A stretch of 64,000 nt of DNA, taken from positions 186,001 through 250,000 of the forward strand of contig NZ_CP119780.1 in NCBI RefSeq assembly GCF_029338195.1, written 5' to 3'. The stretch is from Haloarcula litorea (GTDB lineage: Archaea; Halobacteriota; Halobacteria; Halobacteriales; Haloarculaceae). This document shows positions 1-64,000 of this stretch, in pieces. The number at the start of each line of letters is the position of its first letter. The first letter of the stretch is position 1. Under the pieces are notes generated by a model, which was given only the letters and a program-made list of their open reading frames with translations, had not been told where the DNA came from and made no database searches. The translations under genes and the position numbers were made by a program.

Positions 1-205
1 AAAGCCGTTCTCTCGTGACGACCTGGTGGCTATCGACACCGACAGCGAGCACCGCTAGATCGGCCGAAACCGGAGCTCGGACTCCGACGGTCGCTGACGG
101 AATCGTGTACGTGGCTACTGTGCCGGGGGTCGCGAGGGGCGATTGCTCGCGCTCGATGCCGAGGACGGAGAAACGTAGTGGCACGTCGAGACGTGGTCTC
201 TGAAG
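1..205 (+). pseudogene. Decayed PQQ-type beta-propeller repeat remnant
   Basis: Fragments typical of PQQ-binding-like (BamB-type) propeller repeats can be read here, but they lie in different frames and are cut by stops. One frame gives DDLVAIDTDSEHR and then a stop. A second gives TPTVADGIVYVAT. A third gives RLLALDAEDGET, a stop, and then WHVETWSL. Such repeats normally run 'YVGT-DG-LYALDAETGEERW'. No single reading frame stays open, so this is a relic of a gene that extended to the left of the window, with at least two frameshifts and two in-frame stops. Recognition rests on repeat consensus read by eye. Confidence 0.6.
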
Positions 206-236
206 CGCGGGACGCGGCCGTGTCATTACCTCTCTG

Positions 237-689
237 TCAAGTAGTGTCGACACTACCGCCTGCGTCGGCTACACCCCCGTGACCGCGCTGTTCGGCTAGC
301 CAGCCGCCCACGCGCCCAGCAAGCGCGCCGCAGACAGCTACGACGAGTAGAATAACGCCCCCGACAGTAAGTGTCACCACGACACCAACTGCTTGGAACC
401 ACGGTGGATTCGGGATGGTCGGGAGTGCCCAAACTAACCCTTTTAACGCCCAGACTGCCGGAAATCCGCCAATAAGCGCGGCTCGCAGTCCAGTTGCAGT
501 GCCGTTCCCGCCGCGTCGCTTGATCAGGGAGTCAGCGATTGCACTCCCGACGACGACCGTTCCGAGTGAGATACTCTCCGGTGATCGCCACGCTGCGAGT
601 GCGGTACCTGGGAGCGCGAGTAGCCCGCCGACGAGGGCGTCCTTCCACTGTGTCTTTCCGGACTGAGAGAGGGGACCAGTTTCGGACAT
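237..689 (-). CDS. Small haloarchaeal membrane protein (DUF5518-like)
   Basis: A predicted 150-aa protein with about four hydrophobic segments (roughly residues 20-50, 72-90, 95-122 and 125-140) and a polar, Gly-rich tail. Its size and Gly/Ala/Val-rich helices resemble haloarchaeal membrane proteins of unknown function of the DUF5518 kind; that family name is a guess. The frame stays open upstream to 824, but ATG at 689 (MSETGPLS) is preferred because the extension is low-complexity and not membrane-like. It is flanked by the propeller relic and a very small ORF, so context gives no function. Confidence 0.6.
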   Translation of the reverse strand: MSETGPLSQSGKTQWKDALVGGLLALPGTALAAWRSPESISLGTVVVGSAIADSLIKRRGGNGTATGLRAALIGGFPAVWALKGLVWALPTIPNPPWFQAVGVVVTLTVGGVILLVVAVCGALAGRVGGWLAEQRGHGGVADAGGSVDTT

Positions 690-854
690 CGTCTCCACGC
701 GACGGTTCGGGACAGACGGGTGTAAAACGGATGCCGTTATTTGGCCGATAGAAACGACGAGAGTTTGAAACGGATTCTGGGCGCTGTGGTTCGGTTTCGA
801 CCACGAGAGACTCACCAGGGTCAATTACTTACATCAACAGCGGTATGTTCACGT

Positions 855-947
855 ATGGCCTCGGAGGAAGATGACGAATCGGAGGACGACAGAATCAATA
901 AACCACTGGACCGGGTAGTGGACTTCCTCGCGACATACCTTCCGTAA
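855..947 (+). CDS. Possible 30-aa acidic small protein
   Basis: ATG at 855 opens a 30-codon frame that begins MASEEDDESEDDRINKPLDR and ends in a hydrophobic VVDFLATYLP tail. The acidic start with a short amphipathic end is typical haloarchaeal composition. The upstream stretch is AT-rich enough for a leaderless promoter. Nothing else supports expression, and no function can be given. Confidence 0.3.
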   Translation: MASEEDDESEDDRINKPLDRVVDFLATYLP

Positions 948-1251
948 CTCTCTGTTTTCGGCCCCATACCCGCAGCAATCATCAGCGTGTTCACCCGAGA
1001 GAATTTCGGGATATGTCGCTCACTTTCTCATATCGGATGATCTCGCTCTATGCGTACCTCGATTACGCTCTGTTCCGCTAGCCGGATGTGAGCTGACTCG
1101 ACACCACCTCTTGAACAGTACTCGTGAATTCATTCCGCGATTCCGATATATGACCCAACTCAGGTCGACCGATAGCGGCCTCTCTGGTAGGAGGACGACT
1201 CCGTTGTCGGTCGAGACAGGCGTGTATCGGTCAGGACAGCGAAGCCGTTTG
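948..1251. other. Intergenic stretch with nothing recognised
   Basis: About 300 bases between the small acidic ORF and the 3' end of the leftward unknown gene. It has no convincing ORF, repeat or RNA gene. A plus-strand frame from 1111 overlaps the 3' part of the next gene in antisense and looks like a shadow. Confidence 0.5.
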
Positions 1252-2067
1252 TCAGATCAGGACTTGACTGTCGGTGAGGAACTGCTGCTTAGCTCTGTCG
1301 GCCTCCGGGCCCTCCGGAACGAGGCCAGGTGTCGATGGCTGCTCGTCGAATCGGTCTGGGTTCGGAGCGACGGAATCCAGGACCTCCCCGAACGTCGATC
1401 CTCGTCTCCCCGTGATATGTACGAATCCTCCGTACTGCCGCTGTTCGAACGGGGTCGTATCCGGGTCGGGGACGGCTCCTCGAATACAATCGACGTGCTC
1501 GCGGAGGTATTCCGCGGCTTTGTGTTGTGAGTACTGGCAGTCGGCGTGGAGCTGTTCTCGACTGTGCTCGGTGAGGTCGGCGTCGACGTGCTTGGAGGAT
1601 TCGTATCTCACCGCGTCGGAGCTGAACTCACCGGTGAGAAAGCTGAGGTTCACAGTGAAACACTTCGGGTATCGCAGGATCAACAAAAAGAAGATTTGCT
1701 CGTCGACCGTGTAGCGTTCCTGTAAGCGATAGTAACACTCTAGGTAGTACGCCGCGAGTGCCCCAATCCAGTCGTCACGCTCGCCATCGAGATACGCGGT
1801 TGCAACATCGTAGTAGTTCTCGCCGGCGACCTGTTGCAGGCGGTGCTCGAAACTCTGTCTCATCTCGTCCAGTTCGTCCTGGTAGACTTCCGTCAACGGC
1901 ACGTCTGGATCGTCGAGCAACTCGCTCTTTCGGTCGCCGGCGGCTGCAATTCGCATCATATTTTGATGGAAGGACCGTTCTGCCTCTACGTCCGGGAGCG
2001 GAATTCGAACTGCCTGTCGGCGCAGAACCTCCGAGCCGGATTCTAACCGATCGCTCCGATCATTCAC
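1252..2067 (-). CDS. Hypothetical 271-aa protein
   Basis: The family is not recognised. The protein starts at GTG 2067 (MNDRSDRLESG). It is soluble and mixed-charge, with an aromatic-rich middle (residues about 85-140: YYDVATAYL, ALAAYYLECYYRL, FFLLILRYPKCF) that looks helical, and a charged region rich in His and Asp around 150-190. No signal peptide, no membrane span and no known catalytic motif is visible. The composition is less acidic than that of neighbouring housekeeping genes, and it sits beside a relic and non-coding DNA, consistent with accessory DNA. The length and open frame make it a likely real gene. Confidence 0.55.
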   Translation of the reverse strand: MNDRSDRLESGSEVLRRQAVRIPLPDVEAERSFHQNMMRIAAAGDRKSELLDDPDVPLTEVYQDELDEMRQSFEHRLQQVAGENYYDVATAYLDGERDDWIGALAAYYLECYYRLQERYTVDEQIFFLLILRYPKCFTVNLSFLTGEFSSDAVRYESSKHVDADLTEHSREQLHADCQYSQHKAAEYLREHVDCIRGAVPDPDTTPFEQRQYGGFVHITGRRGSTFGEVLDSVAPNPDRFDEQPSTPGLVPEGPEADRAKQQFLTDSQVLI

Positions 2068-2529
2068 GAGACGACGATAGATGCTCTACACAATTAACCG
2101 TTCGAAGTCAAACGTCGGGGCGGCTCTGGAGAGGGGAGCCGTCCTCGCGAAGGTTGAAACACCCTTTTGTTCCTCGTACAGACCGACTGAGCAGCAGGTA
2201 CACAGAGAGAGCAGGCAAGCGGAGGCAGCGTCTGACCGTAGCCTTGGACTCCAGCAGCGCACTCGCATCGACTGCCGAGCACGTCTCCGTAATCGGGGGG
2301 AACGGTCACACTCTCGTAGCCGTTAGTTCACCCGCGGAAGTCCCCCGACGAGTCCCAGTGGACGTGACCGGGCGAGTGCCGATCGCCTCGGTCAGTCTCC
2401 CGACGTTATACAATCGTCGGACGGGCTATCACGCGGTCCGGGTGCTCCGTCGCTCTCTCCGGTTATCCGGGCTCGAGCCGGACGTTCGATATCCACGTTT
2501 TATTAGTCACTCTGGCGGAATCGGGAACT
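2068..2529. other. Intergenic region with promoter of the RHH gene
   Basis: About 460 bases without a convincing ORF. Its right end has a TATA-like TTTTATTAG at about 2497-2505, roughly 25-33 bases before the ATG at 2530, fitting a leaderless haloarchaeal promoter. Longer plus-strand frames across this region are arginine/serine-rich and look like non-coding translation. Confidence 0.5.
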
Positions 2530-3075
2530 ATGCCGAGTGACCGCGTCACGGTATCACTTGACGAGGAGTCCAGGGAAGCGCTGGAGAGTCTGAGCGAACA
2601 GACCGACGGCAGTCGGAGCGAGGTGATCCGGGAGGCGATCGCGTTCTACGCGGCGAACTTCGAGTCGGCACGAGCGAGCGACAGCGATCACCTGCAGACC
2701 TACTACGAGATGCTCTCGACGGGCGAACACGTCCTCCTGGACGTCGACCTGTTGCACGCGTTCCTGGACCAGGTCGCGGAGCCGGAGGATCGGGACGACG
2801 AGTTCCTCGAGACGATCGACCGGGTCGCGGAGTATCACGCACAGGAGTACGCCGAGCGGTTCGATTCGCTCGAAGACGTCCTGGACTGGCTCTCGGTGTG
2901 TGGGTTCCTGACCGTCCGTGGAGCCGACGAGGGCAGCTATCACGTCGTCTTCCCCTCGGAGTCGTTGCGGTGGTTCATGACCCGGTTCATCCGGGGAAGC
3001 GTCGCGGACCTGGACTTCGACGTCGAGATCGAGGAGAGCGTCTCGAAGGTCCTCTTTACCGAGACGGAGCGGTGA
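2530..3075 (+). CDS. Ribbon-helix-helix (CopG/MetJ-type) regulator
   Basis: A predicted 181-aa DNA-binding regulator. The N-terminal 45 residues are a clear ribbon-helix-helix domain: beta strand DRVTVSLDEES, then REALESLSEQ, then the turn GSRSEVIREAI and helix AFYAANF. The remaining 130 residues are acidic and probably form an effector or dimerisation domain of a type found in haloarchaea. It lies 137 bases upstream of the Nramp/hydantoinase operon on the same strand. Nested inverted repeats in that gap are plausible binding sites, so local regulation of the operon is inferred. The ligand is unknown. Confidence 0.8.
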   Translation: MPSDRVTVSLDEESREALESLSEQTDGSRSEVIREAIAFYAANFESARASDSDHLQTYYEMLSTGEHVLLDVDLLHAFLDQVAEPEDRDDEFLETIDRVAEYHAQEYAERFDSLEDVLDWLSVCGFLTVRGADEGSYHVVFPSESLRWFMTRFIRGSVADLDFDVEIEESVSKVLFTETER

Positions 3076-3110
3076 CCGTTCGTATCTCTGTGCATCCGCT
3101 CGGCCGATTC

Positions 3111-3197
3111 GTGCACGCGATCACACTGATTGTGAACTGTCTGCACACGGTTCTCAACAACCCTTTTTACCGGTTCTCTGCACCCTGTCACTGGGTG
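3111..3197 (+). promoter_or_regulatory. Inverted repeats and TATA box before the Nramp operon
   Basis: GTGCA (3111-3115) pairs with TGCAC (3142-3146) and encloses TCACA-CTGAT-TGTGA (3121-3135). A CCCTTTTTACC TATA-like stretch follows, and then CACCC (3181-3185) with GGGTG (3193-3197). The repeats flank the likely basal promoter, which suits operator sites for the ribbon-helix-helix protein encoded just upstream. Binding is inferred from position only. Confidence 0.4.
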
Positions 3198-3212
3198 TCA
3201 ACGACATCATTA

Positions 3213-4421
3213 ATGACTCTCGTTCAACGACTCAAAGCCGTCGGGCCGGGCGCGATGGTTGCAGCCGCCTTCATCGGCCCCGGGACGGTCACGACCGCGA
3301 GCGTAACGGGCGCGGAGTTCGGCTACGCGCTCCTCTGGACGATCGCCTTCTCGATCGTCGCGACGATCGTCCTGCAGGAGATGAGCGCACGACTCGGCCT
3401 CGTCTCCGGCGAGGGGCTCGGCGAGGCGCTCCGTGAGCGGTTCGACAACCGAGCGGTCGAGTACGTGAGCACCTTCCTGGTCGTCGGCGCGATCGGGATC
3501 GGGACCGCCGCCTACGAGGCCGGGAACATCCTCGGCGGGGCCGCCGGGCTCGCGACCATCACCGGCGTGAGTTCGACGATCTGGGGCGTCGTGATGGGGC
3601 TCGTCGCGGGCGTCCTGCTGTACACCGGCCGGTACAAGCTGATCGAGCGGGCACTCGTCGGCCTCGTCGCCGTGATGGCCCTCTCGTTCGTCGCGTCGGC
3701 GGCGCTCATCGGGCCGGACTTCGGCGCGATCGCGCTGGGGTTCGTCCCGGGCGTCCCCTCGGGTTCGCTGTATCTCATCACGGGGCTGATCGGGACGACC
3801 ATCGTCGGATACAATCTGTTCCTGCACGCGAGCAACGTCCAGGAGCGGTGGGGCGGCCCCGAGGACATCGGCCGCTCTCGGACCGACACCGTCATCTCGA
3901 TCGCCGTCGGTGGGATCATCACGATCACGATCATGGTCACCGCGGCAGCCGCCTTCGAACCCGGGACGCAGATCAGCGACGTCGGTCGGATGGCCGAACA
4001 GCTCCGGCCGATCGCGGGGCCCTACGCGGAGCTGTTCTTCAGCATCGGGCTGTTCGCCGCCGGCTTCACGAGCGCGACCACGGCCCCGCTGGCGGGCGCG
4101 TGGGCCACGACGGGCGCGCTGGGCTGGGACTCCGACCTGCAGAGCACCCGCTTTCGCGCCGTCTGGGGCACGATCCTGAGCGTCGGCGTCCTCTCCGTGC
4201 TCCTGGGGGGTAGCCCCGTCGAGATCATCGTCTTCGCCCAGGTCGTCAACGGCATCCTGCTCCCGATCGTGGCGATCTTCCTGATCTACGCGATGAACCA
4301 GGACGCGCTCCTCGGCGAGTACACGAACGGGCGGGTCGCGAACGCACTCGGCGCGATCGTGACGATCGTCGTCGTGTGGCTCGGCGTCCGGACGCTGCTC
4401 AGCGTGGCCGGGGTGTTGTAG
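3213..4421 (+). CDS. Nramp-fold transporter lacking metal ligands
   Basis: A predicted 402-aa integral membrane protein with about eleven hydrophobic helices in Nramp (SLC11/MntH) order, but the metal site is gone. In helix 1 the canonical DPGN is GPGT (residues 22-25), so both Asp and Asn are lost. In helix 6, around residues 198-204, the usual MPHNLYLHS reads VGYNLFLHAS, so the metal-binding Met is Val and the His is Tyr. It therefore probably does not carry Mn or Fe. The next gene follows immediately (TAG then ATG) and encodes a hydantoinase/oxoprolinase subunit. Bacillus YcsG, also Nramp-related, sits with 5-oxoprolinase genes, so import of 5-oxoproline or a hydantoin-like substrate is a reasonable inference. 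ATG 3213 was chosen to begin just before helix 1. Confidence 0.85.
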   Translation: MTLVQRLKAVGPGAMVAAAFIGPGTVTTASVTGAEFGYALLWTIAFSIVATIVLQEMSARLGLVSGEGLGEALRERFDNRAVEYVSTFLVVGAIGIGTAAYEAGNILGGAAGLATITGVSSTIWGVVMGLVAGVLLYTGRYKLIERALVGLVAVMALSFVASAALIGPDFGAIALGFVPGVPSGSLYLITGLIGTTIVGYNLFLHASNVQERWGGPEDIGRSRTDTVISIAVGGIITITIMVTAAAAFEPGTQISDVGRMAEQLRPIAGPYAELFFSIGLFAAGFTSATTAPLAGAWATTGALGWDSDLQSTRFRAVWGTILSVGVLSVLLGGSPVEIIVFAQVVNGILLPIVAIFLIYAMNQDALLGEYTNGRVANALGAIVTIVVVWLGVRTLLSVAGVL

Positions 4422-6425
4422 ATGGCAGGCCGGAGAATCGGCGTCGACGTCGGCGGGACCTTCACCGACGTGACGTTGGCGCTCGACGGCGACCTCGTGA
4501 CCGCGAAGGTCCCGACCACCGAGGAACAGAGCGAGGGCGTGATGGCCGGCATCGAGAAGGCCTGCGAGGAGGCGGGCGTCGACCCCGAGACGCTGACCGA
4601 GTTCGCCCACGCGATGACGGTCTCGGTCAACGCGCTCCTCGAGGAGGACGGTGCGAAGACCGCACTGGTCACGACCGAGGGGTTCCGGGACGTCCTGGAG
4701 ATCGGTCGGCAGGACCGGCCGTCGCTGTACGACCTCGACGCCGAGAAGCCGACGCCGCTGATCCCCAGACGCCGCCGGTTCGAGGTCGCCGAGCGGACGA
4801 CCCCCGACGGGGTCGAGCGGTCCGTCAACGAGGACGAGGTCAGGGCGGTCGCAGAACGAATCCGCGAGCGCGACGTGGAGGCCGTCGCCGTCTCGCTGTT
4901 GCACGCCTACGCGCACACCGACAACGAGGAACGGGTCGCGTCGGTGCTGCGGGAGGAGCTCGCGGTCCCGGTCTCGGCCTCCCACGAGGTGCTCGCCGAG
5001 TTCCGCGAGTACGAGCGGACGTCGACGACCGCCGTCGACGCGTACGTCCGCCCGGCGATCGACCGGTACGTGAGCCGGCTGACGGAGCGCGCGCGGGACC
5101 GCGGCGTCCCACAGCCGCGGATCATGCAGGCCAACGGGGGTACCACCGACGCCGACACGGTCAGAGAGAACGCCGTCTCGACCGTCCTCTCGGGACCCGC
5201 CGCGGGCGTCGTCGGCGCGAGCGCGATGGCCGGCGGCGAGGACGACGACCAGTCGGGGCTCGTCACCTTCGACATGGGCGGGACCTCGAGCGACGTGAGC
5301 CTCGTCCGCGACGGCGAGGCCGAGCGGACCACCGAGGGCGTCATCAACGACCGGCCGATCAAGACGCCGATGGTCGACATCGAGACCGTCGGCGCGGGCG
5401 GCGGGTCGATCGCCTGGGTCGACGCCGGCGGCGCGCTCCGGATCGGACCGCGGTCCGCCGGGGCCGACCCCGGGCCGGCCTGCTACGGCAACGGCGGGAC
5501 GGAACCGACGGTGACGGACGCGAACCTCGTCCTCGGGTACATCGGCGCGAGTACCAGCCTCGGCGGCGAGATGTCGCTGGACGCGGAGGCCGCGTACGAC
5601 GTCCTGTCGGACCTCGCCGACGAGGCGGGGATGGACGGGCCCCTGGCGGCGGCCCGCGGCGTCTACCGGGTCGCGAACGCGAACATGACGCGAGCGATCC
5701 GCTCGGTGACCGTCGAGCGGGGCCACGACCCCCGGAAGTTCGGGCTCGTCGCGTTCGGCGGTGCCGGGCCGATGCACGCGATCGCCATCGCCGACAGCCT
5801 CGACATCGACCGGGTGGTGATCCCGCGAGCCTCCGGCGTCCTCTCGGCGTACGGGCTGCTCGCGGCCGACGAGAAGCGCGACGCGGTCCGGACCCACCAG
5901 CGCTCGCTCGCGGAGGTCGACCCCGAGGCGGTCGACGCGGTGTACGAGGAGCTGACGGAGGAACTGCTGGCCGAGGTCAGCGACCGGGAGCGCGCCAGCG
6001 TGGCGTGCTCGGCTGACCTCAGGTACGCCGGGCAGAGCTTCGAGCTCGCCGTGGACGTCGACCGGCCCTTCGACGCCGAGGCGGCGGGCGAGCGGTTCGG
6101 ACGGGCCCACGAGTCCGCCTACGGCTACCGGACTGACGAACCGGTCGAGCTGGTCAACTGTCGCGTGACCGCGACCGTCGCACGGACCACGCCGTCGATC
6201 GAGTACGCCGGCGGCGGCGATCCGCGGAAGGAGACCCGCGAGGCGGCCTTCGGCGACGGAACCCACGAGACGCCGGTGTACGGCCGCGAGCGACTCCCTC
6301 CCGGCGAAATGGTCGACGGACCCGCCATCGTCGAGGGCGACGAGAGCACCGTCGTCGTGCCGCCCGCCTGGGACGTCCGGGTACGCGACGACGGCGCGCT
6401 GATCGCGGAGGTGCGAGACGAATGA
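4422..6425 (+). CDS. hyuA: Hydantoinase/oxoprolinase A subunit
   Basis: A predicted 667-aa protein of the HyuA / N-methylhydantoinase A / 5-oxoprolinase family, whose members hydrolyse cyclic amides with ATP or act in acetone/acetophenone carboxylases. The N-terminal Hydant_A_N domain opens with the ATPase-fold phosphate motif RIGVDVGGTFTDVTLA. The second phosphate motif is FDMGGTSSDVSL near residue 285, with LSGPAAGVVGA just before it. GAGGGSIAWVD and a C-terminal domain beginning near residue 500 follow. The length is normal. The start codon abuts the transporter stop and the end overlaps hyuB by ATGA, so the genes are translationally coupled. The exact substrate (hydantoin, 5-oxoproline or a related lactam) cannot be decided from the sequence. 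Confidence 0.92.
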   Translation: MAGRRIGVDVGGTFTDVTLALDGDLVTAKVPTTEEQSEGVMAGIEKACEEAGVDPETLTEFAHAMTVSVNALLEEDGAKTALVTTEGFRDVLEIGRQDRPSLYDLDAEKPTPLIPRRRRFEVAERTTPDGVERSVNEDEVRAVAERIRERDVEAVAVSLLHAYAHTDNEERVASVLREELAVPVSASHEVLAEFREYERTSTTAVDAYVRPAIDRYVSRLTERARDRGVPQPRIMQANGGTTDADTVRENAVSTVLSGPAAGVVGASAMAGGEDDDQSGLVTFDMGGTSSDVSLVRDGEAERTTEGVINDRPIKTPMVDIETVGAGGGSIAWVDAGGALRIGPRSAGADPGPACYGNGGTEPTVTDANLVLGYIGASTSLGGEMSLDAEAAYDVLSDLADEAGMDGPLAAARGVYRVANANMTRAIRSVTVERGHDPRKFGLVAFGGAGPMHAIAIADSLDIDRVVIPRASGVLSAYGLLAADEKRDAVRTHQRSLAEVDPEAVDAVYEELTEELLAEVSDRERASVACSADLRYAGQSFELAVDVDRPFDAEAAGERFGRAHESAYGYRTDEPVELVNCRVTATVARTTPSIEYAGGGDPRKETREAAFGDGTHETPVYGRERLPPGEMVDGPAIVEGDESTVVVPPAWDVRVRDDGALIAEVRDE

Positions 6426-8083
6426 GTGACGAACCCGAACCCACGACCGAGGGACAGAACGGCGGCTCCGGCGGCGTGTCCGAGACGGGCGGGGAGATCG
6501 ACCCCGTGACGCTGGAGATCCTCCGGAACAAACTGGAGAGCGTCGCCACGGAGATGGGCCACGTCCTCATCCGCGGCGCGTACTCGCCGAACATCAAGGA
6601 GCGACAGGACTGCTCGACCGCGCTCTTCGACGCGGCCGGACGGATGGTCGCACAGGCCGAACACATCCCGGTCCACCTCGGGGCGATGCCCGACGCGGTC
6701 GACATCGTCCTCGAGAAGGACCCCCAGCCCGGCGACGTGTTCGTCGTCAACGACCCGTTCGAAGGGGGGACCCACCTCCCCGACATCACGCTGGTCTCGA
6801 CGATCGCACCCGACGACGAGGTGATCGGGTTCGCGGTGTCGCGAGCGCACCACGCCGACGTCGGCGGCAGCGCACCCGGGAGTATGCCGCCGGGAGCCCA
6901 GGAGATCTACGAGGAGGGGCTCCGGCTGCCGGCGGTCCGGCTCGTCGAGGAGGGTGAGCAAAACGACGCGGTCCACGAGCTGATCCGCTCGAACGTCAGG
7001 ACGCCCGACGAGCGCGAGGCCGATCTCAGGGCCCAGCGCGCCGCGAACGACAGGGCGGAGGAACGCGTCGGCGAGTTGCTCGACGAACACGGGCCGACGC
7101 TGCTCGACGCGTTCGACGCCGTCATCGACTACTCTCGCGAGCGGGTCGAGACCGAACTCGACGACCTCCCGGACGGGACGTACCGAGCGAGCGACGTCCT
7201 CGAAGGTGACGGGGTGACGGACCACGACATCCCGATCCGAGCGACCGTCACGATCGACGGACCGTCCGTCGACGTCGACTTCGACGGGACGGCCGACCAG
7301 GTGGCCGGCAACCTGAACGCGCCGCTCTCGGTGGCAAAGAGCGCGGTGTACTTCGTCGTCCGCGCGATCACCGACCCGGAGATCCCGCCGAACCACGGCT
7401 GCTACGAGCCGGTCTCGGTGTCGGCCCCGGAGGGATCGGTGCTCAACCCCGAGCCCCCGGCGGCGGTCGTCGGCGGCAACGTCGAGACGAGCCAGCGGGT
7501 CACGGACGTCACGCTGGCGGCGCTGGCCCGGGCGGTCCCGGAGGAGGTCCCAGCCGGCAGTCAGGGGACGATGAACAACCTCATCATCGGCGACCGGAGC
7601 GGCGAGTTCACCTACTACGAGACGATCGGCGGCGGGTTCGGCGCTCGCCCCGAGAAAGACGGGATGGACGGCGTCCAGGTCGGGATGACCAACACGCTCA
7701 ACACGCCCGTGGAGGCGATGGAGACCGAGTACCCGCTCCGCCTGGAACGGTACGCGCTCCGGCCCGGCAGCGGCGGCGACGGCCGGTACCGGGGCGGACT
7801 AGGTCTCGAACGGACCGTGACCGTCGAGACCGACGCGACCGTGTCGCTGCTGACGGAGCGCCGGCGGACGGCCCCCGCCGGGGTCGACGGCGGCGAGGAC
7901 GGCGCGACCGGCGTGAACCTCGTCGACGGCGAGGAGGTGCCCGCGAAGGCGTCGATCGACGTCGAGGCGGGCACGACCGTCTCGATACTGACGCCCGGCG
8001 GTGGCGGCCACGGCGACCCGGACGAGCGCTCCCGGGCCGCGAGCGACGCCGACCGTCGCGACGGGAAGGTCGACGACTCGTGA
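6422..8083 (+). CDS. hyuB: Hydantoinase/oxoprolinase B subunit
   Basis: A predicted 553-aa HyuB-family subunit that pairs with the A subunit encoded immediately upstream (ATGA overlap). After a disordered, Gly-rich 25-residue head, the conserved core starts with DPVTLEILRNKLESVATEMG. FVVNDPFEGGTHLPDI, SRAHHADVGGSAPGSMP and, near the end, YPLRLERYALRPGSGGDG follow, all typical of the family. The C-terminal Ser/Asp-rich tail is haloarchaeal in style. It overlaps the racemase-like gene by GTGA. It acts in the cytoplasm with HyuA to open a cyclic amide. Confidence 0.92.
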   Translation: MSDEPEPTTEGQNGGSGGVSETGGEIDPVTLEILRNKLESVATEMGHVLIRGAYSPNIKERQDCSTALFDAAGRMVAQAEHIPVHLGAMPDAVDIVLEKDPQPGDVFVVNDPFEGGTHLPDITLVSTIAPDDEVIGFAVSRAHHADVGGSAPGSMPPGAQEIYEEGLRLPAVRLVEEGEQNDAVHELIRSNVRTPDEREADLRAQRAANDRAEERVGELLDEHGPTLLDAFDAVIDYSRERVETELDDLPDGTYRASDVLEGDGVTDHDIPIRATVTIDGPSVDVDFDGTADQVAGNLNAPLSVAKSAVYFVVRAITDPEIPPNHGCYEPVSVSAPEGSVLNPEPPAAVVGGNVETSQRVTDVTLAALARAVPEEVPAGSQGTMNNLIIGDRSGEFTYYETIGGGFGARPEKDGMDGVQVGMTNTLNTPVEAMETEYPLRLERYALRPGSGGDGRYRGGLGLERTVTVETDATVSLLTERRRTAPAGVDGGEDGATGVNLVDGEEVPAKASIDVEAGTTVSILTPGGGGHGDPDERSRAASDADRRDGKVDDS

Positions 8084-8796
8084 CCCGCGTCGGTCTGGTC
8101 GTCCCCTCGTCGAACACGACCGTCGAGCCGGAGTTCCGCGACGCGCTCCCCGCCGAGTGGACGGCACACACGGCCCGGATGCCGCTTGAAGACGTGACCG
8201 CGGACGCACTCGACGAGATGGCCGACGACGCCGAGCGGGCGGCCTCGCTGCTCTCGCACGCGTCGGTCGACGGCGTCGCGTACGCTTGTACGACCGGGAG
8301 CCTCCTGCACGGCCCCGGATTCGACGCGGCGTTGGAGGCACAACTCTCCGAAGCCGTCGGAGGTCCGGCGGTGGCGACCGCACGCTCGGTCGTCCGCGCG
8401 CTGTCCGCACTCGACGCCGATCGCGTCGCCGTCGCGACGCCGTACACCTCGGAACTGAACGAACGGGAGCGCGAGTACCTCGCCGACAACGGCTTCGAGG
8501 TGGTCGCGCTCGACGGGCGCGAACTCGTCGCGAACACCGCCATCGGCGAACTGACCCCCGCGGCTGCGAAACGGCAGGCCCGGTCGGTACTTCAGGCGGC
8601 ACCGAACGCGGAGGCGCTGTTCGTCTCCTGTACGAACTATCGGTCTCTCTCGGCACTGTCGTCGATCGAAGCGGAGTTCGGCGTCCCGGTAGTGTCGAGC
8701 AACGCGGCGACGCTCTGGGACCTGTGTGATCGACTCGGTGCCCAGCCGGCTCTGGAGCTCCGACTCGCGGCCGAGACGTCCACAGGGCAGCACTGA
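8080..8796 (+). CDS. Asp/Glu racemase / maleate isomerase family enzyme
   Basis: A predicted 238-aa enzyme of the Asp/Glu/hydantoin racemase superfamily, closest in pattern to maleate cis-trans isomerase and arylmalonate decarboxylase-like proteins. The N-terminus is VGLVVPSSNTTVEPEF. Two catalytic-cysteine regions are visible: YACTTGSLLHG near residue 68 and LFVSCTNYRS near residue 185. Start is GTG 8080, overlapping the hyuB stop. As the last gene of the operon it could racemise or isomerise the carbamoyl-amino acid or hydantoin handled by HyuAB. Hydantoin racemases belong to this superfamily, but the precise reaction is inferred. Confidence 0.85.
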   Translation: MTRVGLVVPSSNTTVEPEFRDALPAEWTAHTARMPLEDVTADALDEMADDAERAASLLSHASVDGVAYACTTGSLLHGPGFDAALEAQLSEAVGGPAVATARSVVRALSALDADRVAVATPYTSELNEREREYLADNGFEVVALDGRELVANTAIGELTPAAAKRQARSVLQAAPNAEALFVSCTNYRSLSALSSIEAEFGVPVVSSNAATLWDLCDRLGAQPALELRLAAETSTGQH

Positions 8797-8837
8797 GCGG
8801 TCGAGATCGCACCCGTCTCAGGTATCGGACCGTCCAG

Positions 8838-9461
8838 TCAGCTCTCCCGTCCTGCTCGGCGATATCCCTCGTAGAGAGCCGGCAGTCCCAGCGGGAGTGC
8901 CAGGACGCCGAATCCGAGAAGGGCGTACTCGCTGCCCCGTTTTCGCTGGAGCGCGAGCGCCGTTGCGACGACGCCCAGAAGCGCGATCGCGTAGGCTGCG
9001 TTGCTCCAGATGACGTCGTAGGTCGAACAGTACAGCCAGCAGACGAACGTGTAGGCCGGGGCGTTCCAGGTCGGCGGCCGAAGCTTCGGCCAGAAGAACC
9101 GACAGTACGTGGTCCAAGCCAGCATCGCGACCGTCGGAAGCCCCACCGACCACACCGCTGGTCCACGATCTGAGTCACCGTATCGCCGGTATCCCGCGAG
9201 GAACAGGGCCGGAAAACAGAAGACCCACAGCCAGATCCCGAGCGTGTAGGTGACCGGCCAGTGTTCGATCCGCGGTTGCGTCAGTGGGAGTCGCAGCGAC
9301 GGGGGGAGCGTCGCCCACGGGAACGACGGGTCGGGAACGGGATCCGTGAACAGGGCGACGAGACAGAGGACCGTCCCGAGTACCAGTCCGTATCGGCCGG
9401 CCGTCGCGTATTGTTCTAGCCAGTCCGGAAGCGACGGTGCGTTTTCTCGGGTGGTCGGCAT
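8838..9461 (-). CDS. Hypothetical multi-span membrane protein
   Basis: A predicted 207-aa protein with five or six hydrophobic segments, rich in Trp, Tyr and Phe (for example WLWVFCFPALFLAGY, AYTFVCWLYCSTYDVIW, AYAIALLGVVATALAL, YALLGFGVLALPLGL). The N-terminus MPTTRENAPSLPDWLEQYA is polar. The frame is open upstream to 9584, but the extension is Ser/Arg/Pro-rich and ATG 9461 fits better. No family is recognised and no catalytic motif is visible. It lies 13 bases downstream of the frameshifted SHOCT reading frame on the same strand. Confidence 0.6.
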   Translation of the reverse strand: MPTTRENAPSLPDWLEQYATAGRYGLVLGTVLCLVALFTDPVPDPSFPWATLPPSLRLPLTQPRIEHWPVTYTLGIWLWVFCFPALFLAGYRRYGDSDRGPAVWSVGLPTVAMLAWTTYCRFFWPKLRPPTWNAPAYTFVCWLYCSTYDVIWSNAAYAIALLGVVATALALQRKRGSEYALLGFGVLALPLGLPALYEGYRRAGRES

Positions 9462-9474
9462 AGGTGGGTTCGGG

Positions 9475-10048
9475 TCAGGGGTCCCCTTCGAGCGTCTCTT
9501 TCCGCTGTTCGTACTCCTCGTCCGTGAGATCGCCACGGGCGTAGGCGAGCCGGAGTTCATCGAGGGCCCGATCGGTCCCGCCATCGGCGGTGGCCACCGC
9601 GCGATAGACGAGGTAGCCTACGCCGGCGATGGCGGCGAGGAACAGCAACTGCAGCAGTGAACCCGGCTGCGACCAGCCAGTCGCCCGTTCGGGAACCCAT
9701 GTGACGCTGTGTCGCCGCGCGGAGAAACCACCAGCCAGCGATCCAGACGAGCAGGTACGGCGCGAACCACGCCCCAAGCCAGCGCGACGCGAGGAGATCG
9801 ACGAGCCCGATCGAAACGAGGGTGTAGCTGACGGCGTGGTTCATGATCTGTGCGATCCCGCGGACGTCCGATCGCTTCGTCTGGTACGTGACGACCAGCA
9901 GATTCAGCGGCTGCAGCGAGTCCCCGTCGGTCGGTATCGCGCCGTCGAAGTCCAGTAGCCACGGCATCGCGAAGTGAACGAGCCCCAGAACAACGGTGAA
10001 CGTGCCGCAGATGCGGAACCCAGCTGCGAGAACGAGGTCGGGGGCCAT
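9475..10048 (-). pseudogene. Membrane protein with SHOCT tail, apparently frameshifted
   Basis: From ATG 10048 a frame encodes about four membrane helices (GFRICGTFTVVLGLVHFAMP, LVSIGLVDLLASRWLGAW, LLVWIAGWWFLRA). Around 9660-9680 this frame turns into arginine-rich nonsense. The neighbouring frame then carries a hydrophobic helix (LLQLLFLAAIAGVGYLVY) and a textbook SHOCT domain (DRALDELRLAYARGDLTDEEYEQRKETL), ending at 9475. The SHOCT frame has no ATG or GTG start near its beginning. The simplest reading is one gene, or two fused genes, broken by a one-base change near 9665. Sequencing error, or a SHOCT gene starting at a rare codon, are alternatives. Confidence 0.5.
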
Positions 10049-10117
10049 CGGTGGGCGGCTGTTCAACCGGAGGGGTATTGGAACTGGGGATTCTACCGAC
10101 GTGCTACTTGGAACGGG

Positions 10118-10330
10118 TCAGGGCCGGCGTTGGACGCTGTGTATCGCGGTTACTGTCGGCATCCCGGACGGACTGTGAGTCGGTGACTTGCCGGACTCCG
10201 GCTGTCGATCGGCTTTCTGCACCCAGTCGTGGATCGCTTTTCGGCTGCGGTAGACACCCGGCGAATCGAGTGATTCGGCGGTATTCGACGGCGACAGAGC
10301 AGGGCGAGAGCACGTCTCCCCTTCGTTCAC
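10118..10330 (-). pseudogene. Relic of an IS6-type haloarchaeal transposase N-terminus
   Basis: On the minus strand a short frame contains ALSPSNTAESLDSPGV followed by YRSRKAIHDWVQKADRQP and ESGKSP (core at about 10196-10310). This closely matches what I remember of the helix-turn-helix region of haloarchaeal IS6-group transposases (SLSNTV-ILE-FGV-RSRKAIHDWVQKADLQP). No DDE domain follows: downstream the frame is unrelated and stops. No terminal inverted repeats were found. This is therefore a decayed fragment, not an active element. Confidence 0.6.
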
Positions 10331-10418
10331 GATCCAAAGCGAGGGGGAGCCACGCTGGCACCGGCTCGCCCTCGAAGGGGTCCCCGGCGACTGTGTCACG
10401 CGTTCCCGGCAGTTGGGA

Positions 10419-10435
10419 GGCTAGTAGTATAGCTC
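10419..10435 (+). repeat. 17-bp repeat upstream of regulator gene (copy 1)
   Basis: GGCTAGTAGTATAGCTC lies 66 bases before the ATG of the winged-helix regulator at 10502. A copy with one mismatch occurs at 11503-11519, upstream of the second small regulator. A shared operator or promoter element is inferred. Confidence 0.5.
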
Positions 10436-10501
10436 CGGTGTGCTGACGTGTCGACAGACGTAGTGGCATCGTTTCTGGGGGTGCCAGACGGACGCTGTGG
10501 T

Positions 10502-10882
10502 ATGAGTCACTTGCTCCCGCAGAAGTCACCGGTCGATCGACCGGACCCGGGGTCGCGAGTCGTCGAACTCGGTCACGACGACGCCGGCGAGGTGTTCTCG
10601 GTCCTCGGATCGAGTCTCGCCCGAACCGTGCTCGCGGAGCTCCATCGGAGCCCCGCGACGCAGTCCGAACTCGCGGAGCGGACCGACGCGTCGATCCAGA
10701 ACGTGGGCTACCACCTCGACCGCCTCGATGAGGCTGGTCTCGTGACGGTCGTCGACCAGTGGTACTCACGGAACGGTGCGGAGATGGACGTGTTCGCGCC
10801 GACCGACGATCCGTTGATCGTCGTCGCCAGCGGTGACGGACAGGACGGCACCGTCGAGGAGTTACAGGCCGTCCCGAGATAG
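10502..10882 (+). CDS. ArsR-type winged-helix transcriptional regulator
   Basis: A predicted 126-aa regulator. Residues about 28-95 form a winged helix-turn-helix: VFSVLGSSLARTVLAELHRSP, then ATQSELAERTDASIQNVGYHLDRLDEAGLV and the wing TVVDQWYSRNGAEMDVFAPTDDPL. No cysteine metal site is visible. ATG 10502 is preferred over GTG 10448 because the domain spacing is complete and the extension is not conserved-looking. The 17-bp repeat upstream also lies before the next regulator, suggesting mutual or shared control. Targets are unknown. Confidence 0.8.
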   Translation: MSHLLPQKSPVDRPDPGSRVVELGHDDAGEVFSVLGSSLARTVLAELHRSPATQSELAERTDASIQNVGYHLDRLDEAGLVTVVDQWYSRNGAEMDVFAPTDDPLIVVASGDGQDGTVEELQAVPR

Positions 10883-11032
10883 ACATCGGGACGAGCAGCG
10901 ACACCCGTACCGCGGTTGTCGATATAGCTTCTCAGTCGTGGCGGTCGGTCTGGAGCGGGGCAGGTCTCCCGGAGCACACTCTCACTGGGTCGGAAGGGGC
11001 CGTTAGCCGAAGTCGCTCACCGGCGGCAGGGC

Positions 11033-11422
11033 TCAATCACTCGAGACCGACAGTTGCGGTCGGTCGAGCGAACTCTCGTCGTCGTCTGCCAGTATCGACA
11101 CGGTGAGACCGTCGGCCGTCATCTCGAGGGCGAGCGACTCGAAGCTCGCCTCGAAGACCGTCCGATGGTGGCCATCAGCGTTGTATCGCATCTCCGTCTC
11201 GACGAGTCCCGCCTCCTGAAGCGCGTTCAACCGTCGATAGACCGTCGTCCGAGACGCTCCGCACTCGTCTGCGATCTCACGAGCTGGCTTTGCCTCCGCC
11301 CGGACGGCCTCCAGGATTCGCTGTGCGTACTCGGCGTTGAGGCACTCGATGATCTCCGTCGACGGGCGGTCGTCCGTTTCCCCAGCGGCGTCCCCGGTCC
11401 CTGTTGCGTGTGCGAGTGACAT
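11033..11422 (-). CDS. Small winged-helix transcriptional regulator
   Basis: A predicted 129-aa protein. Residues about 25-80 read STEIIECLNAEYAQRILEAV, then KPAREIADECGASRTTVYRRLNALQEAGLV, a helix-turn-helix of the ArsR/MarR-like haloarchaeal type. The wing (ETEMRYNADGHHRTVFEASFE) and an acidic tail follow. Start is ATG 11422; the upstream extension to 11593 is Ser/Thr-rich and unlikely. It diverges from the flavoprotein-like gene at 11766, and the intervening 343 bases hold copy 2 of the 17-bp repeat, so it may control that gene, itself, or both. Confidence 0.8.
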   Translation of the reverse strand: MSLAHATGTGDAAGETDDRPSTEIIECLNAEYAQRILEAVRAEAKPAREIADECGASRTTVYRRLNALQEAGLVETEMRYNADGHHRTVFEASFESLALEMTADGLTVSILADDDESSLDRPQLSVSSD

Positions 11423-11765
11423 CGTTTCGCTCTGGGAGACACTGTAACACCACACCGACCCAAGCCTGCTGTCAACTGACGTTGCTCCGCTCGAGACGGT
11501 GCGGCTAGTAGTATTGCTCTGAGAGGGGTTCACACGGCAGGTCGACTCACTGATCGAGCACGGTCTCACTGTTTCCCCTACTGAAACACGCATCCGGGGC
11601 TTAGGTGGGACGGTGAGAGTTCTGAACGTATGAGCACCCGTCGGTCGACTGGACGTATCTGTCTCCGCTCGTTCGGTTCAAGAGCGCCCCCCTCCCGATC
11701 AACCGACCACCGACCGGTTCGCTACTGTTCTCGGGACCCGCCCGTCGGAGGAGGGGCGTGATCCG
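11423..11765. other. Divergent intergenic region with repeat copy 2
   Basis: A 343-base gap between divergent genes. It contains the second copy of the 17-bp repeat (11503-11519) and several ORF shadows, but no convincing gene. Promoters for both flanking genes should lie here. Confidence 0.5.
11503..11519 (+). repeat. 17-bp repeat (copy 2)
   Basis: GGCTAGTAGTATTGCTC matches the copy at 10419-10435 at 16 of 17 bases. It is about 80 bases before the start of the leftward regulator and about 250 bases before the rightward flavoprotein-like gene. The copies have the same orientation but serve genes of opposite orientation, which suits an operator rather than a core promoter. Confidence 0.5.
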
Positions 11766-13061
11766 ATGACCCGTGACGAGCGGGACGGGAGAGCGGGCGA
11801 CGCGACAGGCAGCGATGCGCGAGAACCAGCGACCACGACGAGGCCCGAGCAGCGAGAGGCGGACCAGAACTGGCTCCTCGGACCCGGCGTGGACCGGGAG
11901 CACCGGGACAGACAGATCCTCGTGGTCGGCGATACCACCGTCGGACGGACCCTCACGCTCCTGCTCCAGCGTGCGGGCTACGATCCGCTGCTCGTGCGCG
12001 ACGCCGGGCGATCAGCCGAGTCCCGCACGACATTCCTCTGTCCGCCGGCGTGCCGAGCCTTGCGTTCCCTCGGTCTCACCCCCACCCTGACCGACGAGGG
12101 TGTACCGATCCGGCGTGTGTCGGTCCGGCGAGACACACCCGGAAGCCGGCAGGAGACGACGCTGTCGGCACCGGCCGAATCGGGCGCTGCTCGACCCGTC
12201 GCGATCGAGACACGGGACCTCGGGGACGCCCTCGCGGAACAGCTGCCGAACCGACAGCGGTGTACCGACCGCGCTCTCGCCGCTGTCTCCACCGGAGACG
12301 ACGGACTCGCGATCGAATTCGAGGACGGCATCCGCGAGTGGTTCGACGTACTGGTCGACACGAGCGGTGACGGCCTGGCCCGTCAGTTCGCGGCCGACCG
12401 GTCACCGGAGCAGGAACCGCTGGTCCAGTACGAGACGTCGGTGGCGGCCGAGACGCTGCCGTCGAACCAGCTCCGGGAGACCTGGCGGCCGTCCGCGCTC
12501 GTCCAGGTGGTCCCCACGTCGGAGGACTCGACGGCCATTCTCCGTCTCACGGCCCCACGTGCCACGCTCCCGTCCAGCGACGAAGACGAGGCGATCCGCA
12601 CGTTCGTCGAAGAGACGACCGCGGAACTCGCGACCGGTCCCGTCTCCGTAGACGACTTCGAGCGGGCGACGACCGTTCGACAGGTTCGGCAGCCGGACGA
12701 ACACGCTCACAGCGCGTGGTGGGGAACCGGTCTGATATCGGTCTGTGGGCCGGCCTGCCCGACCGCACCCGCAAGCGAGTTCACCACGTGGTTCGGTATC
12801 GAGAGTGCACTCGCTCTCGTCTCGGAACTGACGGGGGCGGATCGGCCGGCCTCGGACGTGATCGAGACGTACTCGACGCGCCGGCTACGTCGCTTCAGGT
12901 CGCTTCGTCAGACACTCCGCGAAGTGCGACGGGACCACGAGTATCCGGTTCCGGACTCGGCACCGGAACCGCTCGACACTATCGGTGAGTTCCGACAGTT
13001 GACACTGAGTCGATTTCTCGACGAACGGTTGCGGTCCCTCCAACGGGACGGGTTCGGATAG
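11766..13061 (+). CDS. Degenerate FAD-dependent monooxygenase-like protein
   Basis: A predicted 431-aa protein with the layout of PHBH-fold FAD-dependent oxidoreductases. A dinucleotide-fold strand RQILVVGDTTVGRTLTLLLQ begins near residue 48 after a disordered polar head. It is degenerate: GDTTVG replaces GGGIAG. Later strand-helix segments such as IETRDLGDALAEQL and DVLVDTSGDGLARQF resemble the family's second substrate/FAD segment, where GADG is expected. GLISVCGPACPTAPASEF occupies the position of the GDAAH motif but lacks its Asp. FAD binding is therefore doubtful; a regulatory or scaffold role is possible. The gene converges on the multi-PAS regulator, 20 bases away. Confidence 0.6.
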   Translation: MTRDERDGRAGDATGSDAREPATTTRPEQREADQNWLLGPGVDREHRDRQILVVGDTTVGRTLTLLLQRAGYDPLLVRDAGRSAESRTTFLCPPACRALRSLGLTPTLTDEGVPIRRVSVRRDTPGSRQETTLSAPAESGAARPVAIETRDLGDALAEQLPNRQRCTDRALAAVSTGDDGLAIEFEDGIREWFDVLVDTSGDGLARQFAADRSPEQEPLVQYETSVAAETLPSNQLRETWRPSALVQVVPTSEDSTAILRLTAPRATLPSSDEDEAIRTFVEETTAELATGPVSVDDFERATTVRQVRQPDEHAHSAWWGTGLISVCGPACPTAPASEFTTWFGIESALALVSELTGADRPASDVIETYSTRRLRRFRSLRQTLREVRRDHEYPVPDSAPEPLDTIGEFRQLTLSRFLDERLRSLQRDGFG

Positions 13062-13081
13062 ACCTGCGAGTACCGGGGGTG

Positions 13082-16000
13082 TCAGTCGTCAGCGTCGAAC
13101 AGAACCCCGAACGTCTTCCGCTCGGCGAGTCGGAGGTGTTTGTTGAAGGTCGGCTGTGTGATGTCGAGTCGGGTCGCGACCTCGCTCCCGTCGTTCTCCC
13201 GGGGCCACTCGAAGTAGCCCGCTGAGAGTGCGGTCCGTACCACCTCCAGCTGTCGGTCGGTCAGTTCCGATCTGACTCGTTCGCTGAGCTCCGACGGCGT
13301 CCGGTTCCGTCGCTGGTGCTGGCGCTGGGCGGTGAGTTCGAGCGACGGGGCGACCTCCTGCAGTCGCTCGACGAACGACCGCACGTCGGCGTGTCTCGGT
13401 ACCTCGACCAGTATCGTCGTCTCCTCCGGGTCTGCGACGGCCTCTCGGAGCACGCCACCGTACTCGGCGATCGGTGCGCCGAACCAGTCGGTCGCGTGGG
13501 CCTCGACCAGTGTCGAGGACGAGTCGCTGGTGATGAGGTCCACGGATCCGGGCAGCCGTCGCTCGGCGATCTCCATCACGTCCTCTTCCTCCTCCCCCGT
13601 GAAACCGAAGTAGAGGCTCGTCGGGCCGTCCTGCTTGGCGGCCGTCCGTTCGAGCCGAACTCGACAGTCGGCCGCGGCGGCCGCGCGTGCGAACGACAGC
13701 GCGTCGCCCGGCCCGCGGAACTCCAGTTCGACCGTCTCGTCCGACTCGAGGGCCCGCCGCCGCTCGATCGCCGCCAGGGCGTTGGCGATCGTGGCCCCGA
13801 GTTGTGACAGGACGTCCCGTTCACGCTCGTCGAAGGCGTTCGGTGACTCGGAGCCGATGGTCAACACCCCGCGCGTGATCCCGTCGTACGTCAGCGGGAC
13901 CGCACAGAGCGACTGGTGGCCCGCCGAGAGGCCCGCTCGCCGCCAGTCGTCGGCCGGTCCCTCACCGACGAGCGAGTTCTCGACGGCCAGTCTGTCGGTC
14001 CGCCAAGCGTCGATCGCGGGATGTGGATCCGCCGTCCCGCTCGCCGTCGTCAGGTCCATCGACTCGACGTATCCCTCCGGCGCACCCACGATCGCGCGGG
14101 CCGCCAGCCGGTCGGAGCCGGCGTCGATGCCGCCGATCCACGCGAGGGCGTACGGTCCCGTGTCGGCGAGTCGTTCACAGACCGCCCGCTCCACCTCGGC
14201 TGCGCTCGATGCCTCGGTGATGGCGGCCTCGACCTGTTGTGTCAGCCGAGCGATCCGGTCGAGCCGCTCCGCACGCTCGGTCTGTGTGCGCAGCTGCTCT
14301 TCCTGCGCGGCGAGGCGTCGCTGTCCCTCCAGGTGATTGAGTGCGGCCTCCAGCGTCGCGGCGAGGATATGTGCAGCCTGAACTGTCCCAGAGGTCAGCG
14401 ACCCATCAGGGGTACCGACCAGAAGTGTGCCGTGATTCCCGAGCGAGAGCGCCCGCCACGCCGCGAGCTCGGCCAGCCCTGCCGGTAGTTCGGTCTCGGC
14501 ACGGTCGCCGAGGAAACCTGTCGGGTCGTCGCCACCGTCGGAGGCGACGACGGTCCCGGCCGCGAACCCCTCCCAGAGCGCTCCGTCACCCGGTTCGATC
14601 GGCTCTGCCGCCGCCTCCGACGGCAACTCCCCGGCCAGCGCCTCGGGCCGGAGGACGCCCCCCTCGTCGTCGTAGAGGAACGCCCCGACCGCGGGGAGGT
14701 CGAGTGTCTCGGCGGCCGCTTTCACGGCCATCCGCGTCGCCTCCGTGGGAGTGTCCGCAGTGGCGAGATCCTCCGTCGCGTCGTCGAAGGATGCGATACG
14801 CCGCTCCCGTCGTTTGCGTTCGGTGACGTCCCGGCTGACGATCACGACCCGCGTCTGTCCGCCCTCCCACGCGGTCGGATAGTAGTCCGACTGAACCCAG
14901 CGAGTCTCGCCGTCAGTTCGCCGGATCCGGTACTCGTGTGAGTAGCTGTCAGATGTCGTTCCTGCCTCGACATCGCCGACGATGCCCTCCACGAACGCCC
15001 GATAACCGTCTGCATCGTCGGGATGGAGCGTGTCGAAAAAACCGTTCTCGTGCGCGCTGCTGATCTCGTCCAGCGATCGTCCCCAGATGTCCTCGTACCC
15101 GGAGCTGACGTAGTCGGGTGCCTGTGACCCCGACGTGATCGCCTCGGCGCGCGTGATGAAGATCGCCTCGTCGATCCGATCGAGGACCTCGCTCAGTCGC
15201 CGCTCGGTGCGGCGTCGTTCCGTGACGTCGCGGTTGAGAGCGACGCACCGCAGTTCACCGCCGAGTTCGATCGTCGTCCCCTTCACGTCCAGCCAGCGAG
15301 TTTCGCCGTCACTGGTCTCGACGGCCCACTCCGTCTGCTCCGGCCCGTCCGACTCGACGACCGCCTGGACCAGCTCCCGCGCCCGGTCCATCGTGTAGCC
15401 GCGCTCACCCGGACTGTAGCCGCTGATACCCATCTCGAGGATCTGGTCCCGGTCGTAGCCCAGCAGTTCACAGAACGTGTCGTTGACGTCGACGAGTTCT
15501 GCGGTCTCTGGATCGTGAACCGTGATCGAATCAGTCACCCCGTCGAAGATCTGTTCGTACTCGCGCTCGCGTCGCTTGCGTTCCGTGATGTCTCTCGAGA
15601 TCGCGAGGAACCGTTCCTCCCCGCCGATGAGTGCGCGTGTCGGATTCACTTCGAGCCAGACGCGCCTCCCGTCTCTCGTCTCGATCGCCTGCTCGTACGG
15701 ACTGATCTCCTCCCCGTCGATCACGCGCTCGATGATCTTCGGAACCCGATCCGGTGGCAGGTCCGCGTCGTCGTCCTCGACGAGCAGTCCCTCGGCACCC
15801 ATCTCCAGTATCCGTTCCCGGTCGTACCCCGTCAGTTCACACATCGTCGAGTTGATATCGATCAACTCGCCGGTCTCGGGGTCGTGGACGGCGATGATGT
15901 CGTTGACGCCGTCGAATATCTCCTCGTACTCGCGCTCGCGACGCTTCCGCTCCGTGATGTCGTGCAGGAGTGCGACCACACGCTGCTCGCCGGCGATCTC

Positions 16001-18655
16001 GCCCAGCTCGTGTCTGGCCCGGACCCAGACCGTCTCGCCGTCTGCCGCCTCCAGGGGCCACTCGAACTCCTGTCCGCCTTCGGTGACGGATTCTCGGATC
16101 ATATCCCTGGCATCGTCGGCACTGACCCCCTCGTCAGTCGCCTGGAACTCCGACAGCGGTCGTTCGACGAACGCCTCGCGGTCGTAGCCGAGCAGCTCGG
16201 CCACCTGCCTGTTCGCGTTCACCACGTCACCGGTCTCCGGATCGTGGATCACGATCCCGTCCCCGGCCATCTCGAATATCTGCTCGTACTCCCGCTCCCG
16301 CCGTCTCCGCTCGGTGATGTCCTCGACGCGACCGACGACGCGGTCGACGACGCCGTCCTCGTTCTCGATCGGGAACCGAGTGACTGTCACCCACCTCGTC
16401 TCCCCGTCCCGTTGGATGCGATACTGTCCCTCGTAGGCGGCCTGTGGGTCGCCCGCCGCTACCTCGTCGATCAGCCGCTCGATGTCCGCCTCGTACCGCG
16501 CGCGGTCGTCCGGATGAGCCGCCTCGACGAACGACGTCGGCCGCTCGTAGAGTTCCTCGACGGGTCGTCCGTAGATGTCCTCGTACGCGGGATTGATGTA
16601 GAGCATCTCCGAGAAGTCGGCGGTCGCGAGGTAGACGATCTCGTCGATGTGTTCCGCGATGAGGCGGAAGCGACGTTCGCTCTCACGGAGTTCTCGGTCC
16701 TGTTCGACCCTGTCGAGCGCCGTCGTCGCGTGTCGCGCGAGGATCCGTGCGGCGTCCAGTGTGACGTCGTCGATCCGACCGGCACCCGGCGCGGCGGCGG
16801 CGACGACACCGTGGCCCCCGAGCGGGACGATCACGACCTCCCCCTTCGGCTCGCCATCGGACACCGTCTCGGGGTCGACGACACGCATCTCCCGCTCGAG
16901 ATACGCGTCGTAGGCTGGCGTTCCCGGTTCGATCACGCCGGGCTCGGATTCACCGTCCGAGAGCCCGAGCAGACCGCCGCCCGTCGCGACCGGCGTCAGC
17001 TCGCCCTTATCGTCCGGGTCGCCCCAGCACGTCGGTGCCGTGAGATCGAGCACCTCGGAGGCGGCGTCGGCGACGGCCTCGAAGACCGCCGTCGCGGTGT
17101 CGGCGTTCTGTACCTCTGCGGTCGACTCGTGGAGGTGACGGACCATTCGCTCGCGGCGCTTGCGCTCCGTGATGTCCGTATACCAGACGTACGCATCGGA
17201 GTCCCGCTCCGCGTCCCGATCGGCGTCGAAGTGGATGACTCTGAAGAGGAACTCTCGGGTGCCGGTCGCCGTGACGCGTGGTGCGACCGCTTCGACGCGG
17301 TCGCCGCCGGCCGCTCGCTTCCGGAACTCCTCGAAGTCCGTGCGTTCCGACTCCGGAACGACGGCCTCGGCGACGGTCGATCCCACGATCTCCTCGGAAG
17401 TGAACCCGAACACGTCCTCGAAAGCGGGGTTGATCTCCCGTATCACCGGCTCACCGCCCTCGAACTGGACTCGTACGACCGGATCGGGGTTGTTCTCGAA
17501 CAGCACCGACCGCCGGTCGCGTTCCCGTTCGAGCTGTCTCTCGTACTCGGTCCGTTCGGTCACGTCGCGCGAGAGGGCCAGGACACGGTCCTCGCCGGCG
17601 ATCGTGGCCGGTGCCAGATTCGCCTCCAGCAGTCGTCGCTCGCCGGCCGCCGTTTCGACCGACCACTCGACAGTCTCCGTCTCGCCCGTCGCCGCGACCC
17701 GTCGCTGAATCTCGTAGACATCCTCACCTCCGAGCCCGTCCCCGACCGCCCCAAGCCCGCCGAGATCCATCTCGAACAGGGTCTCACGGCTGTACCCCGT
17801 CAGCTCGGTCATCGTCTCGTTGACGTCGACCATCTCCTCGGCCCAGGGATCGTGGACGGAGATGACGTCGTTGACGTTGTCGAACACCTGCTCGTACCGT
17901 CGTTCCTGCCGCCGACGCTCCGTGACGTCGACCGACGTCGAGAGCACGAGCTCACGGCCGCCGACGTGGACCGTTCGCAGGCTCGCCTCCGTCCACCGGA
18001 TCCGACCGTCGGCCGTCTCCAGTGGCCACTCGAGTTCGATCGCTCCGTCCTGCTCGGTGACACTCGCGACGGCCCGTGTGATCCGCTCGTGGTCGTACCC
18101 CGGGAGCTCGGCGGTGAACTCGCCGACCTGCATCGACTGTAGCTCCGCTCGATCGTAGCCGAGCAGCTCACAGAGCGCGTCGTTGGCGTGCAACATCTCA
18201 CCCGATTCGGGGTCGTGGAGGGTGGCGACGCCCGCGACGTTGTCGTAGATCTCGCGGACGCTCGTCAGCGCGTGTTCGCGCTCGACGACCCTCCGCAGGC
18301 GTTCGGCCACGAGCGACGGGTCCGTCTCGACGAGTTCCCGCGGAAGCCACTCCGTCGCACCCGCGGACAGGACGTCGCCGACCAGATCGTCGTCGCTACC
18401 AGCACTCAGAACGACGACGGGAGTGTTCGGTCGTTCCGCCCTCCACCGCCGAACGATGTCGGCGGAATCGTGGCTCCCTCCAGTGTCGTCGATCACCAGA
18501 CAGTCGGTCTCCGATGCGGGGTCCCACTGGTTTTCCCGCGACGGCCCCCTATCGATCGATAGATCGGTGTCACGCTCCAAGTACGACCAGCCCTCGCAAG
18601 ATGTCTCTCCCCCGATCAGTGAGAAAGAGAGCGTGCGTGAACTTCCCCCAAACAT
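13082..18655 (-). CDS. Giant multi-PAS/GAF regulator with HTH_10 output
   Basis: A predicted 1857-aa soluble sensor-regulator. A receiver-like but phospho-acceptor-poor segment (about 45-130) is followed by three PAS domains (about 135-500), a GAF (about 505-650), five more PAS domains (about 660-1285), two GAF domains (about 1290-1600), a bacterio-opsin-activator (BAT) domain (about 1610-1780) and a C-terminal HTH_10 helix-turn-helix (LTDRQLEVVRTALSAGYFEW; VATRLDITQPTFNKHLRLAE). PAS blocks repeat YEQIFDGVNDIIAVHDPETGE and GYDRE almost verbatim, indicating recent internal duplication. No histidine kinase catalytic motifs occur, so signals probably act directly on DNA binding. The start ATG 18655 is followed by a weakly conserved head. 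The ligand is unknown. Confidence 0.88.
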   Translation of the reverse strand: MFGGSSRTLSFSLIGGETSCEGWSYLERDTDLSIDRGPSRENQWDPASETDCLVIDDTGGSHDSADIVRRWRAERPNTPVVVLSAGSDDDLVGDVLSAGATEWLPRELVETDPSLVAERLRRVVEREHALTSVREIYDNVAGVATLHDPESGEMLHANDALCELLGYDRAELQSMQVGEFTAELPGYDHERITRAVASVTEQDGAIELEWPLETADGRIRWTEASLRTVHVGGRELVLSTSVDVTERRRQERRYEQVFDNVNDVISVHDPWAEEMVDVNETMTELTGYSRETLFEMDLGGLGAVGDGLGGEDVYEIQRRVAATGETETVEWSVETAAGERRLLEANLAPATIAGEDRVLALSRDVTERTEYERQLERERDRRSVLFENNPDPVVRVQFEGGEPVIREINPAFEDVFGFTSEEIVGSTVAEAVVPESERTDFEEFRKRAAGGDRVEAVAPRVTATGTREFLFRVIHFDADRDAERDSDAYVWYTDITERKRRERMVRHLHESTAEVQNADTATAVFEAVADAASEVLDLTAPTCWGDPDDKGELTPVATGGGLLGLSDGESEPGVIEPGTPAYDAYLEREMRVVDPETVSDGEPKGEVVIVPLGGHGVVAAAAPGAGRIDDVTLDAARILARHATTALDRVEQDRELRESERRFRLIAEHIDEIVYLATADFSEMLYINPAYEDIYGRPVEELYERPTSFVEAAHPDDRARYEADIERLIDEVAAGDPQAAYEGQYRIQRDGETRWVTVTRFPIENEDGVVDRVVGRVEDITERRRREREYEQIFEMAGDGIVIHDPETGDVVNANRQVAELLGYDREAFVERPLSEFQATDEGVSADDARDMIRESVTEGGQEFEWPLEAADGETVWVRARHELGEIAGEQRVVALLHDITERKRREREYEEIFDGVNDIIAVHDPETGELIDINSTMCELTGYDRERILEMGAEGLLVEDDDADLPPDRVPKIIERVIDGEEISPYEQAIETRDGRRVWLEVNPTRALIGGEERFLAISRDITERKRREREYEQIFDGVTDSITVHDPETAELVDVNDTFCELLGYDRDQILEMGISGYSPGERGYTMDRARELVQAVVESDGPEQTEWAVETSDGETRWLDVKGTTIELGGELRCVALNRDVTERRRTERRLSEVLDRIDEAIFITRAEAITSGSQAPDYVSSGYEDIWGRSLDEISSAHENGFFDTLHPDDADGYRAFVEGIVGDVEAGTTSDSYSHEYRIRRTDGETRWVQSDYYPTAWEGGQTRVVIVSRDVTERKRRERRIASFDDATEDLATADTPTEATRMAVKAAAETLDLPAVGAFLYDDEGGVLRPEALAGELPSEAAAEPIEPGDGALWEGFAAGTVVASDGGDDPTGFLGDRAETELPAGLAELAAWRALSLGNHGTLLVGTPDGSLTSGTVQAAHILAATLEAALNHLEGQRRLAAQEEQLRTQTERAERLDRIARLTQQVEAAITEASSAAEVERAVCERLADTGPYALAWIGGIDAGSDRLAARAIVGAPEGYVESMDLTTASGTADPHPAIDAWRTDRLAVENSLVGEGPADDWRRAGLSAGHQSLCAVPLTYDGITRGVLTIGSESPNAFDERERDVLSQLGATIANALAAIERRRALESDETVELEFRGPGDALSFARAAAAADCRVRLERTAAKQDGPTSLYFGFTGEEEEDVMEIAERRLPGSVDLITSDSSSTLVEAHATDWFGAPIAEYGGVLREAVADPEETTILVEVPRHADVRSFVERLQEVAPSLELTAQRQHQRRNRTPSELSERVRSELTDRQLEVVRTALSAGYFEWPRENDGSEVATRLDITQPTFNKHLRLAERKTFGVLFDADD

Positions 18656-18846
18656 AGATACTATGTGCGGTTCAAGGCCTGTAAATCGTTTGTAGACCGG
18701 CCGCTGAGGGTCGTCAATCTATCGGATTCTCTGTGCGTTGAGCACAGTCGGTAGGGCGGTACGGCCCCGATTGGTCTCAGTTATCGCGTCGGAGTGGGGC
18801 TACGGTAGCCGGTGACTCAGCGAGCACGCGATCTATCGTCCCACGG

Positions 18847-19932
18847 CTAATCGTCGGCCTCGCCGTGGGCTTGTTCCGTGCTGTCTACGCTGACCGTCTC
18901 CCACTCGTCGTCGGAGTGGGCACCCTCGCGGGCCTTCGCGCTCGCCGCGACCCTGACGAACTCGGCCTTGCTGCGAGCGGCCTCGATGTCGTGACCGCCA
19001 CAGTAGGACAGCCCCGAGCGGATCCCGGCACAGAACTCCGCGACGACGTCGGCGACCGGTCCCTTGTACGGCGTGAGCCCCTCGACGCCCTCGTCGGCCG
19101 TGACGTTCTCGCCCTTGTCCGAGCGCTCCTCGGCGGCCGCCGTCGTCGCCATCCCGCGGGAGCGCTTGTACCTGACGCCGTCGACCTCGACGACCTCGCC
19201 CGGGGCCTCGGCGGTGCCGGCGAAGAGGCTCCCCAGCATCACCGTGTCCGCGCCCGCCATCAGCGCCTTGACGGCGTCGCCGGAGGTCTGGATGCCCCCG
19301 TCGGCACAGATCGTCACGTCGAGGTCGGCCGCCGCCTCGGCGCAGTCGTCGACGGCCGTCAGCTGCGGGACGCCGGCGCCCGCGACCTTCCGCGTCGTGC
19401 AGTGCGAGCCCGGCCCGATGCCGACCTTCACGCAGTCGGCCCCGGCGGTGGCCAGGTCCTCGACGCCCGCCGGCGTCGCGACGTTGCCGGCGACGAGGTC
19501 GAGGTCGGGGTGGGCGTCCCGGATGTCCGCGACGGCGTCGAGCGTCCGCTCCATATGACCGTGGGCGACGTCGACGACGACGGCGTCGGCACCGGCCGCC
19601 ACCAGCGCCGCCGTCCGGCCGAGGTGGTCCTCGTCGATGCCGACCGCCGCGGCCACGGGGACGCCGGCCTCGGCGACGCGCGAGACCTCCGCGGCCTGTT
19701 CCTCGACGGTGAGGAACCGGTGGATCGTCCCGATGCCGCCGGCCTCCCCGAGGGCGATCGCCAGCTCGGCCTCGGTGACGGTGTCCATCGCCGCCGATAC
19801 CATCGGAGTGTCGAGCGCGACGCCGGGCGTGAACTGCGTCGCGAGGGCCACGTCGCTCCGGCTGTCGACCGGCGAGCGCTGTGGCACCAGCAGGACGTCA
19901 CCGTAGCTCAGTCCCGTACGGAGATTGTCCAT
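18847..19932 (-). CDS. IMP dehydrogenase / GMP reductase family enzyme
   Basis: A predicted 361-aa TIM-barrel enzyme of purine nucleotide metabolism. It carries the catalytic loop [15 protein letters not shown] with the nucleophilic Cys, the phosphate-binding segment [20 protein letters not shown] then [10 protein letters not shown], and [11 protein letters not shown]. It lacks CBS domains; about 360 residues is the GMP-reductase / CBS-less IMPDH length. [11 protein letters not shown] follows the Cys loop. The sequence does not let me separate IMP oxidation from GMP reduction. The start is set at ATG 19932 ([17 protein letters not shown], the normal family beginning) rather than the frame's earlier codon. 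It is followed upstream on the same strand by the methionine adenosyltransferase gene. Confidence 0.88.
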
Positions 19933-20044
19933 TCCGAACAGTAACAGGCCCGTCGGACTGATAAGTATCACGCTCGCCGCGCCGGGAGCGGTCCCGACCG
20001 ATCGGCGGTCGGGAACCCTTCGGCCCGGCTCGGACGCCGTGGCC

Positions 20045-21202
20045 TCAGAACACGTCGACCCGGCCCGCGAGGAGGTCCGCTCGGAGCGTCCCGATCGCGT
20101 CGAACTCGGCGGCGACCGCGTCCGCGACTGCGTCGGCGTCTGCGACGGTCGTCTGCACGTCGACGGCCCACGGCTCGGCGACCGGCTCGCCGATCCGGGA
20201 GAGGAGCTGGACGCCGCCGTGGCTCGCGCCCAGCGTCTCGGCCAGTCGGCGGGCGATCCGGAGCGCGAGGAGGTTGTACAGTTTGCCGACGTGCGTGATC
20301 GGGTTCTTGCCGGCCGTGGCCTCCAGGCTCATCGGTCGGCCCGGCGTGATGAGCCCGTTCGCGCGGTTCCCCCGACCAACCGCGCCGTCGTCGCCCGACT
20401 CCGCCGACAGGCCCGTGGTCGTGAGATACACCGAGCCGGTCTCGGGGTCGTCCGCCGCGTTGACGCGAACCGACACGGACCCCTCAATCCGCCCCGCCGC
20501 GTGCCGCTTTGCCAGTGCCTCGATCTCACCGACGACCGCCCGATACGCCGCCAGGTCCTCGACGTGCTCGTCGACGACGGCGGCAGCGACAGTCAGCGAG
20601 ACGTGCTCGCCTCGACGGAGCGCCATCAGCTTCACGTCCTTGCCGACCGCGTCGAGCTCCGAGTGCAACCGCGGCGCGAGTGTCCGCACGTACCGTTCGG
20701 TCGGCGTCCCGGGCGCGTGCCCGACGCCGAAGCTGGTGTCGTTCGCGAGCGGGGCCGCGCCACGCCGGAACAGCGCCCCGAGGTCGGCCGACGTCTCCCC
20801 GATCCGCGTCTCGACGTCGACGTGCTCGGACGAGAGCGACGGGACGGTCCCGAGGAGGTAGTCCCGCGCGGCCTCGCTCGCGATCGCGTCGACCGGGACG
20901 CGCTCGCCGTCGACGGCGGTCGTGGCCCGACCGCCGACGAGAACGTAGATCGGCCGCGTGACCGTGCCGCCGCCGAAGGCGGGTTCCGACTGGCCGGCCC
21001 CGAGGTGGACCTTGTCGGTGTTGTGGTGGAGCACCTCGCCGAACTCGTCGCGATAGTACGCCGAGAGGCGGCGCGAGACCGCCTCCGCGACCCCGTCACA
21101 CAGCGAATCCGGGTGACCGACTCCCTTGCGCTCGACGAACTCCATCGCTCGCGTCTCGACCGGATCCGCCTCGACCGGTTCCACCGAGAGTCGGTCGTCC
21201 AT
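20045..21202 (-). CDS. mat: Archaeal S-adenosylmethionine synthetase
   Basis: A predicted 385-aa enzyme of the archaeal methionine adenosyltransferase family (ATP + methionine to AdoMet), distinct from bacterial MetK. Recognisable segments are MEFVERKGVGHPDSLCDGVAE, HHNTDKVHLGAGQSEPAFGGG, ANDTSFGVGHAPGTPTE, YLTTTGLSAESGDDGAVGRGNR and MSLEATAGKNPITHVGKLYN. Length is slightly below the usual 400. The frame continues upstream to 21538, but ATG 21202 lies just before the family core and has a normal acidic haloarchaeal start. A SAM-dependent methyltransferase gene starts divergently about 135 bases away. This is a housekeeping cytoplasmic enzyme. Confidence 0.95.
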   Translation of the reverse strand: MDDRLSVEPVEADPVETRAMEFVERKGVGHPDSLCDGVAEAVSRRLSAYYRDEFGEVLHHNTDKVHLGAGQSEPAFGGGTVTRPIYVLVGGRATTAVDGERVPVDAIASEAARDYLLGTVPSLSSEHVDVETRIGETSADLGALFRRGAAPLANDTSFGVGHAPGTPTERYVRTLAPRLHSELDAVGKDVKLMALRRGEHVSLTVAAAVVDEHVEDLAAYRAVVGEIEALAKRHAAGRIEGSVSVRVNAADDPETGSVYLTTTGLSAESGDDGAVGRGNRANGLITPGRPMSLEATAGKNPITHVGKLYNLLALRIARRLAETLGASHGGVQLLSRIGEPVAEPWAVDVQTTVADADAVADAVAAEFDAIGTLRADLLAGRVDVF

Positions 21203-21337
21203 ACGAGTTCGTGTCCCTATGACAACAAAAGCGTCCGGGGGCGCTCGCCGGGACAGCGCGGACGGAGCCCGGGCGTAACTACTACACACCGCCGACCGAA
21301 GCGAGTGTATGAGTGTCAAGACGGCGGGGAGAACCGC

Positions 21338-21949
21338 GTGAGTGCCGCTGTTCCGTACCCGCAGCGCCCACTCACCCACGTCTACGACGCGGCGTACAGC
21401 GGCGTCCCGAACTGGGACATCGGCCGCCCACAGCGGGCGTTCGTGTGGCTCGCGGACGCCGGACTGGTTCGCGGCCCCGTCCTCGACGTCGGCTGTGGAA
21501 CCGGCGAGCTGTCCCTGTTCGTGGCTCGACAGGGCCACGACGTCCTCGGGATCGATCTCTCGTCGCTGGCTATCTCACAGGCACGACAGAAGGCCCGCTG
21601 GCGACAGATACCCGCCCAGTTCCTCGTCCTCGACGCACTCGACCTGCCGGCGCTGGCGGCCCGCGGGTTCTCGTTTCGCACCGTCCTGGACTGCGCGATG
21701 TTCCACATCCTCGGGGCGAGCGAACGGGACCGCTTCATCGCCGGCCTCGACACCGTCGTCGAGCCCGGGGGCCTCGTCTGCCTGCTGGGCGACGCCCGCC
21801 GACAGCCCGACGCGATCTACGGGATCACGCCGGCGGAGGTGCGGCGTCGCTTCGGCGACGGCTGGACGGTCCTGTTCGCCTACGAGACCGTGTTCGAGCG
21901 CCGCTGGAGCACGAACCCGGCCTACTTCGTCGGCCTGCGCCGCTCGTGA
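21338..21949 (+). CDS. Class I SAM-dependent methyltransferase
   Basis: A predicted 203-aa methyltransferase. The AdoMet-binding motif I is PVLDVGCGTGELSLFVAR near residue 48, the acidic motif after strand 2 is VLGIDLSSLAIS, and FRTVLDCAMFHIL with GGLVCLLGD form the later strands. The substrate is unknown. The best start is GTG 21338 (MSAAVPYPQRPLTHVYD). A 10-codon frame from ATG 21309 ends exactly in the GTGA overlap with this start, so it may be a coupled leader peptide. The gene diverges from AdoMet synthetase and converges on the luciferase-like gene, 43 bases away. Confidence 0.88.
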   Translation: MSAAVPYPQRPLTHVYDAAYSGVPNWDIGRPQRAFVWLADAGLVRGPVLDVGCGTGELSLFVARQGHDVLGIDLSSLAISQARQKARWRQIPAQFLVLDALDLPALAARGFSFRTVLDCAMFHILGASERDRFIAGLDTVVEPGGLVCLLGDARRQPDAIYGITPAEVRRRFGDGWTVLFAYETVFERRWSTNPAYFVGLRRS

Positions 21950-21992
21950 GACGCGGAGCCACAGCGCCACGGGACGGAGGGAGACGACTGGA

Positions 21993-22913
21993 TCACTCGA
22001 GAACGTCGGTCGCGAACGCCGTCATCGCGGCCCCGGGGTCGGCCGCATCGAAGCCAAGCAGGAGGTGGTCGACGCCGTACTCGTCGAGCCGCCGAACGTA
22101 GTCGGCGACCCACTCGCTGCCCGCGTGGTACCCCTGATGGATCGGCTCGGGGTCGGCGGTCGGGTCGTCGGCGAGCGACAGACGGAGCGCCATCACGAAC
22201 GGTTTGTGCCCGTCCGTCTCCTCCCGCCACGTCTCGACGTAGGACTGGAGCGTCTCTTCGGGGAGGTGGTAGAACAGCCAGCCGTCGCCGTGCTCGGCGA
22301 TCCAGTCGACCGACTGGCGGGCGTTCCCGGTCGGCAACAGCGGCAGCGTCTCCGTGGTCGGCTTCGGGAGGACGTCCAGGTCGCCGTCGAGTTCGCCCCA
22401 CTCCCCCTCGATCGACGGGTACTCCTCGCGCCACAGCGTCCGCAACGCCGCGATCCGCTCGCGGACCAACTGCCCGCGTTCGTCCCTGGCGACGTCGAAC
22501 GCGGGGTACTCCGGGTCCCGATCGCCCGAGGCGACCCCCACCACGAGTCGGCCGCCGGAGAGCCTGTCGACAGTCGCGGCCGACTTGGCGACGTGGATCG
22601 GGTGTCGGAGCGGCAGGACGACGCTCGCCGTCCCGAGCGCGATCCGCTCGGTGTGTGCGGCCACGTGTGAGAGGAGCGGCCACGTGTCGAACGCCCCGCC
22701 GGCGTCGCCGAACCGCGGCCAGTACGTCGGGACGTCACGCGCCCAGAGCCCGTCGAAGCCCAGCGACTCCGCCCGTTCGGCGAGGCGGAGCTCGCGGTCG
22801 ACGGCGGGCGTGGACTCCCGCTCGCCGGTCAGCGGGAAGCCGACCCCGTACGTGAGTCCCTCGTCGCCGAAGAGTCGCCTGTAGCCGACGTTCTCGTGGC
22901 TGCCTGTGGTCAT
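21993..22913 (-). CDS. LLM-class (luciferase-like) flavin/F420 oxidoreductase
   Basis: A predicted 306-aa TIM-barrel oxidoreductase of the bacterial-luciferase-like superfamily, using F420 or FMN. Typical segments are LTYGVGFPLTGER, AERAESLGFDGLWARD, RIALGTASVVLPLRHPIHVAKSAATVDRLSGGRLVVGVASGD, then LPLLPTGNARQSVDWIAEHGDGWL and a C-terminal GVDHLLLGF. ATG 22913 (MTTGSHEN) was chosen; an in-frame start ten codons earlier is possible. The substrate is unknown. It converges on the methyltransferase gene. Confidence 0.88.
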   Translation of the reverse strand: MTTGSHENVGYRRLFGDEGLTYGVGFPLTGERESTPAVDRELRLAERAESLGFDGLWARDVPTYWPRFGDAGGAFDTWPLLSHVAAHTERIALGTASVVLPLRHPIHVAKSAATVDRLSGGRLVVGVASGDRDPEYPAFDVARDERGQLVRERIAALRTLWREEYPSIEGEWGELDGDLDVLPKPTTETLPLLPTGNARQSVDWIAEHGDGWLFYHLPEETLQSYVETWREETDGHKPFVMALRLSLADDPTADPEPIHQGYHAGSEWVADYVRRLDEYGVDHLLLGFDAADPGAAMTAFATDVLE

Positions 22914-23425
22914 CGTCCCCCGTAGTCGTGCGATCCACTTCACCCCTGTGTCGCGCGTGACCGGTACCGAGACGCGGCCCCGGTCTGCCTCGCACGGCCG
23001 CTCGGAGCGACGGGGGCCTTCCGAGACGTTTCTACACCAGTTCTCATCCAGACACGATCGTATTAGTACCTGATCGCGTATATTTATCCCGCTCCCGAGT
23101 GGTCAGTTCGTCTCGACTGTCCCGAACCGACCGAAGGGCCGTCGGTGGCCGTCTCGGGCGCGTTTCCCGACGCTCCCGTCCCGGCTGTTCGAACCGACGT
23201 CACGGTCGGGTAGCTCCGGAACAGGGTTCCGTACGGTCACGGCAGCATCAGCCGCTCTATCGCACTGGTAGTCGGTCTCGGGGGACAGTACCGACCGAGC
23301 AGATCCAGAATCGAGGACCTCACCGCTCGGTCGCGTCACTCCCATTTATAACAGATAGCTTATAATATACTTTTCCGATACTTTCTGTCGCATCGACCGG
23401 CTCGCCTCTCCACTGGGTTCGGCGG
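22914..23425. other. Intergenic stretch with a possible 80-aa leftward ORF
   Basis: About 510 bases. On the minus strand ATG 23345 opens an 80-codon frame (to 23103; MGVTRPSGEVLDSGS...). It is preceded by AT-rich sequence including TATATTATAAG (about 23364-23374 read leftward), a good leaderless promoter context. The protein is Arg/Asp/Ser-rich with no recognisable domain, so it is either a small orphan or an untranslated RNA. A second AT-rich patch at 23060-23090 (GTATATTTATC) could be another promoter. Nothing resembling origin repeats was seen despite the Orc1-like gene beside it. Confidence 0.35.
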
Positions 23426-24598
23426 TCACTCGTGTTCCAAGTCGTAGAGCCGTCGGAACACGGCGGTCGGGAACCGCGGCTCGACGCGGCTCGGGACCCG
23501 CCCGATGCCGGGCGTCGGTTCCCCCTTCACGCGGTCGAGGATGCCGTCCTCGGCGGCCTCGTAGATGAACCGCTTGACCGTGCCACGGGAGAGGTCCGTC
23601 GAGAGGGATGCCGTGACGGCGTCGGTCGCCGCCTCGACGGACGACCGTTCCGCCGGGTCGAGGTCGACCAGCGCCCGGAGGACCGCCAGCCGGTTCGCCG
23701 GGAGCGAGAGGACACGGTCCAGTGCGACGGCGTCCTTCGAGAGCCGGTCGACCGCCGCTTCGGTGTCGCTGCGGTCGAGCGTTCCCCGATGGCGATCCGC
23801 CCGGTCGGCGGCGACGAACAGGGCCGCGAGCGCGTCGTGGGCGTTCCCCTCGGCCCACTCGACGATCGGTTCGGCGGCCGCGTGCCCGAGCGTCGCCTCC
23901 CGGAGGCCGAGCGACGCACGGCGCGTCAGCAGGTCCGCGAGCTGCTGTCGGCGGTAGGGGGACAGCCGCTTCGTCGCCCCCGCGACGTCGCCGAAGGCCG
24001 TCTCCGACGGCGGACTCCGGCCGACCCCGACCAGGGCGACGGTCGCCGGTAGCCCGTCTACCCACTCGACGACAGTCTCGGCGGCCGCCCCGTGGCCGTC
24101 CAGGTGATCGATGGCGACGACGACGGGCGACGCGTCCCTCCCGCGTCGCTCGTGGAGCCGGTCGCGGAGCGTCGCCGTCCCGACGCCCCGCTCCGGGACC
24201 GACTCCTCGACGACCGAGTCGAGTATCGTCCGGTAGAAGGCGAACTCGCTGTCGACCCGGCGGCTGTCGAGGTAGACGAACGCCGGGGAGCTCGACGGCC
24301 TGACCCGCGTCGAGGTGTGGACGACCGGTCGCGTCGTCTCCGGGAGGGCCGACAGCTTCCTGAAAAGCGCCGTCACGATCGCCGACTTCCCGGACCCGGG
24401 CGGGCCCGAGAGGTACAGCGGCGGCGGCGTCTCGTCCTCGAAGACCGGGTCGAAGTGCGTCAACAGCCGCTCGATGGCCGGCCCGCGGTCGACCGGGTCC
24501 TCGATGTGGGCCGCGGGCGACAGGGCGGTGTAGTCCCGGACGAGCGACTCGCCGTCGACCTGTGGCCGCCGCCGGCGGATTCGTTCCTCGATGTCCAT
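23426..24598 (-). CDS. Orc1/Cdc6-like AAA+ ATPase
   Basis: A predicted 390-aa AAA+ ATPase resembling archaeal Orc1/Cdc6. Walker A is LSGPPGSGKSAIV near residue 65. Walker B is PVVVAIDHLD near 160, with His replacing the usual second acidic position. A sensor-1-like VALVGVGRS and the lid/sensor-2 region YRRQQLADLLTRRA with AEGNAHDALAALF follow. The C-terminus (about 290-390) looks like a winged helix (SLPANRLAVLRALV, SRGTVKRFIYEAAEDGIL). It begins 3 bases after the glycerol kinase stop on the same strand, so the two are very probably co-transcribed. It is likely a specialised paralogue rather than the replication initiator, since no origin-like repeats flank it. Confidence 0.8.
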   Translation of the reverse strand: MDIEERIRRRRPQVDGESLVRDYTALSPAAHIEDPVDRGPAIERLLTHFDPVFEDETPPPLYLSGPPGSGKSAIVTALFRKLSALPETTRPVVHTSTRVRPSSSPAFVYLDSRRVDSEFAFYRTILDSVVEESVPERGVGTATLRDRLHERRGRDASPVVVAIDHLDGHGAAAETVVEWVDGLPATVALVGVGRSPPSETAFGDVAGATKRLSPYRRQQLADLLTRRASLGLREATLGHAAAEPIVEWAEGNAHDALAALFVAADRADRHRGTLDRSDTEAAVDRLSKDAVALDRVLSLPANRLAVLRALVDLDPAERSSVEAATDAVTASLSTDLSRGTVKRFIYEAAEDGILDRVKGEPTPGIGRVPSRVEPRFPTAVFRRLYDLEHE

Positions 24599-24601
24599 AC
24601 C

Positions 24602-26131
24602 TTACTCGGTCGCCCAGTCCAGGGAGCGCTCGACGGCGTCGTCCCAGCGGCTGTACATCTCGTCGGCTTCCTCCCCGTCCATCTCCGCGGAGAACTCCCG
24701 GTCGACCTGCCAGTTGTCGCGGAGTTCGTCGACGGTGTCCCAGTAGCCGACGGCCAGCCCGGCCGCGTAGGCCGAGCCGAGCGCCGTCGTCTCGTCGACC
24801 TCGGGGCGGGCGATGTCCGTCTGGATGATGTCCGACTGGAGCTGACAGAGGAAGTTGTTCTTGACCGCCCCGCCGTCGACGCGGAGCTGCCCCATCTCGA
24901 TGCCGGCGTCGGCCTCCATCGCCTCGGCGACGTCGCGGGTCTGGTAGGCGATCGACTCCAGGGTCGCCCGGACGATGTGTTCTTTCTCCGTCCCGCGGGT
25001 CATCCCGACGATCGTCCCGCGTGCGCGGCCGTCCCAGTGTGGCGCGCCCAGGCCGGTGAACGCCGGCACCATGTACACGCCGTCCGTCGAGTCGACCGAG
25101 CGCGCGAGTTCCGCCGTCTGTGCCGCGTTGTTGATGAGGTCGACGTCCTCCAGCCACTCGATCGCCGCCCCCGTGATGAAGATGGAGCCCTCCAGCGCGT
25201 ACTGGACGGGCTCGCCGGACATCTGGAAGCCGACGGTCGTCAGGAGGCCGTGGTCGGAGGCGACGGCCTCCTCGCCGGTGTTCATCAGGAAGAACGACCC
25301 CGTGCCGTAGGTGTTCTTCGCGTCGCCCGCGTCGAAGCAGGTCTGCCCGAACAGCGCCGCCTGCTGGTCGCCCAGCGCACCGGCGACGGGGATCTCCGCG
25401 CCGAGGAAGCCGTCGGGGTCGGTGTGGCCGTACAGTTCCTCGTCCGAGGAGGGCCGGACCTCCGGCAGCATCGAGTGGGGAACGCCGAACTCGTCGAGGA
25501 GTTCGTCGTCCCACGCCATCTCGCGGATGTCGTACAGCATCGTCCGGGAGGCGTTGGTGACGTCCGTGACGTGGTTGCCCGTGAGGTTGTAGATGAGCCA
25601 CGCGTCGATGGTCCCCATCCGGAGTTCCCCTGCCTCTGCGCGGTCGCGCAGGTCCTCCCCGCGGGCAGACTGCATCTTCAGCGGCTCGGCGTTGTCGAGG
25701 ATCCACTCGGTCTTGGTGGCCGAGAAGTAGGCGTCGGCTTCGAGCCCGGTCTTCTCGCGGATCTCCTCGACCTTGTCCTGGGCTTCGAGTTCCTCGACGC
25801 GGTCGGTGGTCCGGCGGTCCTGCCAGACCAGGGCGTTGTGGACCGGCTTGCCCGTCTCGGCGTCCCAGACGACGGTGGTCTCGCGCTGGTTCGTGATCCC
25901 CAGCGCCTCCAGTTGCGTCGCGTCCAGGTCGGCGTCGTCCAGCCCCCGCTTGACGACCTCCTGGGTGTTCTCCCAGATCTCGATTGGGTCGTGCTCGACC
26001 CAGCCCGGCTCCGGGTAGATCTGCTCGTGTTTCTCGTAGGCGTTGGCGACCACCTGTCCGCCGTGGTCGAACACCATGAATCGCGTGCCTGTCGTGCCCT
26101 GGTCGATCGCGCCGATGTACGTGTCAGTCAT
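24602..26131 (-). CDS. glpK: Glycerol kinase
   Basis: A predicted 509-aa FGGY-family kinase phosphorylating glycerol to glycerol-3-phosphate, a central step in haloarchaeal glycerol use. The start MTDTYIGAIDQGTTGTRFMVFD carries the phosphate loop. ITNQRETTVVWD, PVHNALVWQDRRT, AALFGQTCFDAGDAKNTYGTGSF, VYMVPAFTGLGAPHWD and LRVDGGAVKNNFLCQLQSDI are signature segments, and ALGSAYAAGLAVG closes the C-terminal domain. Full normal length. An AT-rich CTTTATTTGC (read leftward, about 26191-26200) upstream is the likely promoter region. The Orc1-like gene follows 3 bases after the stop. Confidence 0.97.
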   Translation of the reverse strand: MTDTYIGAIDQGTTGTRFMVFDHGGQVVANAYEKHEQIYPEPGWVEHDPIEIWENTQEVVKRGLDDADLDATQLEALGITNQRETTVVWDAETGKPVHNALVWQDRRTTDRVEELEAQDKVEEIREKTGLEADAYFSATKTEWILDNAEPLKMQSARGEDLRDRAEAGELRMGTIDAWLIYNLTGNHVTDVTNASRTMLYDIREMAWDDELLDEFGVPHSMLPEVRPSSDEELYGHTDPDGFLGAEIPVAGALGDQQAALFGQTCFDAGDAKNTYGTGSFFLMNTGEEAVASDHGLLTTVGFQMSGEPVQYALEGSIFITGAAIEWLEDVDLINNAAQTAELARSVDSTDGVYMVPAFTGLGAPHWDGRARGTIVGMTRGTEKEHIVRATLESIAYQTRDVAEAMEADAGIEMGQLRVDGGAVKNNFLCQLQSDIIQTDIARPEVDETTALGSAYAAGLAVGYWDTVDELRDNWQVDREFSAEMDGEEADEMYSRWDDAVERSLDWATE

Positions 26132-26238
26132 AGGTAACTAGTTCCGGTCGACCGCGTCTGTTGTGCCGATATCCACTGTATCTACAGGACCGCAAATAAA
26201 GATATCGTCGCCGGCAGTGGCGCGCCGCCGCTCCGACG

Positions 26239-26409
26239 CTAGCGCCCGACGATGACGCGGTCGATGGCGGCGTCACAGGCCGGACAGCGAGGCTCCGGGT
26301 CGTCGGCTGTCCCGCCGGGGACGACGCCGGGGATGGACTCGTGACAGGCCGGACAGACGACGCTGTCGTGGCCCGGGTAGGGACAGACGCGGGGGTCGTC
26401 TTCGGTCAC
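26239..26409 (-). CDS. Small zinc-ribbon protein
   Basis: A predicted 56-aa protein from GTG 26409 (an alternative GTG lies at 26427). It has CPYPGHDSVVCPACHESIPG and, after a flexible loop, CPACDAAIDR: four main cysteines in two CPxC-type knuckles plus an extra Cys/His near the start. Such tiny zinc ribbons are abundant in haloarchaea; roles range from DNA or RNA binding to protein contacts. It diverges from the Gfo6-type dehydrogenase gene 80 bases away. Confidence 0.7.
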   Translation of the reverse strand: MTEDDPRVCPYPGHDSVVCPACHESIPGVVPGGTADDPEPRCPACDAAIDRVIVGR

Positions 26410-26488
26410 AGTCGAACGTTCGGCCACGGTCGGTTTAGCCGTTTCGGGGAAGGGGAGATTTAAGCGCCAGCGGCCGGTCGGTCCCCGT

Positions 26489-27574
26489 ATGGACGTGAGC
26501 GACATCGTCGACGACGCCACCGCGCGCGACTGGGAGACGGTCGACCCCGAAGGGACGGAGCCGGTCAGGTTCGCCGTCATCGGCCTGGGGTGGTTCACGA
26601 AGGGGCGGGCGCTGCCGGCACTGGCCGAGAGCGACCGCTGTGAGCCGTCGGTGCTTGTCAGCAGCTCCGAGGAGAAGGCCCAGCGGCTGGCCGCCGAGAC
26701 CGACGGCGCGGAGCACGGCATCACCTACGACCAGTTCCACGACGGGAGGGCGGCCGACGCCTACGACGCCGTCTACATCGTCACGCCGAACGCGCTCCAC
26801 CTAGAGTACGTCGAGACGGCCGCCGATCTGGGCAAGGACGTCCTCTGCGAGAAACCGATGGAGCGCGACAGCGACCGGGCCGCAGAACTCCGAGACACCG
26901 CCCGGGCGGGGGGCGTCGACCTGATGATCGCCTACCGGATGCACACCGAGCCGGCGGTCCGCCGGGCGCGTGCGCTGATCGAGGACGGCTACGTCGGCGA
27001 GCCGATGGCCGTCACGGGAGACATGTCCCAGCGCCTGCTGGACCGCATCGACCCCGATCCGGACCAGTGGCGGCTGGACGAGGAGCTGGCCGGCGGCGGC
27101 GCGCTGTTCGACATCGGTATCTACCCGCTGAACACGGCCCGGTTCCTGCTCGACGCCGACCCCGTCGCCGTGACCGGCAACGTCTCCAGCACCCACGACG
27201 CCTTCGACGAGGTCGACGAGACCGTCGCCTTCTCCGTGGAGTTCCCCGACGAGGTGTACGCCCAGTGTTACGCCAGCCACAACGCCCGCCAGTCCTCGGG
27301 GATCACCGTCACCGGGACGGAGGGCCAGGTCCGCGTCGAACCCGCCTTCTTCCAGGACCAAGGGCGGGAACTCCACGTCTCGCGGGGCGACGGCCGCGCG
27401 AGCATCGAGATCGAGACGGTCGACCAGATGCGCGAGGAGTTCGACTACTTCGCCGACCGGGTGCGCGGCGACGCCGACATCCTGCCCGACGGCGACCACG
27501 GCCTCGTCGATATGCGGGCGATGGAGGCGGTCTACGAGGCCGCCGAGACGGACCGTTGGGTCGACGTCGAATAG
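26489..27574 (+). CDS. gfo6: Gfo/Idh/MocA aldose 1-dehydrogenase (D-xylose dehydrogenase type)
   Basis: A predicted 361-aa NAD(P)-dependent oxidoreductase. From memory it is strikingly like the D-xylose dehydrogenase (Gfo6) of Haloarcula and Haloferax: RFAVIGLGWFTKGRALPA for the dinucleotide fold, YDAVYIVTPNALHLEYVETAA, the EKP catalytic motif in DVLCEKPMERD, IAYRMHTEPAVRRA, and DPDQWRLDEELAGGGALFDIGIYPLNTARFLLDADPVAV. It should oxidise an aldose at C1 to the lactone. As first enzyme of the catabolic island it may act on D-xylose or on another aldopyranose, possibly a 6-sulfo sugar. Some NAD-dependent sulfoquinovosidases share this fold, so exact specificity is open. It converges on the aldehyde dehydrogenase gene. 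Confidence 0.9.
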   Translation: MDVSDIVDDATARDWETVDPEGTEPVRFAVIGLGWFTKGRALPALAESDRCEPSVLVSSSEEKAQRLAAETDGAEHGITYDQFHDGRAADAYDAVYIVTPNALHLEYVETAADLGKDVLCEKPMERDSDRAAELRDTARAGGVDLMIAYRMHTEPAVRRARALIEDGYVGEPMAVTGDMSQRLLDRIDPDPDQWRLDEELAGGGALFDIGIYPLNTARFLLDADPVAVTGNVSSTHDAFDEVDETVAFSVEFPDEVYAQCYASHNARQSSGITVTGTEGQVRVEPAFFQDQGRELHVSRGDGRASIEIETVDQMREEFDYFADRVRGDADILPDGDHGLVDMRAMEAVYEAAETDRWVDVE

Positions 27575-27598
27575 CGACGGAAGGCGGAGCCGGGAGCG

Positions 27599-29083
27599 TC
27601 AGGCGTTCGTGAAGCCGTCGTGGAAGCCGACGAGTTTCGCCTTCGAGAAGTGCTCGACGGCGTACTTGATCCCCTCCTTGCCGACGCCGGAGTCCTTGAA
27701 GCCGCCGTAGGGCATGTGGTCGGCCCGGAAGCCGCTGACCGTGTTGATGTTGACGCCGCCGGCCTCGATCTCGTCGGCGGCCCGCTTGGCGCGGTCGATG
27801 TCCTGCGTGAACAGGCCGGCCTCCAGCCCGTACTCGGTGTTGTTGGCCTCCGCGATTGCCTCGTCGAAGTCCGCGACGGAGATCACGGGCACCAGCGGCC
27901 CGAACGTCTCCTCCTTGGCGGCGGGCATGTCCGGCGTCACGCCCGAGAGGACCGTCGGCTCGAAGGTGCGCGGCCCGAGGTCGCCGCCGTAGCTCCCGCC
28001 ACACTCGACGGTCGCGCCCTGCTCGACCGTCGCCTCGAAGATGTCGACGACGTCCTCGAACTGACTGTCGTCGACCATCGACGCGATGTCCGTACCGTCT
28101 TCGAACGGATCCCCGACGGTCAGATCCTCCGCGGCGTCGACCAGTGCGTCGACGAGTTCGTCCTCGACGGTCTCCTGGACCAGGACCCGCTCGACGCTGT
28201 TGCAGACCTGGCCGGCGTTGGAGCAGGCCCCGCCGACGACCTGCTCGGCGGCCTGTTCGATGTCCGTGTCGCCCCAGACGATCGTCGGGTCGTTGCCGCC
28301 CAGTTCCAGCGTGATCTCCTTCATCCCGCTGTTCTCGGCGAGGTACTTCCCGACGCCGGTCGACCCGGTGAACGAGATCGCCTCGACGGCGTCGTGGTCC
28401 AGGACAGTGTCACCGACCGTCGACCCGGAGCCGGTGACGACGTTGAACAGGCCCGCGGGCACGTCGGCGTCGACCGCGTCCGCGGCGTCGTCGAGACACT
28501 CGAACAGCGCGACGGAGGTCAGCGGCGTGTTCGTCGCGGGCTTGCCGACGACGGCGTTGCCCGCCGCGATGGCCGGGCCGACCTTGTGGACCATCAGGTT
28601 CAGCGGGAAGTTGAACGGCGTGATGGCCGCGACGACGCCCAGCGGCTCGCGCTGGGTGAAACAGTGGTCCTTGGCGAAGCCCTTCTGGGCGTCCATCGGG
28701 ACGTACTCGCCGAACATCCGCTTGGCCTGCTCGGCCGAGAGGTCCAGCGTCTGGACCGCACGGTCGACCTCGCCGCGGGCCTCGGCGATTGGCTTGCCCT
28801 GCTCGCTGGTGAGGATGGTCGCGATCTCGTCCGCGCGGTCCTCGACCTGCCGGGCGGTCTCCGAGAGCAGTTCGTAGCGCTCGTAGGCCGACAGCTCCGA
28901 GGCCTCGAAGGCCTCGTCTGCGGCGTCGATGGCCTCGACGACCTGTTCCTCGCTGGCCATCGGGACCGAGCCGACCAGATCCCCGTCGTAGGGGTGTACG
29001 ACGTCCGTGCGCTCGTCGGCGTCGACCCACTCGCCGCCGATGAGCATCTGCTTGTCGAGCCGTGTGGCTGTTTCCTGACTCAT
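27599..29083 (-). CDS. NAD(P)-dependent aldehyde dehydrogenase
   Basis: A predicted 494-aa ALDH-superfamily enzyme. Visible landmarks are ITPFNFPLNLMVHKVGPAIAAGNAVVGKPA (cofactor and oxyanion region), ISFTGSTGVGKYLAE, the general base in TLELGGNDPTIVW, the catalytic Cys in NAGQVCNSVERVLVQ, KEETFGPLVPVI and PYGGFKDSGVGKEGIKYAVEHFS. The pattern is close to lactaldehyde/semialdehyde dehydrogenases. In the island it could oxidise glycolaldehyde or 2-oxoglutarate semialdehyde (pentose routes) or 3-sulfolactaldehyde to sulfolactate (sulfo-ED route). The frame is open to 29374, but ATG 29083 is the sensible start. The 121-base gap to the chemotaxis gene is a divergent promoter. Confidence 0.93.
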   Translation of the reverse strand: MSQETATRLDKQMLIGGEWVDADERTDVVHPYDGDLVGSVPMASEEQVVEAIDAADEAFEASELSAYERYELLSETARQVEDRADEIATILTSEQGKPIAEARGEVDRAVQTLDLSAEQAKRMFGEYVPMDAQKGFAKDHCFTQREPLGVVAAITPFNFPLNLMVHKVGPAIAAGNAVVGKPATNTPLTSVALFECLDDAADAVDADVPAGLFNVVTGSGSTVGDTVLDHDAVEAISFTGSTGVGKYLAENSGMKEITLELGGNDPTIVWGDTDIEQAAEQVVGGACSNAGQVCNSVERVLVQETVEDELVDALVDAAEDLTVGDPFEDGTDIASMVDDSQFEDVVDIFEATVEQGATVECGGSYGGDLGPRTFEPTVLSGVTPDMPAAKEETFGPLVPVISVADFDEAIAEANNTEYGLEAGLFTQDIDRAKRAADEIEAGGVNINTVSGFRADHMPYGGFKDSGVGKEGIKYAVEHFSKAKLVGFHDGFTNA

Positions 29084-29204
29084 ACCGAGACGGTCGGACA
29101 AGAACAGCATAAGCGTTACGCAGCGGTCGGACGGCGGGCGGGCGAGTTTCAGCGCTGATAGCCGGTGCGGTAGAGTTAATGTGGGGACTTGTCTGCCCGG
29201 ACGT

Positions 29205-31646
29205 ATGTCAGCCTCAGCGAGCGGCAGTGACGACGACGCCCCCGGTTCGATCCGGCGCGTCGTCGAGTGGATCGGGCGGGTCGCACGGACGCTCACGCCG
29301 GCCGTCGTCCGTCGCCGGTACGCCGCGAAGTTCGCCATCTCGATGGCCGTCGTGGTGCTGGTCGTCGCCGCCATCGGCGGTGCCAGCTACGTCCAGATCC
29401 AGTCGAACCTGCGGGAGGACACCCGGTCGGAGCTCCAGTCCCGGGCTGCGATGCAGGCGACGGCCGTCGGTAACTGGGTCGAAGAGCTACAGGTCCAGAC
29501 GCGGTTCATCTCGGCGGCCGAGGAACTGCGGGGCACGGAGCCGACGACCGTGAACGCCTATCTCGGCACCGCGCGGAACCTCGGGACCCTCGACATCGTC
29601 GCCGTCCACGTCGTCGACCGTGAGCGCGGCCGGGTCGTCGGGAGCACCACCGTCGACCTCCGGGGCCGATCGGTGTCGAGTCTGGACCGGCCGTGGGAGC
29701 GGCCGCTCCGAGCGGTCGCGGCGTACGACAGCGTCGCGTCGGTCGTGGCCGCCGGCGAGCGGAGCTACCGGCGGGACAACGAGACGGTCCTCGCGTTCGC
29801 CAGCCCGGTGGCCGACACCGACCGGGCGGTGGTCGTCGTCGGGTCCATCCAGAGCGAGGTCGACACGTTCGGCGGCGAGGGCGTCGACGCGCGGACGACC
29901 GTCGTCACCGCCGACGGGTCGACGGTCCTCGGAACGGGGGCGACGGTCGGCTCGGGGTCGCTGACCGACCCGGCGGCGTTCGACTCGGCCGTCGAGAACG
30001 GGACCGTGGGCGCGGTCGAGACGAGCCGGGCCGTCCGGGCGTACGCGCCCGTCTCGCAGACGGACTGGGTCGTCGCCGTCGGCGTCCCGACGCGCGAGGC
30101 CTACGCCATCGGGCGGTCGGTCGGGACGAACGTGCTGGCGATCGTCGCCGGGAGCGTCCTCGCCCTCGGGTTCGTCGCCACCGCGCTGGGCTGGCAGACG
30201 GTCGTCCCGCTGACCCGTCTGCGCCGCCGTGCCGAGACGATGCAGGAGGGGGACCTCGACGTGGACCTCTCGACGGACCGGATCGACGAGATCGGGCGGC
30301 TCTACGGGAGTTTCGACGAGATGCGGACCTCGCTGCGGTCCCAGTTCGACGAGACGGAGTCGGCGCTGTCGGAGGCCGAGGCCGCCCGCGCGGACGCCGA
30401 ACAGGCCCGGACCGAGGCCGAAGCGGCGCGCGAGCGCGCCGAGGCGCTCTCGGAGCGACTCCGCGAGCGGGCCCAGCAGTTCGGCGAGACGATGCAGGCC
30501 TGTGCCGACGGGCAGCTCCACCGCCGCCTCGACGAGCGTGCCGACAACGACGCGATGGTCGAGATCGCGACGGCGTTCAACGAGATGATGGACGAGATCG
30601 AGGGGACCGTCGCCGAGGTCCGCTCGTTCGCCGACGAGGTGGCCGACAGGAGCGTCACCGTCGCCGACAGGGCGGACGCCGTCGATCGACAGGCCGCTCG
30701 TGTCGACGAGCGTGTGCGGGACATCTCGGACGGTGCCGGCGAGCAGACCGAGCGGCTGGAGCGGATGGCCGACGAGATGGCGACCCTCTCGGCCAACGTC
30801 GAGGAGGTCGCCGCGAGCACCACCGAGGTCGCCGAGACGGCCCAGCGGTCGGTCGAGCGCGGGCGCGACGGCCAGGCGTCCGCGGCGGCGGCCATCGAAG
30901 AGATGGACGAACTGGAGGCGCGGGCGACCGAGGCGGTCGAGCAGATGGACGCCCTCGGCGACGAGGTCGAGGCCATCGGCGACGTGGCCGATCTCATCGC
31001 CGACATCGCCGACCAGACGAGTATGCTGGCACTGAACGCGAACATCGAGGCGGCCAACGCCGGCGGCGACGGGGCGGGGTTCGCCGTGGTCGCCGACGAG
31101 GTCAAGGGGCTGGCGGCGGAGACCCGCGAGGCGACCGACGACATCGGCGACCGGATCGAGGCCGTCCAGGCCCAGACCGACAGCACGGCCGAGGCGATGA
31201 CCGAGATGCGCGCCGCGGTCGCCGCGGCCAGCGACGCGGTCGGCGAGGCCCGGACCGCGCTCGACGACATCGTCACCGAGGTCGAGGCGACCGACGACGT
31301 GGCGCGGGAGATCGACCGCGCGACGGGCGAACAGGCCGAGACGACACAGCAGGTCGCCGGCGACATCGACGAGGTCGCGGACATCAGCCGGACCGTCACC
31401 GACCGGGCGGCGTCGGCCGCCGAGAGCGTGGCCGACCAGGGCGAGACGGTCGGCGAGGTCGCCGACGACGCGGAGACGCTCCAGCGCCGGGCGACGGCGC
31501 TGTCGGCCCGGCTCGACGACTTCGAGGTCGCGCCCGAGCGGGGTGACGCGGAGGGGGCCGACGGCGGACCGGGCGGCGACGGACCGCTCGCCGACCCGTC
31601 GGAGGACGGTGACGACGGCGGCGGCCGAGTCGGTCGCGGGGAGTGA
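29205..31646 (+). CDS. Methyl-accepting chemotaxis transducer (Htr)
   Basis: A predicted 813-aa membrane chemoreceptor. TM1 is at about residues 38-60 (FAISMAVVVLVVAAIGGASY). An extracytoplasmic double-Cache-like domain fills about 60-305. TM2 (NVLAIVAGSVLALGFVATAL) is at about 310-332. A HAMP follows (TRLRRRAETMQEGDLDV) and a second HAMP-like segment after a long Ala/Glu coiled coil. The signalling domain (about 500-760) contains the conserved hairpin IADIADQTSMLALNANIEAA and GGDGAGFAVVADEVKGLAAE, which contacts CheA/CheW. The tail is acidic and Gly-rich. ATG 29205 is preferred. Its place between the island's dehydrogenase and aldolase genes suggests it senses the sugar or binding protein handled here. 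Confidence 0.93.
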   Translation: MSASASGSDDDAPGSIRRVVEWIGRVARTLTPAVVRRRYAAKFAISMAVVVLVVAAIGGASYVQIQSNLREDTRSELQSRAAMQATAVGNWVEELQVQTRFISAAEELRGTEPTTVNAYLGTARNLGTLDIVAVHVVDRERGRVVGSTTVDLRGRSVSSLDRPWERPLRAVAAYDSVASVVAAGERSYRRDNETVLAFASPVADTDRAVVVVGSIQSEVDTFGGEGVDARTTVVTADGSTVLGTGATVGSGSLTDPAAFDSAVENGTVGAVETSRAVRAYAPVSQTDWVVAVGVPTREAYAIGRSVGTNVLAIVAGSVLALGFVATALGWQTVVPLTRLRRRAETMQEGDLDVDLSTDRIDEIGRLYGSFDEMRTSLRSQFDETESALSEAEAARADAEQARTEAEAARERAEALSERLRERAQQFGETMQACADGQLHRRLDERADNDAMVEIATAFNEMMDEIEGTVAEVRSFADEVADRSVTVADRADAVDRQAARVDERVRDISDGAGEQTERLERMADEMATLSANVEEVAASTTEVAETAQRSVERGRDGQASAAAAIEEMDELEARATEAVEQMDALGDEVEAIGDVADLIADIADQTSMLALNANIEAANAGGDGAGFAVVADEVKGLAAETREATDDIGDRIEAVQAQTDSTAEAMTEMRAAVAAASDAVGEARTALDDIVTEVEATDDVAREIDRATGEQAETTQQVAGDIDEVADISRTVTDRAASAAESVADQGETVGEVADDAETLQRRATALSARLDDFEVAPERGDAEGADGGPGGDGPLADPSEDGDDGGGRVGRGE

Positions 31647-31700
31647 ACCGGCCGCGGCCCCATCCAAAATTATAACTAACCGGTCGCCGTTCGATGGGGT

Positions 31701-32609
31701 ATGCATCTCTCGGGGACAGTCGTTCCCATGGCGACGCCGACCGACGGGTCCGACCGCTCGGTGGACGCGGAAGCGCTGCGCGCGTTCACCCGGACCCTCG
31801 TGGAGGGCGGCGTCCACGGGCTCTTTCCCGGGAGCTCCATCGGGGAGTTCCCCAGCCTGACGACGACACAGAACAGACAGATTGTCCAGACGGTGGCCGA
31901 CGCCGCCGGCGACGACGCGACGGTACTCGCGGGCTGTTGTGACACGAACGTCGACGACATCCTGGCGAACGTGGAGGCGGCGGCCGACGCCGGTGCCGAC
32001 GCCGGCGTCGTCGTCTCGCCGTACTACCTCGGGACCACCCAGGACGGGCTGGATCGGTTCTTCCGAGCCGTCGCGGACGACTCGCCGCTGCCGCTACTGC
32101 TCTACAACATCCCACAGCTGACGGGCAACGAACTCGGCGTCGACCTGGTCACGTCGCTGTCGGACCACGACCGCATCGTCGGGCTGAAGGACACGTCCGG
32201 GAACCTCACCTACCACCACCGCGTCGTCGAGGCCACGCCCGCGGAGTTCGCGGTCTTCCAGGGGGCGACCGAGCTGGCGACGGCGTCGCTGGACGCGGGC
32301 GCGGACGGACTCATCGCCGGCCCCGCCAACGTCTTCCCGGAGGCGCTGGCCGAACTCTACGAGGCCCACCAGCGGGGTGAGTTCGGCGCGGTCCGACGGC
32401 TTATGCAGACCGTGGTCCTGCCGGTCGTCAGCGCGACGAGCGACCTGCCGACCGCCGCGGCGGTGAAACACCTCGTCGCCGTCGGCGGGCTCGACATCGG
32501 CGACCCGCTACCGCCGCTCCCGCACCTGACCGACGACGAGCGGGCGGCCCTGACGGCCTGTTATCGCGACGTGGCGGCCACACTGGACGAGCAGGTCGTC
32601 GAGCAGTAA
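31701..32609 (+). CDS. DHDPS-family aldolase (2-keto-3-deoxy sugar-acid aldolase candidate)
   Basis: A predicted 302-aa class I aldolase/lyase of the dihydrodipicolinate synthase/N-acetylneuraminate lyase family. The Schiff-base Lys is in IVGLKDTSGN near residue 160, and the proton-relay Tyr in PLLLYNIPQLTGN near 133. The GSSIGEF segment (residues 44-50) replaces the GTTGE of true DapA, arguing for a sugar-acid substrate. It probably cleaves a 2-keto-3-deoxy acid into pyruvate plus an aldehyde, either pentonate-derived (glycolaldehyde) or 6-sulfogluconate-derived (sulfolactaldehyde). A TATA-like AAAATTATAAC at about 31667-31677 gives a leaderless start at ATG 31701. It converges on the binding-protein gene across a strong hairpin. 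Confidence 0.88.
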   Translation: MHLSGTVVPMATPTDGSDRSVDAEALRAFTRTLVEGGVHGLFPGSSIGEFPSLTTTQNRQIVQTVADAAGDDATVLAGCCDTNVDDILANVEAAADAGADAGVVVSPYYLGTTQDGLDRFFRAVADDSPLPLLLYNIPQLTGNELGVDLVTSLSDHDRIVGLKDTSGNLTYHHRVVEATPAEFAVFQGATELATASLDAGADGLIAGPANVFPEALAELYEAHQRGEFGAVRRLMQTVVLPVVSATSDLPTAAAVKHLVAVGGLDIGDPLPPLPHLTDDERAALTACYRDVAATLDEQVVEQ

Positions 32610-32665
32610 CGCGCGCCTCGGAACTGTTCGGTCCCACTCTCCCGCCCGGAGCTTTCGGAAACGAG

Positions 32666-32699
32666 CCGCCAGCGGCCGCGCCAGCGCCGTCGCTGGCGG
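32666..32699. terminator. Hairpin between convergent genes
   Basis: CCGCCAGCG (32666-32674) pairs perfectly with CGCTGGCGG (32691-32699) around a G+C-rich loop that can itself pair. It sits midway between two genes that end toward each other, so a bidirectional terminator or mRNA 3'-end structure is likely. Confidence 0.5.
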
Positions 32700-32759
32700 G
32701 CGAGACACGCGAGAACGGAGTGTGGTGCGGACCACGACGTCGGATCGCGACGGTCCCTC

Positions 32760-34145
32760 TCAGGCGTTGTTGACCTCGGAGTCGATCTCCTCCTGGGCGT
32801 CGTTGAGTGCCTGCTCGGGGGACTTCTCCTGGACCAGCGCCGCGTTGCAGTTCGAGTAGACGATCTCGGAGAACGTCGAGTACTGCGGCGTCGCCGGCCG
32901 GGCGCTCGTCTGGTCGACGATGGTCGCGAACGTCTCCAGGTGCGGTGCCTGCTCGAAGTACTCGTCGGCGTACAGCTCCTGCCGGACCGGGAGCCGGCTG
33001 TGCTCCAGGGCCATCGTCTCCTGGGCTTCCATCGACGCCATGTAGCTGGCGAACTCCTGGGCCGCGTCGGGGCTCTCGGCGTTGGCGTTGATGAACAGGT
33101 TCCAGCCGCCGAGACAGGAGTTCTCCGCGTCGGGGTGCCCCTCGGCCTTCGGCATCGGCGCGACGTCGAACTTGTCCTGGACCGCGGAGCCGTCCTCGTT
33201 CATCAGCGCGACGGCGTAGGGCCAGTTGCGCATAAAGATGGTGTTGCCCTGCTGGAACGTCTGCCGGTTCTGGTCCGTCGAGGACGCCGGGATGGACTCC
33301 GGCGTGACCTCGTACTCGTGGATGAGGTCGACGGCGTGCTGGAGCGCGGCGATGCCGTTGTCGGTGTTGACGACGAGGTTGCCGTTGCCGTCACGGACGC
33401 TCCCGCCCATCCCCCAGAGCCAGTTGAGCCACATGATGGTCAGGCCCTCGTTGGCACCGCCCTGCCAGATGTAGCCGTTGAGGTCGGAGTCGTGCTGGTC
33501 TTTGATGTCCTGTGCCATATTCACGAGCTCCATATACGTCGTCGGCGGCTCGCTGTAGCCGTACTCCTCCAGCAGGTCGGTCCGGTAGTACAGGGCGTTG
33601 GCGTCCGTGTGGATCGGCATCCCGTATATGGTCCCGTCGACCGTCACGGAGTCGATTGGCGTCTGAAGCATGTTCTCCGTGTGGCCCTCCGGGTCGCTCA
33701 CCTCGGCCGCCCAGCCGTTCTGGGCGAACTCGGCGGGCCAGATGACGTCCATGTTGCCCACGTCGAACGACGACGCGCCGGAGACGAACTGATTGACGTA
33801 ATACTGCCGGGTGGACGACGCGTTCGAGGGAGTCTGCTGTGACTCGACGGTGATGCTGCCGTGGCTCTCCTCGAACATCGGGACGAGGCTCTTGGCGTCG
33901 TTGCTGAAGTAGCCCGGGTAGACGTAGTTCAGCGTCTGGGAGCCGCCGCTACCGTCACTGCCGTCACTCCCATCACCGCCACCCCCGTCGCCGCTACCGC
34001 CGTCGCCACCGTCGCCACCGCCGCCGTCGCCGCCATCGCCGCCGGATCCGCCGTCGCCGCCGCATCCAGCTAGTAGCGCGATGCCGCCGCCGGCCATCGT
34101 CGTGATAAACTGCCGTCTGCGCTTGCCTGATCGCTCGTCTGACAT
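32760..34145 (-). CDS. CUT1-type sugar ABC transporter binding lipoprotein
   Basis: A predicted 461-aa extracellular solute-binding protein. It starts with a Tat motif KRRRQFITTMAGGGIALLAGC, whose Cys28 is the lipobox residue, so it is exported folded and lipid-anchored. A Gly/Asp/Ser linker of about 43 residues leads to a type I sugar-binding fold: LNYVYPGYFSNDAKSLVPMFEE, VDGTIYGMPIHTDANALYYRTDLLEEYG and NTIFMRNWPYAVALMNED. The family binds oligosaccharides or glycosides for CUT1 importers. Its permeases and ATPase are encoded at 37993-39814 and 47053-48180. It lies 75 bases downstream of the Ldh-type gene, and the AT-rich gap (TTAATTGTTATT, TTTTATATTT) holds its promoter. Confidence 0.93.
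   Translation of the reverse strand: MSDERSGKRRRQFITTMAGGGIALLAGCGGDGGSGGDGGDGGGGDGGDGGSGDGGGGDGSDGSDGSGGSQTLNYVYPGYFSNDAKSLVPMFEESHGSITVESQQTPSNASSTRQYYVNQFVSGASSFDVGNMDVIWPAEFAQNGWAAEVSDPEGHTENMLQTPIDSVTVDGTIYGMPIHTDANALYYRTDLLEEYGYSEPPTTYMELVNMAQDIKDQHDSDLNGYIWQGGANEGLTIMWLNWLWGMGGSVRDGNGNLVVNTDNGIAALQHAVDLIHEYEVTPESIPASSTDQNRQTFQQGNTIFMRNWPYAVALMNEDGSAVQDKFDVAPMPKAEGHPDAENSCLGGWNLFINANAESPDAAQEFASYMASMEAQETMALEHSRLPVRQELYADEYFEQAPHLETFATIVDQTSARPATPQYSTFSEIVYSNCNAALVQEKSPEQALNDAQEEIDSEVNNA
33933..34061 (-). repeat. Gly/Asp linker-coding simple repeat
   Basis: A run of GGDGGS-like codons (GGC/GGT/GAC/AGC) encoding the flexible linker after the lipobox of the sugar-binding protein. It is a low-complexity tract prone to length change. 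A similar tract occurs in the TAXI binding protein. Confidence 0.8.
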
Positions 34146-34220
34146 ACGTACACACGTATAGCACCTCCCCTATTAATTGTTATTGTCCAGAATTTTATAT
34201 TTCAGGGGCGACGGCGGGAG

Positions 34221-35225
34221 TCAGCCGCCGTCCGCGAGGGTCCGGACCTCAGCCCAGAGGTCGTCCTCGACCTCGACGGCCGTCGCGGTCCGGTCCCGCT
34301 CGACCGAGCGCTGGCCCGGCAGCCGGACCTCGTCGACGTGTGCTGCCGTCGGACCGTCGGTCAGTCCCCGGAGGAACGCGCTCGCTCGCTCCGAGAAGTC
34401 GGCAGCGCCCAGGGCGTCGGGGTCCAGCGCGAGGAACAGATCCCCCTTCGTGCAGGGGTCCTCGGTGTGGTACGTCCCGGTGACGTCCGCGCCCATCGCC
34501 GCGCCGACCAGGCCGCCGGCCAGGACCTCGACGGCGATCGCCAGGCCCGAGCCCTTCGCCCCGCCGAACGGGAGGATGGTCCCCTCCAGGGCGGCCTCGG
34601 GGTCGGTCGTCGGCTGGCCGTCGGCGTCGAGCGCGACGCCCTCGGGCAGTTCCTCGCCGGTCTCCTTGCGGTGGAGCACGTCGCCGCGGGCGATGGCCGA
34701 CGTCGACATATCGAGGTTGAACGGCGGATCGGTCGGCAGGCCCACGGCGATGGGGTTGGTGCCAAGTACCGGATCGACGCCGCCGTATGGCGGCATCGCC
34801 GGCTCGGTGTTGGTGATCCCGACGCCGACGTAGCCCTCGCGGCGGAGCTGGTCCGTGTAGTAGCCCAGCATCCCGAGGTGGTTGCTGTCGTGGACGCCGA
34901 CCGCGCCGACGCCGAACTCGTCGGCCCGGTCCATCGCCTCGCCCGCGGCGGCGCTCGCGACCACGGGACCGAGCCGGGAGCCACCGCTGATGGTCGCCGC
35001 GCCGCCGCGCTCGTCGACCACCTCGATGTCGCCCTCCGGATCGACGTTGCCGTGCTCGATCCCGCGGACGAACCGCGGGAGTCGCAAGAGCCCGTGGGAG
35101 TGCTTGCCGCGAGCGTCGGCGCTGACCAGTACCTCGGCCGTCTGAGTCGCGTCCGCGTCCGTGATCCCGTGGGCGCGGAAGGCGTCGGCGGCGACCGCGA
35201 CGGCCCGCTCTCGGTCAACCTCCAT
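34221..35225 (-). CDS. Ldh/MDH2-family dehydrogenase (ComC-type sulfolactate dehydrogenase candidate)
   Basis: A predicted 334-aa NAD(P)-dependent oxidoreductase of the malate/L-lactate/sulfolactate dehydrogenase (MDH2, PF02615) fold. Landmarks are ADARGKHSHGLLRLPRF near residue 48, GAVGVHDSNHLGMLGYYTDQL with the catalytic His near 120, ITNTEPAMPPYGG, DPVLGTNPIAVGLPTDP and LPFGGAKGSGLAIAVEVL. The family includes (R)-sulfolactate dehydrogenase ComC. Its start overlaps the stop of the SuyB/UxaA-like gene (TAATG), so they are translationally coupled. In that company oxidation or epimerisation of sulfolactate is the favoured role; a ureidoglycolate- or diketogulonate-type role is the alternative. 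Confidence 0.85.
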   Translation of the reverse strand: MEVDRERAVAVAADAFRAHGITDADATQTAEVLVSADARGKHSHGLLRLPRFVRGIEHGNVDPEGDIEVVDERGGAATISGGSRLGPVVASAAAGEAMDRADEFGVGAVGVHDSNHLGMLGYYTDQLRREGYVGVGITNTEPAMPPYGGVDPVLGTNPIAVGLPTDPPFNLDMSTSAIARGDVLHRKETGEELPEGVALDADGQPTTDPEAALEGTILPFGGAKGSGLAIAVEVLAGGLVGAAMGADVTGTYHTEDPCTKGDLFLALDPDALGAADFSERASAFLRGLTDGPTAAHVDEVRLPGQRSVERDRTATAVEVEDDLWAEVRTLADGG

Positions 35226-36391
35226 TATGTCGAGGGACCGATGCGGTGGATGGCGAACTGGCTCTCGCCCAGCGCCTCGCTCATCGTCATCTTGCCGTTG
35301 ACCACGTCCTCGATCTCGTCCCAGAGCTGGTCGGTCGCCCAGTCGAAGTCCTCGTCGCCGACCAAGGCCTCGCTGACGTCGACGTCGGTCTCCTCGGGCA
35401 CCCGCTCGGCGCTGTTGGGGTTGCCGGTGATCTTGATCGTCGGCATCACCGCGTTCGAGAGGGTGTGGCCCTGCCCCGTCGAGATGACCATGAAGTGCGC
35501 GCCGCCGGCACCGATGCCGGTGACGGACTCCGCGCCGTGGCCGGGCGTGTCCATGATGTACATCCCCGACCCGTCGGGGATCTTCGCGCCGTAGTCGACG
35601 ATGTCCTGGATCGGGCCGTCGCCGGACTTCACCAGCGCGCCCAGCGACTTCTCCTCGATGGTCGTCAGGCCGCCGTCCATGTTGTCCGGCGTCGGCTGGG
35701 CACCACGGACGTCGTAGCCCGTGGCCTGCAGGCGCTCGTCCCAGTGCTCGACGCGGTCGAGGATCTCCTGGCGCACTTCGTCGTTGACCGCGCGCTCGGA
35801 GAGCTCGTTCTCGCCGCCGAAGAACTCCGGCGTCTCGGCGAAACAGCCACGACCGCCGTGGTCGTCGATGAGCCGCCAGACCGCGCCCGCGGTCGCCTTG
35901 TGCTGGCACAGCCCCGAGGTGGTGTCGGAGGTGGCGCAGTTGATGCCGAAGGTGAGCTTCGACATGTCCGCCGGGACGCGGCGCTGTGCGCTGGCCTCGA
36001 TGGCCATCTCCTGAGCGGCGTCGACCGTCGCGTCCAGCGCGTTCATCACGCCCTTCTCCTCGTGGATGTTGATCGAGGCGCTGGGTCGACCCGTCTCGGC
36101 GACGTCGGCGGCCAGTTCGTCGCCGTCGACGATCTCGCCCGCGTGGGCGACCACGACCGCGCCGTAGGTGTTGGGGTGGGTCGCGTAGCCAAGCAGCGTC
36201 CGATAGGTCTGGAACACGTCGGGCTTGGTCTGACACCGCCCCAGCGGGTGCGTGATGGGGATGGCGTCCTCGACGATGTCGGCGGCCCGCTCGACCGTGT
36301 CGTTGGCGTAGGGGGCCGTCGAGACGATGACCGTGTGGTTTCGGATGCCGACGCTGCCGTCCTCCCGCTCGTAGCCTAGGAACTCGCTCAT
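35225..36391 (-). CDS. suyB: UxaA-family lyase large subunit (sulfolactate sulfo-lyase beta candidate)
   Basis: A predicted 388-aa protein of the altronate/galactarate dehydratase family (PF04295/UxaA C-terminal part), split from its SAF domain, which is encoded 2 bases upstream. Motifs are GYEREDGSVGIRNHTVIVST, THPLGRCQ, INCATSDTTSGLCQHKAT, PTPDNMDGGLTTIEEKSLG, ISTGQGHTLSNAVMPTIKITGNP, TDVDVSEAL and MTMSEALGESQFAIHR. From memory SDTTSG, STGQG-x-x-x-N and the MTxxEALG tail match (2R)-sulfolactate sulfo-lyase SuyB better than UxaA, which has SDGFSG and TTGRG. SuyB releases sulfite from sulfolactate, giving pyruvate. Length (about 390) also fits SuyB. An in-frame GTG at 36397 is an alternative start. 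The altronate dehydratase alternative cannot be excluded without alignment. Confidence 0.7.
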   Translation of the reverse strand: MSEFLGYEREDGSVGIRNHTVIVSTAPYANDTVERAADIVEDAIPITHPLGRCQTKPDVFQTYRTLLGYATHPNTYGAVVVAHAGEIVDGDELAADVAETGRPSASINIHEEKGVMNALDATVDAAQEMAIEASAQRRVPADMSKLTFGINCATSDTTSGLCQHKATAGAVWRLIDDHGGRGCFAETPEFFGGENELSERAVNDEVRQEILDRVEHWDERLQATGYDVRGAQPTPDNMDGGLTTIEEKSLGALVKSGDGPIQDIVDYGAKIPDGSGMYIMDTPGHGAESVTGIGAGGAHFMVISTGQGHTLSNAVMPTIKITGNPNSAERVPEETDVDVSEALVGDEDFDWATDQLWDEIEDVVNGKMTMSEALGESQFAIHRIGPST

Positions 36392-36393
36392 TG

Positions 36394-36717
36394 TCACTCG
36401 CTGATGGTGGCGGCCTCGCTCTCGTCGGCGAGGTCACCGCGGCCGTAGTTCGATTCGACGTTGTGGACGTGGACCCACGTGCCCGCGGGGATGTCCTCCG
36501 TCGCGTTCCCGATGCTCTTGCCGTACTTGACGATGGTGTCGCCGTCGGCTATCTCCTCGATCGCGATCTTGTGGCCGAACTCGACGTCGTCGACGACCTC
36601 GACTGTGCGTTCCTCGTCACCGACGCCGACCGTGACGGTCTCGCCGGCCTCGAGTTCGCGGAGCGCGGTCGCGACGTTGTCCGATGGTTCGACGACCTGT
36701 AGATACCTGTCGGGCAT
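36394..36717 (-). CDS. suyA: UxaA-family small subunit, SAF domain (sulfo-lyase alpha candidate)
   Basis: A predicted 107-aa SAF-domain protein: MPDRYLQVVEPSDNVATALR, LEAGETVTVG, VVDDVEFGHKIAIEEIADGDTIVKYGKSIGNATEDIPAGTWVHVHNVES. The FGHK...I..G..I.KYG..IG.A...I..G..VH.HN series is the metal/substrate-binding core of UxaA N-terminal and SuyA subunits. The gene ends 2 bases before the large-subunit ATG (TGACAATG), so the two chains are made together. In bacteria the split two-gene form is typical of sulfolactate sulfo-lyase, though archaeal altronate dehydratases may also be split. The leftward ATG at 36717 was chosen over an upstream codon. Confidence 0.75.
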   Translation of the reverse strand: MPDRYLQVVEPSDNVATALRELEAGETVTVGVGDEERTVEVVDDVEFGHKIAIEEIADGDTIVKYGKSIGNATEDIPAGTWVHVHNVESNYGRGDLADESEAATISE

Positions 36718-36780
36718 ACACTCCGAACAGTGGCGCGCCGGGTTATAATGCTTTCTCATACCACACCCCGGCGCGACCGG

Positions 36781-37758
36781 TCACAGCAGCAGGGTCACGC
36801 CGGCCAGCGCGAGGAGGCTGACGGTCACGAGGTGTGCGAGGACGACCAGAATCGGTCGGAGGCCGGTCGCCCGGAGCCGCCTGGGGTTCAGTTCGAACCC
36901 GAGGCCGACGAACGCGAGGGTGAACAGCCAGTCGCCGACGCGGGCGACCGCGGCCTGCGTCCCCGGCCCGACCAGCCCCGCGTTGACGATGCCGGCGACG
37001 AGCAGGAAGCCGACGAGGAACTTCGGGAACCGGTACCAGACAACCGACGGACTGGCGCGCTCGCCGTCCGTGGCGTAGAACACCGCGTACCCGACCGCGA
37101 GCACGCCGATGAACGTGTTCCGGACGAGCTTGGTGACGGTCGCCCACTGGCCGGCCGTCTCGGAGACTGCGAAGCCGACGGCCGCCGCCGGACCGGTCGA
37201 GAACAGGCTCAGCCCGGCCCAGACGCCGAACACCCGATCCGGGAGCCCGAGTACCGCCCCCAGTGCCGGAAAGGCCACCAGCGTGACCGCGTCGAACAGC
37301 AGGACGGTCCCCGCCGCGTAGCTGATGTCGGCCTCGTCGCCGTCGACGCTCCCGGCGACCGCGAGGACCGCCGAGACGCCACAGACGCTCGCGCCGGCCG
37401 CCAGCAGCGACCGTGTCCGCCCCTCGATCCCGGCCTGCCGGCCGACCAGTTCGACGAACAGGACGCCGACGACGACGACGGCCGCCGCCAGCGCGACGAC
37501 GGTGGGGCCGGTCGTCGCGAGCTGGGCGAGCGTGAGCTGTGCGCCCAGCAGGACGATGCCGGTCTCCAGCAGGAGCTTGTACCTGTCGAGCCCCGGCTCG
37601 GCCCACGCGGGCGTCCCGACGGTAGCGGCGAGGAGTGCACCGCTCGCGATGGCGACCACCAGCGGGCTCAGCGGCGTCGCACCGCCGACCGAGCGCGCGA
37701 CGACGGCCAGCCCCAGCAGGACGACGAGCCCGGGCACCGGGCGGACGACCGGCCGCAT
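36781..37758 (-). CDS. YeiH/PSE-family putative sulfite or sulfate exporter
   Basis: A predicted 325-aa membrane protein with nine or ten hydrophobic helices of the YeiH (UPF0324, putative sulfate exporter) family. Recognisable segments are YKLLLETGIVLLGAQLTLAQLA, LLAAGASVCGVSAVLAVAGSVDGDEADISYAAGTVLLFD, FGVWAGLSLFSTGPAAAVGFAVSETAGQWATVTKLVRNTFIGVLA and WYRFPKFLVGFLLVAGIVN. The family takes its name from SuyZ and CuyZ, which sit in bacterial sulfolactate/cysteate operons and are thought to export sulfite or sulfate. Its place 63 bases upstream of the SuyAB-like pair is the strongest context evidence for desulfonation here. The ATG overlaps the stop of a 45-codon gene. Confidence 0.88.
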   Translation of the reverse strand: MRPVVRPVPGLVVLLGLAVVARSVGGATPLSPLVVAIASGALLAATVGTPAWAEPGLDRYKLLLETGIVLLGAQLTLAQLATTGPTVVALAAAVVVVGVLFVELVGRQAGIEGRTRSLLAAGASVCGVSAVLAVAGSVDGDEADISYAAGTVLLFDAVTLVAFPALGAVLGLPDRVFGVWAGLSLFSTGPAAAVGFAVSETAGQWATVTKLVRNTFIGVLAVGYAVFYATDGERASPSVVWYRFPKFLVGFLLVAGIVNAGLVGPGTQAAVARVGDWLFTLAFVGLGFELNPRRLRATGLRPILVVLAHLVTVSLLALAGVTLLL

Positions 37759-37895
37759 CAGGGGGCCAGCGCGACGGCGGCGACGATGGCGACGCCGAGG
37801 GCGGTTGCCTTCCACCCGCGGTCGGCCGTGGCGACCCGGCGGCGGCAGCGAGCGGCGAGGCTGCCGGCTTCGCGGCTCGAACCGTTTGGCTGCAT
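37758..37895 (-). CDS. 45-aa small membrane protein coupled to the exporter gene
   Basis: ATG 37895 opens MQPNGSSREAGSLAARCRRR, then VATADRGWKATALGVAIVAAVALAP, a basic head and one short membrane helix. Its stop overlaps the exporter start (TGATG), which strongly suggests translational coupling. An AT-rich CTTTATGT (read leftward from 37926) about 25-32 bases upstream is a suitable leaderless promoter. No family is recognised; it could be a helper subunit of the exporter or a leader that drives its translation. Confidence 0.5.
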   Translation of the reverse strand: MQPNGSSREAGSLAARCRRRVATADRGWKATALGVAIVAAVALAP

Positions 37896-37957
37896 ACACA
37901 GAGACGACCGGGCACACCTACATAAAGGTACGGCGTCCGTCACCGGCAGCCCCCGGG

Positions 37958-37965
37958 TTTTATAA
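37958..37965 (+). promoter_or_regulatory. TATA box of the permease operon
   Basis: TTTTATAA centred about 31 bases before the ATG at 37993, the usual place for a leaderless haloarchaeal promoter. The opposite-strand CTTTATGT at 37919-37926 serves the exporter operon, so the two operons diverge from a gap of about 100 bases and could be co-regulated. Confidence 0.6.
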
Positions 37966-37992
37966 CCGCGCGCGTCCGTCGGATGCGTACGT

Positions 37993-38952
37993 ATGGCAAA
38001 CACAGCCGAGACATCGTCCGGCCCAGCCGAGCAGGCCGCCGGACGGCAGAACAGGCTCGAGCGGTACCGCGACCTCCGGTTCACCGAGGAGGAGTTGGCG
38101 GTCATCCTGCTGACGCCGGTCGTCTCGTTCCTGCTCGCGGTGTCGTTCTACCCGATCTTCGACACGGTCGTCGGGAGCCTCTACACCGGGTACGTCCTCG
38201 ACATCGAGCCACGACAGTTCGTCGGCCTCGAGAACTACGCAAAGCTCTGGAACAGCGGCGACTTCTGGAACGCGATGAAGGTGTCGCTGATCTACACCTT
38301 CGTCAGCGTCCCGATCGAGCTCGTCCTCGGCCTGGGCCTGGCGCTCCTGCTCAACCGCCAGTTCCGAGGCAAGTACTTCGCGCAGGCGGCGATCCTCTTC
38401 CCGTGGGCCATCCCGACGGTCATCAACGCCCGGATCTGGGCCTGGATGTTCAACGGTCAGTACGGCGTCGTCAACGACCTGCTGGTGCGGATCGGGATCA
38501 TCGAGAGCCCGTTCCCGTTCCTCGCGAAGCCCGACGCGGCGCTGGGGGCGATGCTTTTCATCACCATCTGGAAGACGAGCTCGTTCATGGCGCTCATCCT
38601 GCTGGCCGGCCTCCAGTCCATCCCGGACCACCTCTACGAGGCCGCCCGGATGGACGGGGCCTCCCGCATCCGTCAGTTCTGGGACGTGACGCTGCCGCTC
38701 CTCAAACCCACTCTGCTGGTGGCACTCATCTTCCGGACGCTGCCGGCGTTCCAGGCGTTCGGGCTCCCCTTCGGGCTGACCGGCGGGGGACCAGCGGGCG
38801 CGACGACCACGCTCGTGCTGTACGACCACCAGATCACGTTCAACCGCCTCTCGTTCGGCCAGGGGTCGGCGGCGGCGACGGTGATCACGCTGATCGCGCT
38901 CGGGATCGCGATGGTGTACGTCGGGACGCTCTACGAACCGGAGGTGCGCTGA
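37993..38952 (+). CDS. Sugar ABC transporter permease (MalF/UgpA type)
   Basis: A predicted 319-aa inner-membrane permease of a CUT1 sugar importer with six hydrophobic helices, after a polar 40-residue head. The ATPase-contacting EAA loop is EAARMDGASRIRQFWDVTLPLLKP near residue 215. FPWAIPTVINARIWAWMFNGQYG and FGLTGGGPAGATTTLVLYDHQITF are typical of MalF/UgpA-type subunits. The second permease begins one base after its stop. It works with the binding protein at 32760 and the ATPase at 47053 to import a glycoside or sugar acid. Confidence 0.93.
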   Translation: MANTAETSSGPAEQAAGRQNRLERYRDLRFTEEELAVILLTPVVSFLLAVSFYPIFDTVVGSLYTGYVLDIEPRQFVGLENYAKLWNSGDFWNAMKVSLIYTFVSVPIELVLGLGLALLLNRQFRGKYFAQAAILFPWAIPTVINARIWAWMFNGQYGVVNDLLVRIGIIESPFPFLAKPDAALGAMLFITIWKTSSFMALILLAGLQSIPDHLYEAARMDGASRIRQFWDVTLPLLKPTLLVALIFRTLPAFQAFGLPFGLTGGGPAGATTTLVLYDHQITFNRLSFGQGSAAATVITLIALGIAMVYVGTLYEPEVR

Positions 38953-38953
38953 G

Positions 38954-39814
38954 ATGGCGACCCGCGACCGCGGCTTCGAGATCGAGACGTTCCAGTGGGT
39001 CGGCAAGAAGGTCGGCTTCTACGGGAGCATCTTCATCATCGCGCTCGTCTCCGTGTTCCCGATCCTCTGGATGCTGATCACGTCGCTGAAACAGCCCGCG
39101 AACGTCGTCACGTTCCCGGTCAACTACCTGCCCCAGGACCCGACGCTCCAGAACTACCGCGCGGCGCTCGAACAGGCCCCGTTCTTCCGGTACCTGCTCA
39201 ACAGCGCCATCGTCGCGACGGGGACCGCGGTCCTCGACGTGTTCCTAGGGGCGCTTGCTGGCTACGCGCTCTCCCGGCTGCGCTTCCGGTTCAAGCTCCC
39301 CGTCCTCCTGCTCATCCTCGGGACGGCGATGCTGCCGTTCATCGCGCGGCTGATCCCGCTGTTCTCGCTGGCCCGCTCGTGGGGCCTGCTGAACAACTAC
39401 CTCGGGCTCATCATCCCCTACGCCGCGTTCCAGCTGCCGTTCGCGGTCTGGATCTTCCAGGCGTACTTCAAGGAGCTGCCCGACTCGCTGGAGGAGGCCG
39501 GCCTGATGGACGGGCTCTCGCGGGTCGGCGTCCTGTTCCGCATCATCCTGCCGGTCTCCGCGCCGGCGATGGCGACGGCGGCCATCATCGTGTTCATCTA
39601 CGCGTGGAACGAGTTCCTGTTCGCGCTGACGTTCATGACCGAGGACAGCATGCGGACCATCACCGTCGGCATCGCGCTGTACCAGGGCGAGTTCCAGTAC
39701 CCCTGGGGGACCATCTCCGCGGCCGTCTTCATGTCCGTGGTCCCGCTGATCCTGTTCATGCTGTTCTTCCAGCGGAAGGTCGTCGAGGGCCTGACCGCGA
39801 CCGGGAAGGCCTGA
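38954..39814 (+). CDS. Sugar ABC transporter permease (MalG/UgpE type)
   Basis: A predicted 286-aa permease with six helices. It shows FPILWMLITSLKQPANVV near the start, GALAGYALSRLRFRFKLPVLLLIL, the EAA loop EEAGLMDGLSRVGVLFRIILPVSAPAMATAA near residue 180, YAWNEFLFALTFM, and the C-terminal FFQRKVVEGLTATGKA. These mark the MalG/UgpE partner of the preceding permease, with which it forms the translocation pore. The genes are one base apart and so co-translated. A perfect hairpin lies 110 bases downstream. Confidence 0.93.
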   Translation: MATRDRGFEIETFQWVGKKVGFYGSIFIIALVSVFPILWMLITSLKQPANVVTFPVNYLPQDPTLQNYRAALEQAPFFRYLLNSAIVATGTAVLDVFLGALAGYALSRLRFRFKLPVLLLILGTAMLPFIARLIPLFSLARSWGLLNNYLGLIIPYAAFQLPFAVWIFQAYFKELPDSLEEAGLMDGLSRVGVLFRIILPVSAPAMATAAIIVFIYAWNEFLFALTFMTEDSMRTITVGIALYQGEFQYPWGTISAAVFMSVVPLILFMLFFQRKVVEGLTATGKA

Positions 39815-39924
39815 GAACTGTCGCCGCCGGCTTTCGTTGCTGTCTTCGCTTCGCTGTTCGACGGTGCCGGCGAGCGTCCGTCACCCAGAAAGTCCCCGAA
39901 GACGCTCCACGTCTGCTGATCCTC

Positions 39925-39943
39925 GCGGAATCGAAGATTCCGC
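39925..39943. terminator. Perfect hairpin between convergent genes
   Basis: GCGGAATC-GAA-GATTCCGC: eight perfect base pairs with a 3-base loop, in the 222-base gap between the permease operon and the leftward hydroxyacid dehydrogenase gene. The position between gene ends suggests a terminator or transcript-end stabiliser. The rest of the gap shows no gene. Confidence 0.6.
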
Positions 39944-40036
39944 TCAGTCCGGCTCCGTGGATTGGCCGGACAGGAGAGAGGTTCTGGCTGTCGGCAGTCG
40001 CCGCATCCGTGCTAAAAACCGCGCTTCCTGCAGTGC

Positions 40037-41002
40037 CTACTCGTTGACGACGTTGTAGGGCTCGCCGCCCTCCAGCGCCGTCCGGACGATGTCGACGACG
40101 GTGTTCCGGCGCTGCTCGTTGGCCTCCTCGCTGTACCACGCGACGTGGGGCGTGGTCAGGACCTTCGGGTGGTCCCGCAGCGGGTCGTCCGCGGCGGGCG
40201 GCTCGTCGGGGAAGACGTCCAGGCCCGCACCGGCGATCTCGCCCGCGTCGAGAGCGTCGGCCAGCGCGTCGGTGTCGACGATGGGGCCGCGGGCGACGTT
40301 GACGAAGTAGGCGTCCTCGCGCATCCGGGCGAACGCCTCGGCGTCGAACAGCTCCCGCGTCTCGGGGGTCAGTGGCGAGTGGACGGTGACGAAGTCCGCC
40401 TGTTCGAGCAAGTCCTCGAACTCGACGAGCGTGGCGGGATCGTCGGCCACGTCCTCGGCGGAGAGGAACGGGTCGCTGGCGATCACGTCGGCCCCGAGCG
40501 CGGCGGCGCGTTCGCCGACCGCCCGGCCGATCGCGCCGTAGCCGACGACGCCGACGGTCCGGGTCGAGAGCCGGTGGATGGGCGTCGCGACGCCGCGGTC
40601 CCACTCGCCGGCGGCGACGGAGTCGTCGTAGGTCGGGAGGCCCCGGGCCAGCGCGAGCCACATCGTCAGGGCGTGGACGGACACCTCCTCCAGACAGTAG
40701 TCGGGGACGTTGGTGACGGGGATGCCCCGTTCGCTCGCGGCGTCGACGGCGATGTTGTCGACGCCGATCCCGTACCGGGAGATGACGCGACAGTCCTCCA
40801 GCGCTGCGACGGCGTCGGCGTCGAGGTCGTAGCGGAGGTTGATGACCGCGTCGGCCTCGGCGAGTGTCTCGTGAGGGTCGTCGACGGTCTCGCCGACGTC
40901 GCCGGTGAGTTCGACGACGTCGGCGAGGTCCGCGAGCCCCTCGCGTTCGATGGACAGGTCTGCGAAGTCGTGGTCGGTGACGACGACGGTGTACTCTGAC
41001 AT
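40037..41002 (-). CDS. D-2-hydroxyacid dehydrogenase (SlcC-like candidate)
   Basis: A predicted 321-aa NAD-dependent 2-hydroxyacid dehydrogenase. The dinucleotide site is TVGVVGYGAIGRAVGERAAALG near residue 147. The catalytic Arg is in FVNVARGPIVDTDALADAL, with the Glu region GAGLDVFPDEPP and the His in VLTTPHVAWYS. RVISRYGIGVDNIAVDAASERGIPVTNVPDYCLEEVS and the ending PYNVVNE resemble phosphoglycerate-dehydrogenase-like enzymes including (S)-sulfolactate dehydrogenase SlcC. In Chromohalobacter SlcC plus ComC interconvert sulfolactate enantiomers before SuyAB acts, so pairing with the Ldh-type enzyme here is suggestive. Glyoxylate/glycolate or other hydroxyacid chemistry is the alternative. 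It lies 30 bases downstream of the dehydratase gene. Confidence 0.88.
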   Translation of the reverse strand: MSEYTVVVTDHDFADLSIEREGLADLADVVELTGDVGETVDDPHETLAEADAVINLRYDLDADAVAALEDCRVISRYGIGVDNIAVDAASERGIPVTNVPDYCLEEVSVHALTMWLALARGLPTYDDSVAAGEWDRGVATPIHRLSTRTVGVVGYGAIGRAVGERAAALGADVIASDPFLSAEDVADDPATLVEFEDLLEQADFVTVHSPLTPETRELFDAEAFARMREDAYFVNVARGPIVDTDALADALDAGEIAGAGLDVFPDEPPAADDPLRDHPKVLTTPHVAWYSEEANEQRRNTVVDIVRTALEGGEPYNVVNE

Positions 41003-41032
41003 AGTGTGGAAGTGAGGTGGGTCGGGGGCCGC

Positions 41033-42298
41033 TCAGACGATCAGGTCGTAGCCGTCGACGAGGTACTCCTCGCAGAGGTCGCGGTCCAGTTCGACGCCCA
41101 GCCCCGGCCCCTCGGGGAGGTCGATGTAGCCGTCCTCCAGGATGGGGCCGGACCCGTCGACGCGGTCGACCATCTCGTTCCACCACGGGACGTCCCGGGA
41201 GTGCCACTCCATACAGAGGAAGTTCGGGATCGCCGCCGAGACGTGCGCGCCGGCGACCGTGCCAAGCGGCGAGGAGATGTTGTGCGAGGCGATGGGGACG
41301 CCGTAGAGGTCACAGACGGTCGCGATGTCGACGTACTCGCCGAGGCCGCCGCACTTGTTGACGTCGGGGGCGGCGATGTCCATCATCCCCTCGCGGGCGG
41401 CGTCGTTGAACTGCGAGACGGTGACGAGGTTCTCGCCGGTCAGGACCGGCATATCCAGCGCCTCGGTGACCCGCTTCTGGGACTCGGTCTTCTCCGGCGG
41501 TACGGGGTCTTCCAGCCACGCGAGGTCGAACCGCTCGAGCTTCTTGCCCAGGCGGATGGCCGTCTCCGTCGTGAAGTTCCAGTGGAGGTCCATCCCGAGG
41601 TCGACGTCGTAGCCGATCTCGTCGCGGACGGCCTCGACGAGGCTGACCTTGTGCTCTAAGGCCTCGTTGTCCATCCGGCGGTTGGCCTCGTCGTACTCGG
41701 CGTGGGTCGGCACGTCGAGGTCGAACTTCAGGGCCTCGAACCCCTCGTCGACGACCTCGCGGGCCGCGCGGGCGTACCCCTCGGGCGTGTACACGTCCTT
41801 GGGGTCGTGGTCGCGGGCCTCGCCCAGCGACTCCCCGCCGTGGGTGTCGCAGTAGATCTTGATCTCGTCGCGGTACTTCCCGCCCAGCAGCTCGTAGACG
41901 GGCACGTCGAACAGCTTGCCCTTGATGTCGTAGCAGGCCGTCTCGATGGCGGTGAAGGCGGCCTGGCCGATGCGGCCGGTGCCCGTGTAGCGCTGTTCGA
42001 GGAGTTCGCGGATGCGGCTGGTGTCGAGGGGGTTCTCGCCCTCGAGGTCCACGTCCATCCGGTCGGCCATGTCAAGCGCCGCCTCGGCGCGGAACGTCTC
42101 GCCGAGGCCGTAGACGCCGGCGTCGGTCTCGACCTTGACGATGCCCCAGGTGAAGTTGCCCGCGATCGCCATCGTCTCGATGCCGGTGATCTCCACGTCG
42201 CGCTCGGGCGGTCGGTGGTCCTCGTCCATCCCCATGTCGCGCCAGGGCACGCCGCCGCCCTGCGGGATGCGGTAGTCGGGTTGGTCGTCGCCTGTCAT
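41033..42298 (-). CDS. Enolase-superfamily sugar-acid dehydratase
   Basis: A predicted 421-aa mandelate racemase/muconate lactonising-type enzyme. The metal ligands are seen in DVDLGMDLHWNF, LAWLEDPVPPEKTE and VLTGENLVTV; catalytic residues are in EALKFDLDVPTH and the His of IASHNISSPLGTVAGAHVSAAIPN. The build closely parallels haloarchaeal D-xylonate dehydratase (XacD) and gluconate dehydratase: an N-terminal extension, VPVYELLGGKYRDEIKIYCDTHGG, and the ending YIDLPEGPGLGVELD. It should dehydrate an aldonate to a 2-keto-3-deoxy acid, linking the Gfo6-type dehydrogenase to the DHDPS-type aldolase. Substrate may be xylonate, gluconate/galactonate or 6-sulfogluconate. ATG 42298 begins the gene. 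Confidence 0.88.
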   Translation of the reverse strand: MTGDDQPDYRIPQGGGVPWRDMGMDEDHRPPERDVEITGIETMAIAGNFTWGIVKVETDAGVYGLGETFRAEAALDMADRMDVDLEGENPLDTSRIRELLEQRYTGTGRIGQAAFTAIETACYDIKGKLFDVPVYELLGGKYRDEIKIYCDTHGGESLGEARDHDPKDVYTPEGYARAAREVVDEGFEALKFDLDVPTHAEYDEANRRMDNEALEHKVSLVEAVRDEIGYDVDLGMDLHWNFTTETAIRLGKKLERFDLAWLEDPVPPEKTESQKRVTEALDMPVLTGENLVTVSQFNDAAREGMMDIAAPDVNKCGGLGEYVDIATVCDLYGVPIASHNISSPLGTVAGAHVSAAIPNFLCMEWHSRDVPWWNEMVDRVDGSGPILEDGYIDLPEGPGLGVELDRDLCEEYLVDGYDLIV

Positions 42299-42358
42299 CG
42301 CCTGGACTGTCGCGGAACCCGACAGTAAAGGTTGTGGTGGGCGATCCGCCGCTCCGGG

Positions 42359-44572
42359 TCACTCCACGTCGGACTCGGCGACGAGCCGGCGATCGGGGAA
42401 CCCCGGGTCGGTCACCTCGACGGTGGCCGTCCCCCGCGTGTCGGCGGCCGACCGACCCACCGCGAGGTCGAAGCGGCCCGGCTCGACGGTCAGTCGGCCG
42501 TCGGCGTCGTGGCACCCGAGCGCGGCCGCCGGCAGGTCGAACCGGACCGTCCGGCGCTCGCCGGCCCCGAGGTCGAGCCGCCGGAAACCGACCAGTTCGC
42601 GTTCGGGCCGGACGACGCTCGACACCGGGTCGCGGGCGTACAGCTGGACCACTTCGCTCCCGGGTCGGTCGGCGACGTTCTCGACGGGCACCGAGACCGT
42701 CGTCCGACCGTCGCCGGCCATCTCCCCGGTCGCCACCGACACCTCGCCGTAGGCGAACGCAGCGTAGCTCTCGCCGTGGCCGAACGGGAACAGCGGGCCG
42801 CCGTCGTGGAAGACGTAGCCCCCGCGGGAGAGCGGCGGCTGCCGGTAGTCGACCGGCAGGTGGCCCGCCGTCCGGGGGAGCGAGACCGGCAGTCGCCCGC
42901 CGGGGTCGGCACCCAGCAACACGTCCGCGACGGCCTCGCCGCCGGCCTGCCCGGGGAGCCACGCGGCGACCGTCGCGGCCGCCGTCTCGGTCAGGTCGGG
43001 GACCGCGAACGGCCGGCCGCCGACGAGGACCGCCACGACGGGCGTACCGGTCGCTGCGACCCGCTCGACGAGGGTGGCTTGCCGTCCCGGGAGGCCGAGC
43101 GTCGCCCGGTCCAGCGCCTCGCCCGCGGTGCCCGAGGAGTCCCGCTCGACGTCGATGCCGGAGCGCCCACCGACGACGGCGACCGCGACCTCGGCGTCCG
43201 CGGCGAGGGCGGCGGCGCGTTCGATCCCTCGCTCGTCGTCGGGGCTCGGACGGACGCCACAGCCGCGTGCGTGACCGGCCACGTCGACGCGCTCCCGGAG
43301 CGCCGCCAGCGGCGTCGTCACGTCGGGGCCGGCGTCCGCGCCCTCCGCGCCGGCGTAGGAGTAGTTGCCAAGCAGCGCCCGCGGCGCGTCTGCGTTCGGA
43401 CCGACGACGGCGACGGATTCGTCGCCCGACAGCGGGAGCACTCCGTCGTTCGCGAGCAGGACCTGAGACCGCCGAGCGGCCCGGCGAGCGAGCGCGTGGA
43501 CCGCGTCCCTCCCGAAGGCCTCGGCCGCGGCGTCGGGGTCGGGCGCTGGGTCGTCGAACAGCCCGGCCGCGACCTTCTGTCGGAGGTGCCGGCCGACGGC
43601 GCGGTCGACGAGCGACTCGGGCAGTTCGCCGCGTTCGACGGCGGTGACGAGCCGGTCGCCGAAGCACTCGGTCTCGGGCAGTTCCACGTCGACGCCGGCC
43701 GACAGCGCCGCCACGCCGGCCGCTCGCCGGTCGGGCACGACGCCGTGTTCCTCGGCCAGTTGCTCGATACCGCGACCGTCCGAGACGACGGTGCCCGCGA
43801 ACCCCCACTCCTCGCGCAGGAGGTCGGTCAGCAGTCGCTCGTTCGCGTGGCAGGGCACCCCGTCGACGGCGTTGTACGCGGCCATCACCGAGGGCGCGCC
43901 GGCCGCGACGCCCGCCCGGAACGGGCGCAGGTCGGCGTCGCGCATCTCGGACAGCGACGCCGTCGGAGCCGCGCGGTTCCGGCCGCCCGCCGGGCGGCCG
44001 TGGCCGGCGAAGTGCTTGAGCGTCGGGTCGACGCCGCCGTCGCGCAGGCCCGCGACGACGGCGGCGGTCAGCCGGCTCGCCAGCGCCGGGTCCTCGCCGA
44101 AGGTCTCCTCGGTGCGGCCCCACCGCGGGTCGACGCCGAGGTCCGCCACCGGCGCGAGCGTGAGTCGGCAGCCGACGGCCCGGAGCTGCGTTGCGACGGC
44201 GCGGGCGAGGTCGCGAGCGAGGGCGGGGTCCCAGCTACTGGCGACACCGATGGGCTGGGGGACCGTCGCGCCCCGACGACCGGCGTAGCCACAGAGCCCC
44301 TCCTCGCGGACGAACGCCGGGACCCCCTGGGGCGTCTCGGTCCGGAGGAACGCCTGGAGATCGGCCACGGCGCGGGCCAGCGCGGGCGGATCCAGTCCGC
44401 TCTCGCGGCCGACTCGCGTCACTCGGCCCACGCCGTCGGGGATCGCCTCGCGTGCGCGGACCGGACTGAACGACCCGTCTTCGAGGAGCGTCCCGATGCG
44501 GACGCTCCCCAGCTGGGCGACCTTCTCCGTGAGCGAGAGCCGTTCGAGGAGCGTGTCGACATCCGGCTGCAT
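42359..44572 (-). CDS. Glycoside hydrolase family 3 beta-glycosidase
   Basis: A predicted 737-aa GH3 enzyme with the three-domain layout. The TIM-barrel domain (about 1-310) has VPAFVREEGLCGY, RWGRTEETFGEDP, LKHFAGHGRPAGGRNRA and the nucleophile loop GTVVSDGRGIEQLAEEHG. SDG replaces the common SDW or SDY. The alpha/beta sandwich (about 370-580) has AVVGPNADAPRALLGNYSY and VVAVLVGGRPFAVP. A C-terminal fibronectin-III-like domain includes PLFPFGHGESYAAF and EVVQLYARDP. It has no signal peptide, so it is cytoplasmic and acts on imported beta-glucosides or beta-xylosides. It diverges from the GH31 gene; the 83-base gap holds both promoters. Confidence 0.93.
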   Translation of the reverse strand: MQPDVDTLLERLSLTEKVAQLGSVRIGTLLEDGSFSPVRAREAIPDGVGRVTRVGRESGLDPPALARAVADLQAFLRTETPQGVPAFVREEGLCGYAGRRGATVPQPIGVASSWDPALARDLARAVATQLRAVGCRLTLAPVADLGVDPRWGRTEETFGEDPALASRLTAAVVAGLRDGGVDPTLKHFAGHGRPAGGRNRAAPTASLSEMRDADLRPFRAGVAAGAPSVMAAYNAVDGVPCHANERLLTDLLREEWGFAGTVVSDGRGIEQLAEEHGVVPDRRAAGVAALSAGVDVELPETECFGDRLVTAVERGELPESLVDRAVGRHLRQKVAAGLFDDPAPDPDAAAEAFGRDAVHALARRAARRSQVLLANDGVLPLSGDESVAVVGPNADAPRALLGNYSYAGAEGADAGPDVTTPLAALRERVDVAGHARGCGVRPSPDDERGIERAAALAADAEVAVAVVGGRSGIDVERDSSGTAGEALDRATLGLPGRQATLVERVAATGTPVVAVLVGGRPFAVPDLTETAAATVAAWLPGQAGGEAVADVLLGADPGGRLPVSLPRTAGHLPVDYRQPPLSRGGYVFHDGGPLFPFGHGESYAAFAYGEVSVATGEMAGDGRTTVSVPVENVADRPGSEVVQLYARDPVSSVVRPERELVGFRRLDLGAGERRTVRFDLPAAALGCHDADGRLTVEPGRFDLAVGRSAADTRGTATVEVTDPGFPDRRLVAESDVE

Positions 44573-44625
44573 ACGCGTCCGACTTGGAGCAGTACCCCGA
44601 TAAACACCGGGGACGACGGGGTAGA

Positions 44626-44634
44626 TTTATATCG
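44626..44634 (+). promoter_or_regulatory. TATA box of the GH31 gene
   Basis: ATTTATATC lies 22-30 bases before the GH31 ATG (44656). Upstream, CCCCG-ATAAACA-CCGGGG at about 44597-44614 can form a hairpin and is a candidate operator between the divergent glycosidase genes. Confidence 0.5.
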
Positions 44635-44655
44635 GAGAGCGTCCCCCTCGAACAC

Positions 44656-46992
44656 ATGACGAGCGAACGCATCACTGTCGCCGGAGTCGACGAGTACGCC
44701 GTCGACGGGAACCGGATCCGCTTCGACTGTGCGATCGAGGCCCCGGAGACCGTCACGCCCCGGACCGTGCCGGTCGAGCTGACGTTCTACGACCCGCGGA
44801 CGTTCCGCTTCGAACTCCAGGCCAACCCCGAGGTCCCCGACGTCGGCGAGTACCCGGACCTCGACACCGACGCCGTCGCGAGCGATCTCGACCTGACCGT
44901 CGCCGAGCGCGACGGGACGCTCACAGTCGAGACGGGCGTGCTGACCGTCGAGGTGGGGCTGGACGAGTGGACGTTCCGCGTGCTCGACGGAGACGAGACG
45001 GTGTTCGAGGAACAGCGGGACGACCCCGACGTGTTCGGCCGGCCCCGCGTCGGACCGCTGGGGTTCGCCCAAGAGGAGATCAACCACAACCCCCGGCGGG
45101 TCAGCGAGACGGCCACCTCGTTCGGTCTCGCCCCCGACGAGAAGATCTACGGCGCGGGCGAGCAGTTCGTCGAGTTCGACCGGCGCGGCCGGGAGCTGGA
45201 CCTCTGGCACGAGGAGCCGCTGGGCACCGAGACCGAGCGGGCCTACAAGAACATCCCCTTCTACCTCTCGACGCGCGGGTACGGCCTGTTGCTCGACACC
45301 ACCAACCGCGTCCGCTTCGACTTCGGCAAGCGATCGACGGCCTCCGGGACGATGTCGGTCGACGACGACACGCTCTCGTTCCTGTTCTTCTACGGGCCGG
45401 AGTTCCGGGACGTGCTCCAGCGGTACACCGCCGTCACCGGCCGCCCGAGCCGACCGCCGAAGTGGAGCTTCGGGACCTGGATGTCCCGGCTCGGCTACGA
45501 ATCCCGCGAGGAACTGGAGGACGTCGCGACACGGCTCCGGGACGAGCGGATCCCGAGCGACGTGCTCCACCTCGACCCGTTCTGGATGCGCGACCGCTCC
45601 TCGACCGACCTGGAGTGGGACACCGACCAGTTCCAGGACCCCGAGGGGATGATCGAGAACCTCCACGCCGAGCAGTTCCGGCTCTCGCTGTGGGAACACC
45701 CCCACGTCCCCGTCGGGAGCGACGCCTTCGAACACTGCGTCGAGGAGGGGTACTTCGTCACCGACGGCACCGGTGCCCCGTACGTGATGGACAACACCTG
45801 TCAGGGGGACTACCGCGGCGCGATGGTCGACTTCACGGACCCCGACGCCGTCGAGTGGTGGAAGGACAAGCACCGCAGACTGCTCGATCAGGGGGTCGAC
45901 GTGTTCAAGACCGACTACGGCGAGTACGTCCCCGAAGACGCCGTCTTCGCGAACGGGCAGAGCGGGAAATCGATGCACAACCTCTACCCGTACCTCTACA
46001 ACAAGGCCGTCTACGAGGCGGTCGGCGAGGTCAACGGCCCCGACGAGGCGCTGGTCTGGGGGCGGTCGGCCTGGACCGGGAGTCAGCGGTTCCCGATGCA
46101 CTGGGGCGGGGACCCACAGACCAGCTGGAACGGGATGGCCGCCGCGCTCCGCGGTGGGCTCTCGGCCTCGCTGTCGGGCATCGCCTTCTGGAGCCACGAC
46201 ATCGGCGGCTTCCGCGGCACGCCCTCTGACCCGCTGTACGTCCGCTGGGCGCAGTTCGGGCTGCTGTCCTCGAACGCCCGCTGTCACGGCACCACGCCGC
46301 GGGAACCCTGGGCGTTCGGCGAGGAGGCGGTCGAGATCTTCCGCGAGTACGCCGAGGTCCGCTACAGCCTGCTGCCGTACATCTACACCTACGCGGAGGT
46401 GGCCGCGCGCACGGGCCTGCCCGTCGTGCGCCCGCTCGTCCTGGAGTACCAGGACGACCCGACGGTCCACCGGCTGGACACCCAGTACCTGCTGGGCGAG
46501 GACGTCCTCGTCGCGCCCGTGTTCACCGACAGCGGGGAGCGGTCGGTGTACCTCCCCGATGGCGAGTGGCGCGACTACTGGACCGACGACCGGTACGAGG
46601 GCGGTCGAACGGTCGACGTCGACGTCGCCCTCGCGGACCTGCCGCTGTTCCTCCGGGCCGGTAGCGTCGTCCCGCGGCGCGAGCCGACCCAGTCCGTCCG
46701 GGCGGGGACGCCACGGGAACTGGAACTCGTCGCGACCCTCGACGGCGGCGCGGCCGAAGGCCGGTTCTACGACGCCGACGCCGACGAACTGGTCACCGTC
46801 GAGCTGACCAGCGACGGCGGGACGCTGGCCGTCGACCTCGGGGACGTCAGCGCCGAGCAGGTGACGATCGCCGTCGATGGCGCGGAGCCGGACATGGTCG
46901 TCGTGGACGGCGACGAGGCGGTCCGGACCGACGACGCCCCCGGCTCGGGCGAGTGGCGAGCGACGGACGAGGGGTGCGTGATCGTCGGGTAG
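44656..46992 (+). CDS. Glycoside hydrolase family 31 (alpha-xylosidase-like)
   Basis: A predicted 778-aa GH31 enzyme with an N-terminal beta-sandwich, a TIM barrel and C-terminal sandwiches. The nucleophile Asp is in VDVFKTDYGEYVPEDAVF, and the acid/base region is WGRSAWTGSQRFPMHWGGD. DVLHLDPFWMRDRSSTDLEWDTDQFQDPEGMI and IAFWSHDIGGFRGTPSDPLYVRWAQFGLLSSNARCHG parallel E. coli alpha-xylosidase YicI. The KTDYGE form and HLDPFWM loop favour alpha-xylosidase over sulfoquinovosidase YihQ (remembered as ADFGE plus an RxxW sulfonate site, which I do not see). It has no signal peptide, so it is cytoplasmic. The start ATG 44656 follows a TATA box. Imported alpha-xylosides, as in xyloglucan oligomers, are the default substrate. 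Confidence 0.92.
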   Translation: MTSERITVAGVDEYAVDGNRIRFDCAIEAPETVTPRTVPVELTFYDPRTFRFELQANPEVPDVGEYPDLDTDAVASDLDLTVAERDGTLTVETGVLTVEVGLDEWTFRVLDGDETVFEEQRDDPDVFGRPRVGPLGFAQEEINHNPRRVSETATSFGLAPDEKIYGAGEQFVEFDRRGRELDLWHEEPLGTETERAYKNIPFYLSTRGYGLLLDTTNRVRFDFGKRSTASGTMSVDDDTLSFLFFYGPEFRDVLQRYTAVTGRPSRPPKWSFGTWMSRLGYESREELEDVATRLRDERIPSDVLHLDPFWMRDRSSTDLEWDTDQFQDPEGMIENLHAEQFRLSLWEHPHVPVGSDAFEHCVEEGYFVTDGTGAPYVMDNTCQGDYRGAMVDFTDPDAVEWWKDKHRRLLDQGVDVFKTDYGEYVPEDAVFANGQSGKSMHNLYPYLYNKAVYEAVGEVNGPDEALVWGRSAWTGSQRFPMHWGGDPQTSWNGMAAALRGGLSASLSGIAFWSHDIGGFRGTPSDPLYVRWAQFGLLSSNARCHGTTPREPWAFGEEAVEIFREYAEVRYSLLPYIYTYAEVAARTGLPVVRPLVLEYQDDPTVHRLDTQYLLGEDVLVAPVFTDSGERSVYLPDGEWRDYWTDDRYEGGRTVDVDVALADLPLFLRAGSVVPRREPTQSVRAGTPRELELVATLDGGAAEGRFYDADADELVTVELTSDGGTLAVDLGDVSAEQVTIAVDGAEPDMVVVDGDEAVRTDDAPGSGEWRATDEGCVIVG

Positions 46993-47052
46993 CGAGGGGT
47001 GGATTTATTACCCGACGTGGTAAAGCTGGGGACAACGACAATCGGTGACACA

Positions 47053-48180
47053 ATGGGACGCTTACAACTACACGAGATGACGAAGGTGTTCGATTCGCCC
47101 GACGGCGAGATCGTCGCCGTCAACGACCTCGACATCACCGTCGAGGACGGAGAGTTCCTCGTCCTCGTCGGCCCGTCCGGCTGCGGGAAGTCGACGACGC
47201 TCCGCTGTATCGCCGGCCTGGAACAGGCCAGTTCCGGCCGCATCACGCTCGACGACCGGGACATCACCTACAAGAAGCCCAAGGAGCGGGACATGGCGAT
47301 GGTGTTCCAGAACTACGCCCTGTACCCGCACATGACCGTCCGACAGAACATCGGCTACGGGCTGAAGATCACGACCGACCTCTCGAAGGAGGACATCCAG
47401 CAACGGGTCGAGAGCACGGCCGAACTCCTCGAGATCGAGGACCTGCTGGAGAAAGAGCCCTCGGACCTCTCCGGGGGCCAGCAACAGCGCGTCGCGCTGG
47501 GCCGGGCCATCATCCGCGAGCCGGAGGTGTTCTTGATGGACGAGCCGCTGTCGAATCTGGACGCGAAGCTCCGGACGACGATGCGCACCGAGATCCAACA
47601 GCTCCAGCAGGACATGGACATCACGACCATCTACGTCACCCACGACCAGACGGAGGCGATGACGATGGGTGACCGCATCGCGATCCTGGACGGCGGGGAG
47701 CTGCAGCAGGTCGGCGAGCCACTGGAGTGCTACCACCGGCCGGTCAACCGCTTCGTCGCCGGCTTCATCGGGTCGCCGTCGATGAACTTCCTGTCGGTGC
47801 ATCGCGAGGGCGACACGCTCGAACACGAGGAGTTCGACTACGAGATCGGCGAGTCCACGATCGAGGCCGTCAGCGAGGCCAGCGACGATCTGACGCTCGG
47901 TATCCGGCCGGAACACATCCAGCTGGCCGAGGCCGGGGACCGCAACGCCGTCGAGACGGAGATCCAGGTCGTCGAGCCGATGGGCGAGGTGACCTACGCG
48001 TACTTCGAGATCGGCGGGCAGACCTACACCGCGAGCGTCGACGGCGAGCGCAGGATCAGTTCGGGCGAGACCGTCGACGTCGTCTTCCCGGAACGGAAGA
48101 TCCACCTCTTCGACGGGAAGAGCGGCGCTGCGGTCAAGAACAGCGAGATCAGCGAGACCCCCGACACGCCGCGCGCCTGA
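47053..48180 (+). CDS. Sugar ABC transporter ATPase (MalK/UgpC type)
   Basis: A predicted 375-aa ATPase driving the CUT1 importer. Walker A is LVGPSGCGKSTTL near residue 38. The Q-loop is MVFQNYALYPHMTV, the signature DLSGGQQQRVALGRAI, and Walker B VFLMDEPLSNLDAKLR, followed by the H-loop IYVTHDQTEAMTM. The C-terminal third is the TOBE/regulatory domain: GFIGSPSMNFL, LGIRPEHIQL. ATG 47053 begins the family core (MGRLQLHEMTKVF). An ATTTATTA TATA-like element about 50 bases upstream fits its own promoter. It lies 60 bases after the GH31 gene and is followed by the IclR regulator. Confidence 0.95.
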   Translation: MGRLQLHEMTKVFDSPDGEIVAVNDLDITVEDGEFLVLVGPSGCGKSTTLRCIAGLEQASSGRITLDDRDITYKKPKERDMAMVFQNYALYPHMTVRQNIGYGLKITTDLSKEDIQQRVESTAELLEIEDLLEKEPSDLSGGQQQRVALGRAIIREPEVFLMDEPLSNLDAKLRTTMRTEIQQLQQDMDITTIYVTHDQTEAMTMGDRIAILDGGELQQVGEPLECYHRPVNRFVAGFIGSPSMNFLSVHREGDTLEHEEFDYEIGESTIEAVSEASDDLTLGIRPEHIQLAEAGDRNAVETEIQVVEPMGEVTYAYFEIGGQTYTASVDGERRISSGETVDVVFPERKIHLFDGKSGAAVKNSEISETPDTPRA

Positions 48181-48193
48181 GCGGAACAGTCGG

Positions 48194-48220
48194 TCAAACG
48201 ACCGTTTGATGATCGCAAAC
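48194..48220 (+). promoter_or_regulatory. Overlapping palindromes before the IclR gene
   Basis: TCAAACG-AC-CGTTTGA (48194-48209) has two perfect 7-bp arms. It overlaps GTTTG-ATGATCG-CAAAC (48204-48220). This is 32 bases before the regulator's ATG. The GTTTG-N7-C(A/G)AA(C/T) pattern recurs three times after the gene, so it is probably the regulator's own operator. Confidence 0.65.
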
Positions 48221-48251
48221 AGTTAAGTTCTCGCTGTTCGTACGCCGAGAC

Positions 48252-49031
48252 ATGACAGAGCACGCGACGGGGGACGACACCGGACGGCGAATCAAGGCCG
48301 TCGAGAAGACGTGTACCATCCTCGAGACGCTCCGGGAACGCGACGGTGCCGGCGTCTCCGAACTCGCAGACGCCGTGGGCCTGTCGAAGGCGACGGTCCA
48401 CAGCCACCTCGCGACGCTCGTCGACAACGAGTTCGTGGTCAAGCGGGGCGACACCTACGAGATCAGCCTCCGGTTCGTCGACATCGGCGAGTACGCGAAA
48501 AACGGGGTCGACATCTACGAGATCGCCGCCGAGGAGACCGAGACGCTCGCAGCGGAGACCGGCGAGGTCGCACAGTTCATGGTCGAGGAACACGGCCGCG
48601 GCGTCTACCTGCACAAGGCCAGCGGCGAGAAGGCGATCCAGACCGCCTCCTACACGGGCGACCGCAAGGACCTGCACTGCACCGCACTCGGGAAGGCCAT
48701 CCTCTCGCAGCTCTCCGCGGACCGCGTCGACGAGATCGTCGACCGCCACGGGATGCCCGCGCGCACGGAGAACACGATCACGGATCGGGACGAACTGTTC
48801 GCGGAACTGGAGGCCATCCGCGAGCGCGGCGTGGCCTTCGACGACGAGGAGATCCTCCGCGGACTGCGCTGTATCGCCGCACCGATCGAACACCCCAAGA
48901 GCGACCTGCCCGGTGCGATCAGCGTCTCCGGCCCGACGAACCGATTCAAGGGGGACCGGTTCCACGAGGAGCTGCCCGAGACGGTCCGCGGAGCCGCGAA
49001 CGTCATCGAGGTCAACGCCACACAGGTCTGA
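48252..49031 (+). CDS. IclR-family transcriptional regulator
   Basis: A predicted 259-aa regulator. The N-terminal winged helix (about residues 12-75) reads RIKAVEKTCTILETLRERDGAGVSELADAVGLSKATVHSHLATLVDNEFVVKRGDTYEISL. The effector domain follows: RFVDIGEYAKN, VAQFMVEEHGRGVYLHK, LHCTALGKAILSQL, RGVAFDDEEILRGLRCIAAPI and a closing ISVSGPTNRFKG. In Haloferax an IclR protein (XacR) controls the oxidative pentose genes, so this one probably controls the surrounding island in response to a pathway intermediate. Palindromes upstream and downstream with GTTTG-N7-CAAAC spacing are its likely binding sites and suggest autoregulation. Confidence 0.93.
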   Translation: MTEHATGDDTGRRIKAVEKTCTILETLRERDGAGVSELADAVGLSKATVHSHLATLVDNEFVVKRGDTYEISLRFVDIGEYAKNGVDIYEIAAEETETLAAETGEVAQFMVEEHGRGVYLHKASGEKAIQTASYTGDRKDLHCTALGKAILSQLSADRVDEIVDRHGMPARTENTITDRDELFAELEAIRERGVAFDDEEILRGLRCIAAPIEHPKSDLPGAISVSGPTNRFKGDRFHEELPETVRGAANVIEVNATQV

Positions 49032-49033
49032 TC

Positions 49034-49050
49034 GTTTGCAGTCGTCAAAC
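49034..49050 (+). promoter_or_regulatory. Putative IclR operator (site 2)
   Basis: GTTTG-CAGTCGT-CAAAC: same arms and 7-base spacing as the site before the IclR gene, beginning 3 bases after the IclR stop codon. Confidence 0.5.
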
Positions 49051-49163
49051 ACGCAGTCTCCGCCGCCCGAACGGCGGTCGGCCCCGTTCTCCGCCTCAGT
49101 CCCCTATCCACTCCGTCTCCCGTTATATCTCGGTGTCCGAGTGGGGGCGTGCTCGGACTCGGC

Positions 49164-49180
49164 GTTTGCTGATCGCGAAC
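49164..49180 (+). promoter_or_regulatory. Putative IclR operator (site 3)
   Basis: GTTTG-CTGATCG-CGAAC: the same spacing with one arm mismatch. The spacer also resembles that of the first site (ATGATCG). Confidence 0.4.
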
Positions 49181-49305
49181 GGTACAGGGCGTATCGTTCG
49201 CAGAGCGAGGCCGGGTCGGGCGTCCAAACGTCGCCAACAACTCCAGATACCGCCGATATGTGCCGTCTGACGCTGACGGCCCGGAGTCGATCTGTGTTCG
49301 ACACC

Positions 49306-49322
49306 GTTTGACGAGTGCAAAT
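49306..49322 (+). promoter_or_regulatory. Putative IclR operator (site 4)
   Basis: GTTTG-ACGAGTG-CAAAT: the same spacing with one arm mismatch. The last of the cluster downstream of the IclR gene. Confidence 0.4.
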
Positions 49323-50530
49323 CCGCGTTCCCGTGCTAGTCGTTTCAGCGCCAATTGATAACAGTTGTACTTCCGTTACTGGTGTCGAACGCGACGATCC
49401 GGAGGGGAGGGTGACGCCGTGCTCTGTGCATAAACAGCAGTACGTCTGTTATTCGGTTCGTGCTCTCGGCCGCCGGCAGGGCTGTCGGCCCGGTTCGTGA
49501 TCCGCCGTCAGCGGCGTGGCGGTCCGCCAGGCCGGCTGTGGTTCCATCGCGCCCCGTTCCCGGGAGCGAATCGTGCTCCCCGGTGTTCCGCCGGGCTCAC
49601 CGGACACGATCGCAGTTCGCGTCCGCCCGGTCGGGGGGACTGACGAGACACCCCGTGGTCCGCTCGTATCCGATCCCGTCGTCGGGCTGTCGTTCACCGT
49701 GCGTCCCGAGACCTCATCAGACACCGAAGGCCGCCGGAACGCTCCCCATCAGTCATATCTAGATATAGTATTCAAAAGTGGTACTTTCGGATACCGTGAC
49801 CGTACACCCGATCGCCGCGGCAGCGCCCACAGTGTCGGTTTCGTTCCGCAGACCCGGAGTCGGCTGGTCGGCAGGGCGGTGGGAGACAGATCCGCGAGAC
49901 CAGTGAGACGGCTCACACGCCCGCATCCGACCGGTTTCGCCGCTGCGACGAGTCCCGGGACCACTCGCCGCTCCATCGAACGAACTATGCTGGATCAGCT
50001 GACGGAAAGTCGTCGTGCTACCGAACATATCTATCGGTTTTCTACTCTTTATTAGATCTATATGGCGGAGTTTCGCTAATATCTTGTTTTTGTTGTCTTT
50101 TTACACCGATGACCTCCACTCTCTATCGATAGGGACAGAGGATCGTCTCTCGTCGCAGTTCGCCACTCGATCGTATTCTATATCTTACTATATCGTAAAA
50201 TTCAAAGATATCTGTTTTTTCTGAGTGGCGGTCGAGCATCCCCCGTGTCGCCACCACGCCGCTCCCTTCGACGGGCCGCAGTACCGGTCGGTGGCCGATA
50301 CGCGGCCGATGCATCCGGAAACCGGAGTCGCCGTTTCGACGGCCAGAACGCCGTATGTCGGGCAGACGGGGAGCCGGTAGGCGTTTCCCGGCCCGTCGTC
50401 GCAGGTCGCTAGCTGAGACCGGGCGGATCCCACACGGACGGGCAGAGTCCGACCGGAGTCGTGCCCGTGCGACCCGCTCGGTAGCGCCACGTATAATTAC
50501 CCGCCGAGTCAACCCACGACCGACCTACCG

Positions 50531-51733
50531 ATGAAGCATCACGACGTCGCGATCGTCGGCGGCGGCTGTGTCGGGCTCTCCGTCGCGAAACACCTCGCCG
50601 AACGGACCGACCTCGACACCGCCGTCATCGAGAAGGAACACCACCTCGCGGCCCACCAGAGCGGTCGGAACTCTGGGGTCCTCCACCCCGGGTTCAACTA
50701 CCCACCGGAGTCGAAGAAGGCGCGGTTCGCGACCGAGGGGACCCGACGGATGAAGGAGTACTGCGACGACCACGACGTTCCCTGCGAGGAACTCGGGGTC
50801 GTGGTCGTCGCGAAGACGGATCGGGAGGAGGCCCATCTGGAGACGCTCGCCGAACAGGCGGAGGCCAACGGCGTCGAGTACGAACTGTTGCACTCGCAGG
50901 AGGCGATCCGGGAGCACGAGCCCCACGCCGAGGGGCAGGCGGCGTTGTACGCACCAGAAGCCGCCTCCGTCGATTCACAGCAGTACGTCTACGCGCTCGC
51001 TCGGGAGATCCAGAATGCCGGCGTGTCGCTGTACACCGGCTACGCCGTCGAGGAGATCGACCACACGGCCTCGGGGTACCGGCTGTCGACCAGCAACGGC
51101 GACTTCGCCGCGTCGTACCTCGTCAACGCGGCGGGCCTGCACGCCGACACGCTGGCCCATCAGCTGGGCGTCGGCGAGCAGTACCAGGTCGTCCCCTTCC
51201 GCGGCGAGTACTACGAGGTCCGGCCGGAGCGCGCCCACCTCTGCGAGACGATGATCTACCCGACGCCGGACCCCGAACTCCCCTTCTTGGGGGTCCACTA
51301 CACGCGCCGGACAGACGGGAAGGTCATCGTCGGTCCGAACGCTGTCCTGGCGTTCGGCCGGGAGGCGTACGACAACACCGACCTGGACCCGAGCGACCTC
51401 GCTGAGACGCTCACCTACGAGGGGTTCCGGAAGCTACTGGCGTCGAAGACGATGCTCTCGGTCGCGTGGTCGGAGCTGAACAAGTCCTACCGCAAGGCGA
51501 AGTTCACCGAGGCGTCCCAGCGGCTGGTGCCGGAGATCGAGGCCGAGGACCTCCAGCAGAGCTACGCCGGCATCCGGGCACAGCTGGTCAGCGACGACGG
51601 GGAGCTGGTGAAGGACCCGCTGTTCGTCGAGCGGGAGAACGCCGTTCACATCCTCAACGCCGTCTCGCCGGGCCTGACCTCCTCGCTGCCGTTCGGCGAC
51701 CACATCGCCGAGACGCTCGCCGCGAAGGTCTGA
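50531..51733 (+). CDS. lhgO: L-2-hydroxyglutarate oxidase
   Basis: A predicted 400-aa DAO-fold flavoprotein of the LhgO family, oxidising L-2-hydroxyglutarate to 2-oxoglutarate. The FAD fold is VAIVGGGCVGLSVAKHLAE at residue 6. The family fingerprint EKEHHLAAHQSGRNSGVLHPGFNYPPESKKARF follows directly. FRGEYYEVRPER, PDPELPFLGVHYTRRTDGKVIVGPNAVLAFGREAY and SYAGIRAQLVSDDGELVKD continue it, and SPGLTSSLPFGDHIAETL ends it. Full length. It is preceded by TATAATTA about 35 bases upstream. The following cupin gene lies 40 bases downstream. Confidence 0.92.
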   Translation: MKHHDVAIVGGGCVGLSVAKHLAERTDLDTAVIEKEHHLAAHQSGRNSGVLHPGFNYPPESKKARFATEGTRRMKEYCDDHDVPCEELGVVVVAKTDREEAHLETLAEQAEANGVEYELLHSQEAIREHEPHAEGQAALYAPEAASVDSQQYVYALAREIQNAGVSLYTGYAVEEIDHTASGYRLSTSNGDFAASYLVNAAGLHADTLAHQLGVGEQYQVVPFRGEYYEVRPERAHLCETMIYPTPDPELPFLGVHYTRRTDGKVIVGPNAVLAFGREAYDNTDLDPSDLAETLTYEGFRKLLASKTMLSVAWSELNKSYRKAKFTEASQRLVPEIEAEDLQQSYAGIRAQLVSDDGELVKDPLFVERENAVHILNAVSPGLTSSLPFGDHIAETLAAKV

Positions 51734-51773
51734 CCGGGGGCGGGTTTATGTCGCTGGCGCGGGAGAGACGGGT

Positions 51774-52124
51774 ATGACGCTCCCCGAGAGCCTGACGGTC
51801 GGTGAGTGGGACGACCCGCTGCGACACGAACAGCCCTACGACGGGATCGAGCGGCGCGTCCTCGCGTCCGACGCGGACGTGATGCTCGTCCACTACACCG
51901 TCGAAGCCGACGCCGTGTTCCCGGCCCACGAGCACGACGAGACCCGACAGACCGTCTTCGTCGTCGACGGCGAGATCGAACTGTTCGGCGAGCACGAACG
52001 GACGCTGGAGACCGGCGACTCGTTCATCGTCGGCCCGGGCGTCAGACACGGCGTCCGTGGCGTCGCTGAGCGAACGGAACTGCTCGACTCGTTCACGCCG
52101 CCGGTCGAGGCGTATCGCGGGTGA
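51774..52124 (+). CDS. Cupin-domain protein
   Basis: A predicted 116-aa single-domain cupin. Motif 1 is VMLVHYTVEADAVFPAHEHDETRQTVFVVDGEIELFG with two His and the Glu/Gln positions for metal binding; motif 2 is LETGDSFIVGPGVRHGVRGV with the third His. It probably binds a metal and a small ligand; function (isomerase, dioxygenase or sensor) is unknown. Its last bases overlap in antisense with the 3' end of the lipoprotein gene. Confidence 0.85.
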   Translation: MTLPESLTVGEWDDPLRHEQPYDGIERRVLASDADVMLVHYTVEADAVFPAHEHDETRQTVFVVDGEIELFGEHERTLETGDSFIVGPGVRHGVRGVAERTELLDSFTPPVEAYRG

Positions 52125-52959
52125 GAGGGCGAGCCGCCGGTTCGGTTGTCGCACGGCGGTCGGGACGGTCCCGTCGCACGGCCCCGTTCTCGCTCACTCC
52201 CGGTGGGGACACGCGCTCCCGGCCCCCGTAGACTGCGGTGTCGTCGAGCCACGACGGTATCGGAACGCGGTCGAGGCCGGTCTCCACGGTCATCCGGAAC
52301 ACGCGACTGCCGCCCGAGGAGAACGTCTCCCGGTGGTCCACGAACCGGACGACGCCCCGCCTGTCCACGTACACCCGCGACCTGACGTGGACGGTCTCGT
52401 TGGGGTCCGGGTCCGGGAGGTAGACGAGCGTCTCGTTGGCCCGGAGAACCGCGACCGGGTCCCCGCCGCGCCGCGCGACGCCGACGGTCCGGTACTCGTA
52501 GCGCGCGAGGAACTGTCGAAGGGTGAAATCGCCCGACAGAGAGAGTACGAACGGCACGTCGCCGCTCGCGTCGGGCGTTGTTCGGACGGTGCCGTCGTCG
52601 CGTCGGTCGTACCGCCTCCCCCCGGCGATCACCGCGCCCTCGGCCGCGCGGCTGGTCGACTGCTTGACACGGACCACGTCGGCGTCCCGATCGACCCACA
52701 CCTCGCGGACGCCCACCGTCCCCTCGCGTTCCACGCGGCGGTAGAAACTCCGGTTCGCGAGGGCGGCCTCGTGGCGCGCGACGACGCGGTCGATGTCGAC
52801 GCGCCCGCCCTCCGTCGGCACGTCGATCCCTTCCGGTGGCCCCGAGGTCAGTTCGACGGGCGTGACCCGTCGGTCGGGACTGGGCGAGTCCCCGACGAGG
52901 CCAGCACAGCCGGCCCCGAGGACGAGCGCGAGCACCGGGATCGCCGACCAGCGGGACAT
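52093..52959 (-). CDS. Haloarchaeal lipoprotein of unknown function
   Basis: A predicted 288-aa exported lipoprotein. The start MSRWSAIPVLALVLGAGCAGL is a short signal peptide with lipobox LGAGC. The mature part has a segment around residues 60-110 (RHEAALANRSFYRRVEREGT, VREVWVDRDADVVRVKQSTS) and beta-rich repeats reading DGTVRTT, YEYRTVGVARRGGDPVAVLRA, VHVRSRVYVDRRGVVRFVDHRETF. This resembles a common haloarchaeal family that may form a LolA/LppX-like half-barrel, but I do not recognise it firmly. The Arg/Pro-rich C-terminus runs 32 bases into the cupin gene on the other strand, so the true end may be earlier functionally. Confidence 0.7.
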   Translation of the reverse strand: MSRWSAIPVLALVLGAGCAGLVGDSPSPDRRVTPVELTSGPPEGIDVPTEGGRVDIDRVVARHEAALANRSFYRRVEREGTVGVREVWVDRDADVVRVKQSTSRAAEGAVIAGGRRYDRRDDGTVRTTPDASGDVPFVLSLSGDFTLRQFLARYEYRTVGVARRGGDPVAVLRANETLVYLPDPDPNETVHVRSRVYVDRRGVVRFVDHRETFSSGGSRVFRMTVETGLDRVPIPSWLDDTAVYGGRERVSPPGVSENGAVRRDRPDRRATTEPAARPLTRDTPRPAA

Positions 52960-53121
52960 AACCGACAGTACGGCGACCTGGTACGTAGTAGGTGCGGGTG
53001 CGTGCACCTGCGGTGCGTGACCGAGCGGGTGCAGACACAGGCCGCGCCCTCGCGCCGCGATGCCGGCGCTTGGTGTGGCCATCCCACTGTTTTATGCCGT
53101 GGTAGCTGGTACCAGAGAACG

Positions 53122-54261
53122 ATGCAAGCGCTGACAGCGGAGCAACGCGACTTTGCGGAGCGCGCGGAGGCCGTCGCCGCGGAGTTCGCCGACGACGCGT
53201 ACACGTGGCGCGGCGACGTCCCGTGGGAGAACCTCCGGCGGCTGGCCGAGGCGGACCTCTACTGTCCGTCGATCTCCGAGGAGTACGGCGGCCAGGGACG
53301 GTCCGACGTGGCCGCGATGCTGTTGACCGAGGCGGTCGGTCGGGCGTGCCCCGACACCGGCTGGTTCACGTACATGCAGAGTATGGTCGCCCCGCGGGCG
53401 ATCGACCTGTTCGGTTCGGAGGCGGTCAAGTCGGAGTACCTGCCGGACGTGACCGCCGGGGAGAGCTTCGTCTCGATCGCCATCTCGGAGCCCGAGGCGG
53501 GGTCGGACGTCGGCTCGATGACGACGGAGGTCACCGAGGAGGACGGCCAGCTGGTCTGTAACGGGGAGAAGACGTGGGTCGGCGGCGTCCCGTTCGGCGA
53601 CGCCGCGGTGACGTGGGTCCGGTTCCCCGAGGGGCTGGGCTCGGTCGTCATCCCGTACGACGACCCCGGCGTCGAGATCGAGGAGGTGTACACGAACATG
53701 GCGGGCTACGCGCAGACGCACTTCACGATCGACGACGTGGTAGTCCCGGAGAGCCACGTCCTCACACGGGGGAAGGAGGCGTTCAAGGAACAACTCGTCT
53801 CGCTCAACTGGGAGCGGCTCGGTAGCTCCGCTCTCACCGTCGCGTGGGCGGAGGCGGCGCTGGAGCAGGCCCTCGACTACGCGAGCGAGCGCGAGCAGTT
53901 CGGCCAGCCCCTCGACGAGTTCCAGGGCATCGAGTGGAAGCTCGCGGAGATGTACCGGCGGGTCGAGACGGCCGCGTCGCTGGTCTATATGGCCGCCGCC
54001 GGCGCACAGGGCCACGAGCGGCCGCCGTCGCGACTCCGGACCTCCACCGCGAAGCTCCACTGCTCGCGGATCGCCGAGGAAGTCGTCAGCGAGGCCGTCC
54101 AGACCGTGGGTGCCCGGGCCTACCAGCAGGGTCACCCGCTGGAGTACCTCTACCGGTTCGCACGGAGTCGCCGCATCGCGGCCGGCACCGACGAGATGCA
54201 GCTGAACACCATCGCCGGGGCCCTCAAGGAGGACGGTCTGCCGGCCGTCTCGGAGCGGTAG
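53122..54261 (+). CDS. Acyl-CoA dehydrogenase
   Basis: A predicted 379-aa flavoprotein of the acyl-CoA dehydrogenase family. FAD and substrate segments are ISEEYGGQGRSDVAAMLLTEAVGRA, SIAISEPEAGSDVGSMTTEV, CNGEKTWVGGVPFGDAAVTW, VPESHVLTRGKEAF, YASEREQFGQPLDEFQGIEWKLAEMY and LYRFARSRRIAAGTDEMQLNTIAGAL. At the position where many members have the catalytic Glu (EGTSEIQ), this protein reads AAGTDEM, so the base lies elsewhere or the substrate is unusual. It converges on the enoyl-CoA hydratase gene with 4 bases between stops; together they suit one acyl-CoA oxidation pathway. Confidence 0.92.
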   Translation: MQALTAEQRDFAERAEAVAAEFADDAYTWRGDVPWENLRRLAEADLYCPSISEEYGGQGRSDVAAMLLTEAVGRACPDTGWFTYMQSMVAPRAIDLFGSEAVKSEYLPDVTAGESFVSIAISEPEAGSDVGSMTTEVTEEDGQLVCNGEKTWVGGVPFGDAAVTWVRFPEGLGSVVIPYDDPGVEIEEVYTNMAGYAQTHFTIDDVVVPESHVLTRGKEAFKEQLVSLNWERLGSSALTVAWAEAALEQALDYASEREQFGQPLDEFQGIEWKLAEMYRRVETAASLVYMAAAGAQGHERPPSRLRTSTAKLHCSRIAEEVVSEAVQTVGARAYQQGHPLEYLYRFARSRRIAAGTDEMQLNTIAGALKEDGLPAVSER

Positions 54262-54265
54262 AGGT

Positions 54266-55054
54266 TCAGTCGTCGTAGGAGCGGTCGAAGTCGGGCGCGC
54301 GGCCCTCGTTGAACGCCGCGACCGCCTCCTGGTGTTCGGCGTCGACGACGCAGTCCCACTGGTACTTCGCGGCCGTCCGGCAGTACTCGTCGAACCCCTG
54401 TTCGGGGTCGACGAGGCGGTTCGTGTGCTGGACCGCGGTCGCCGGCTTGTCGCGGATCTCCTCGGCGAGGTCGCGGGCCGCCGAGAGGGCGTCCTCGGCC
54501 CGCTCGACGGCCAGCCCGATGTCGACGGCGTCCTCGGGATCGATGTCCCGACCGGTGAGCAGGTACTCGCGGGCCTTCGACTCGCCGACGAGTCGCGGGA
54601 GGAGCCACGCGCCGCCGTCGCCGGGGACGAGACCGATGTTGACGAACCCCTCTCGCATCCCGCCCGCCGGCCCCACCACGCGCAGGTCACACGCCAGCGC
54701 GAAGTCACAGCCCGCGCCGATCGCCGGCCCGTTCACCGCCGCGATGGAGGGCGTCGCGGCCTGTCGGAAGTTCCAGACGAGCTGCTGGATGAGCCAGAGG
54801 AACGCGCCGTACTCCTCCGGGGACTGCTCGTCCCAGTCGGGCATCTCCGTGGTGTCGGCCCCCGAACAGAAGCCGTCGCCCGCACCCGTCAGGACCATCG
54901 CGTACACGCCGTCGTCGCCCTCGGCGGTCCGGACGGCCTCGTTGAGTTCCAGGACCGTGTTCCGGGTGAACGCGTTGTACACGTCGGGGCGCTCGATGGT
55001 GATGGTCGCGATGCCGTCGGTCACGTCGTAGCTGATGTCGTCGAACGTCGGCAT
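54266..55054 (-). CDS. Enoyl-CoA hydratase/isomerase family protein
   Basis: A predicted 262-aa crotonase-fold protein. Oxyanion-hole segments are AMVLTGAGDGFCSGADTTEMPDW and PSIAAVNGPAIGAGCDFALACDLRVVGPA. GFVNIGLVPGDGGAWLLPRLVGESKAREYLLTGRDIDPEDAVDIGLAVERA contains only one of the two usual catalytic acidic positions (Asp in GDGG), so isomerase or hydrolase activity is possible. The frame extends far upstream, but ATG 55054 (MPTFDDISYDVTDGIATITIERPDVYNAFT) is the family start. An 82-base gap separates it from the divergent glycerate kinase gene. Confidence 0.92.
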   Translation of the reverse strand: MPTFDDISYDVTDGIATITIERPDVYNAFTRNTVLELNEAVRTAEGDDGVYAMVLTGAGDGFCSGADTTEMPDWDEQSPEEYGAFLWLIQQLVWNFRQAATPSIAAVNGPAIGAGCDFALACDLRVVGPAGGMREGFVNIGLVPGDGGAWLLPRLVGESKAREYLLTGRDIDPEDAVDIGLAVERAEDALSAARDLAEEIRDKPATAVQHTNRLVDPEQGFDEYCRTAAKYQWDCVVDAEHQEAVAAFNEGRAPDFDRSYDD

Positions 55055-55136
55055 ACCTACTGCAACGCTCTCCCCCTTCATATAACCGGGCGCGACGAGG
55101 GGAACCGATTTACGGCAGAAGGCTCTGCCCCCTCGT

Positions 55137-56468
55137 ATGATACAGAACAGAGCGACGCTCGCGACCTCCGAGCCCCGCGAGCTGGCGCTCTCGTGCGTCG
55201 AGGCGGGGATCGACGCTGCCCATCCGCGGACGGTCGTCGAGTCGACAGTCGAAGCACGCGACGACGATGTGCGCATCGACGGGACCACGTACTCGCTGCG
55301 CGAGTTCGACGAGGTCGTCGTCTTGGGTGCCGGGAACGCGGCCGGCCAGATCGCGGCGGCCCTCGAAGCGGTGCTCGGTGACACCGTCGACGGCGGAATC
55401 GTCGTCACCGACGACCCCGCGGAGACGGAGCGGGTGACCGTGGCCCGTGGTGACCACCCGGTCCCGAGCGAGCGGGGCGCGTCGGCGGCCGAATCGGTCC
55501 GGGAGCGAGCCGAAGCCGCGACGGATCGGACCCTCATCATCGCGGTCGTCGGTGGCGGCGGGAGCGCCCTCCTCCCGGCACCCGCCGGCGACCTCTCGCT
55601 GGACGGGCTCCGGACCGTGACTGACGAACTGCTTGCGAGCGGGGCGACGATCCACGAGATCAACGCGGTCCGGAAACACGTCTCTGCGGTCAAGGGGGGC
55701 CGCCTCGCCGCGGCCGCAGCGCCCGCGACCGTCGTCGGACTGGTGTTCAGCGACGTCGTCGGTAACGACCTCGACGTCGTCGCTAGCGGCCCGCTCTCGC
55801 CGGACCCCACGACGTACGAGGACGCCCGAGACGTGGTCGACCGGTACGACCTCGACGTGCCCGCGGCGGTGCACGATCGTCTCGCGCGGGGCGTCGCCGG
55901 CGAACTGCCGGAGACCCCGGGGCCCGGTGCCGGCGTCTTCGACCGCGTCGACACCCACGTCCTCGCCGACGGGCTGACCGCGGTCAGGGCCGCAGCGTCT
56001 CGTGCTCGGGAGGCGGGGTCCGAGCCGTTGATTCTCTCCACACGCGTCCGCGGGGAGGCCCGCGAGGCCGCGAAGACGCAGGTCGCCATCGCGGAGGAGG
56101 CGGCCGCGACCGGGACGCCGGTCGAGCCGCCGGCGGTCCTCCTGTCGGGCGGCGAGACGACCGTGACGCTCACCGGGGACGGGACCGGTGGCCCCAACCA
56201 GGAGTTCGCGCTCAGCGCCGCCGTCGAGCTCGCTGGCGGCGACGCGTCGGTGACGGTCGCGAGCGTCGACACGGACGGCATCGACGGGGCGACCGACGCG
56301 GCCGGTGCGCTGATCGACGAGACGACCTGCGACGACGCGACGGGGGCACTCGACGCGCTGGCCGAGAACGACGCCTATCCGTTTCTCGCCGAGCACGACG
56401 CCCTCGTCGAGACGGGACCGACGGGGACCAACGTCAACGACCTCCGGGTCCTCGTCGTCGAGGACTGA
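55137..56468 (+). CDS. Glycerate 2-kinase (DUF4147/MOFRL)
   Basis: A predicted 443-aa glycerate kinase of the GckA/TtuD type (ATP + D-glycerate to 2-phosphoglycerate). The N-terminal DUF4147 domain shows EVVVLGAGNAAGQIAAALE, VARGDHPVPSERGASAAESV, LIIAVVGGGGSALLPAPAG, INAVRKHVSAVKGGRLAAAAAPATVVGLVFSDVVGNDLDVVASGP. The MOFRL domain ends with LLSGGETTVTLTGDGTGGPNQEFALSAAVEL and VASVDTDGIDGATDAAGALID. The adjacent convergent GntP permease may supply glycerate or gluconate. Family identity is clear. Confidence 0.94.
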   Translation: MIQNRATLATSEPRELALSCVEAGIDAAHPRTVVESTVEARDDDVRIDGTTYSLREFDEVVVLGAGNAAGQIAAALEAVLGDTVDGGIVVTDDPAETERVTVARGDHPVPSERGASAAESVRERAEAATDRTLIIAVVGGGGSALLPAPAGDLSLDGLRTVTDELLASGATIHEINAVRKHVSAVKGGRLAAAAAPATVVGLVFSDVVGNDLDVVASGPLSPDPTTYEDARDVVDRYDLDVPAAVHDRLARGVAGELPETPGPGAGVFDRVDTHVLADGLTAVRAAASRAREAGSEPLILSTRVRGEAREAAKTQVAIAEEAAATGTPVEPPAVLLSGGETTVTLTGDGTGGPNQEFALSAAVELAGGDASVTVASVDTDGIDGATDAAGALIDETTCDDATGALDALAENDAYPFLAEHDALVETGPTGTNVNDLRVLVVED

Positions 56469-56489
56469 GCGAACGCGGCGTCGGTCGGC

Positions 56490-57851
56490 TCAGAACACCA
56501 TCCCGACGGCGTTCCGGAGGACGACGATCCAGACGATGCTGACGACGCCGAGCAGGAGCGTCGCAAGCGTCCAGGCCTGGTAGGCGGTCGCGGTCTCCAT
56601 GTCGGAGAACTCGGTGATGATCCAGAAGTACGAGTCGTTCGCGTGACTGACGGTCATACTCCCGGCCCCGATGGCCAGGACGGCGAAGACCCTGCCCCAC
56701 TGTGAGGCCAGGCCCAGCGGCCCCAGCAGCGGCGCGACCAGCCCGGAGGTGGTCAGGATCGCGACCGTCGAGGAGCCGAGGGCCGTCTTCAGTGCGGCGG
56801 CGATGACGAACGCGGCGACGAGGCCGATACCGAGGCCGCTGAACGTGTTGCCGATGAACTGCTTCAGCGGGAGCGCGCTGAGGACCTGCCCGAACGAACC
56901 GCCGGCCCCGGTCACGGCGATGATGACGGCGGCGTCCGTGAGCCCGTCGCTGACCCACTCGTCGATGACGTCGTCGGAGAACTCGGGGACGACGGCGAAG
57001 CTCGTGAACGCGCCGACGACGAGCGCGACCGCCGGGTCGCCCGCAAACAGCAGCCACCGTTGGAGCGGGCCGGTGACCAGCGCGGGATTCTCGGCCTCCG
57101 GATATGCGGCGATGCTTCCGAGAGTGATGAGAGCGATCGGGACGAGGATGGGCGCGAACGAACGAGCGGGCGAGGGGAGCGTCCCGTACTCGTCTTTGAT
57201 GTCGTCCATCGTCATCTCCGGAGCGGGGTCGATGTGGTACCGAGACGCGACGGTGCCGGCCCACTTCGCTGCGACGAGCGTGACCGGCGCGCTGACGAGG
57301 ATCCCGGCCAGCATCACGAGCCCGACGTCCGCCCCGAGGATACCCGCGGCGGCGATGGGCCCGGGCGTCGGTGGCACGAAGACGTGTGTGACGTAGAGCC
57401 CACCCGCGAGAGCGACACTCAGGGTCGCCAGCGAGAGCTTCGACCGCTCGGCGAGCGATCGGCTCAGCCCAGAGAGGATCACGTAGCCGGAGTCACAGAA
57501 CACGGGAATGCTGACGAGGCTGCCGGTGACGGCCATCACCTCGGGCGTGTGGTCCTCACCGATGAGGTCGAGGATCGTTTCCGCGATGACGATTGCGGCC
57601 CCGGACCGCTCCAGGGCGGTCCCGATGATGGTCCCCGCGAGGATGACGATGCCGATGTAGCCAAGCACGCCACCGAACCCGTCGGTCACCAGTGACGCCG
57701 TCTCGGCGGGATCCAATCCGGCGGCGAGACCCGTCGCGTACGCGGCGACCAGCAACGTCAGGAACGCGTGGAGATTGATGCGAGCGGTCGCGACGATGAT
57801 GAACGCGACTGCTGCAACTAACAGTAGTATGAGGGGTAACCCTTCGAGCAT
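56490..57851 (-). CDS. GntP-family gluconate/organic-acid permease
   Basis: A predicted 453-aa membrane permease of the gluconate:H+ symporter family with about twelve helices. Typical stretches are ARINLHAFLTLLVAAYATGLAAGL, GFGGVLGYIGIVILAGTIIGTALERSGAA, SIPVFCDSGYVILSGLSRSLAER, LYVTHVFVPPTPGPIAAAGILGADVGLVM and SVSHANDSYFWIITEFSDM (here TVSHANDSYF). Members carry gluconate, glycerate or related hydroxyacids. The gene converges on glycerate kinase 21 bases away, so glycerate uptake is a natural guess. Confidence 0.94.
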   Translation of the reverse strand: MLEGLPLILLLVAAVAFIIVATARINLHAFLTLLVAAYATGLAAGLDPAETASLVTDGFGGVLGYIGIVILAGTIIGTALERSGAAIVIAETILDLIGEDHTPEVMAVTGSLVSIPVFCDSGYVILSGLSRSLAERSKLSLATLSVALAGGLYVTHVFVPPTPGPIAAAGILGADVGLVMLAGILVSAPVTLVAAKWAGTVASRYHIDPAPEMTMDDIKDEYGTLPSPARSFAPILVPIALITLGSIAAYPEAENPALVTGPLQRWLLFAGDPAVALVVGAFTSFAVVPEFSDDVIDEWVSDGLTDAAVIIAVTGAGGSFGQVLSALPLKQFIGNTFSGLGIGLVAAFVIAAALKTALGSSTVAILTTSGLVAPLLGPLGLASQWGRVFAVLAIGAGSMTVSHANDSYFWIITEFSDMETATAYQAWTLATLLLGVVSIVWIVVLRNAVGMVF

Positions 57852-58025
57852 ACAGGCCGGTCTGGATAACCTTCGACATTAAAGGCTGTGAAGACAGGTC
57901 TCCGACGGTCGGTCCGGCGACCACCACACTATTTAATATGAGCCACCGAGATATATCGATAGGACACATCCAGAGTCAGCGATGGCGGTAGTGTGCCGTC
58001 CGTCGCGGACTGGACGACCAACACT

Positions 58026-58130
58026 ATGTCTCACGCCACTGACGGCGGGCCTCGCAGCGCCACCACCGACCACAGACGCATCGTGACCGAGCGAATACGC
58101 CAGCGGCACGACGGGGTGACGACTGGATGA
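58026..58130 (+). CDS. 34-aa ORF coupled to the CoA-transferase gene
   Basis: ATG 58026 opens a frame of 34 codons (MSHATDGGPRSATTDHRRIV, then TERIRQRHDGVTTG). Its stop overlaps the start of the CoA-transferase gene by ATGA. The overlap is the kind seen for translational coupling. TATA-like TATTTAATATG at about 57929-57939 lies roughly 90 bases upstream. The peptide has no recognised domain, so it may be a leader peptide or just a chance frame. Confidence 0.35.
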   Translation: MSHATDGGPRSATTDHRRIVTERIRQRHDGVTTG

Positions 58131-59602
58131 GCGGCCCGAAGCCGGAGCAGGGACCGGTCACCGAACGGCGATACGGCGACCTGCCGGAGGTCGATGCCGC
58201 GGAGGCCGCGGCCGACATCGAACCCGACGCGACGGTTCTCACGAGCGGCTTCGGGAGCGTCGGCTACCCGAAGGCGATCCCGCTCGCGCTGGCGGCTGAC
58301 GACCGGGACCTGTCGCTGACAGTCGTCCACAGCGGCAACGTCGGCGAGGAGATCGACGTCGACCTCGTCGAGTCCGGCGCGGTCGCCCGCCGCTTCTCGT
58401 ACCAGTTCTCCGACGTCGCCCGTGCGGCGACGAACCGGCGAGAGATCGCCTTCGGGGACCGTCACGCCTCCGCCATCGGCGACGAGGTGCAGTACGGCGG
58501 GCTGGTCGATCCCGACGTGGCGGTCGTCGAGGCGGTCGCCGTCGGCGAGGACTGGTTCGTCCCGTCCACGTCGCTGGGGCAGGTGCCGGCGTTCGTCGAG
58601 GCCGCGGACCGGCTCTACGTCGAGCTGAACCGCCGGCAACCGCTGGCGCTACAGGCCCTACACGACGTCTACCGGCCGGCGGCCCCGCCGGATCGCGGGC
58701 CGATCCCGCTCTCCGGCCCGGGCGAACGCATCGGCGACCGATACGTCGGCTTCGAGGCCGAGAAGCTCGCCGGCGTCGTCGAGACCGACCGTTCGGACTC
58801 GACGTACACGTTCCGGGAGCCGACCGACGACGACCTGGCCATCGCGGCCAACCTCGGGTCGTTCCTCGCCGAAGAGATGGACCGCTCGCCGGTGTTCGAC
58901 GACGCCGTCTCGCTCCAGTTCGGCGTCGGGTCACTCGGTAACGCCCTGATGGGGGAGCTGCAGGAGCTGGACTTCGGCGACCGCGACGTCGTCTACTTCG
59001 GGGAACTCGTCCAGGACGGGCTGTTCGACATGCTCGACGCCGGCCGGCTGGCGTGTGCGAGCGCGACCTCGCTGGCGCTGACCGACGAGGGCCAGCGCCG
59101 ACTGTTCGACGACGTCGAGCGGTACGCCGAGGACATCGTCCTCCGGCCGGCCGACGTCGCCAACCACCCGGGACTCATCGACCGGTTCGGCGTCGTCGGG
59201 GTCAACAGCGCCATCGAGTTCGACATCTACGGCAACGTCAACTCGACCCACGTCCGCGGGTCGGAGATGATCAACGGCCTCGGGGGCTCGGGCGACTTCA
59301 ACCGGAACGCCCTCGTCTCGGTCTGTGCGCTCCCGTCGACGCTGAAAGACGGCGCGATCTCCCGTGTCGTCCCGATGACGTTCCACGTCGACCACACCGA
59401 ACACGACGTCGACGTGTTCGTCACCGAACAGGGTGTCGCCGACGTCCGCGGCCTCGCGCCCGTCGAGCGGGCCGAACGCATCGTCGAGAACTGCGCCCAC
59501 CCGGCGTTCCGTCCGAAGCTCCGTGACTACCTCGACGACGTGACGGCGCGGGACGAACACATCCCACACGACGTCGAGCGGGCCGCGGAGTGGTACGAGT
59601 GA
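58127..59602 (+). CDS. Acetyl-CoA hydrolase/CoA-transferase family protein
   Basis: A predicted 491-aa enzyme of the acetyl-CoA hydrolase / succinyl-CoA:acetate CoA-transferase (Cat1/ScpC-type) family. It has TVLTSGFGSVGYPKAIPLAL near residue 38, VQYGGLVDPDVAVVEAVAVGEDWFVPSTSLG, DAVSLQFGVGSLGNALMGEL, and VNSAIEFDIYGNVNSTHVRGSEMINGLGGSGDFNRNA, whose Glu is the CoA-ester nucleophile. The end HDVDVFVTEQGVADVRGLAPVERAERIVENCAHPAFRP is typical. It transfers or hydrolyses CoA from short-chain acids; the donor/acceptor pair cannot be told from sequence. A 34-codon frame overlaps its start. Confidence 0.92.
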   Translation: MSGPKPEQGPVTERRYGDLPEVDAAEAAADIEPDATVLTSGFGSVGYPKAIPLALAADDRDLSLTVVHSGNVGEEIDVDLVESGAVARRFSYQFSDVARAATNRREIAFGDRHASAIGDEVQYGGLVDPDVAVVEAVAVGEDWFVPSTSLGQVPAFVEAADRLYVELNRRQPLALQALHDVYRPAAPPDRGPIPLSGPGERIGDRYVGFEAEKLAGVVETDRSDSTYTFREPTDDDLAIAANLGSFLAEEMDRSPVFDDAVSLQFGVGSLGNALMGELQELDFGDRDVVYFGELVQDGLFDMLDAGRLACASATSLALTDEGQRRLFDDVERYAEDIVLRPADVANHPGLIDRFGVVGVNSAIEFDIYGNVNSTHVRGSEMINGLGGSGDFNRNALVSVCALPSTLKDGAISRVVPMTFHVDHTEHDVDVFVTEQGVADVRGLAPVERAERIVENCAHPAFRPKLRDYLDDVTARDEHIPHDVERAAEWYE

Positions 59603-59690
59603 GGACTCCCGCCTGAGTGGGGCGAGTCACGAAGAAGTGCGGTCGCGACCGCGAGCGGGCGTGCCTCGAAGAGAGCGGAAGGTGACAGCC

Positions 59691-59939
59691 TCAGATCGGT
59701 GCGCCGGACCCGCCCAGCAGGTAGAGGTAGATCCACCAGACGTACCCGCCGATGAGCGCGATCGCCGTGAGGAGCTCGAGGACCGCGACGTACTTCTCGC
59801 CGTGGGTGTCCCGGAAGTCCTGGATCAGCTGGACGCGCCGCCAGACCGGCATCAGCGGGTCAGGGATGATCTCGCCCAGCCCGCCGGCTTTCTCCGCCGA
59901 GCTCGCGGCGATGTCCTCGGGGGACTCCTCTCCGCTCAC
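59691..59939 (-). CDS. 82-aa membrane partner of the TRAP permease
   Basis: A predicted 82-aa protein from GTG 59939, which overlaps the TRAP permease stop (GTGA). It has a polar, acidic head (MSGEESPEDIAASSAEKAGG), an amphipathic PVWRRVQLIQDFRDTHGEKY, and one strong membrane helix VAVLELLTAIALIGGYVWWIYLYLLG. Size and position suggest a small accessory subunit of the transporter; it is not the four-helix DctQ subunit, which is already fused in the permease. No family name is known to me. Confidence 0.7.
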   Translation of the reverse strand: MSGEESPEDIAASSAEKAGGLGEIIPDPLMPVWRRVQLIQDFRDTHGEKYVAVLELLTAIALIGGYVWWIYLYLLGGSGAPI

Positions 59940-61927
59940 TGTCCTGCCCCCCGTTTGAACGGCAGTTCGAGGCCGCGGACCATCACCTTCTCCGCGAGGA
60001 AGATCCCGACGAAGACGGCGATACCGCCGAGCTTCACGACGTTGTTGGGGTAGACCATCACGAAGACCCCGAGGGCGGTCAACAGCGCCCTGAGCCCGAT
60101 CGTCCGGCCCGGCTTCATCCGGAACGGGTAGTTGAGCCCGTAGATGATCGTGATCGCGCCAAGCAGCACGAGCGAGCCGACGACGACCGTGCTCAGGCCG
60201 AGCGACATCGACACCATCGCGGGGTTGTAGACGAACGAGACCGGCAGGACGAACAGCGGCGCGGCGATCTTGATAGCCGCCCCGCAGGTCCGCCAGAAGT
60301 TCGCCTCCGCGATCCCGGCCGCGACGACCGCGGCGGTCGCCACCGGTGGCGTGATGCCGGCCAGTATCGCGGCGTAGAACACCGTGTAGTGGGCCGTGAT
60401 CTCCGGGATTCCGAAGTCGGCCACGAACGTCGGGACGATCAGGATGGCGACGATGACGTAGGCCGCCACCGTCGGCATCCCGACGCCCATCAGGATCGCG
60501 ACGGCCATCCCCAGCAGGACCGCGAAGAGGAGGACGCCGCCCGAGAGGTTGATCAGCAGCAGCGCGATCTTCGCCGGGACGCCGGTCGTCCCGAAGATGT
60601 TGACGACGCCGCTGATGACCACCAGGATGATCGCGATGGGCGCGAGGATGATGGCACCGCGCCGGAAGCCGTGGATCGTGTCTTTCACCTGCGAGACGAA
60701 CTCCTGGCCGGGCGTCGTCTCGTCGGAGTCGACGAGGCGCTGGACCGTCGGCATCAGGATGCCGGTGAGCACCATCGCGACGACGGTGTACAGCGCCGAG
60801 GTCATCACGGTGAACTGGGCGATACCCAGCAGGTAGATGAGGATCCCGAAGGGGATCCCGAACCGGAAGGCCTCGAAGACCTTCTGCTCGGTCGAGAGTG
60901 TCTCGTCGAAGAACTCCGAGAACTCCATCTCCTGGCTGCTCGCGTCGCTGAGCGCGGTGTAGTGGACCGCGATGCCGATGGAGGCGACCAGGATCGCCGC
61001 CGGGACGAGCCCGGCGACGATGATGTTGACGTACGGGACGCCGAGGTACGACGCCATCACGAACGCGGAGGCCCCCATCACGGGCGGGAGCACCTGTCCG
61101 GACGTGGAGGCGACGGCCTCGATGCCGGCCGCCCGGTGGCCGGCCATCCCGCTCTCCTGCATCGTCGGGATGGTGAACGACCCGGTCATCGCGGCGTTGG
61201 CGGTGTAGGAGCCGTTGATCGAGCCGATGACCGCCGAGGAGAGGACGGCGGTCTGTGCGACCCCGGACTTGATGTAGTTCGCGGCGACGATGGCGACCCG
61301 TAGGATCAGATCGAACGCCCCGTACGCGAACAGCAGCCCCGCGTACAGCAGGAACGGTGCGATCCACGACGCGGTCAGCTGGGTGAGCTGCCCGTAGAAG
61401 CCGTAGAGGTCCGTCACCGTCGCCTGGAGGAGCGTCAGCTCCGACATCCCCGCGTGGCCGAGCACGCCCGGCACGGCGTCGCCGAAGATCGCGTAGATCA
61501 TCACCCCGACGACGAGCCCGAGGAAGAGGTTCCCGAACTCGCGCCACGTCAGGTACAGCAGCGAGATGATGATGAGCCGCGCGAGCATATACTCGTGTTC
61601 CAGTGCGAACCCCTGTCTGAGGAGGTACACCTGCTCGAAGTTCAGCGCGAAGTACGCCGAGGCGGTGATGAGGACGAGCGACGACGGGATCAACACCGCA
61701 CCGTCGATCCAGTCGCCCGCCTCGACCGCCTCGCGCGTCTCATTGAGGGCGTACACCGTCATGATGCCGCCGACGAAGACGGTGCCGTACCGGACCGTCG
61801 ACCACGTCTGCGTGTACGCCCACGCGAGGACGATCGCCCAGAACACGACGGCCGCCGCGGTGACGGTGACGTCGAGTCCTCGGACGAGTGTCGGCAGGCG
61901 TCCGGTCTGTGTCGTTTCTGAGCTCAT
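59936..61927 (-). CDS. TRAP transporter fused permease (4TM/12TM)
   Basis: A predicted 663-aa integral membrane protein combining the small (about four helices, residues 1-130) and large (twelve helices) TRAP subunits, the form that pairs with TAXI-type binding proteins. Landmarks are SWIAPFLLYAGLLFAYGAFDLILRVAI, SSAVIGSINGSYTANAAMTGSFTIPTMQESGMAGHRAAGIEAVASTSGQVLPPVMGASAFVMASYLGV, GVGMPTVAAYVIVAILIVPTFV and ITAHYTVFYAAILAGITPPVATAAVVAAGIAEANFWRTCGAAIKIAAP. It uses an ion gradient to import an organic acid. It is followed by an overlapping small membrane protein and preceded by the TAXI binding-protein gene. Confidence 0.95.
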   Translation of the reverse strand: MSSETTQTGRLPTLVRGLDVTVTAAAVVFWAIVLAWAYTQTWSTVRYGTVFVGGIMTVYALNETREAVEAGDWIDGAVLIPSSLVLITASAYFALNFEQVYLLRQGFALEHEYMLARLIIISLLYLTWREFGNLFLGLVVGVMIYAIFGDAVPGVLGHAGMSELTLLQATVTDLYGFYGQLTQLTASWIAPFLLYAGLLFAYGAFDLILRVAIVAANYIKSGVAQTAVLSSAVIGSINGSYTANAAMTGSFTIPTMQESGMAGHRAAGIEAVASTSGQVLPPVMGASAFVMASYLGVPYVNIIVAGLVPAAILVASIGIAVHYTALSDASSQEMEFSEFFDETLSTEQKVFEAFRFGIPFGILIYLLGIAQFTVMTSALYTVVAMVLTGILMPTVQRLVDSDETTPGQEFVSQVKDTIHGFRRGAIILAPIAIILVVISGVVNIFGTTGVPAKIALLLINLSGGVLLFAVLLGMAVAILMGVGMPTVAAYVIVAILIVPTFVADFGIPEITAHYTVFYAAILAGITPPVATAAVVAAGIAEANFWRTCGAAIKIAAPLFVLPVSFVYNPAMVSMSLGLSTVVVGSLVLLGAITIIYGLNYPFRMKPGRTIGLRALLTALGVFVMVYPNNVVKLGGIAVFVGIFLAEKVMVRGLELPFKRGAGQ

Positions 61928-61990
61928 GTGTGTCAGTGGTGGTGTCGGCTTCCCCTTCTTCAGTCAGCGGCGTAGCCGGGGACAAGCGAC

Positions 61991-63132
61991 TTACTCACCC
62001 TCTTGGAGACTGTCGTCCCAGGCGTCGTTGTCCTTGTAGTACTGGACCGCACCGGGGTGGACCGGGATGTTCTGTCGGGCGGACGCCAGCATCTCGCTGG
62101 TCGACTCGAAGTCGTTGAACTGGGCCTCGCCCTCGTTGACCGTCTCGTTGTGCTCGTCGACGACGCGACAGAGCTCGTAGACGGCCCCGTTCGTGGCCTC
62201 GGGGTTGAACGTGTAGTTGACCTGCAGGTCCCAGTGGAACACCTCGTCGGTGCCGATGTCCTGGCCCATCCCCCACTCGCTGTAGTCGGTCCGGCTGGCA
62301 CCGGCACCGCCGTAGGACTCGGCGGACTCGATGAGCGCGTCGGTCGGCTCGACGTAGTGGACGTCGACGCGCGAGGAGTACTCCCGGACCCAGCCCGTGT
62401 ACCGAACGCCGGGGGTCCCGTAGGCGATCGCGGCGTCGATCTGCCCTCTTCCAGCGCACCGGGCGCGGAGTCGACCCCCATGTTCTGGATGTTCATCTCC
62501 TCGTAGACGCCCTGTGTCGGCTCCTGGGACCAGACGTCCAGCGTGGTCGCCCGGGTCGAGTAGCCGGGCTCGGCCGGGTAGACGTTCGCGCCCGCGAGGT
62601 CGTCGAACGTCTCGATGCCCGTGCCGTCGCGTGCGACGATGTAGATGCTGTACGGGAACGCGTAGAACCCGTAGTAGGGGATGCGGTCGACGGACTGCTC
62701 GGAGAAGCGGCCGCGGTCCTCGATGGCCTTGAGCAGGGAGTTGTTGTCGGTGATGCCGCCGTTGAACTGCCCCTGGGCCATCCGGTAGATCGTCCCGATG
62801 TAGCCCGGGCTCTCGATGGTCGAGTAGTCCAGCGAGTCGCTGTGCTGACTGACGGCACGCTCGACGGCCAGCCCGACGTCGCGTGTCCCGCCGGCGGAAG
62901 TACCGACCCGCAGCGAGTACTGCTGGTCGCCGCCCCCGTCGCCGCCGTCGCCGCTGGTGGTCTCGCCACCGCCGTCGCCGCCGTCGCTACCGCCGTCACC
63001 GCCGTCACCGCCGTCGCTACCGCCGTCTCCACCGCCGCCGTCGCCGCCACCGCAGCCGGCGAGGCCGACGACACTGGCTGTCGCTGCACTGTACAGGAAC
63101 TTGCGCCGCTGCATACTGCTGTCTTCCGCCAT
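61991..63132 (-). pseudogene. TAXI-type TRAP binding protein with one-base frameshift
   Basis: The N-terminal part is intact: SMQRRKFLYSAATASVVGLAGC is a Tat signal with lipobox, and a Gly/Asp linker leads into YSLRVGTSAGGTRDVGLAVERAVSQ and YYGFYAFPYSIYIVARDGTGIETFDDLAGANVYPAEPG. At about 62441-62446 the frame breaks after APGALEEG. The neighbouring frame continues smoothly with QIDAAIAYGTPGVRYTGWVREYSSRVDVHYVEPTDALIE and later MGQDIGTDEVFHWDLQVNYT to the stop at 61991. Restoring one base gives a full-length protein of about 380 residues. Sequencing error and real mutation are both possible. The start is set at 63132; ATG 63114 or 63138 are alternatives. It should bind the TRAP substrate outside the cell. 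Confidence 0.8.
62925..63051 (-). repeat. Gly/Asp linker-coding simple repeat
   Basis: A tandem run of GGDGGSDGGD-like codons after the lipobox of the TAXI binding protein, parallel to the linker tract of the sugar-binding protein at 33933-34061. Such G+C-rich simple repeats are prone to slippage, but the frameshift in this gene lies far from it. Confidence 0.8.
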
Positions 63133-63241
63133 AGCCATTCGGTCCAACACCTGGCTACTATAACAATCTATTCATTTACTGCACCAAGAAACGTTATGAA
63201 TACTACCAGCCAGGAAATGAACGGTACGACTGGTTCTCGAT

Positions 63242-63670
63242 TTATTCTTCCGTGAACGTCACCATCACCGGCCGGTCGGCCGCGAGCATCACCGACTGGG
63301 TGACGCTACCGAAGAGGACCTTGCCGGTCGGGCTCCGCTTGCGACCGCCCATCACGATGCTGTCGGCGTCGAGGTCGTCCGCGACGGCGACGATCTCCTC
63401 GGCGGGATCGCCGTGTTCCCGGCGCTTCGAGACGGCGATCCCCTCGGACGCCAACCGGTCCGCGATCGTCTCGACGCTCTCGGGGAAGTTCCCCTCGTCC
63501 CAGATCTCCTCGGACTTGACCTTGCCCTCGGCCGTCGCCTCGAACTCCTCGTAGACGTTCAGGACGACGACCTCGACGTCGTCGGCCGCGCCGGGGAGCG
63601 CCTCGACGGCGCTCGCCGCCAGTTCCGCACGGTTCGCGCTCTCGTCGACCGGTAGGAGCACCCGGTACAT
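63242..63670 (-). CDS. Universal stress protein (UspA family)
   Basis: A predicted 142-aa UspA-fold protein. It begins [20 protein letters not shown] and has ERIVGxG-like nucleotide segments: [43 protein letters not shown], in which [18 protein letters not shown] is the ATP-binding loop G-2x-G-9x-G(S/T). The frame is open upstream, but ATG 63670 is the family start. UspA proteins often accompany TRAP transporters (TeaD with TeaABC in Halomonas), so it may regulate the transporter encoded downstream on the same strand, about 110 bases away. Confidence 0.92.
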
Positions 63671-63716
63671 ACCCGGATGTCCGTCGCGGACCGACAAAAA
63701 GCTGCTCCCGACCGCG

Positions 63717-64000
63717 CTACCGCGTGACCGTCGCCGAGACGGACCCGATCGACTCGACGGTGGCACGCACGTCGTCGCCCGGCTCGATCGGGGCCGCGCC
63801 GGGCGTGCCCGTGCTGAACAGGTCGCCCGGCCGGAGCGTCATCACGTCGGAGTGGAAGGCGACGATCTCCGCGGGCGGGAACAGCATATTCCGGATCTCG
63901 TTCTCGGCCTCGACGGTCCCGTCGACCTCGGTGGCGACCCGCAGCGAGGAGAGGTCGAGCGGGTCCTCGGGCACCGCTAAGGCGGGGCCGACGACGAGGA
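63717..64000 (-). CDS. Fumarylacetoacetate hydrolase family protein (3' end only)
   Basis: The last 94 codons of a gene that continues past the right edge. Sequence [91 protein letters not shown] is the C-terminal half of the FAH/5-oxopent-3-ene-tricarboxylate decarboxylase fold: the NGE-like strand, LI(A/F)-x-S-x-MTL-x-PGD and TGTP motifs. The family includes hydratases, hydrolases and 2-keto-3-deoxypentonate dehydratase (XacE) of pentose pathways. The metal-binding N-terminal half is outside the window, so substrate cannot be judged. It lies 47 bases upstream of the stress-protein gene. Confidence 0.85.

Follow-up and report, generated by a model that had tools for sequence, protein, structure and literature searches.

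Among proteins of the Nramp fold, only YcsG/PxpT has genetic evidence for uptake of 5-oxoproline (pyroglutamate). This protein, described as PxpT in C. glutamicum, YcsG (also MntG) in B. subtilis and PxpG in C. difficile, lacks the DPGN and MPH motifs and is encoded in a 5-oxoprolinase operon; it is required for growth on 5-oxoproline, whereas its loss has no effect on growth on glucose (PMC13274462). However, one report found more Mn2+ in cells that overexpress YcsG (PMC10448178). Other ligand-less Nramp-related proteins have been described as well. An “orphan” outgroup within PF01566 was assigned a signature of helix-3 Tyr..Asn and helix-6 Val-Tyr and Thr by Cellier in 2023 (PMC10606218), and a 2026 preprint by Ray, Berry and Gaudet distinguishes “G-motif” groups, all of which except the NRMT-like group and G-motif 3 it calls “entirely uncharacterized” (PMC12873925). 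Missing ligands alone are therefore not new, but the sections of these two papers that treat such groups assign them no functions and contain no operon analysis. On the enzyme side, Sulfolobus acidocaldarius grows on pyroglutamate and its extracts display ATP-stimulated activity; the HyuA/HyuB-type gene pair Saci_0368/0369 is the candidate two-subunit 5-oxoprolinase, with the gene-enzyme link unproven, and no Nramp-like transporter is described there (PMC6507225). Our literature searches found no paper linking an Nramp with a hydantoinase and nothing relevant on a haloarchaeal 5-oxoprolinase.

The stretch analysed here, a window of 64,000 nucleotides from Haloarcula litorea, carries a five-gene block with all genes on the plus strand. 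It begins with a ribbon-helix-helix (RHH, CopG-type) protein, a likely operon regulator (positions 2530 to 3075; Pfam RHH_1, 36.9 bits), and almost every haloarchaeal locus fetched has an RHH homologue upstream of the transporter gene in the same orientation. The intergenic promoter region (3076 to 3212, plus strand) contains an A/T-rich TATA-like box, ACAACCCTTTTTA, together with TTCACA-like half sites; both this box and upstream motifs of the form TTCAYA are found again across 15 aligned upstream regions, and the half sites may serve as operators. The 402-residue Nramp-fold transporter (ATG at 3213 to TAG at 4421; Pfam Nramp, 341.5 bits) is followed by HyuA, the ATP-binding A subunit of a hydantoinase/oxoprolinase (4422 to 6425; Pfam Hydantoinase_A, 322 bits, and Hydant_A_N, 162 bits), HyuB, the B subunit (6422 to 8083; Pfam Hydantoinase_B, 685.7 bits), and an enzyme of the Asp/Glu-racemase/maleate-isomerase superfamily (8080 to 8796; Pfam Amdase, 137 bits). 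The transporter stop codon TAG is followed immediately by the HyuA start codon ATG at 4422, HyuA and HyuB overlap by ATGA, and HyuB and the racemase-like gene by GTGA, exactly the layout of an abutting stop and two 4-base overlaps given in the initial annotation. The RHH gene is an addition to the block described there.

An AlphaFold model of the transporter (pLDDT 90.4, pTM 0.89) predicts a LeuT-type Nramp fold, and the top Foldseek matches of this model are Nramp-family structures (TM 0.83–0.87), the best being the Mg2+ carrier EleNRMT (PDB 7qia, TM 0.87), the closest solved fold. Alignment to solved Nramps, by which motif positions were assigned, puts helix-1 GPGT (residues 22–25; 3276 to 3287, plus strand) in place of DPGN and helix-6 VGYN (residues 198–201; 3804 to 3815, plus strand) in place of MPH. 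The Asp, Asn and Met ligands are indeed missing, as first noticed, and the His ligand is absent too. In helix 3, where the transporter has YEAGN (residues 101–105; 3513 to 3527, plus strand), both proton-pathway residues of canonical Nramps are replaced, Asp by Glu (Glu or Gln at this site) and Glu by Asn105, whereas helix-10 QVVNG (residues 343–347; 4239 to 4253, plus strand) keeps the canonical Gln343 but not the residue at Asn346. None of the site positions has a conserved acidic residue. All 11 HyuAB-linked haloarchaeal homologues in the tree set carry GPGT and VGY without variation, and the two motifs are near-invariant over the whole fetched set (one VSY and one GPGTI being the exceptions), whereas canonical Nramps fetched in the same set retain DPGN and MPH, arguing that the pattern did not arise by chance. 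Judged by sequence, the protein lacks the DPGN/MPH and helix-3 proton-pathway residues that define a canonical Nramp (SLC11/MntH), although it shares with this family the fold, about 24–29% identity and the helix-10 Gln. Its residues Y101, N105, T195, V198 and Y200 agree with the orphan-group consensus as named in PMC10606218.

The retained Gln343, the fold shared with Nramps and with EleNRMT, which transports Mg2+ and Mn2+ through a non-canonical site, and the Mn2+ rise upon YcsG overexpression could all suggest that the transporter still carries Mn2+ or Mg2+ for use by the enzymes encoded next to it, a role that has been claimed for YcsG/MntG, the operon link then reflecting cofactor supply. 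However, EleNRMT (29% identity) retains an Asp in helix 1, whereas the haloarchaeal protein has other residues in place of Asp, Asn, Met, His and the helix-3 Glu alike and no conserved acidic residue at the site, and PxpT is needed on 5-oxoproline yet dispensable on glucose; we regard a metal substrate as very unlikely.

The neighbourhood, whose conservation had been proposed as a check on the initial annotation, proved strongly conserved: HyuB lies within about 4 kb of the transporter in 37 of the 39 haloarchaeal genomes that have the transporter, and in intact operons among the fetched haloarchaeal loci HyuA directly follows the transporter stop. In two haloarchaeal members (L061 and L062), HyuAB was not found nearby. 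HyuB is present in 136 of 145 Halobacteria, whereas PxpA occurs in only 17 of the 145 and in none of the genus Haloarcula, a distribution that fits a general role of HyuAB in 5-oxoproline recycling. In the H. litorea genome, searched piecewise, the operon HyuB is the single match to Hydantoinase_B (PF02538). A search of viral contigs found no relative.

The strongest evidence for the substrate, and new in the present analysis, is the pairing seen in bacterial members of the same clade, which share about 44–60% identity with the haloarchaeal transporter. PxpABC is an ATP-dependent 5-oxoprolinase unrelated to HyuAB, with 5-oxoproline hydrolysis as its known activity. It adjoins the transporter in 33 of 80 relatives collected by motif, all in bacterial loci, and the same arrangement is found in the halophile Natroniella, with a transporter of 60–61% identity. 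Two Bacteroidota that nest among the PxpABC-linked relatives in the tree instead have, next to the transporter, a fused HyuA-HyuB protein, which carries in one chain the Hydantoinase_A and Hydantoinase_B domains found in adjacent subunits in the window. The occurrence of both partner types in one clade suggests that their common activity is that of a 5-oxoprolinase, not a hydantoinase. No such neighbours were seen in the checked flanks of other Nramp-related and canonical branches, except for the YcsG-type clade. Taken together, the missing ligands, the operon with a probable 5-oxoprolinase and a second, unrelated 5-oxoprolinase beside the relatives make the transporter most likely an importer of 5-oxoproline rather than of metal.

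A 5-oxoprolinase neighbour is absent in 43 of the 80 relatives, and a search of these for another shared neighbour returned only housekeeping-type genes and frame-shadow artefacts. These relatives, together with the two unlinked haloarchaeal members, would suit a transporter of a different small organic solute, such as an amino acid or another carboxylate, whose adjacency to 5-oxoprolinases is regulatory or historical. That reading has very little chance of being correct: the clade pairs independently with two unrelated 5-oxoprolinases, and all 23 genomes without a linked enzyme encode a candidate elsewhere (PxpA in 21 and HyuB in two), although PxpA is common in such bacteria, so that this co-occurrence may in part reflect its background frequency.

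The window's own enzymes identify the substrate less sharply. HyuA and HyuB have PDB relatives in 7hk5 and 6yra, they match best to caprolactamase models and to a PDB chain that bears the name N-methylhydantoinase, no NCBIfam equivalog model scores above its own cut-off, and family models do not separate 5-oxoprolinases, N-methylhydantoinases and lactamases. The fourth gene belongs to the racemase superfamily. Arylmalonate decarboxylase has a single active-site cysteine. Although Amdase is the best Pfam match of the fourth gene product, its two catalytic-type cysteines speak against this identity: Cys70 and Cys184 stand where racemases and maleate isomerases would have them and are present in all 19 homologues checked. 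With maleate isomerases as best PDB matches, the protein fits the two-cysteine isomerase/racemase branch. An operon of this content could instead serve a different cyclic amide (hydantoin, N-methylhydantoin or some other lactam), with HyuAB acting as an ATP-dependent N-methylhydantoinase or lactamase and the fourth gene product as a hydantoin-type racemase. We consider this unlikely, since same-clade bacterial members pair with PxpABC, since near-universal HyuAB suits the recycling of a universal metabolite, and since Pfam recognised no N-carbamoyl-amino-acid hydrolase among the operon genes. HyuAB is probably a 5-oxoprolinase, as its context favours 5-oxoproline. Of the initial suggestion of cyclic-amide import, 5-oxoproline is clearly preferred over hydantoin on account of the PxpABC of the bacterial relatives.

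The YcsG parallel drawn at the outset holds for an Nramp-fold protein in a 5-oxoprolinase operon, but not for a common branch. Placement of YcsG/PxpT in the same clade as the haloarchaeal transporter was ruled out by a search of Bacilli, which revealed a second, distant clade, assigned as YcsG-type by its gene order pxpA, transporter, D-Glu_cyclase, pxpB and compared here through orthologues so identified rather than through the B. subtilis and C. glutamicum sequences themselves. Its members share with the haloarchaeal protein a Tyr at the helix-6 His site (Tyr200) and Asn in helices 3 and 10 (Asn105 and Asn346), yet they are only 21–23% identical, have motifs of their own (GPGF and GGY) and partner with PxpABC instead of HyuAB. 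YcsG itself (9a52_A) matches the transporter model in Foldseek at 24% identity and was not returned by sequence search. The two 5-oxoprolinase-linked clades separate in the tree with support of 100/100 and 97/94, and a test of whether both belong to a single larger group neither showed this nor rejected it (p-AU 0.42). The proposal that the Nramp fold was “repurposed” is unproven: it presumes ancestral metal transport, whereas our tree is silent on whether metals or organic solutes came first, and a published rooted tree has the Nramp-related proteins that lack the ligands at its base, as a paraphyletic group (PMC12873925). It is conceivable, though we hold it only tentatively, that both of these deeply separated clades carry 5-oxoproline through a shared Tyr/Asn pocket; transport of a small organic acid rather than of metal would then be common across the Nramp fold and might be its ancestral function, canonical metal Nramps would be a derived branch, and the Mn2+ role reported for YcsG would be indirect.

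We thus propose that the operon is probably a unit for 5-oxoproline uptake and recycling, in which an Nramp-fold importer feeds a HyuAB-type 5-oxoprolinase. The transporter would import 5-oxoproline via a pocket of the LeuT type that lies among helices 1, 3, 6 and 10, where Gly22/Thr25, Asn105, Val198/Tyr200 and Asn346 would stand in for the metal ligands. Helix 8 was inspected for a sodium (Na2) site, which might indicate the coupling ion, and its residue pattern was not decisive. In the cytoplasm, HyuA-HyuB would open the lactam using ATP to yield glutamate, the two-cysteine racemase-like enzyme would probably interconvert D- and L-substrate, and the RHH protein would probably regulate the unit.

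There are many ligand-less Nramp-related proteins, and automatic annotation names them “Nramp family divalent metal transporter”; one large group of them now has a specific, testable proposed substrate, supported by its pairing with two enzymes that are unrelated yet would share one activity. The proposal bears on the conflict over YcsG as an importer of Mn2+ or of 5-oxoproline, makes it testable whether the Nramp fold went from organic solutes to metals, and suggests a route by which haloarchaea may take up 5-oxoproline.

The Nramp-fold transporter gene (3213-4421) lies in a compact block, assigned by Pfam, with genes for an RHH protein (2530-3075), HyuA (4422-6425), HyuB (6422-8083) and a racemase-like enzyme (8080-8796), all on the + strand. 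Coordinates confirm the initial annotation in that the transporter stop directly abuts the HyuA start (4421/4422) and that HyuA/HyuB and HyuB/racemase-like gene each overlap by 4 bases. Both cysteines of the racemase-like enzyme are present in 19/19 homologues. Upstream of the transporter (3076-3212, and the same region in loci L033-L058), TTCATAC/TTCACA half sites recur 5' of a conserved TATA-like box; they may be the operator to which the RHH protein binds. Elsewhere in the window, a 1857-residue open frame (13082-18655, - strand) contains many PAS-like repeats, and its C-terminal region resembles bacterio-opsin activator regulators.

Alignment to solved Nramps bears out the reported absence of the Asp, Asn and Met ligands, with DPGN replaced by GPGT and MPH by VGY. 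In a wider alignment, the transporter carries G22, T25, N105, V198, G199 and Y200 and retains Q343. Charged positions conserved in the 53-member clade (E56, R60, R74, E145, H205, R223 and D225) include none of the helix-1, 3, 6 or 10 site positions. The Nramp fold is shown by prediction: in the AlphaFold model (pLDDT 90.4, pTM 0.89), helices 1 and 6 are predicted to be broken as in LeuT-fold carriers, and the best PDB match is the Mg2+ carrier EleNRMT, followed by canonical Nramps. The sole other PF01566 protein of this genome (L002, G000:C1:498957-499955) shows helix-1 GPAT, and its helix 6 lacks MPH; canonical motifs occur in neither of the two Nramp-family proteins found. A further haloarchaeal Nramp-family group (L067, L071, L072 and L175), placed on a long branch, combines helix-1 GSGS with helix-6 TALWPN; no 5-oxoprolinase gene was seen beside its members.

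Many of 292 Halobacteria carry the clade at 53-91% identity, sharply set apart from other Nramp-family proteins, which reach 35% or less. The neighbourhood proved to be conserved: HyuB lies within about 4 kb in 37/39 clade-bearing genomes (all but G047 and G077), as counted in the first 145 Halobacteria genomes by combining two search results by eye. HyuA and HyuB are directly downstream on the same strand in 26 of 30 fetched haloarchaeal loci, the racemase-like gene following in 20; among the other four, one is ended by a contig end, one has HyuAB nearby but inverted and two lack HyuAB. None of the operon neighbours occurs within about 8 kb of 10 other PF01566 loci of Halobacteria. HyuB is found in 136/145 Halobacteria and PxpA in 17/145, with no PxpA found in the searched Haloarcula genomes. 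In L061 (G077) and L045 (G230), the transporter gene is immediately followed by the racemase-like gene, with no HyuAB between, which suggests that the racemase-like enzyme acts on the transported substrate. H. marismortui pNG700 (L077) has the glutamate dehydrogenase gene gdhB (2493-3788) a few kb upstream of its operon; the dehydrogenase would use the operon's expected product.

A motif search over 84,980 genomes recovered at least 80 loci of the clade, of which 33 adjoin homologues of PxpABC, a 5-oxoprolinase unrelated to HyuAB, 4 adjoin HyuA/HyuB (2 haloarchaeal and 2 Bacteroidota, the latter with a fused HyuA-HyuB of 1251 residues) and 43 adjoin neither. Gene orders include transporter-pxpA-pxpB-pxpC (Bacteroidota, Kangiella), pxpA-transporter-pxpB-pxpC (Natroniella) and transporter-pxpB-pxpA-pxpC (Alkalihalobacillus). 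Among 23 genomes examined of the 43 unlinked relatives, PxpA is encoded elsewhere in 21 and HyuB in the other 2, PxpA being common among these groups. One Alkalihalobacillus algicola genome (L207 and L208, G292:C4 and C5) carries two complete pxpABC operons whose ligand-less Nramp-related transporters differ, one belonging to the GPGF and the other to the GPGT clade. In Streptomyces sp. TRM49041 (L092), the surroundings of a GPGT-clade transporter include pxpABC, a GntR-like gene and a D-glutamate-cyclase-family-like gene, an arrangement that resembles the C. glutamicum locus regulated by PxpR.

The GPGF clade, a second Nramp-related clade with GPGF and GGTVGGY motifs, occurs in 47/151 Bacilli and 10/198 Actinomycetes, nearly always beside pxp genes. 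Two of its loci read pxpA, transporter, one intervening gene, pxpB; in L237 the intervening gene encodes a D-Glu_cyclase-family protein. This is the B. subtilis order ycsF-ycsG-ycsI-kipI. Because of that order and the 50% identity reported between PxpT and YcsG (PMC13274462), we assign both to the GPGF clade. The initial comparison with YcsG holds for an Nramp-related type beside 5-oxoprolinase genes, but YcsG itself belongs to the second clade; its model (9a52_A) shares only 24% identity with the window transporter. Asn105, Tyr200, Asn346 and Gly347 are common to both clades, in place of the Glu, His, Leu and Ser of canonical Nramps; of these four, Tyr200 and Asn346 are absent from the GPGS group. 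A grouping test (p-AU 0.42) is compatible with either common descent or convergence of the two clades. C. glutamicum needs PxpT to grow on 5-oxoproline, a result backed by complementation (PMC13274462). For YcsG, Mn2+ import has been reported, together with the caution that earlier 5-oxoproline data may reflect polar effects (PMC10448178). An orphan signature of Nramp-related proteins has been described (PMC10606218), and MntG/YcsG has been placed in 'G-motif 3', the remaining groups, NRMT-like excepted, being called uncharacterised (PMC12873925). Two-subunit 5-oxoprolinase candidates are described in Sulfolobus (PMC6507225), and our literature search found no paper naming Nramp together with hydantoinase.

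In the tree, support is 97/94 for the clade of the window's transporter and 100/100 for canonical Nramps. Since the two fused-HyuAB Bacteroidota nest among PxpABC-linked Bacteroidota, the transporter appears, on this phylogeny, to have been retained through a change of partner enzyme. Nearest to the haloarchaeal copies is the halophilic bacterium Natroniella, with its PxpABC arrangement (88/90 in a thinned tree); plausibly, the transporter was transferred from halophilic bacteria and then placed before resident archaeal hyuAB.

The transporter has lost its metal ligands, sits in an operon and is paired across its clade with two unrelated 5-oxoprolinase types. In the proposed pathway, 5-oxoproline would be taken up via a Tyr200/Asn105/Asn346 pocket and hydrolysed to glutamate by HyuAB in an ATP-dependent manner; the two-cysteine enzyme would carry out racemisation, and the RHH protein may regulate the operon via the repeats upstream of the TATA-like box. 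Context and sequence make a strong case for a putative second branch of 5-oxoproline transporters with the Nramp fold, which in archaea would have a HyuAB-type partner.

Follow-up and report, generated by a model that had tools for sequence, protein, structure and literature searches.

Exporters of the PSE/YeiH type are poorly characterised. YeiH is required for sulfite resistance in Salmonella, a tie that was reported recently (PMC12880088). Two PSE topologies are distinguished in the survey of Sudha et al. (2021): PSE_1, with 9 helices, and PSE_2, with 11, of which two are extra N-terminal helices (PMC8396727). In that survey, topology variation within a fold type is placed in the N-terminal part of the scaffold, and OAD_beta is listed in the same CPA/AT superfamily. 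A small subunit accompanies OAD beta: the gamma subunit of oxaloacetate decarboxylase (OadG) has one transmembrane helix, binds OAD beta, stabilises the complex and touches both core and scaffold (PMC7274780). A second small protein of this kind is subunit IIa (CbaD) of ba3 oxidase, which is 34-41 aa long, forms one helix and is encoded directly 5' of subunit II. This protein is the structural equivalent of a helix missing from subunit II, is often unannotated and, in the account cited, goes undetected where subunit II has two helices (PMC3128077).

The locus described here lies in the window, the whole 64,000-nucleotide stretch of Haloarcula litorea DNA that was analysed, and encodes a 45-aa peptide followed by a PSE exporter. 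Its features are:

37919..37927, minus strand: TATA-like element CTTTATGTA, with its centre 28 nt 5' of the peptide ATG
37758..37895, minus strand: 45-aa single-helix membrane peptide with a positive N-terminus, the core DRGWKATALG and a very short C-terminal tail
36781..37758, minus strand: PSE (putative sulfate exporter, PF03601) membrane transporter, 325 aa (PF03601 E-value: 4.9e-53)
36394..36759, minus strand: SAF-domain (UxaA N-terminal-like) subunit, the next gene of the operon, context only (PF08666)
35225..36397, minus strand: UxaA/GarD C-terminal-type lyase or dehydratase subunit with a GTG start, context only (PF20629, PF04295)
34221..35225, minus strand: Ldh_2-family dehydrogenase, context only (best NCBIfam model L-sulfolactate dehydrogenase, 326.5 bits, below the cut-off of 500)

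The peptide ORF runs from an ATG at 37895-37893 to a TGA at 37760-37758 (product: MQPNGSSREAGSLAARCRRRVATADRGWKATALGVAIVAAVALAP). Its frame is open farther 5' (115 aa from 38105), and the conserved part starts near the 37895 ATG. The hydrophobic helix covers residues 28-44 (mean Kyte-Doolittle 1.85), in agreement with the preliminary description of this DNA, which had proposed a membrane peptide with one clear helix. The same description had noted an overlap between the peptide stop and the exporter start and a promoter-like element belonging to the ORF, and both are present. The exporter ATG (37758-37756) shares the A of the peptide TGA, giving the junction TGATG. A TATA element centred 28 nt before an ATG has the usual spacing of an archaeal promoter with a leaderless transcript. 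Judged from this spacing, the element would act as a promoter and the peptide-exporter mRNA is probably leaderless, with its 5' end at the peptide ATG. By eye, a T-rich TATA-like element is found at a similar distance in 8/8 close relatives (weakest in L006); the search pattern was picked after the sequence had been viewed, and its rarity is no test. A scan of the locus for sigma-70 promoters and terminators, which does not cover archaeal promoters, found none, and no clear Shine-Dalgarno sequence is seen by eye before the exporter ATG.

The exporter had been called yeiH. Its assignment to the PSE family stands, as the protein passes PF03601 (180.5 bits, gathering score 24.5; residues 9-305, positions 1-303 of the 304 in the model), but the name is loose, since the YeiH model TIGR00698 gives 85.3 bits against a cut-off of 232.6. 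No solved structure matches the exporter by sequence at E<=0.1. For its predicted model (pLDDT 79, pTM 0.78), the best Foldseek match is CitS (9lsk; probability 1.00, E-value: 0.014), with none at E<=0.001. In VIA-align the model resembles PaNhaP (Z 16.7, rmsd 3.7, 261 aligned), CitS (Z 14.2, rmsd 4.3, 265 aligned) and also NapA, on a scale where helical bundles yield middling Z by chance. The modelled structure is good, but not decisive, evidence for a CPA/AT-type fold.

An exporter search of 391 genomes of the class found PSE in 234. The loci were ranked by exporter similarity only, with the peptide ignored, and the top 30 (one per genome, window included) were read. A short hydrophobic peptide ORF lies directly 5' of PSE in all 30 (each E<=2e-8). 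These peptides have the core motif W..L[DE]R[GD]W[QK]A..LG, of which the first W is absent in the closest clade; the variants NRGW, LGRGW, LGEGW, LDGGW and LERDW occur elsewhere. Where the peptide is listed in annotations (Haloarcula pelagica, Halorussus halophilus, Haladaptatus halobius and Halomarina sp.) it is a hypothetical protein, and searches of an open-access literature collection turned up no description of it.

A known protein family for the peptide was rejected on Pfam and NCBIfam scans. Among 38 peptides, Pfam matched 12 families with one member each (best E-value: 0.01) and no match was backed by several members; NCBIfam matched 3 families, again with one member each (best E-value: 0.078), and no family emerged. 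An earlier scan of 23 peptides gave a best single family match with an E-value of 0.0016. A known RNA element was also considered and discarded, as Rfam gave none at gathering score. The peptide represents a conserved family of small membrane proteins that was found in neither Pfam nor NCBIfam.

A profile built from 23 peptides of the 30 best loci (A1), with 17 candidates scored per genome, matches at E<=0.01 in 169/391 genomes. Of these, 164 belong to the PSE-bearing set of 234 and 5 have no PSE (Fisher 1e-45). The best 30 A1 matches, window included, all lie directly 5' of PSE, as do 18/20 further picked matches. The A1 matches in the PSE-less genomes G001, G233, G283 and G290 have E-values of 0.0012-0.0046. 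Two candidates for peptide copies away from PSE (L243 and L244) were set aside as spurious, having neither a helix nor a PSE gene, and none of the 50 A1 matches examined is a credible copy away from PSE.

A cleaner count comes from 294 genomes drawn evenly across the phylum and scored with profile A5 at E<=1e-5, to which 9/30 positive genomes had supplied rows. Within Halobacteria, A5 is positive in 30/36 genomes with PSE vs 0/17 without (Fisher 3e-9), and 30/30 positive sites are just 5' of PSE on the same strand. Seven weaker A5 matches (E-values of 8e-4 to 0.01) occur in G578, G612, G017 (a second match), G019, G038 (a second match), G425 and G033, and the open frames that hold 5 of the 7 are 189 to 1219 aa long. 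The only PDB sequence match to A5 (2jh3_A, E-value: 0.11) is not a credible relative. In G408, a genome of the same phylum outside the order of the window, a short version of the peptide (MDRGWIAFLFGLIIISAILLGLKVPW) precedes the PSE gene. The peptide gene is thus a conserved protein gene in haloarchaea that is linked to the PSE exporter; the preliminary description had named conservation of the reading frame upstream of the exporter as its check, and conservation is found at the protein level, across haloarchaea and in this one archaeon outside the order. With a single helix, few conserved positions and no known function, the product could in principle be an unrelated small membrane protein, such as an insertion aid, whose only tie to PSE is a common operon. 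This explanation is very improbable, as it fits poorly with the 30/36 vs 0/17 distribution, with the lack of copies away from PSE among the 50 matches examined and with the fact that the pair stays together in varied gene neighbourhoods.

The peptide is not present at every PSE locus. Genomes without an A1 match (31 loci) and second copies (5 loci) supplied 36 distinct further loci, and a wider profile finds the peptide in 21/36, typically in the diverged form RWTALERDWQSVVVGAAIVAL..IPW. When pooled, 63/80 distinct haloarchaeal PSE loci are peptide-positive at E<=1e-3 and 17 are negative, a count for which the profile seeds were drawn from those same loci. On haloarchaeal plasmids the peptide is found in 7/8 loci checked (two of the 7 being loci already counted), and the PSE copy of Halobacterium salinarum plasmid PHS2 is without it. 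In archaea other than haloarchaea, the peptide is missing from 16 short PSE genes (L074-L085, L087, L088, L098 and L102), and bacterial short PSE plasmid loci lack it as well (0/9); the PLSDB gene tables used for plasmids are incomplete, such that absence from them proves nothing. Because the peptide is missing or decayed in 17/80 haloarchaeal loci, some PSE exporters presumably work without it.

Individual loci vary further. Among those that are peptide-negative, L124, L158 and perhaps L127 look like remnants. Seemingly decaying peptides, with the frame open and the motif broken, are seen in L124, L142 and L158, where the exporters still match P0003. At L247 (G274:C1:3108000-3110600) there are three consecutive GW units (HGWNSFGRGWDSLGRGWRAVFFG), as if a membrane-face motif had been repeated.

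Substitution patterns indicate that the peptide is selected as a protein. Across 28 pairs from 8 close relatives pN/pS is 0.48, and the same DNA read in the other two frames gives 1.42 and 1.65. The 16 core codons have a pN of 0.10 and a pS of 0.46; the 14 codons preceding the core are looser (pN 0.39, pS 0.66). Differences at the three codon positions are 0.27, 0.23 and 0.50. Taken with the linkage to PSE, this protein-level selection rules out a chance ORF. Among 92 distinct loci, the gap between peptide and exporter is -7 to +8 nt in 86, and the peptide stop overlaps the chosen exporter start in 52. This is the spacing of coupled genes, and from the overlap we infer translational coupling, as the preliminary description had. 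The phase between the two genes takes all three values (64, 22 and 6 of the 92 loci), with the motif kept throughout. Because the phase varies while the motif stays, the motif is not a shadow or by-product of the exporter frame, and a frameshifted exporter N-terminus is ruled out on the same grounds.

The overlap could also mean that the ORF serves translation only, starting it on a leaderless mRNA and delivering ribosomes to the exporter, with the amino acids irrelevant. The TATA-like element 28 nt before the ATG, the frequent stop/start overlap and the lack of a clear Shine-Dalgarno sequence before the exporter would all suit such a leader. It is nevertheless an improbable explanation, since the peptide is under protein-level selection, its motif is retained across distant taxa and differing phases, and the peptide persists in L086, L253, L103 and L125, where 26 to 46 nt separate its end from the start chosen for the exporter.

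PSE_2 exporters belong to the same transporter family as the haloarchaeal exporter (PF03601), and their N-terminal EDWWAVWLG.. helix resembles the peptide core. The set compared combines long PSE_2-like proteins of further archaea in the phylum with 80 public loci (bacteria and Archaeoglobaceae). Its N-terminal consensus is gw..lw.kEDWWAVW.glgi, and DWWA is present within the first 60 residues in 80/80 PSE_2 loci, which is partly built in because EDWWA was one of two scan patterns. Profile comparison of the peptide with the PSE_2 N-terminal part gives a probability of 61% (P 8e-5). Against the whole of PSE_2, the best match of the peptide profile falls on the N-terminal DWWA helix (P 0.007, probability 5.5%); against PSE_2 without the N-terminal part P is 0.057, and against reversed PSE_2 it is 0.48. 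When the 80 PSE_2 proteins were cut into 1025 tiles, 34 matched at E<=1, of which 32 contain the N-terminal DWWA, and no reversed tile did so. In 51/80 proteins the N-terminal tile scores best (reversed: 6/80), and in 29/80 another tile does; PSE_2 proteins are related, and these tile counts are not independent events. The similarity is short (18-20 columns). Early comparisons, in which the PSE_2 profile held few sequences, gave poor results, one of them placing the peptide on the C-terminal PSE_2 helix, and the N-terminal helix stood out only after 80 further PSE_2 loci had been added. Evidence of moderate strength therefore suggests, from sequence profiles, that the peptide resembles the PSE_2 N-terminal helix specifically.

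The two forms are also arranged differently. Both the peptide and the PSE_2 helix are N-terminal relative to the exporter core, but in PSE_2 the helix is part of the same chain and is followed by a second extra helix, whereas the peptide is one helix encoded by its own gene. A separate peptide is found 5' of PSE_2 in 0/80 loci, 77 of which have at least 400 nt of upstream sequence; four matches at E<=1 in these regions (best 0.02) are unlike helix peptides at the right place. In a PSE_2 model (pLDDT 88), residues 5-25 form a confident helix that holds the motif (pLDDT 94 for residues 11-30). The VIA-align matches shown for this model begin at residue 76 at the earliest and so carry no information on either extra helix.

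The 94 exporters compared were placed in a quick tree, in which the root is not inferred, PSE_2 serves as outgroup for drawing and long branches are present. The haloarchaea group together with G408 (support 95), and another branch (support 99) separates PSE_2 from the haloarchaea. As haloarchaeal exporters do not nest within PSE_2, a simple gene split from PSE_2 is not supported. Peptide presence changes 13 times among haloarchaea on this tree, where 'absent' may include undetected copies. The most economical account is a single ancient pairing of peptide and exporter, followed by repeated loss or decay. We give about even chances to a broader proposal, in which haloarchaeal PSE was ancestrally two-component: the same scaffold helix would be either free (~45 aa, encoded by an overlapping upstream gene) or in-chain (PSE_2), the free form having since been lost in several lineages. 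If so, nature would offer here an example of a single transporter helix that works in trans in some exporters and in cis in others, and the peptide-PSE pair would be a compact test bed for a helix moving between a separate gene and a single chain. Short and long PSE genes occur within ~5 kb of each other in five non-halobacterial contigs (G494:C6, G486:C48, G478:C3, G619:C91 and G532:C7).

The peptide resembles a detached segment of the exporter in its longer bacterial form and is therefore probably a missing part of the machine. The best reading of these sequences is a small subunit of the PSE exporter, and the precedents of OadG and ba3 oxidase subunit IIa make that reading reasonable. Like OadG, the peptide would be a small one-helix subunit with a transporter partner of CPA/AT type, to which it may bind; OadG differs in being longer and in recruiting the alpha subunit through a cytoplasmic tail. 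No match to OAD_gamma (PF04277) is found among 38 peptides at E<=10, in a search whose HMMER filters drop weak matches. Subunit IIa is likewise a tiny one-helix protein encoded by an upstream gene and the counterpart of an in-cis helix of its relatives. It is likened to the peptide by description rather than by sequence, and it is part of a respiratory enzyme rather than of a transporter.

Small membrane proteins may also regulate their partners, as SgrT and AcrZ do. A peptide of this type would control the exporter or another membrane factor, as inhibitor or sensor, and would not complete a fold. Its small size, strict linkage and lineage losses are consistent with such a role, as is its absence from bacterial short PSE loci; its likeness to a helix built into PSE_2 points instead to a structural role, and it has no soluble sensing part. 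A regulatory role is unlikely. We regard the peptide as probably a dedicated small partner subunit of the haloarchaeal PSE exporter that would bind it and replace the PSE_2 N-terminal helix. A missing subunit, if confirmed, would account for any case in which the haloarchaeal exporter could not be expressed or reconstituted on its own.

The proposed model for the subunit and its exporter is as follows. One leaderless mRNA starting at the peptide ATG would carry both genes, and at the TGATG overlap the ribosome would restart on the exporter, such that both products are made together. Positive charges would keep the N-terminus of the peptide in the cytoplasm. Before the helix, the family has on average 4.0 positive and 3.9 negative residues, and the tail after the helix is nearly uncharged; as the window peptide is clearly positive in this region and the family as a whole is not, an inside location of the N-terminus is weakly indicated. 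With the W..L[DE]R[GD]W segment at the inner face of the membrane, the A..LG..IV helix would pack on the N-terminal scaffold part of the exporter, filling the place of the extra EDWWAVWLG.. helix that is built into the 11-helix PSE_2 chain. There its most likely effect would be to stabilise either the oligomer or the scaffold, which stays fixed as the core makes the elevator-type movement of the CPA/AT fold and would export sulfite or a similar anion.

The genes that follow the exporter bear on its substrate. The PSE-SAF-UxaA-type order is shared by the window, Haloarcula pelagica, Haloarcula halophila and Halomarina, and PSE, SAF, UxaA-type and Ldh_2 genes make up a conserved haloarchaeal cluster (34221-37758 in the window, L033, L263 and L269). 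The SAF and UxaA-type genes have a two-subunit arrangement like that of the sulfolactate sulfo-lyase SuyAB. Among the functional UxaA/GarD enzymes listed in one account, only SuyAB is described as heteromeric, and the title of a reference in it ties SuyAB to a sulfate exporter (PMC6336799). Sulfite or a similar anion is the likely substrate, because YeiH is needed for sulfite resistance in Salmonella and a SuyAB-like two-gene UxaA-type enzyme follows the exporter.

The cluster lies within a sugar island (26489-48180 of the window). An alpha-xylosidase (GH31) and a D-xylose 1-dehydrogenase (Gfo6) are encoded there, both above NCBIfam cut-offs, together with an enolase-superfamily dehydratase, a DHDPS-type aldolase and a sugar ABC transporter. 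An interpretation of the island as a sulfosugar pathway was dropped, as two of its genes pass the alpha-xylosidase and D-xylose dehydrogenase NCBIfam models. A different neighbourhood is found at L264, on Haloarcula pelagica plasmid unnamed2 (132736-140578), where genes for an SDR, the peptide, PSE, two UxaA-type proteins, a HisD-type dehydrogenase and a TRAP binding protein form a row. We take this row to resemble bacterial dihydroxypropanesulfonate/sulfolactate clusters; for the HisD-type gene, NCBIfam confirms only the histidinol dehydrogenase type. The peptide at L264 was detected by profile, and an IclR regulator precedes the row on the opposite strand.
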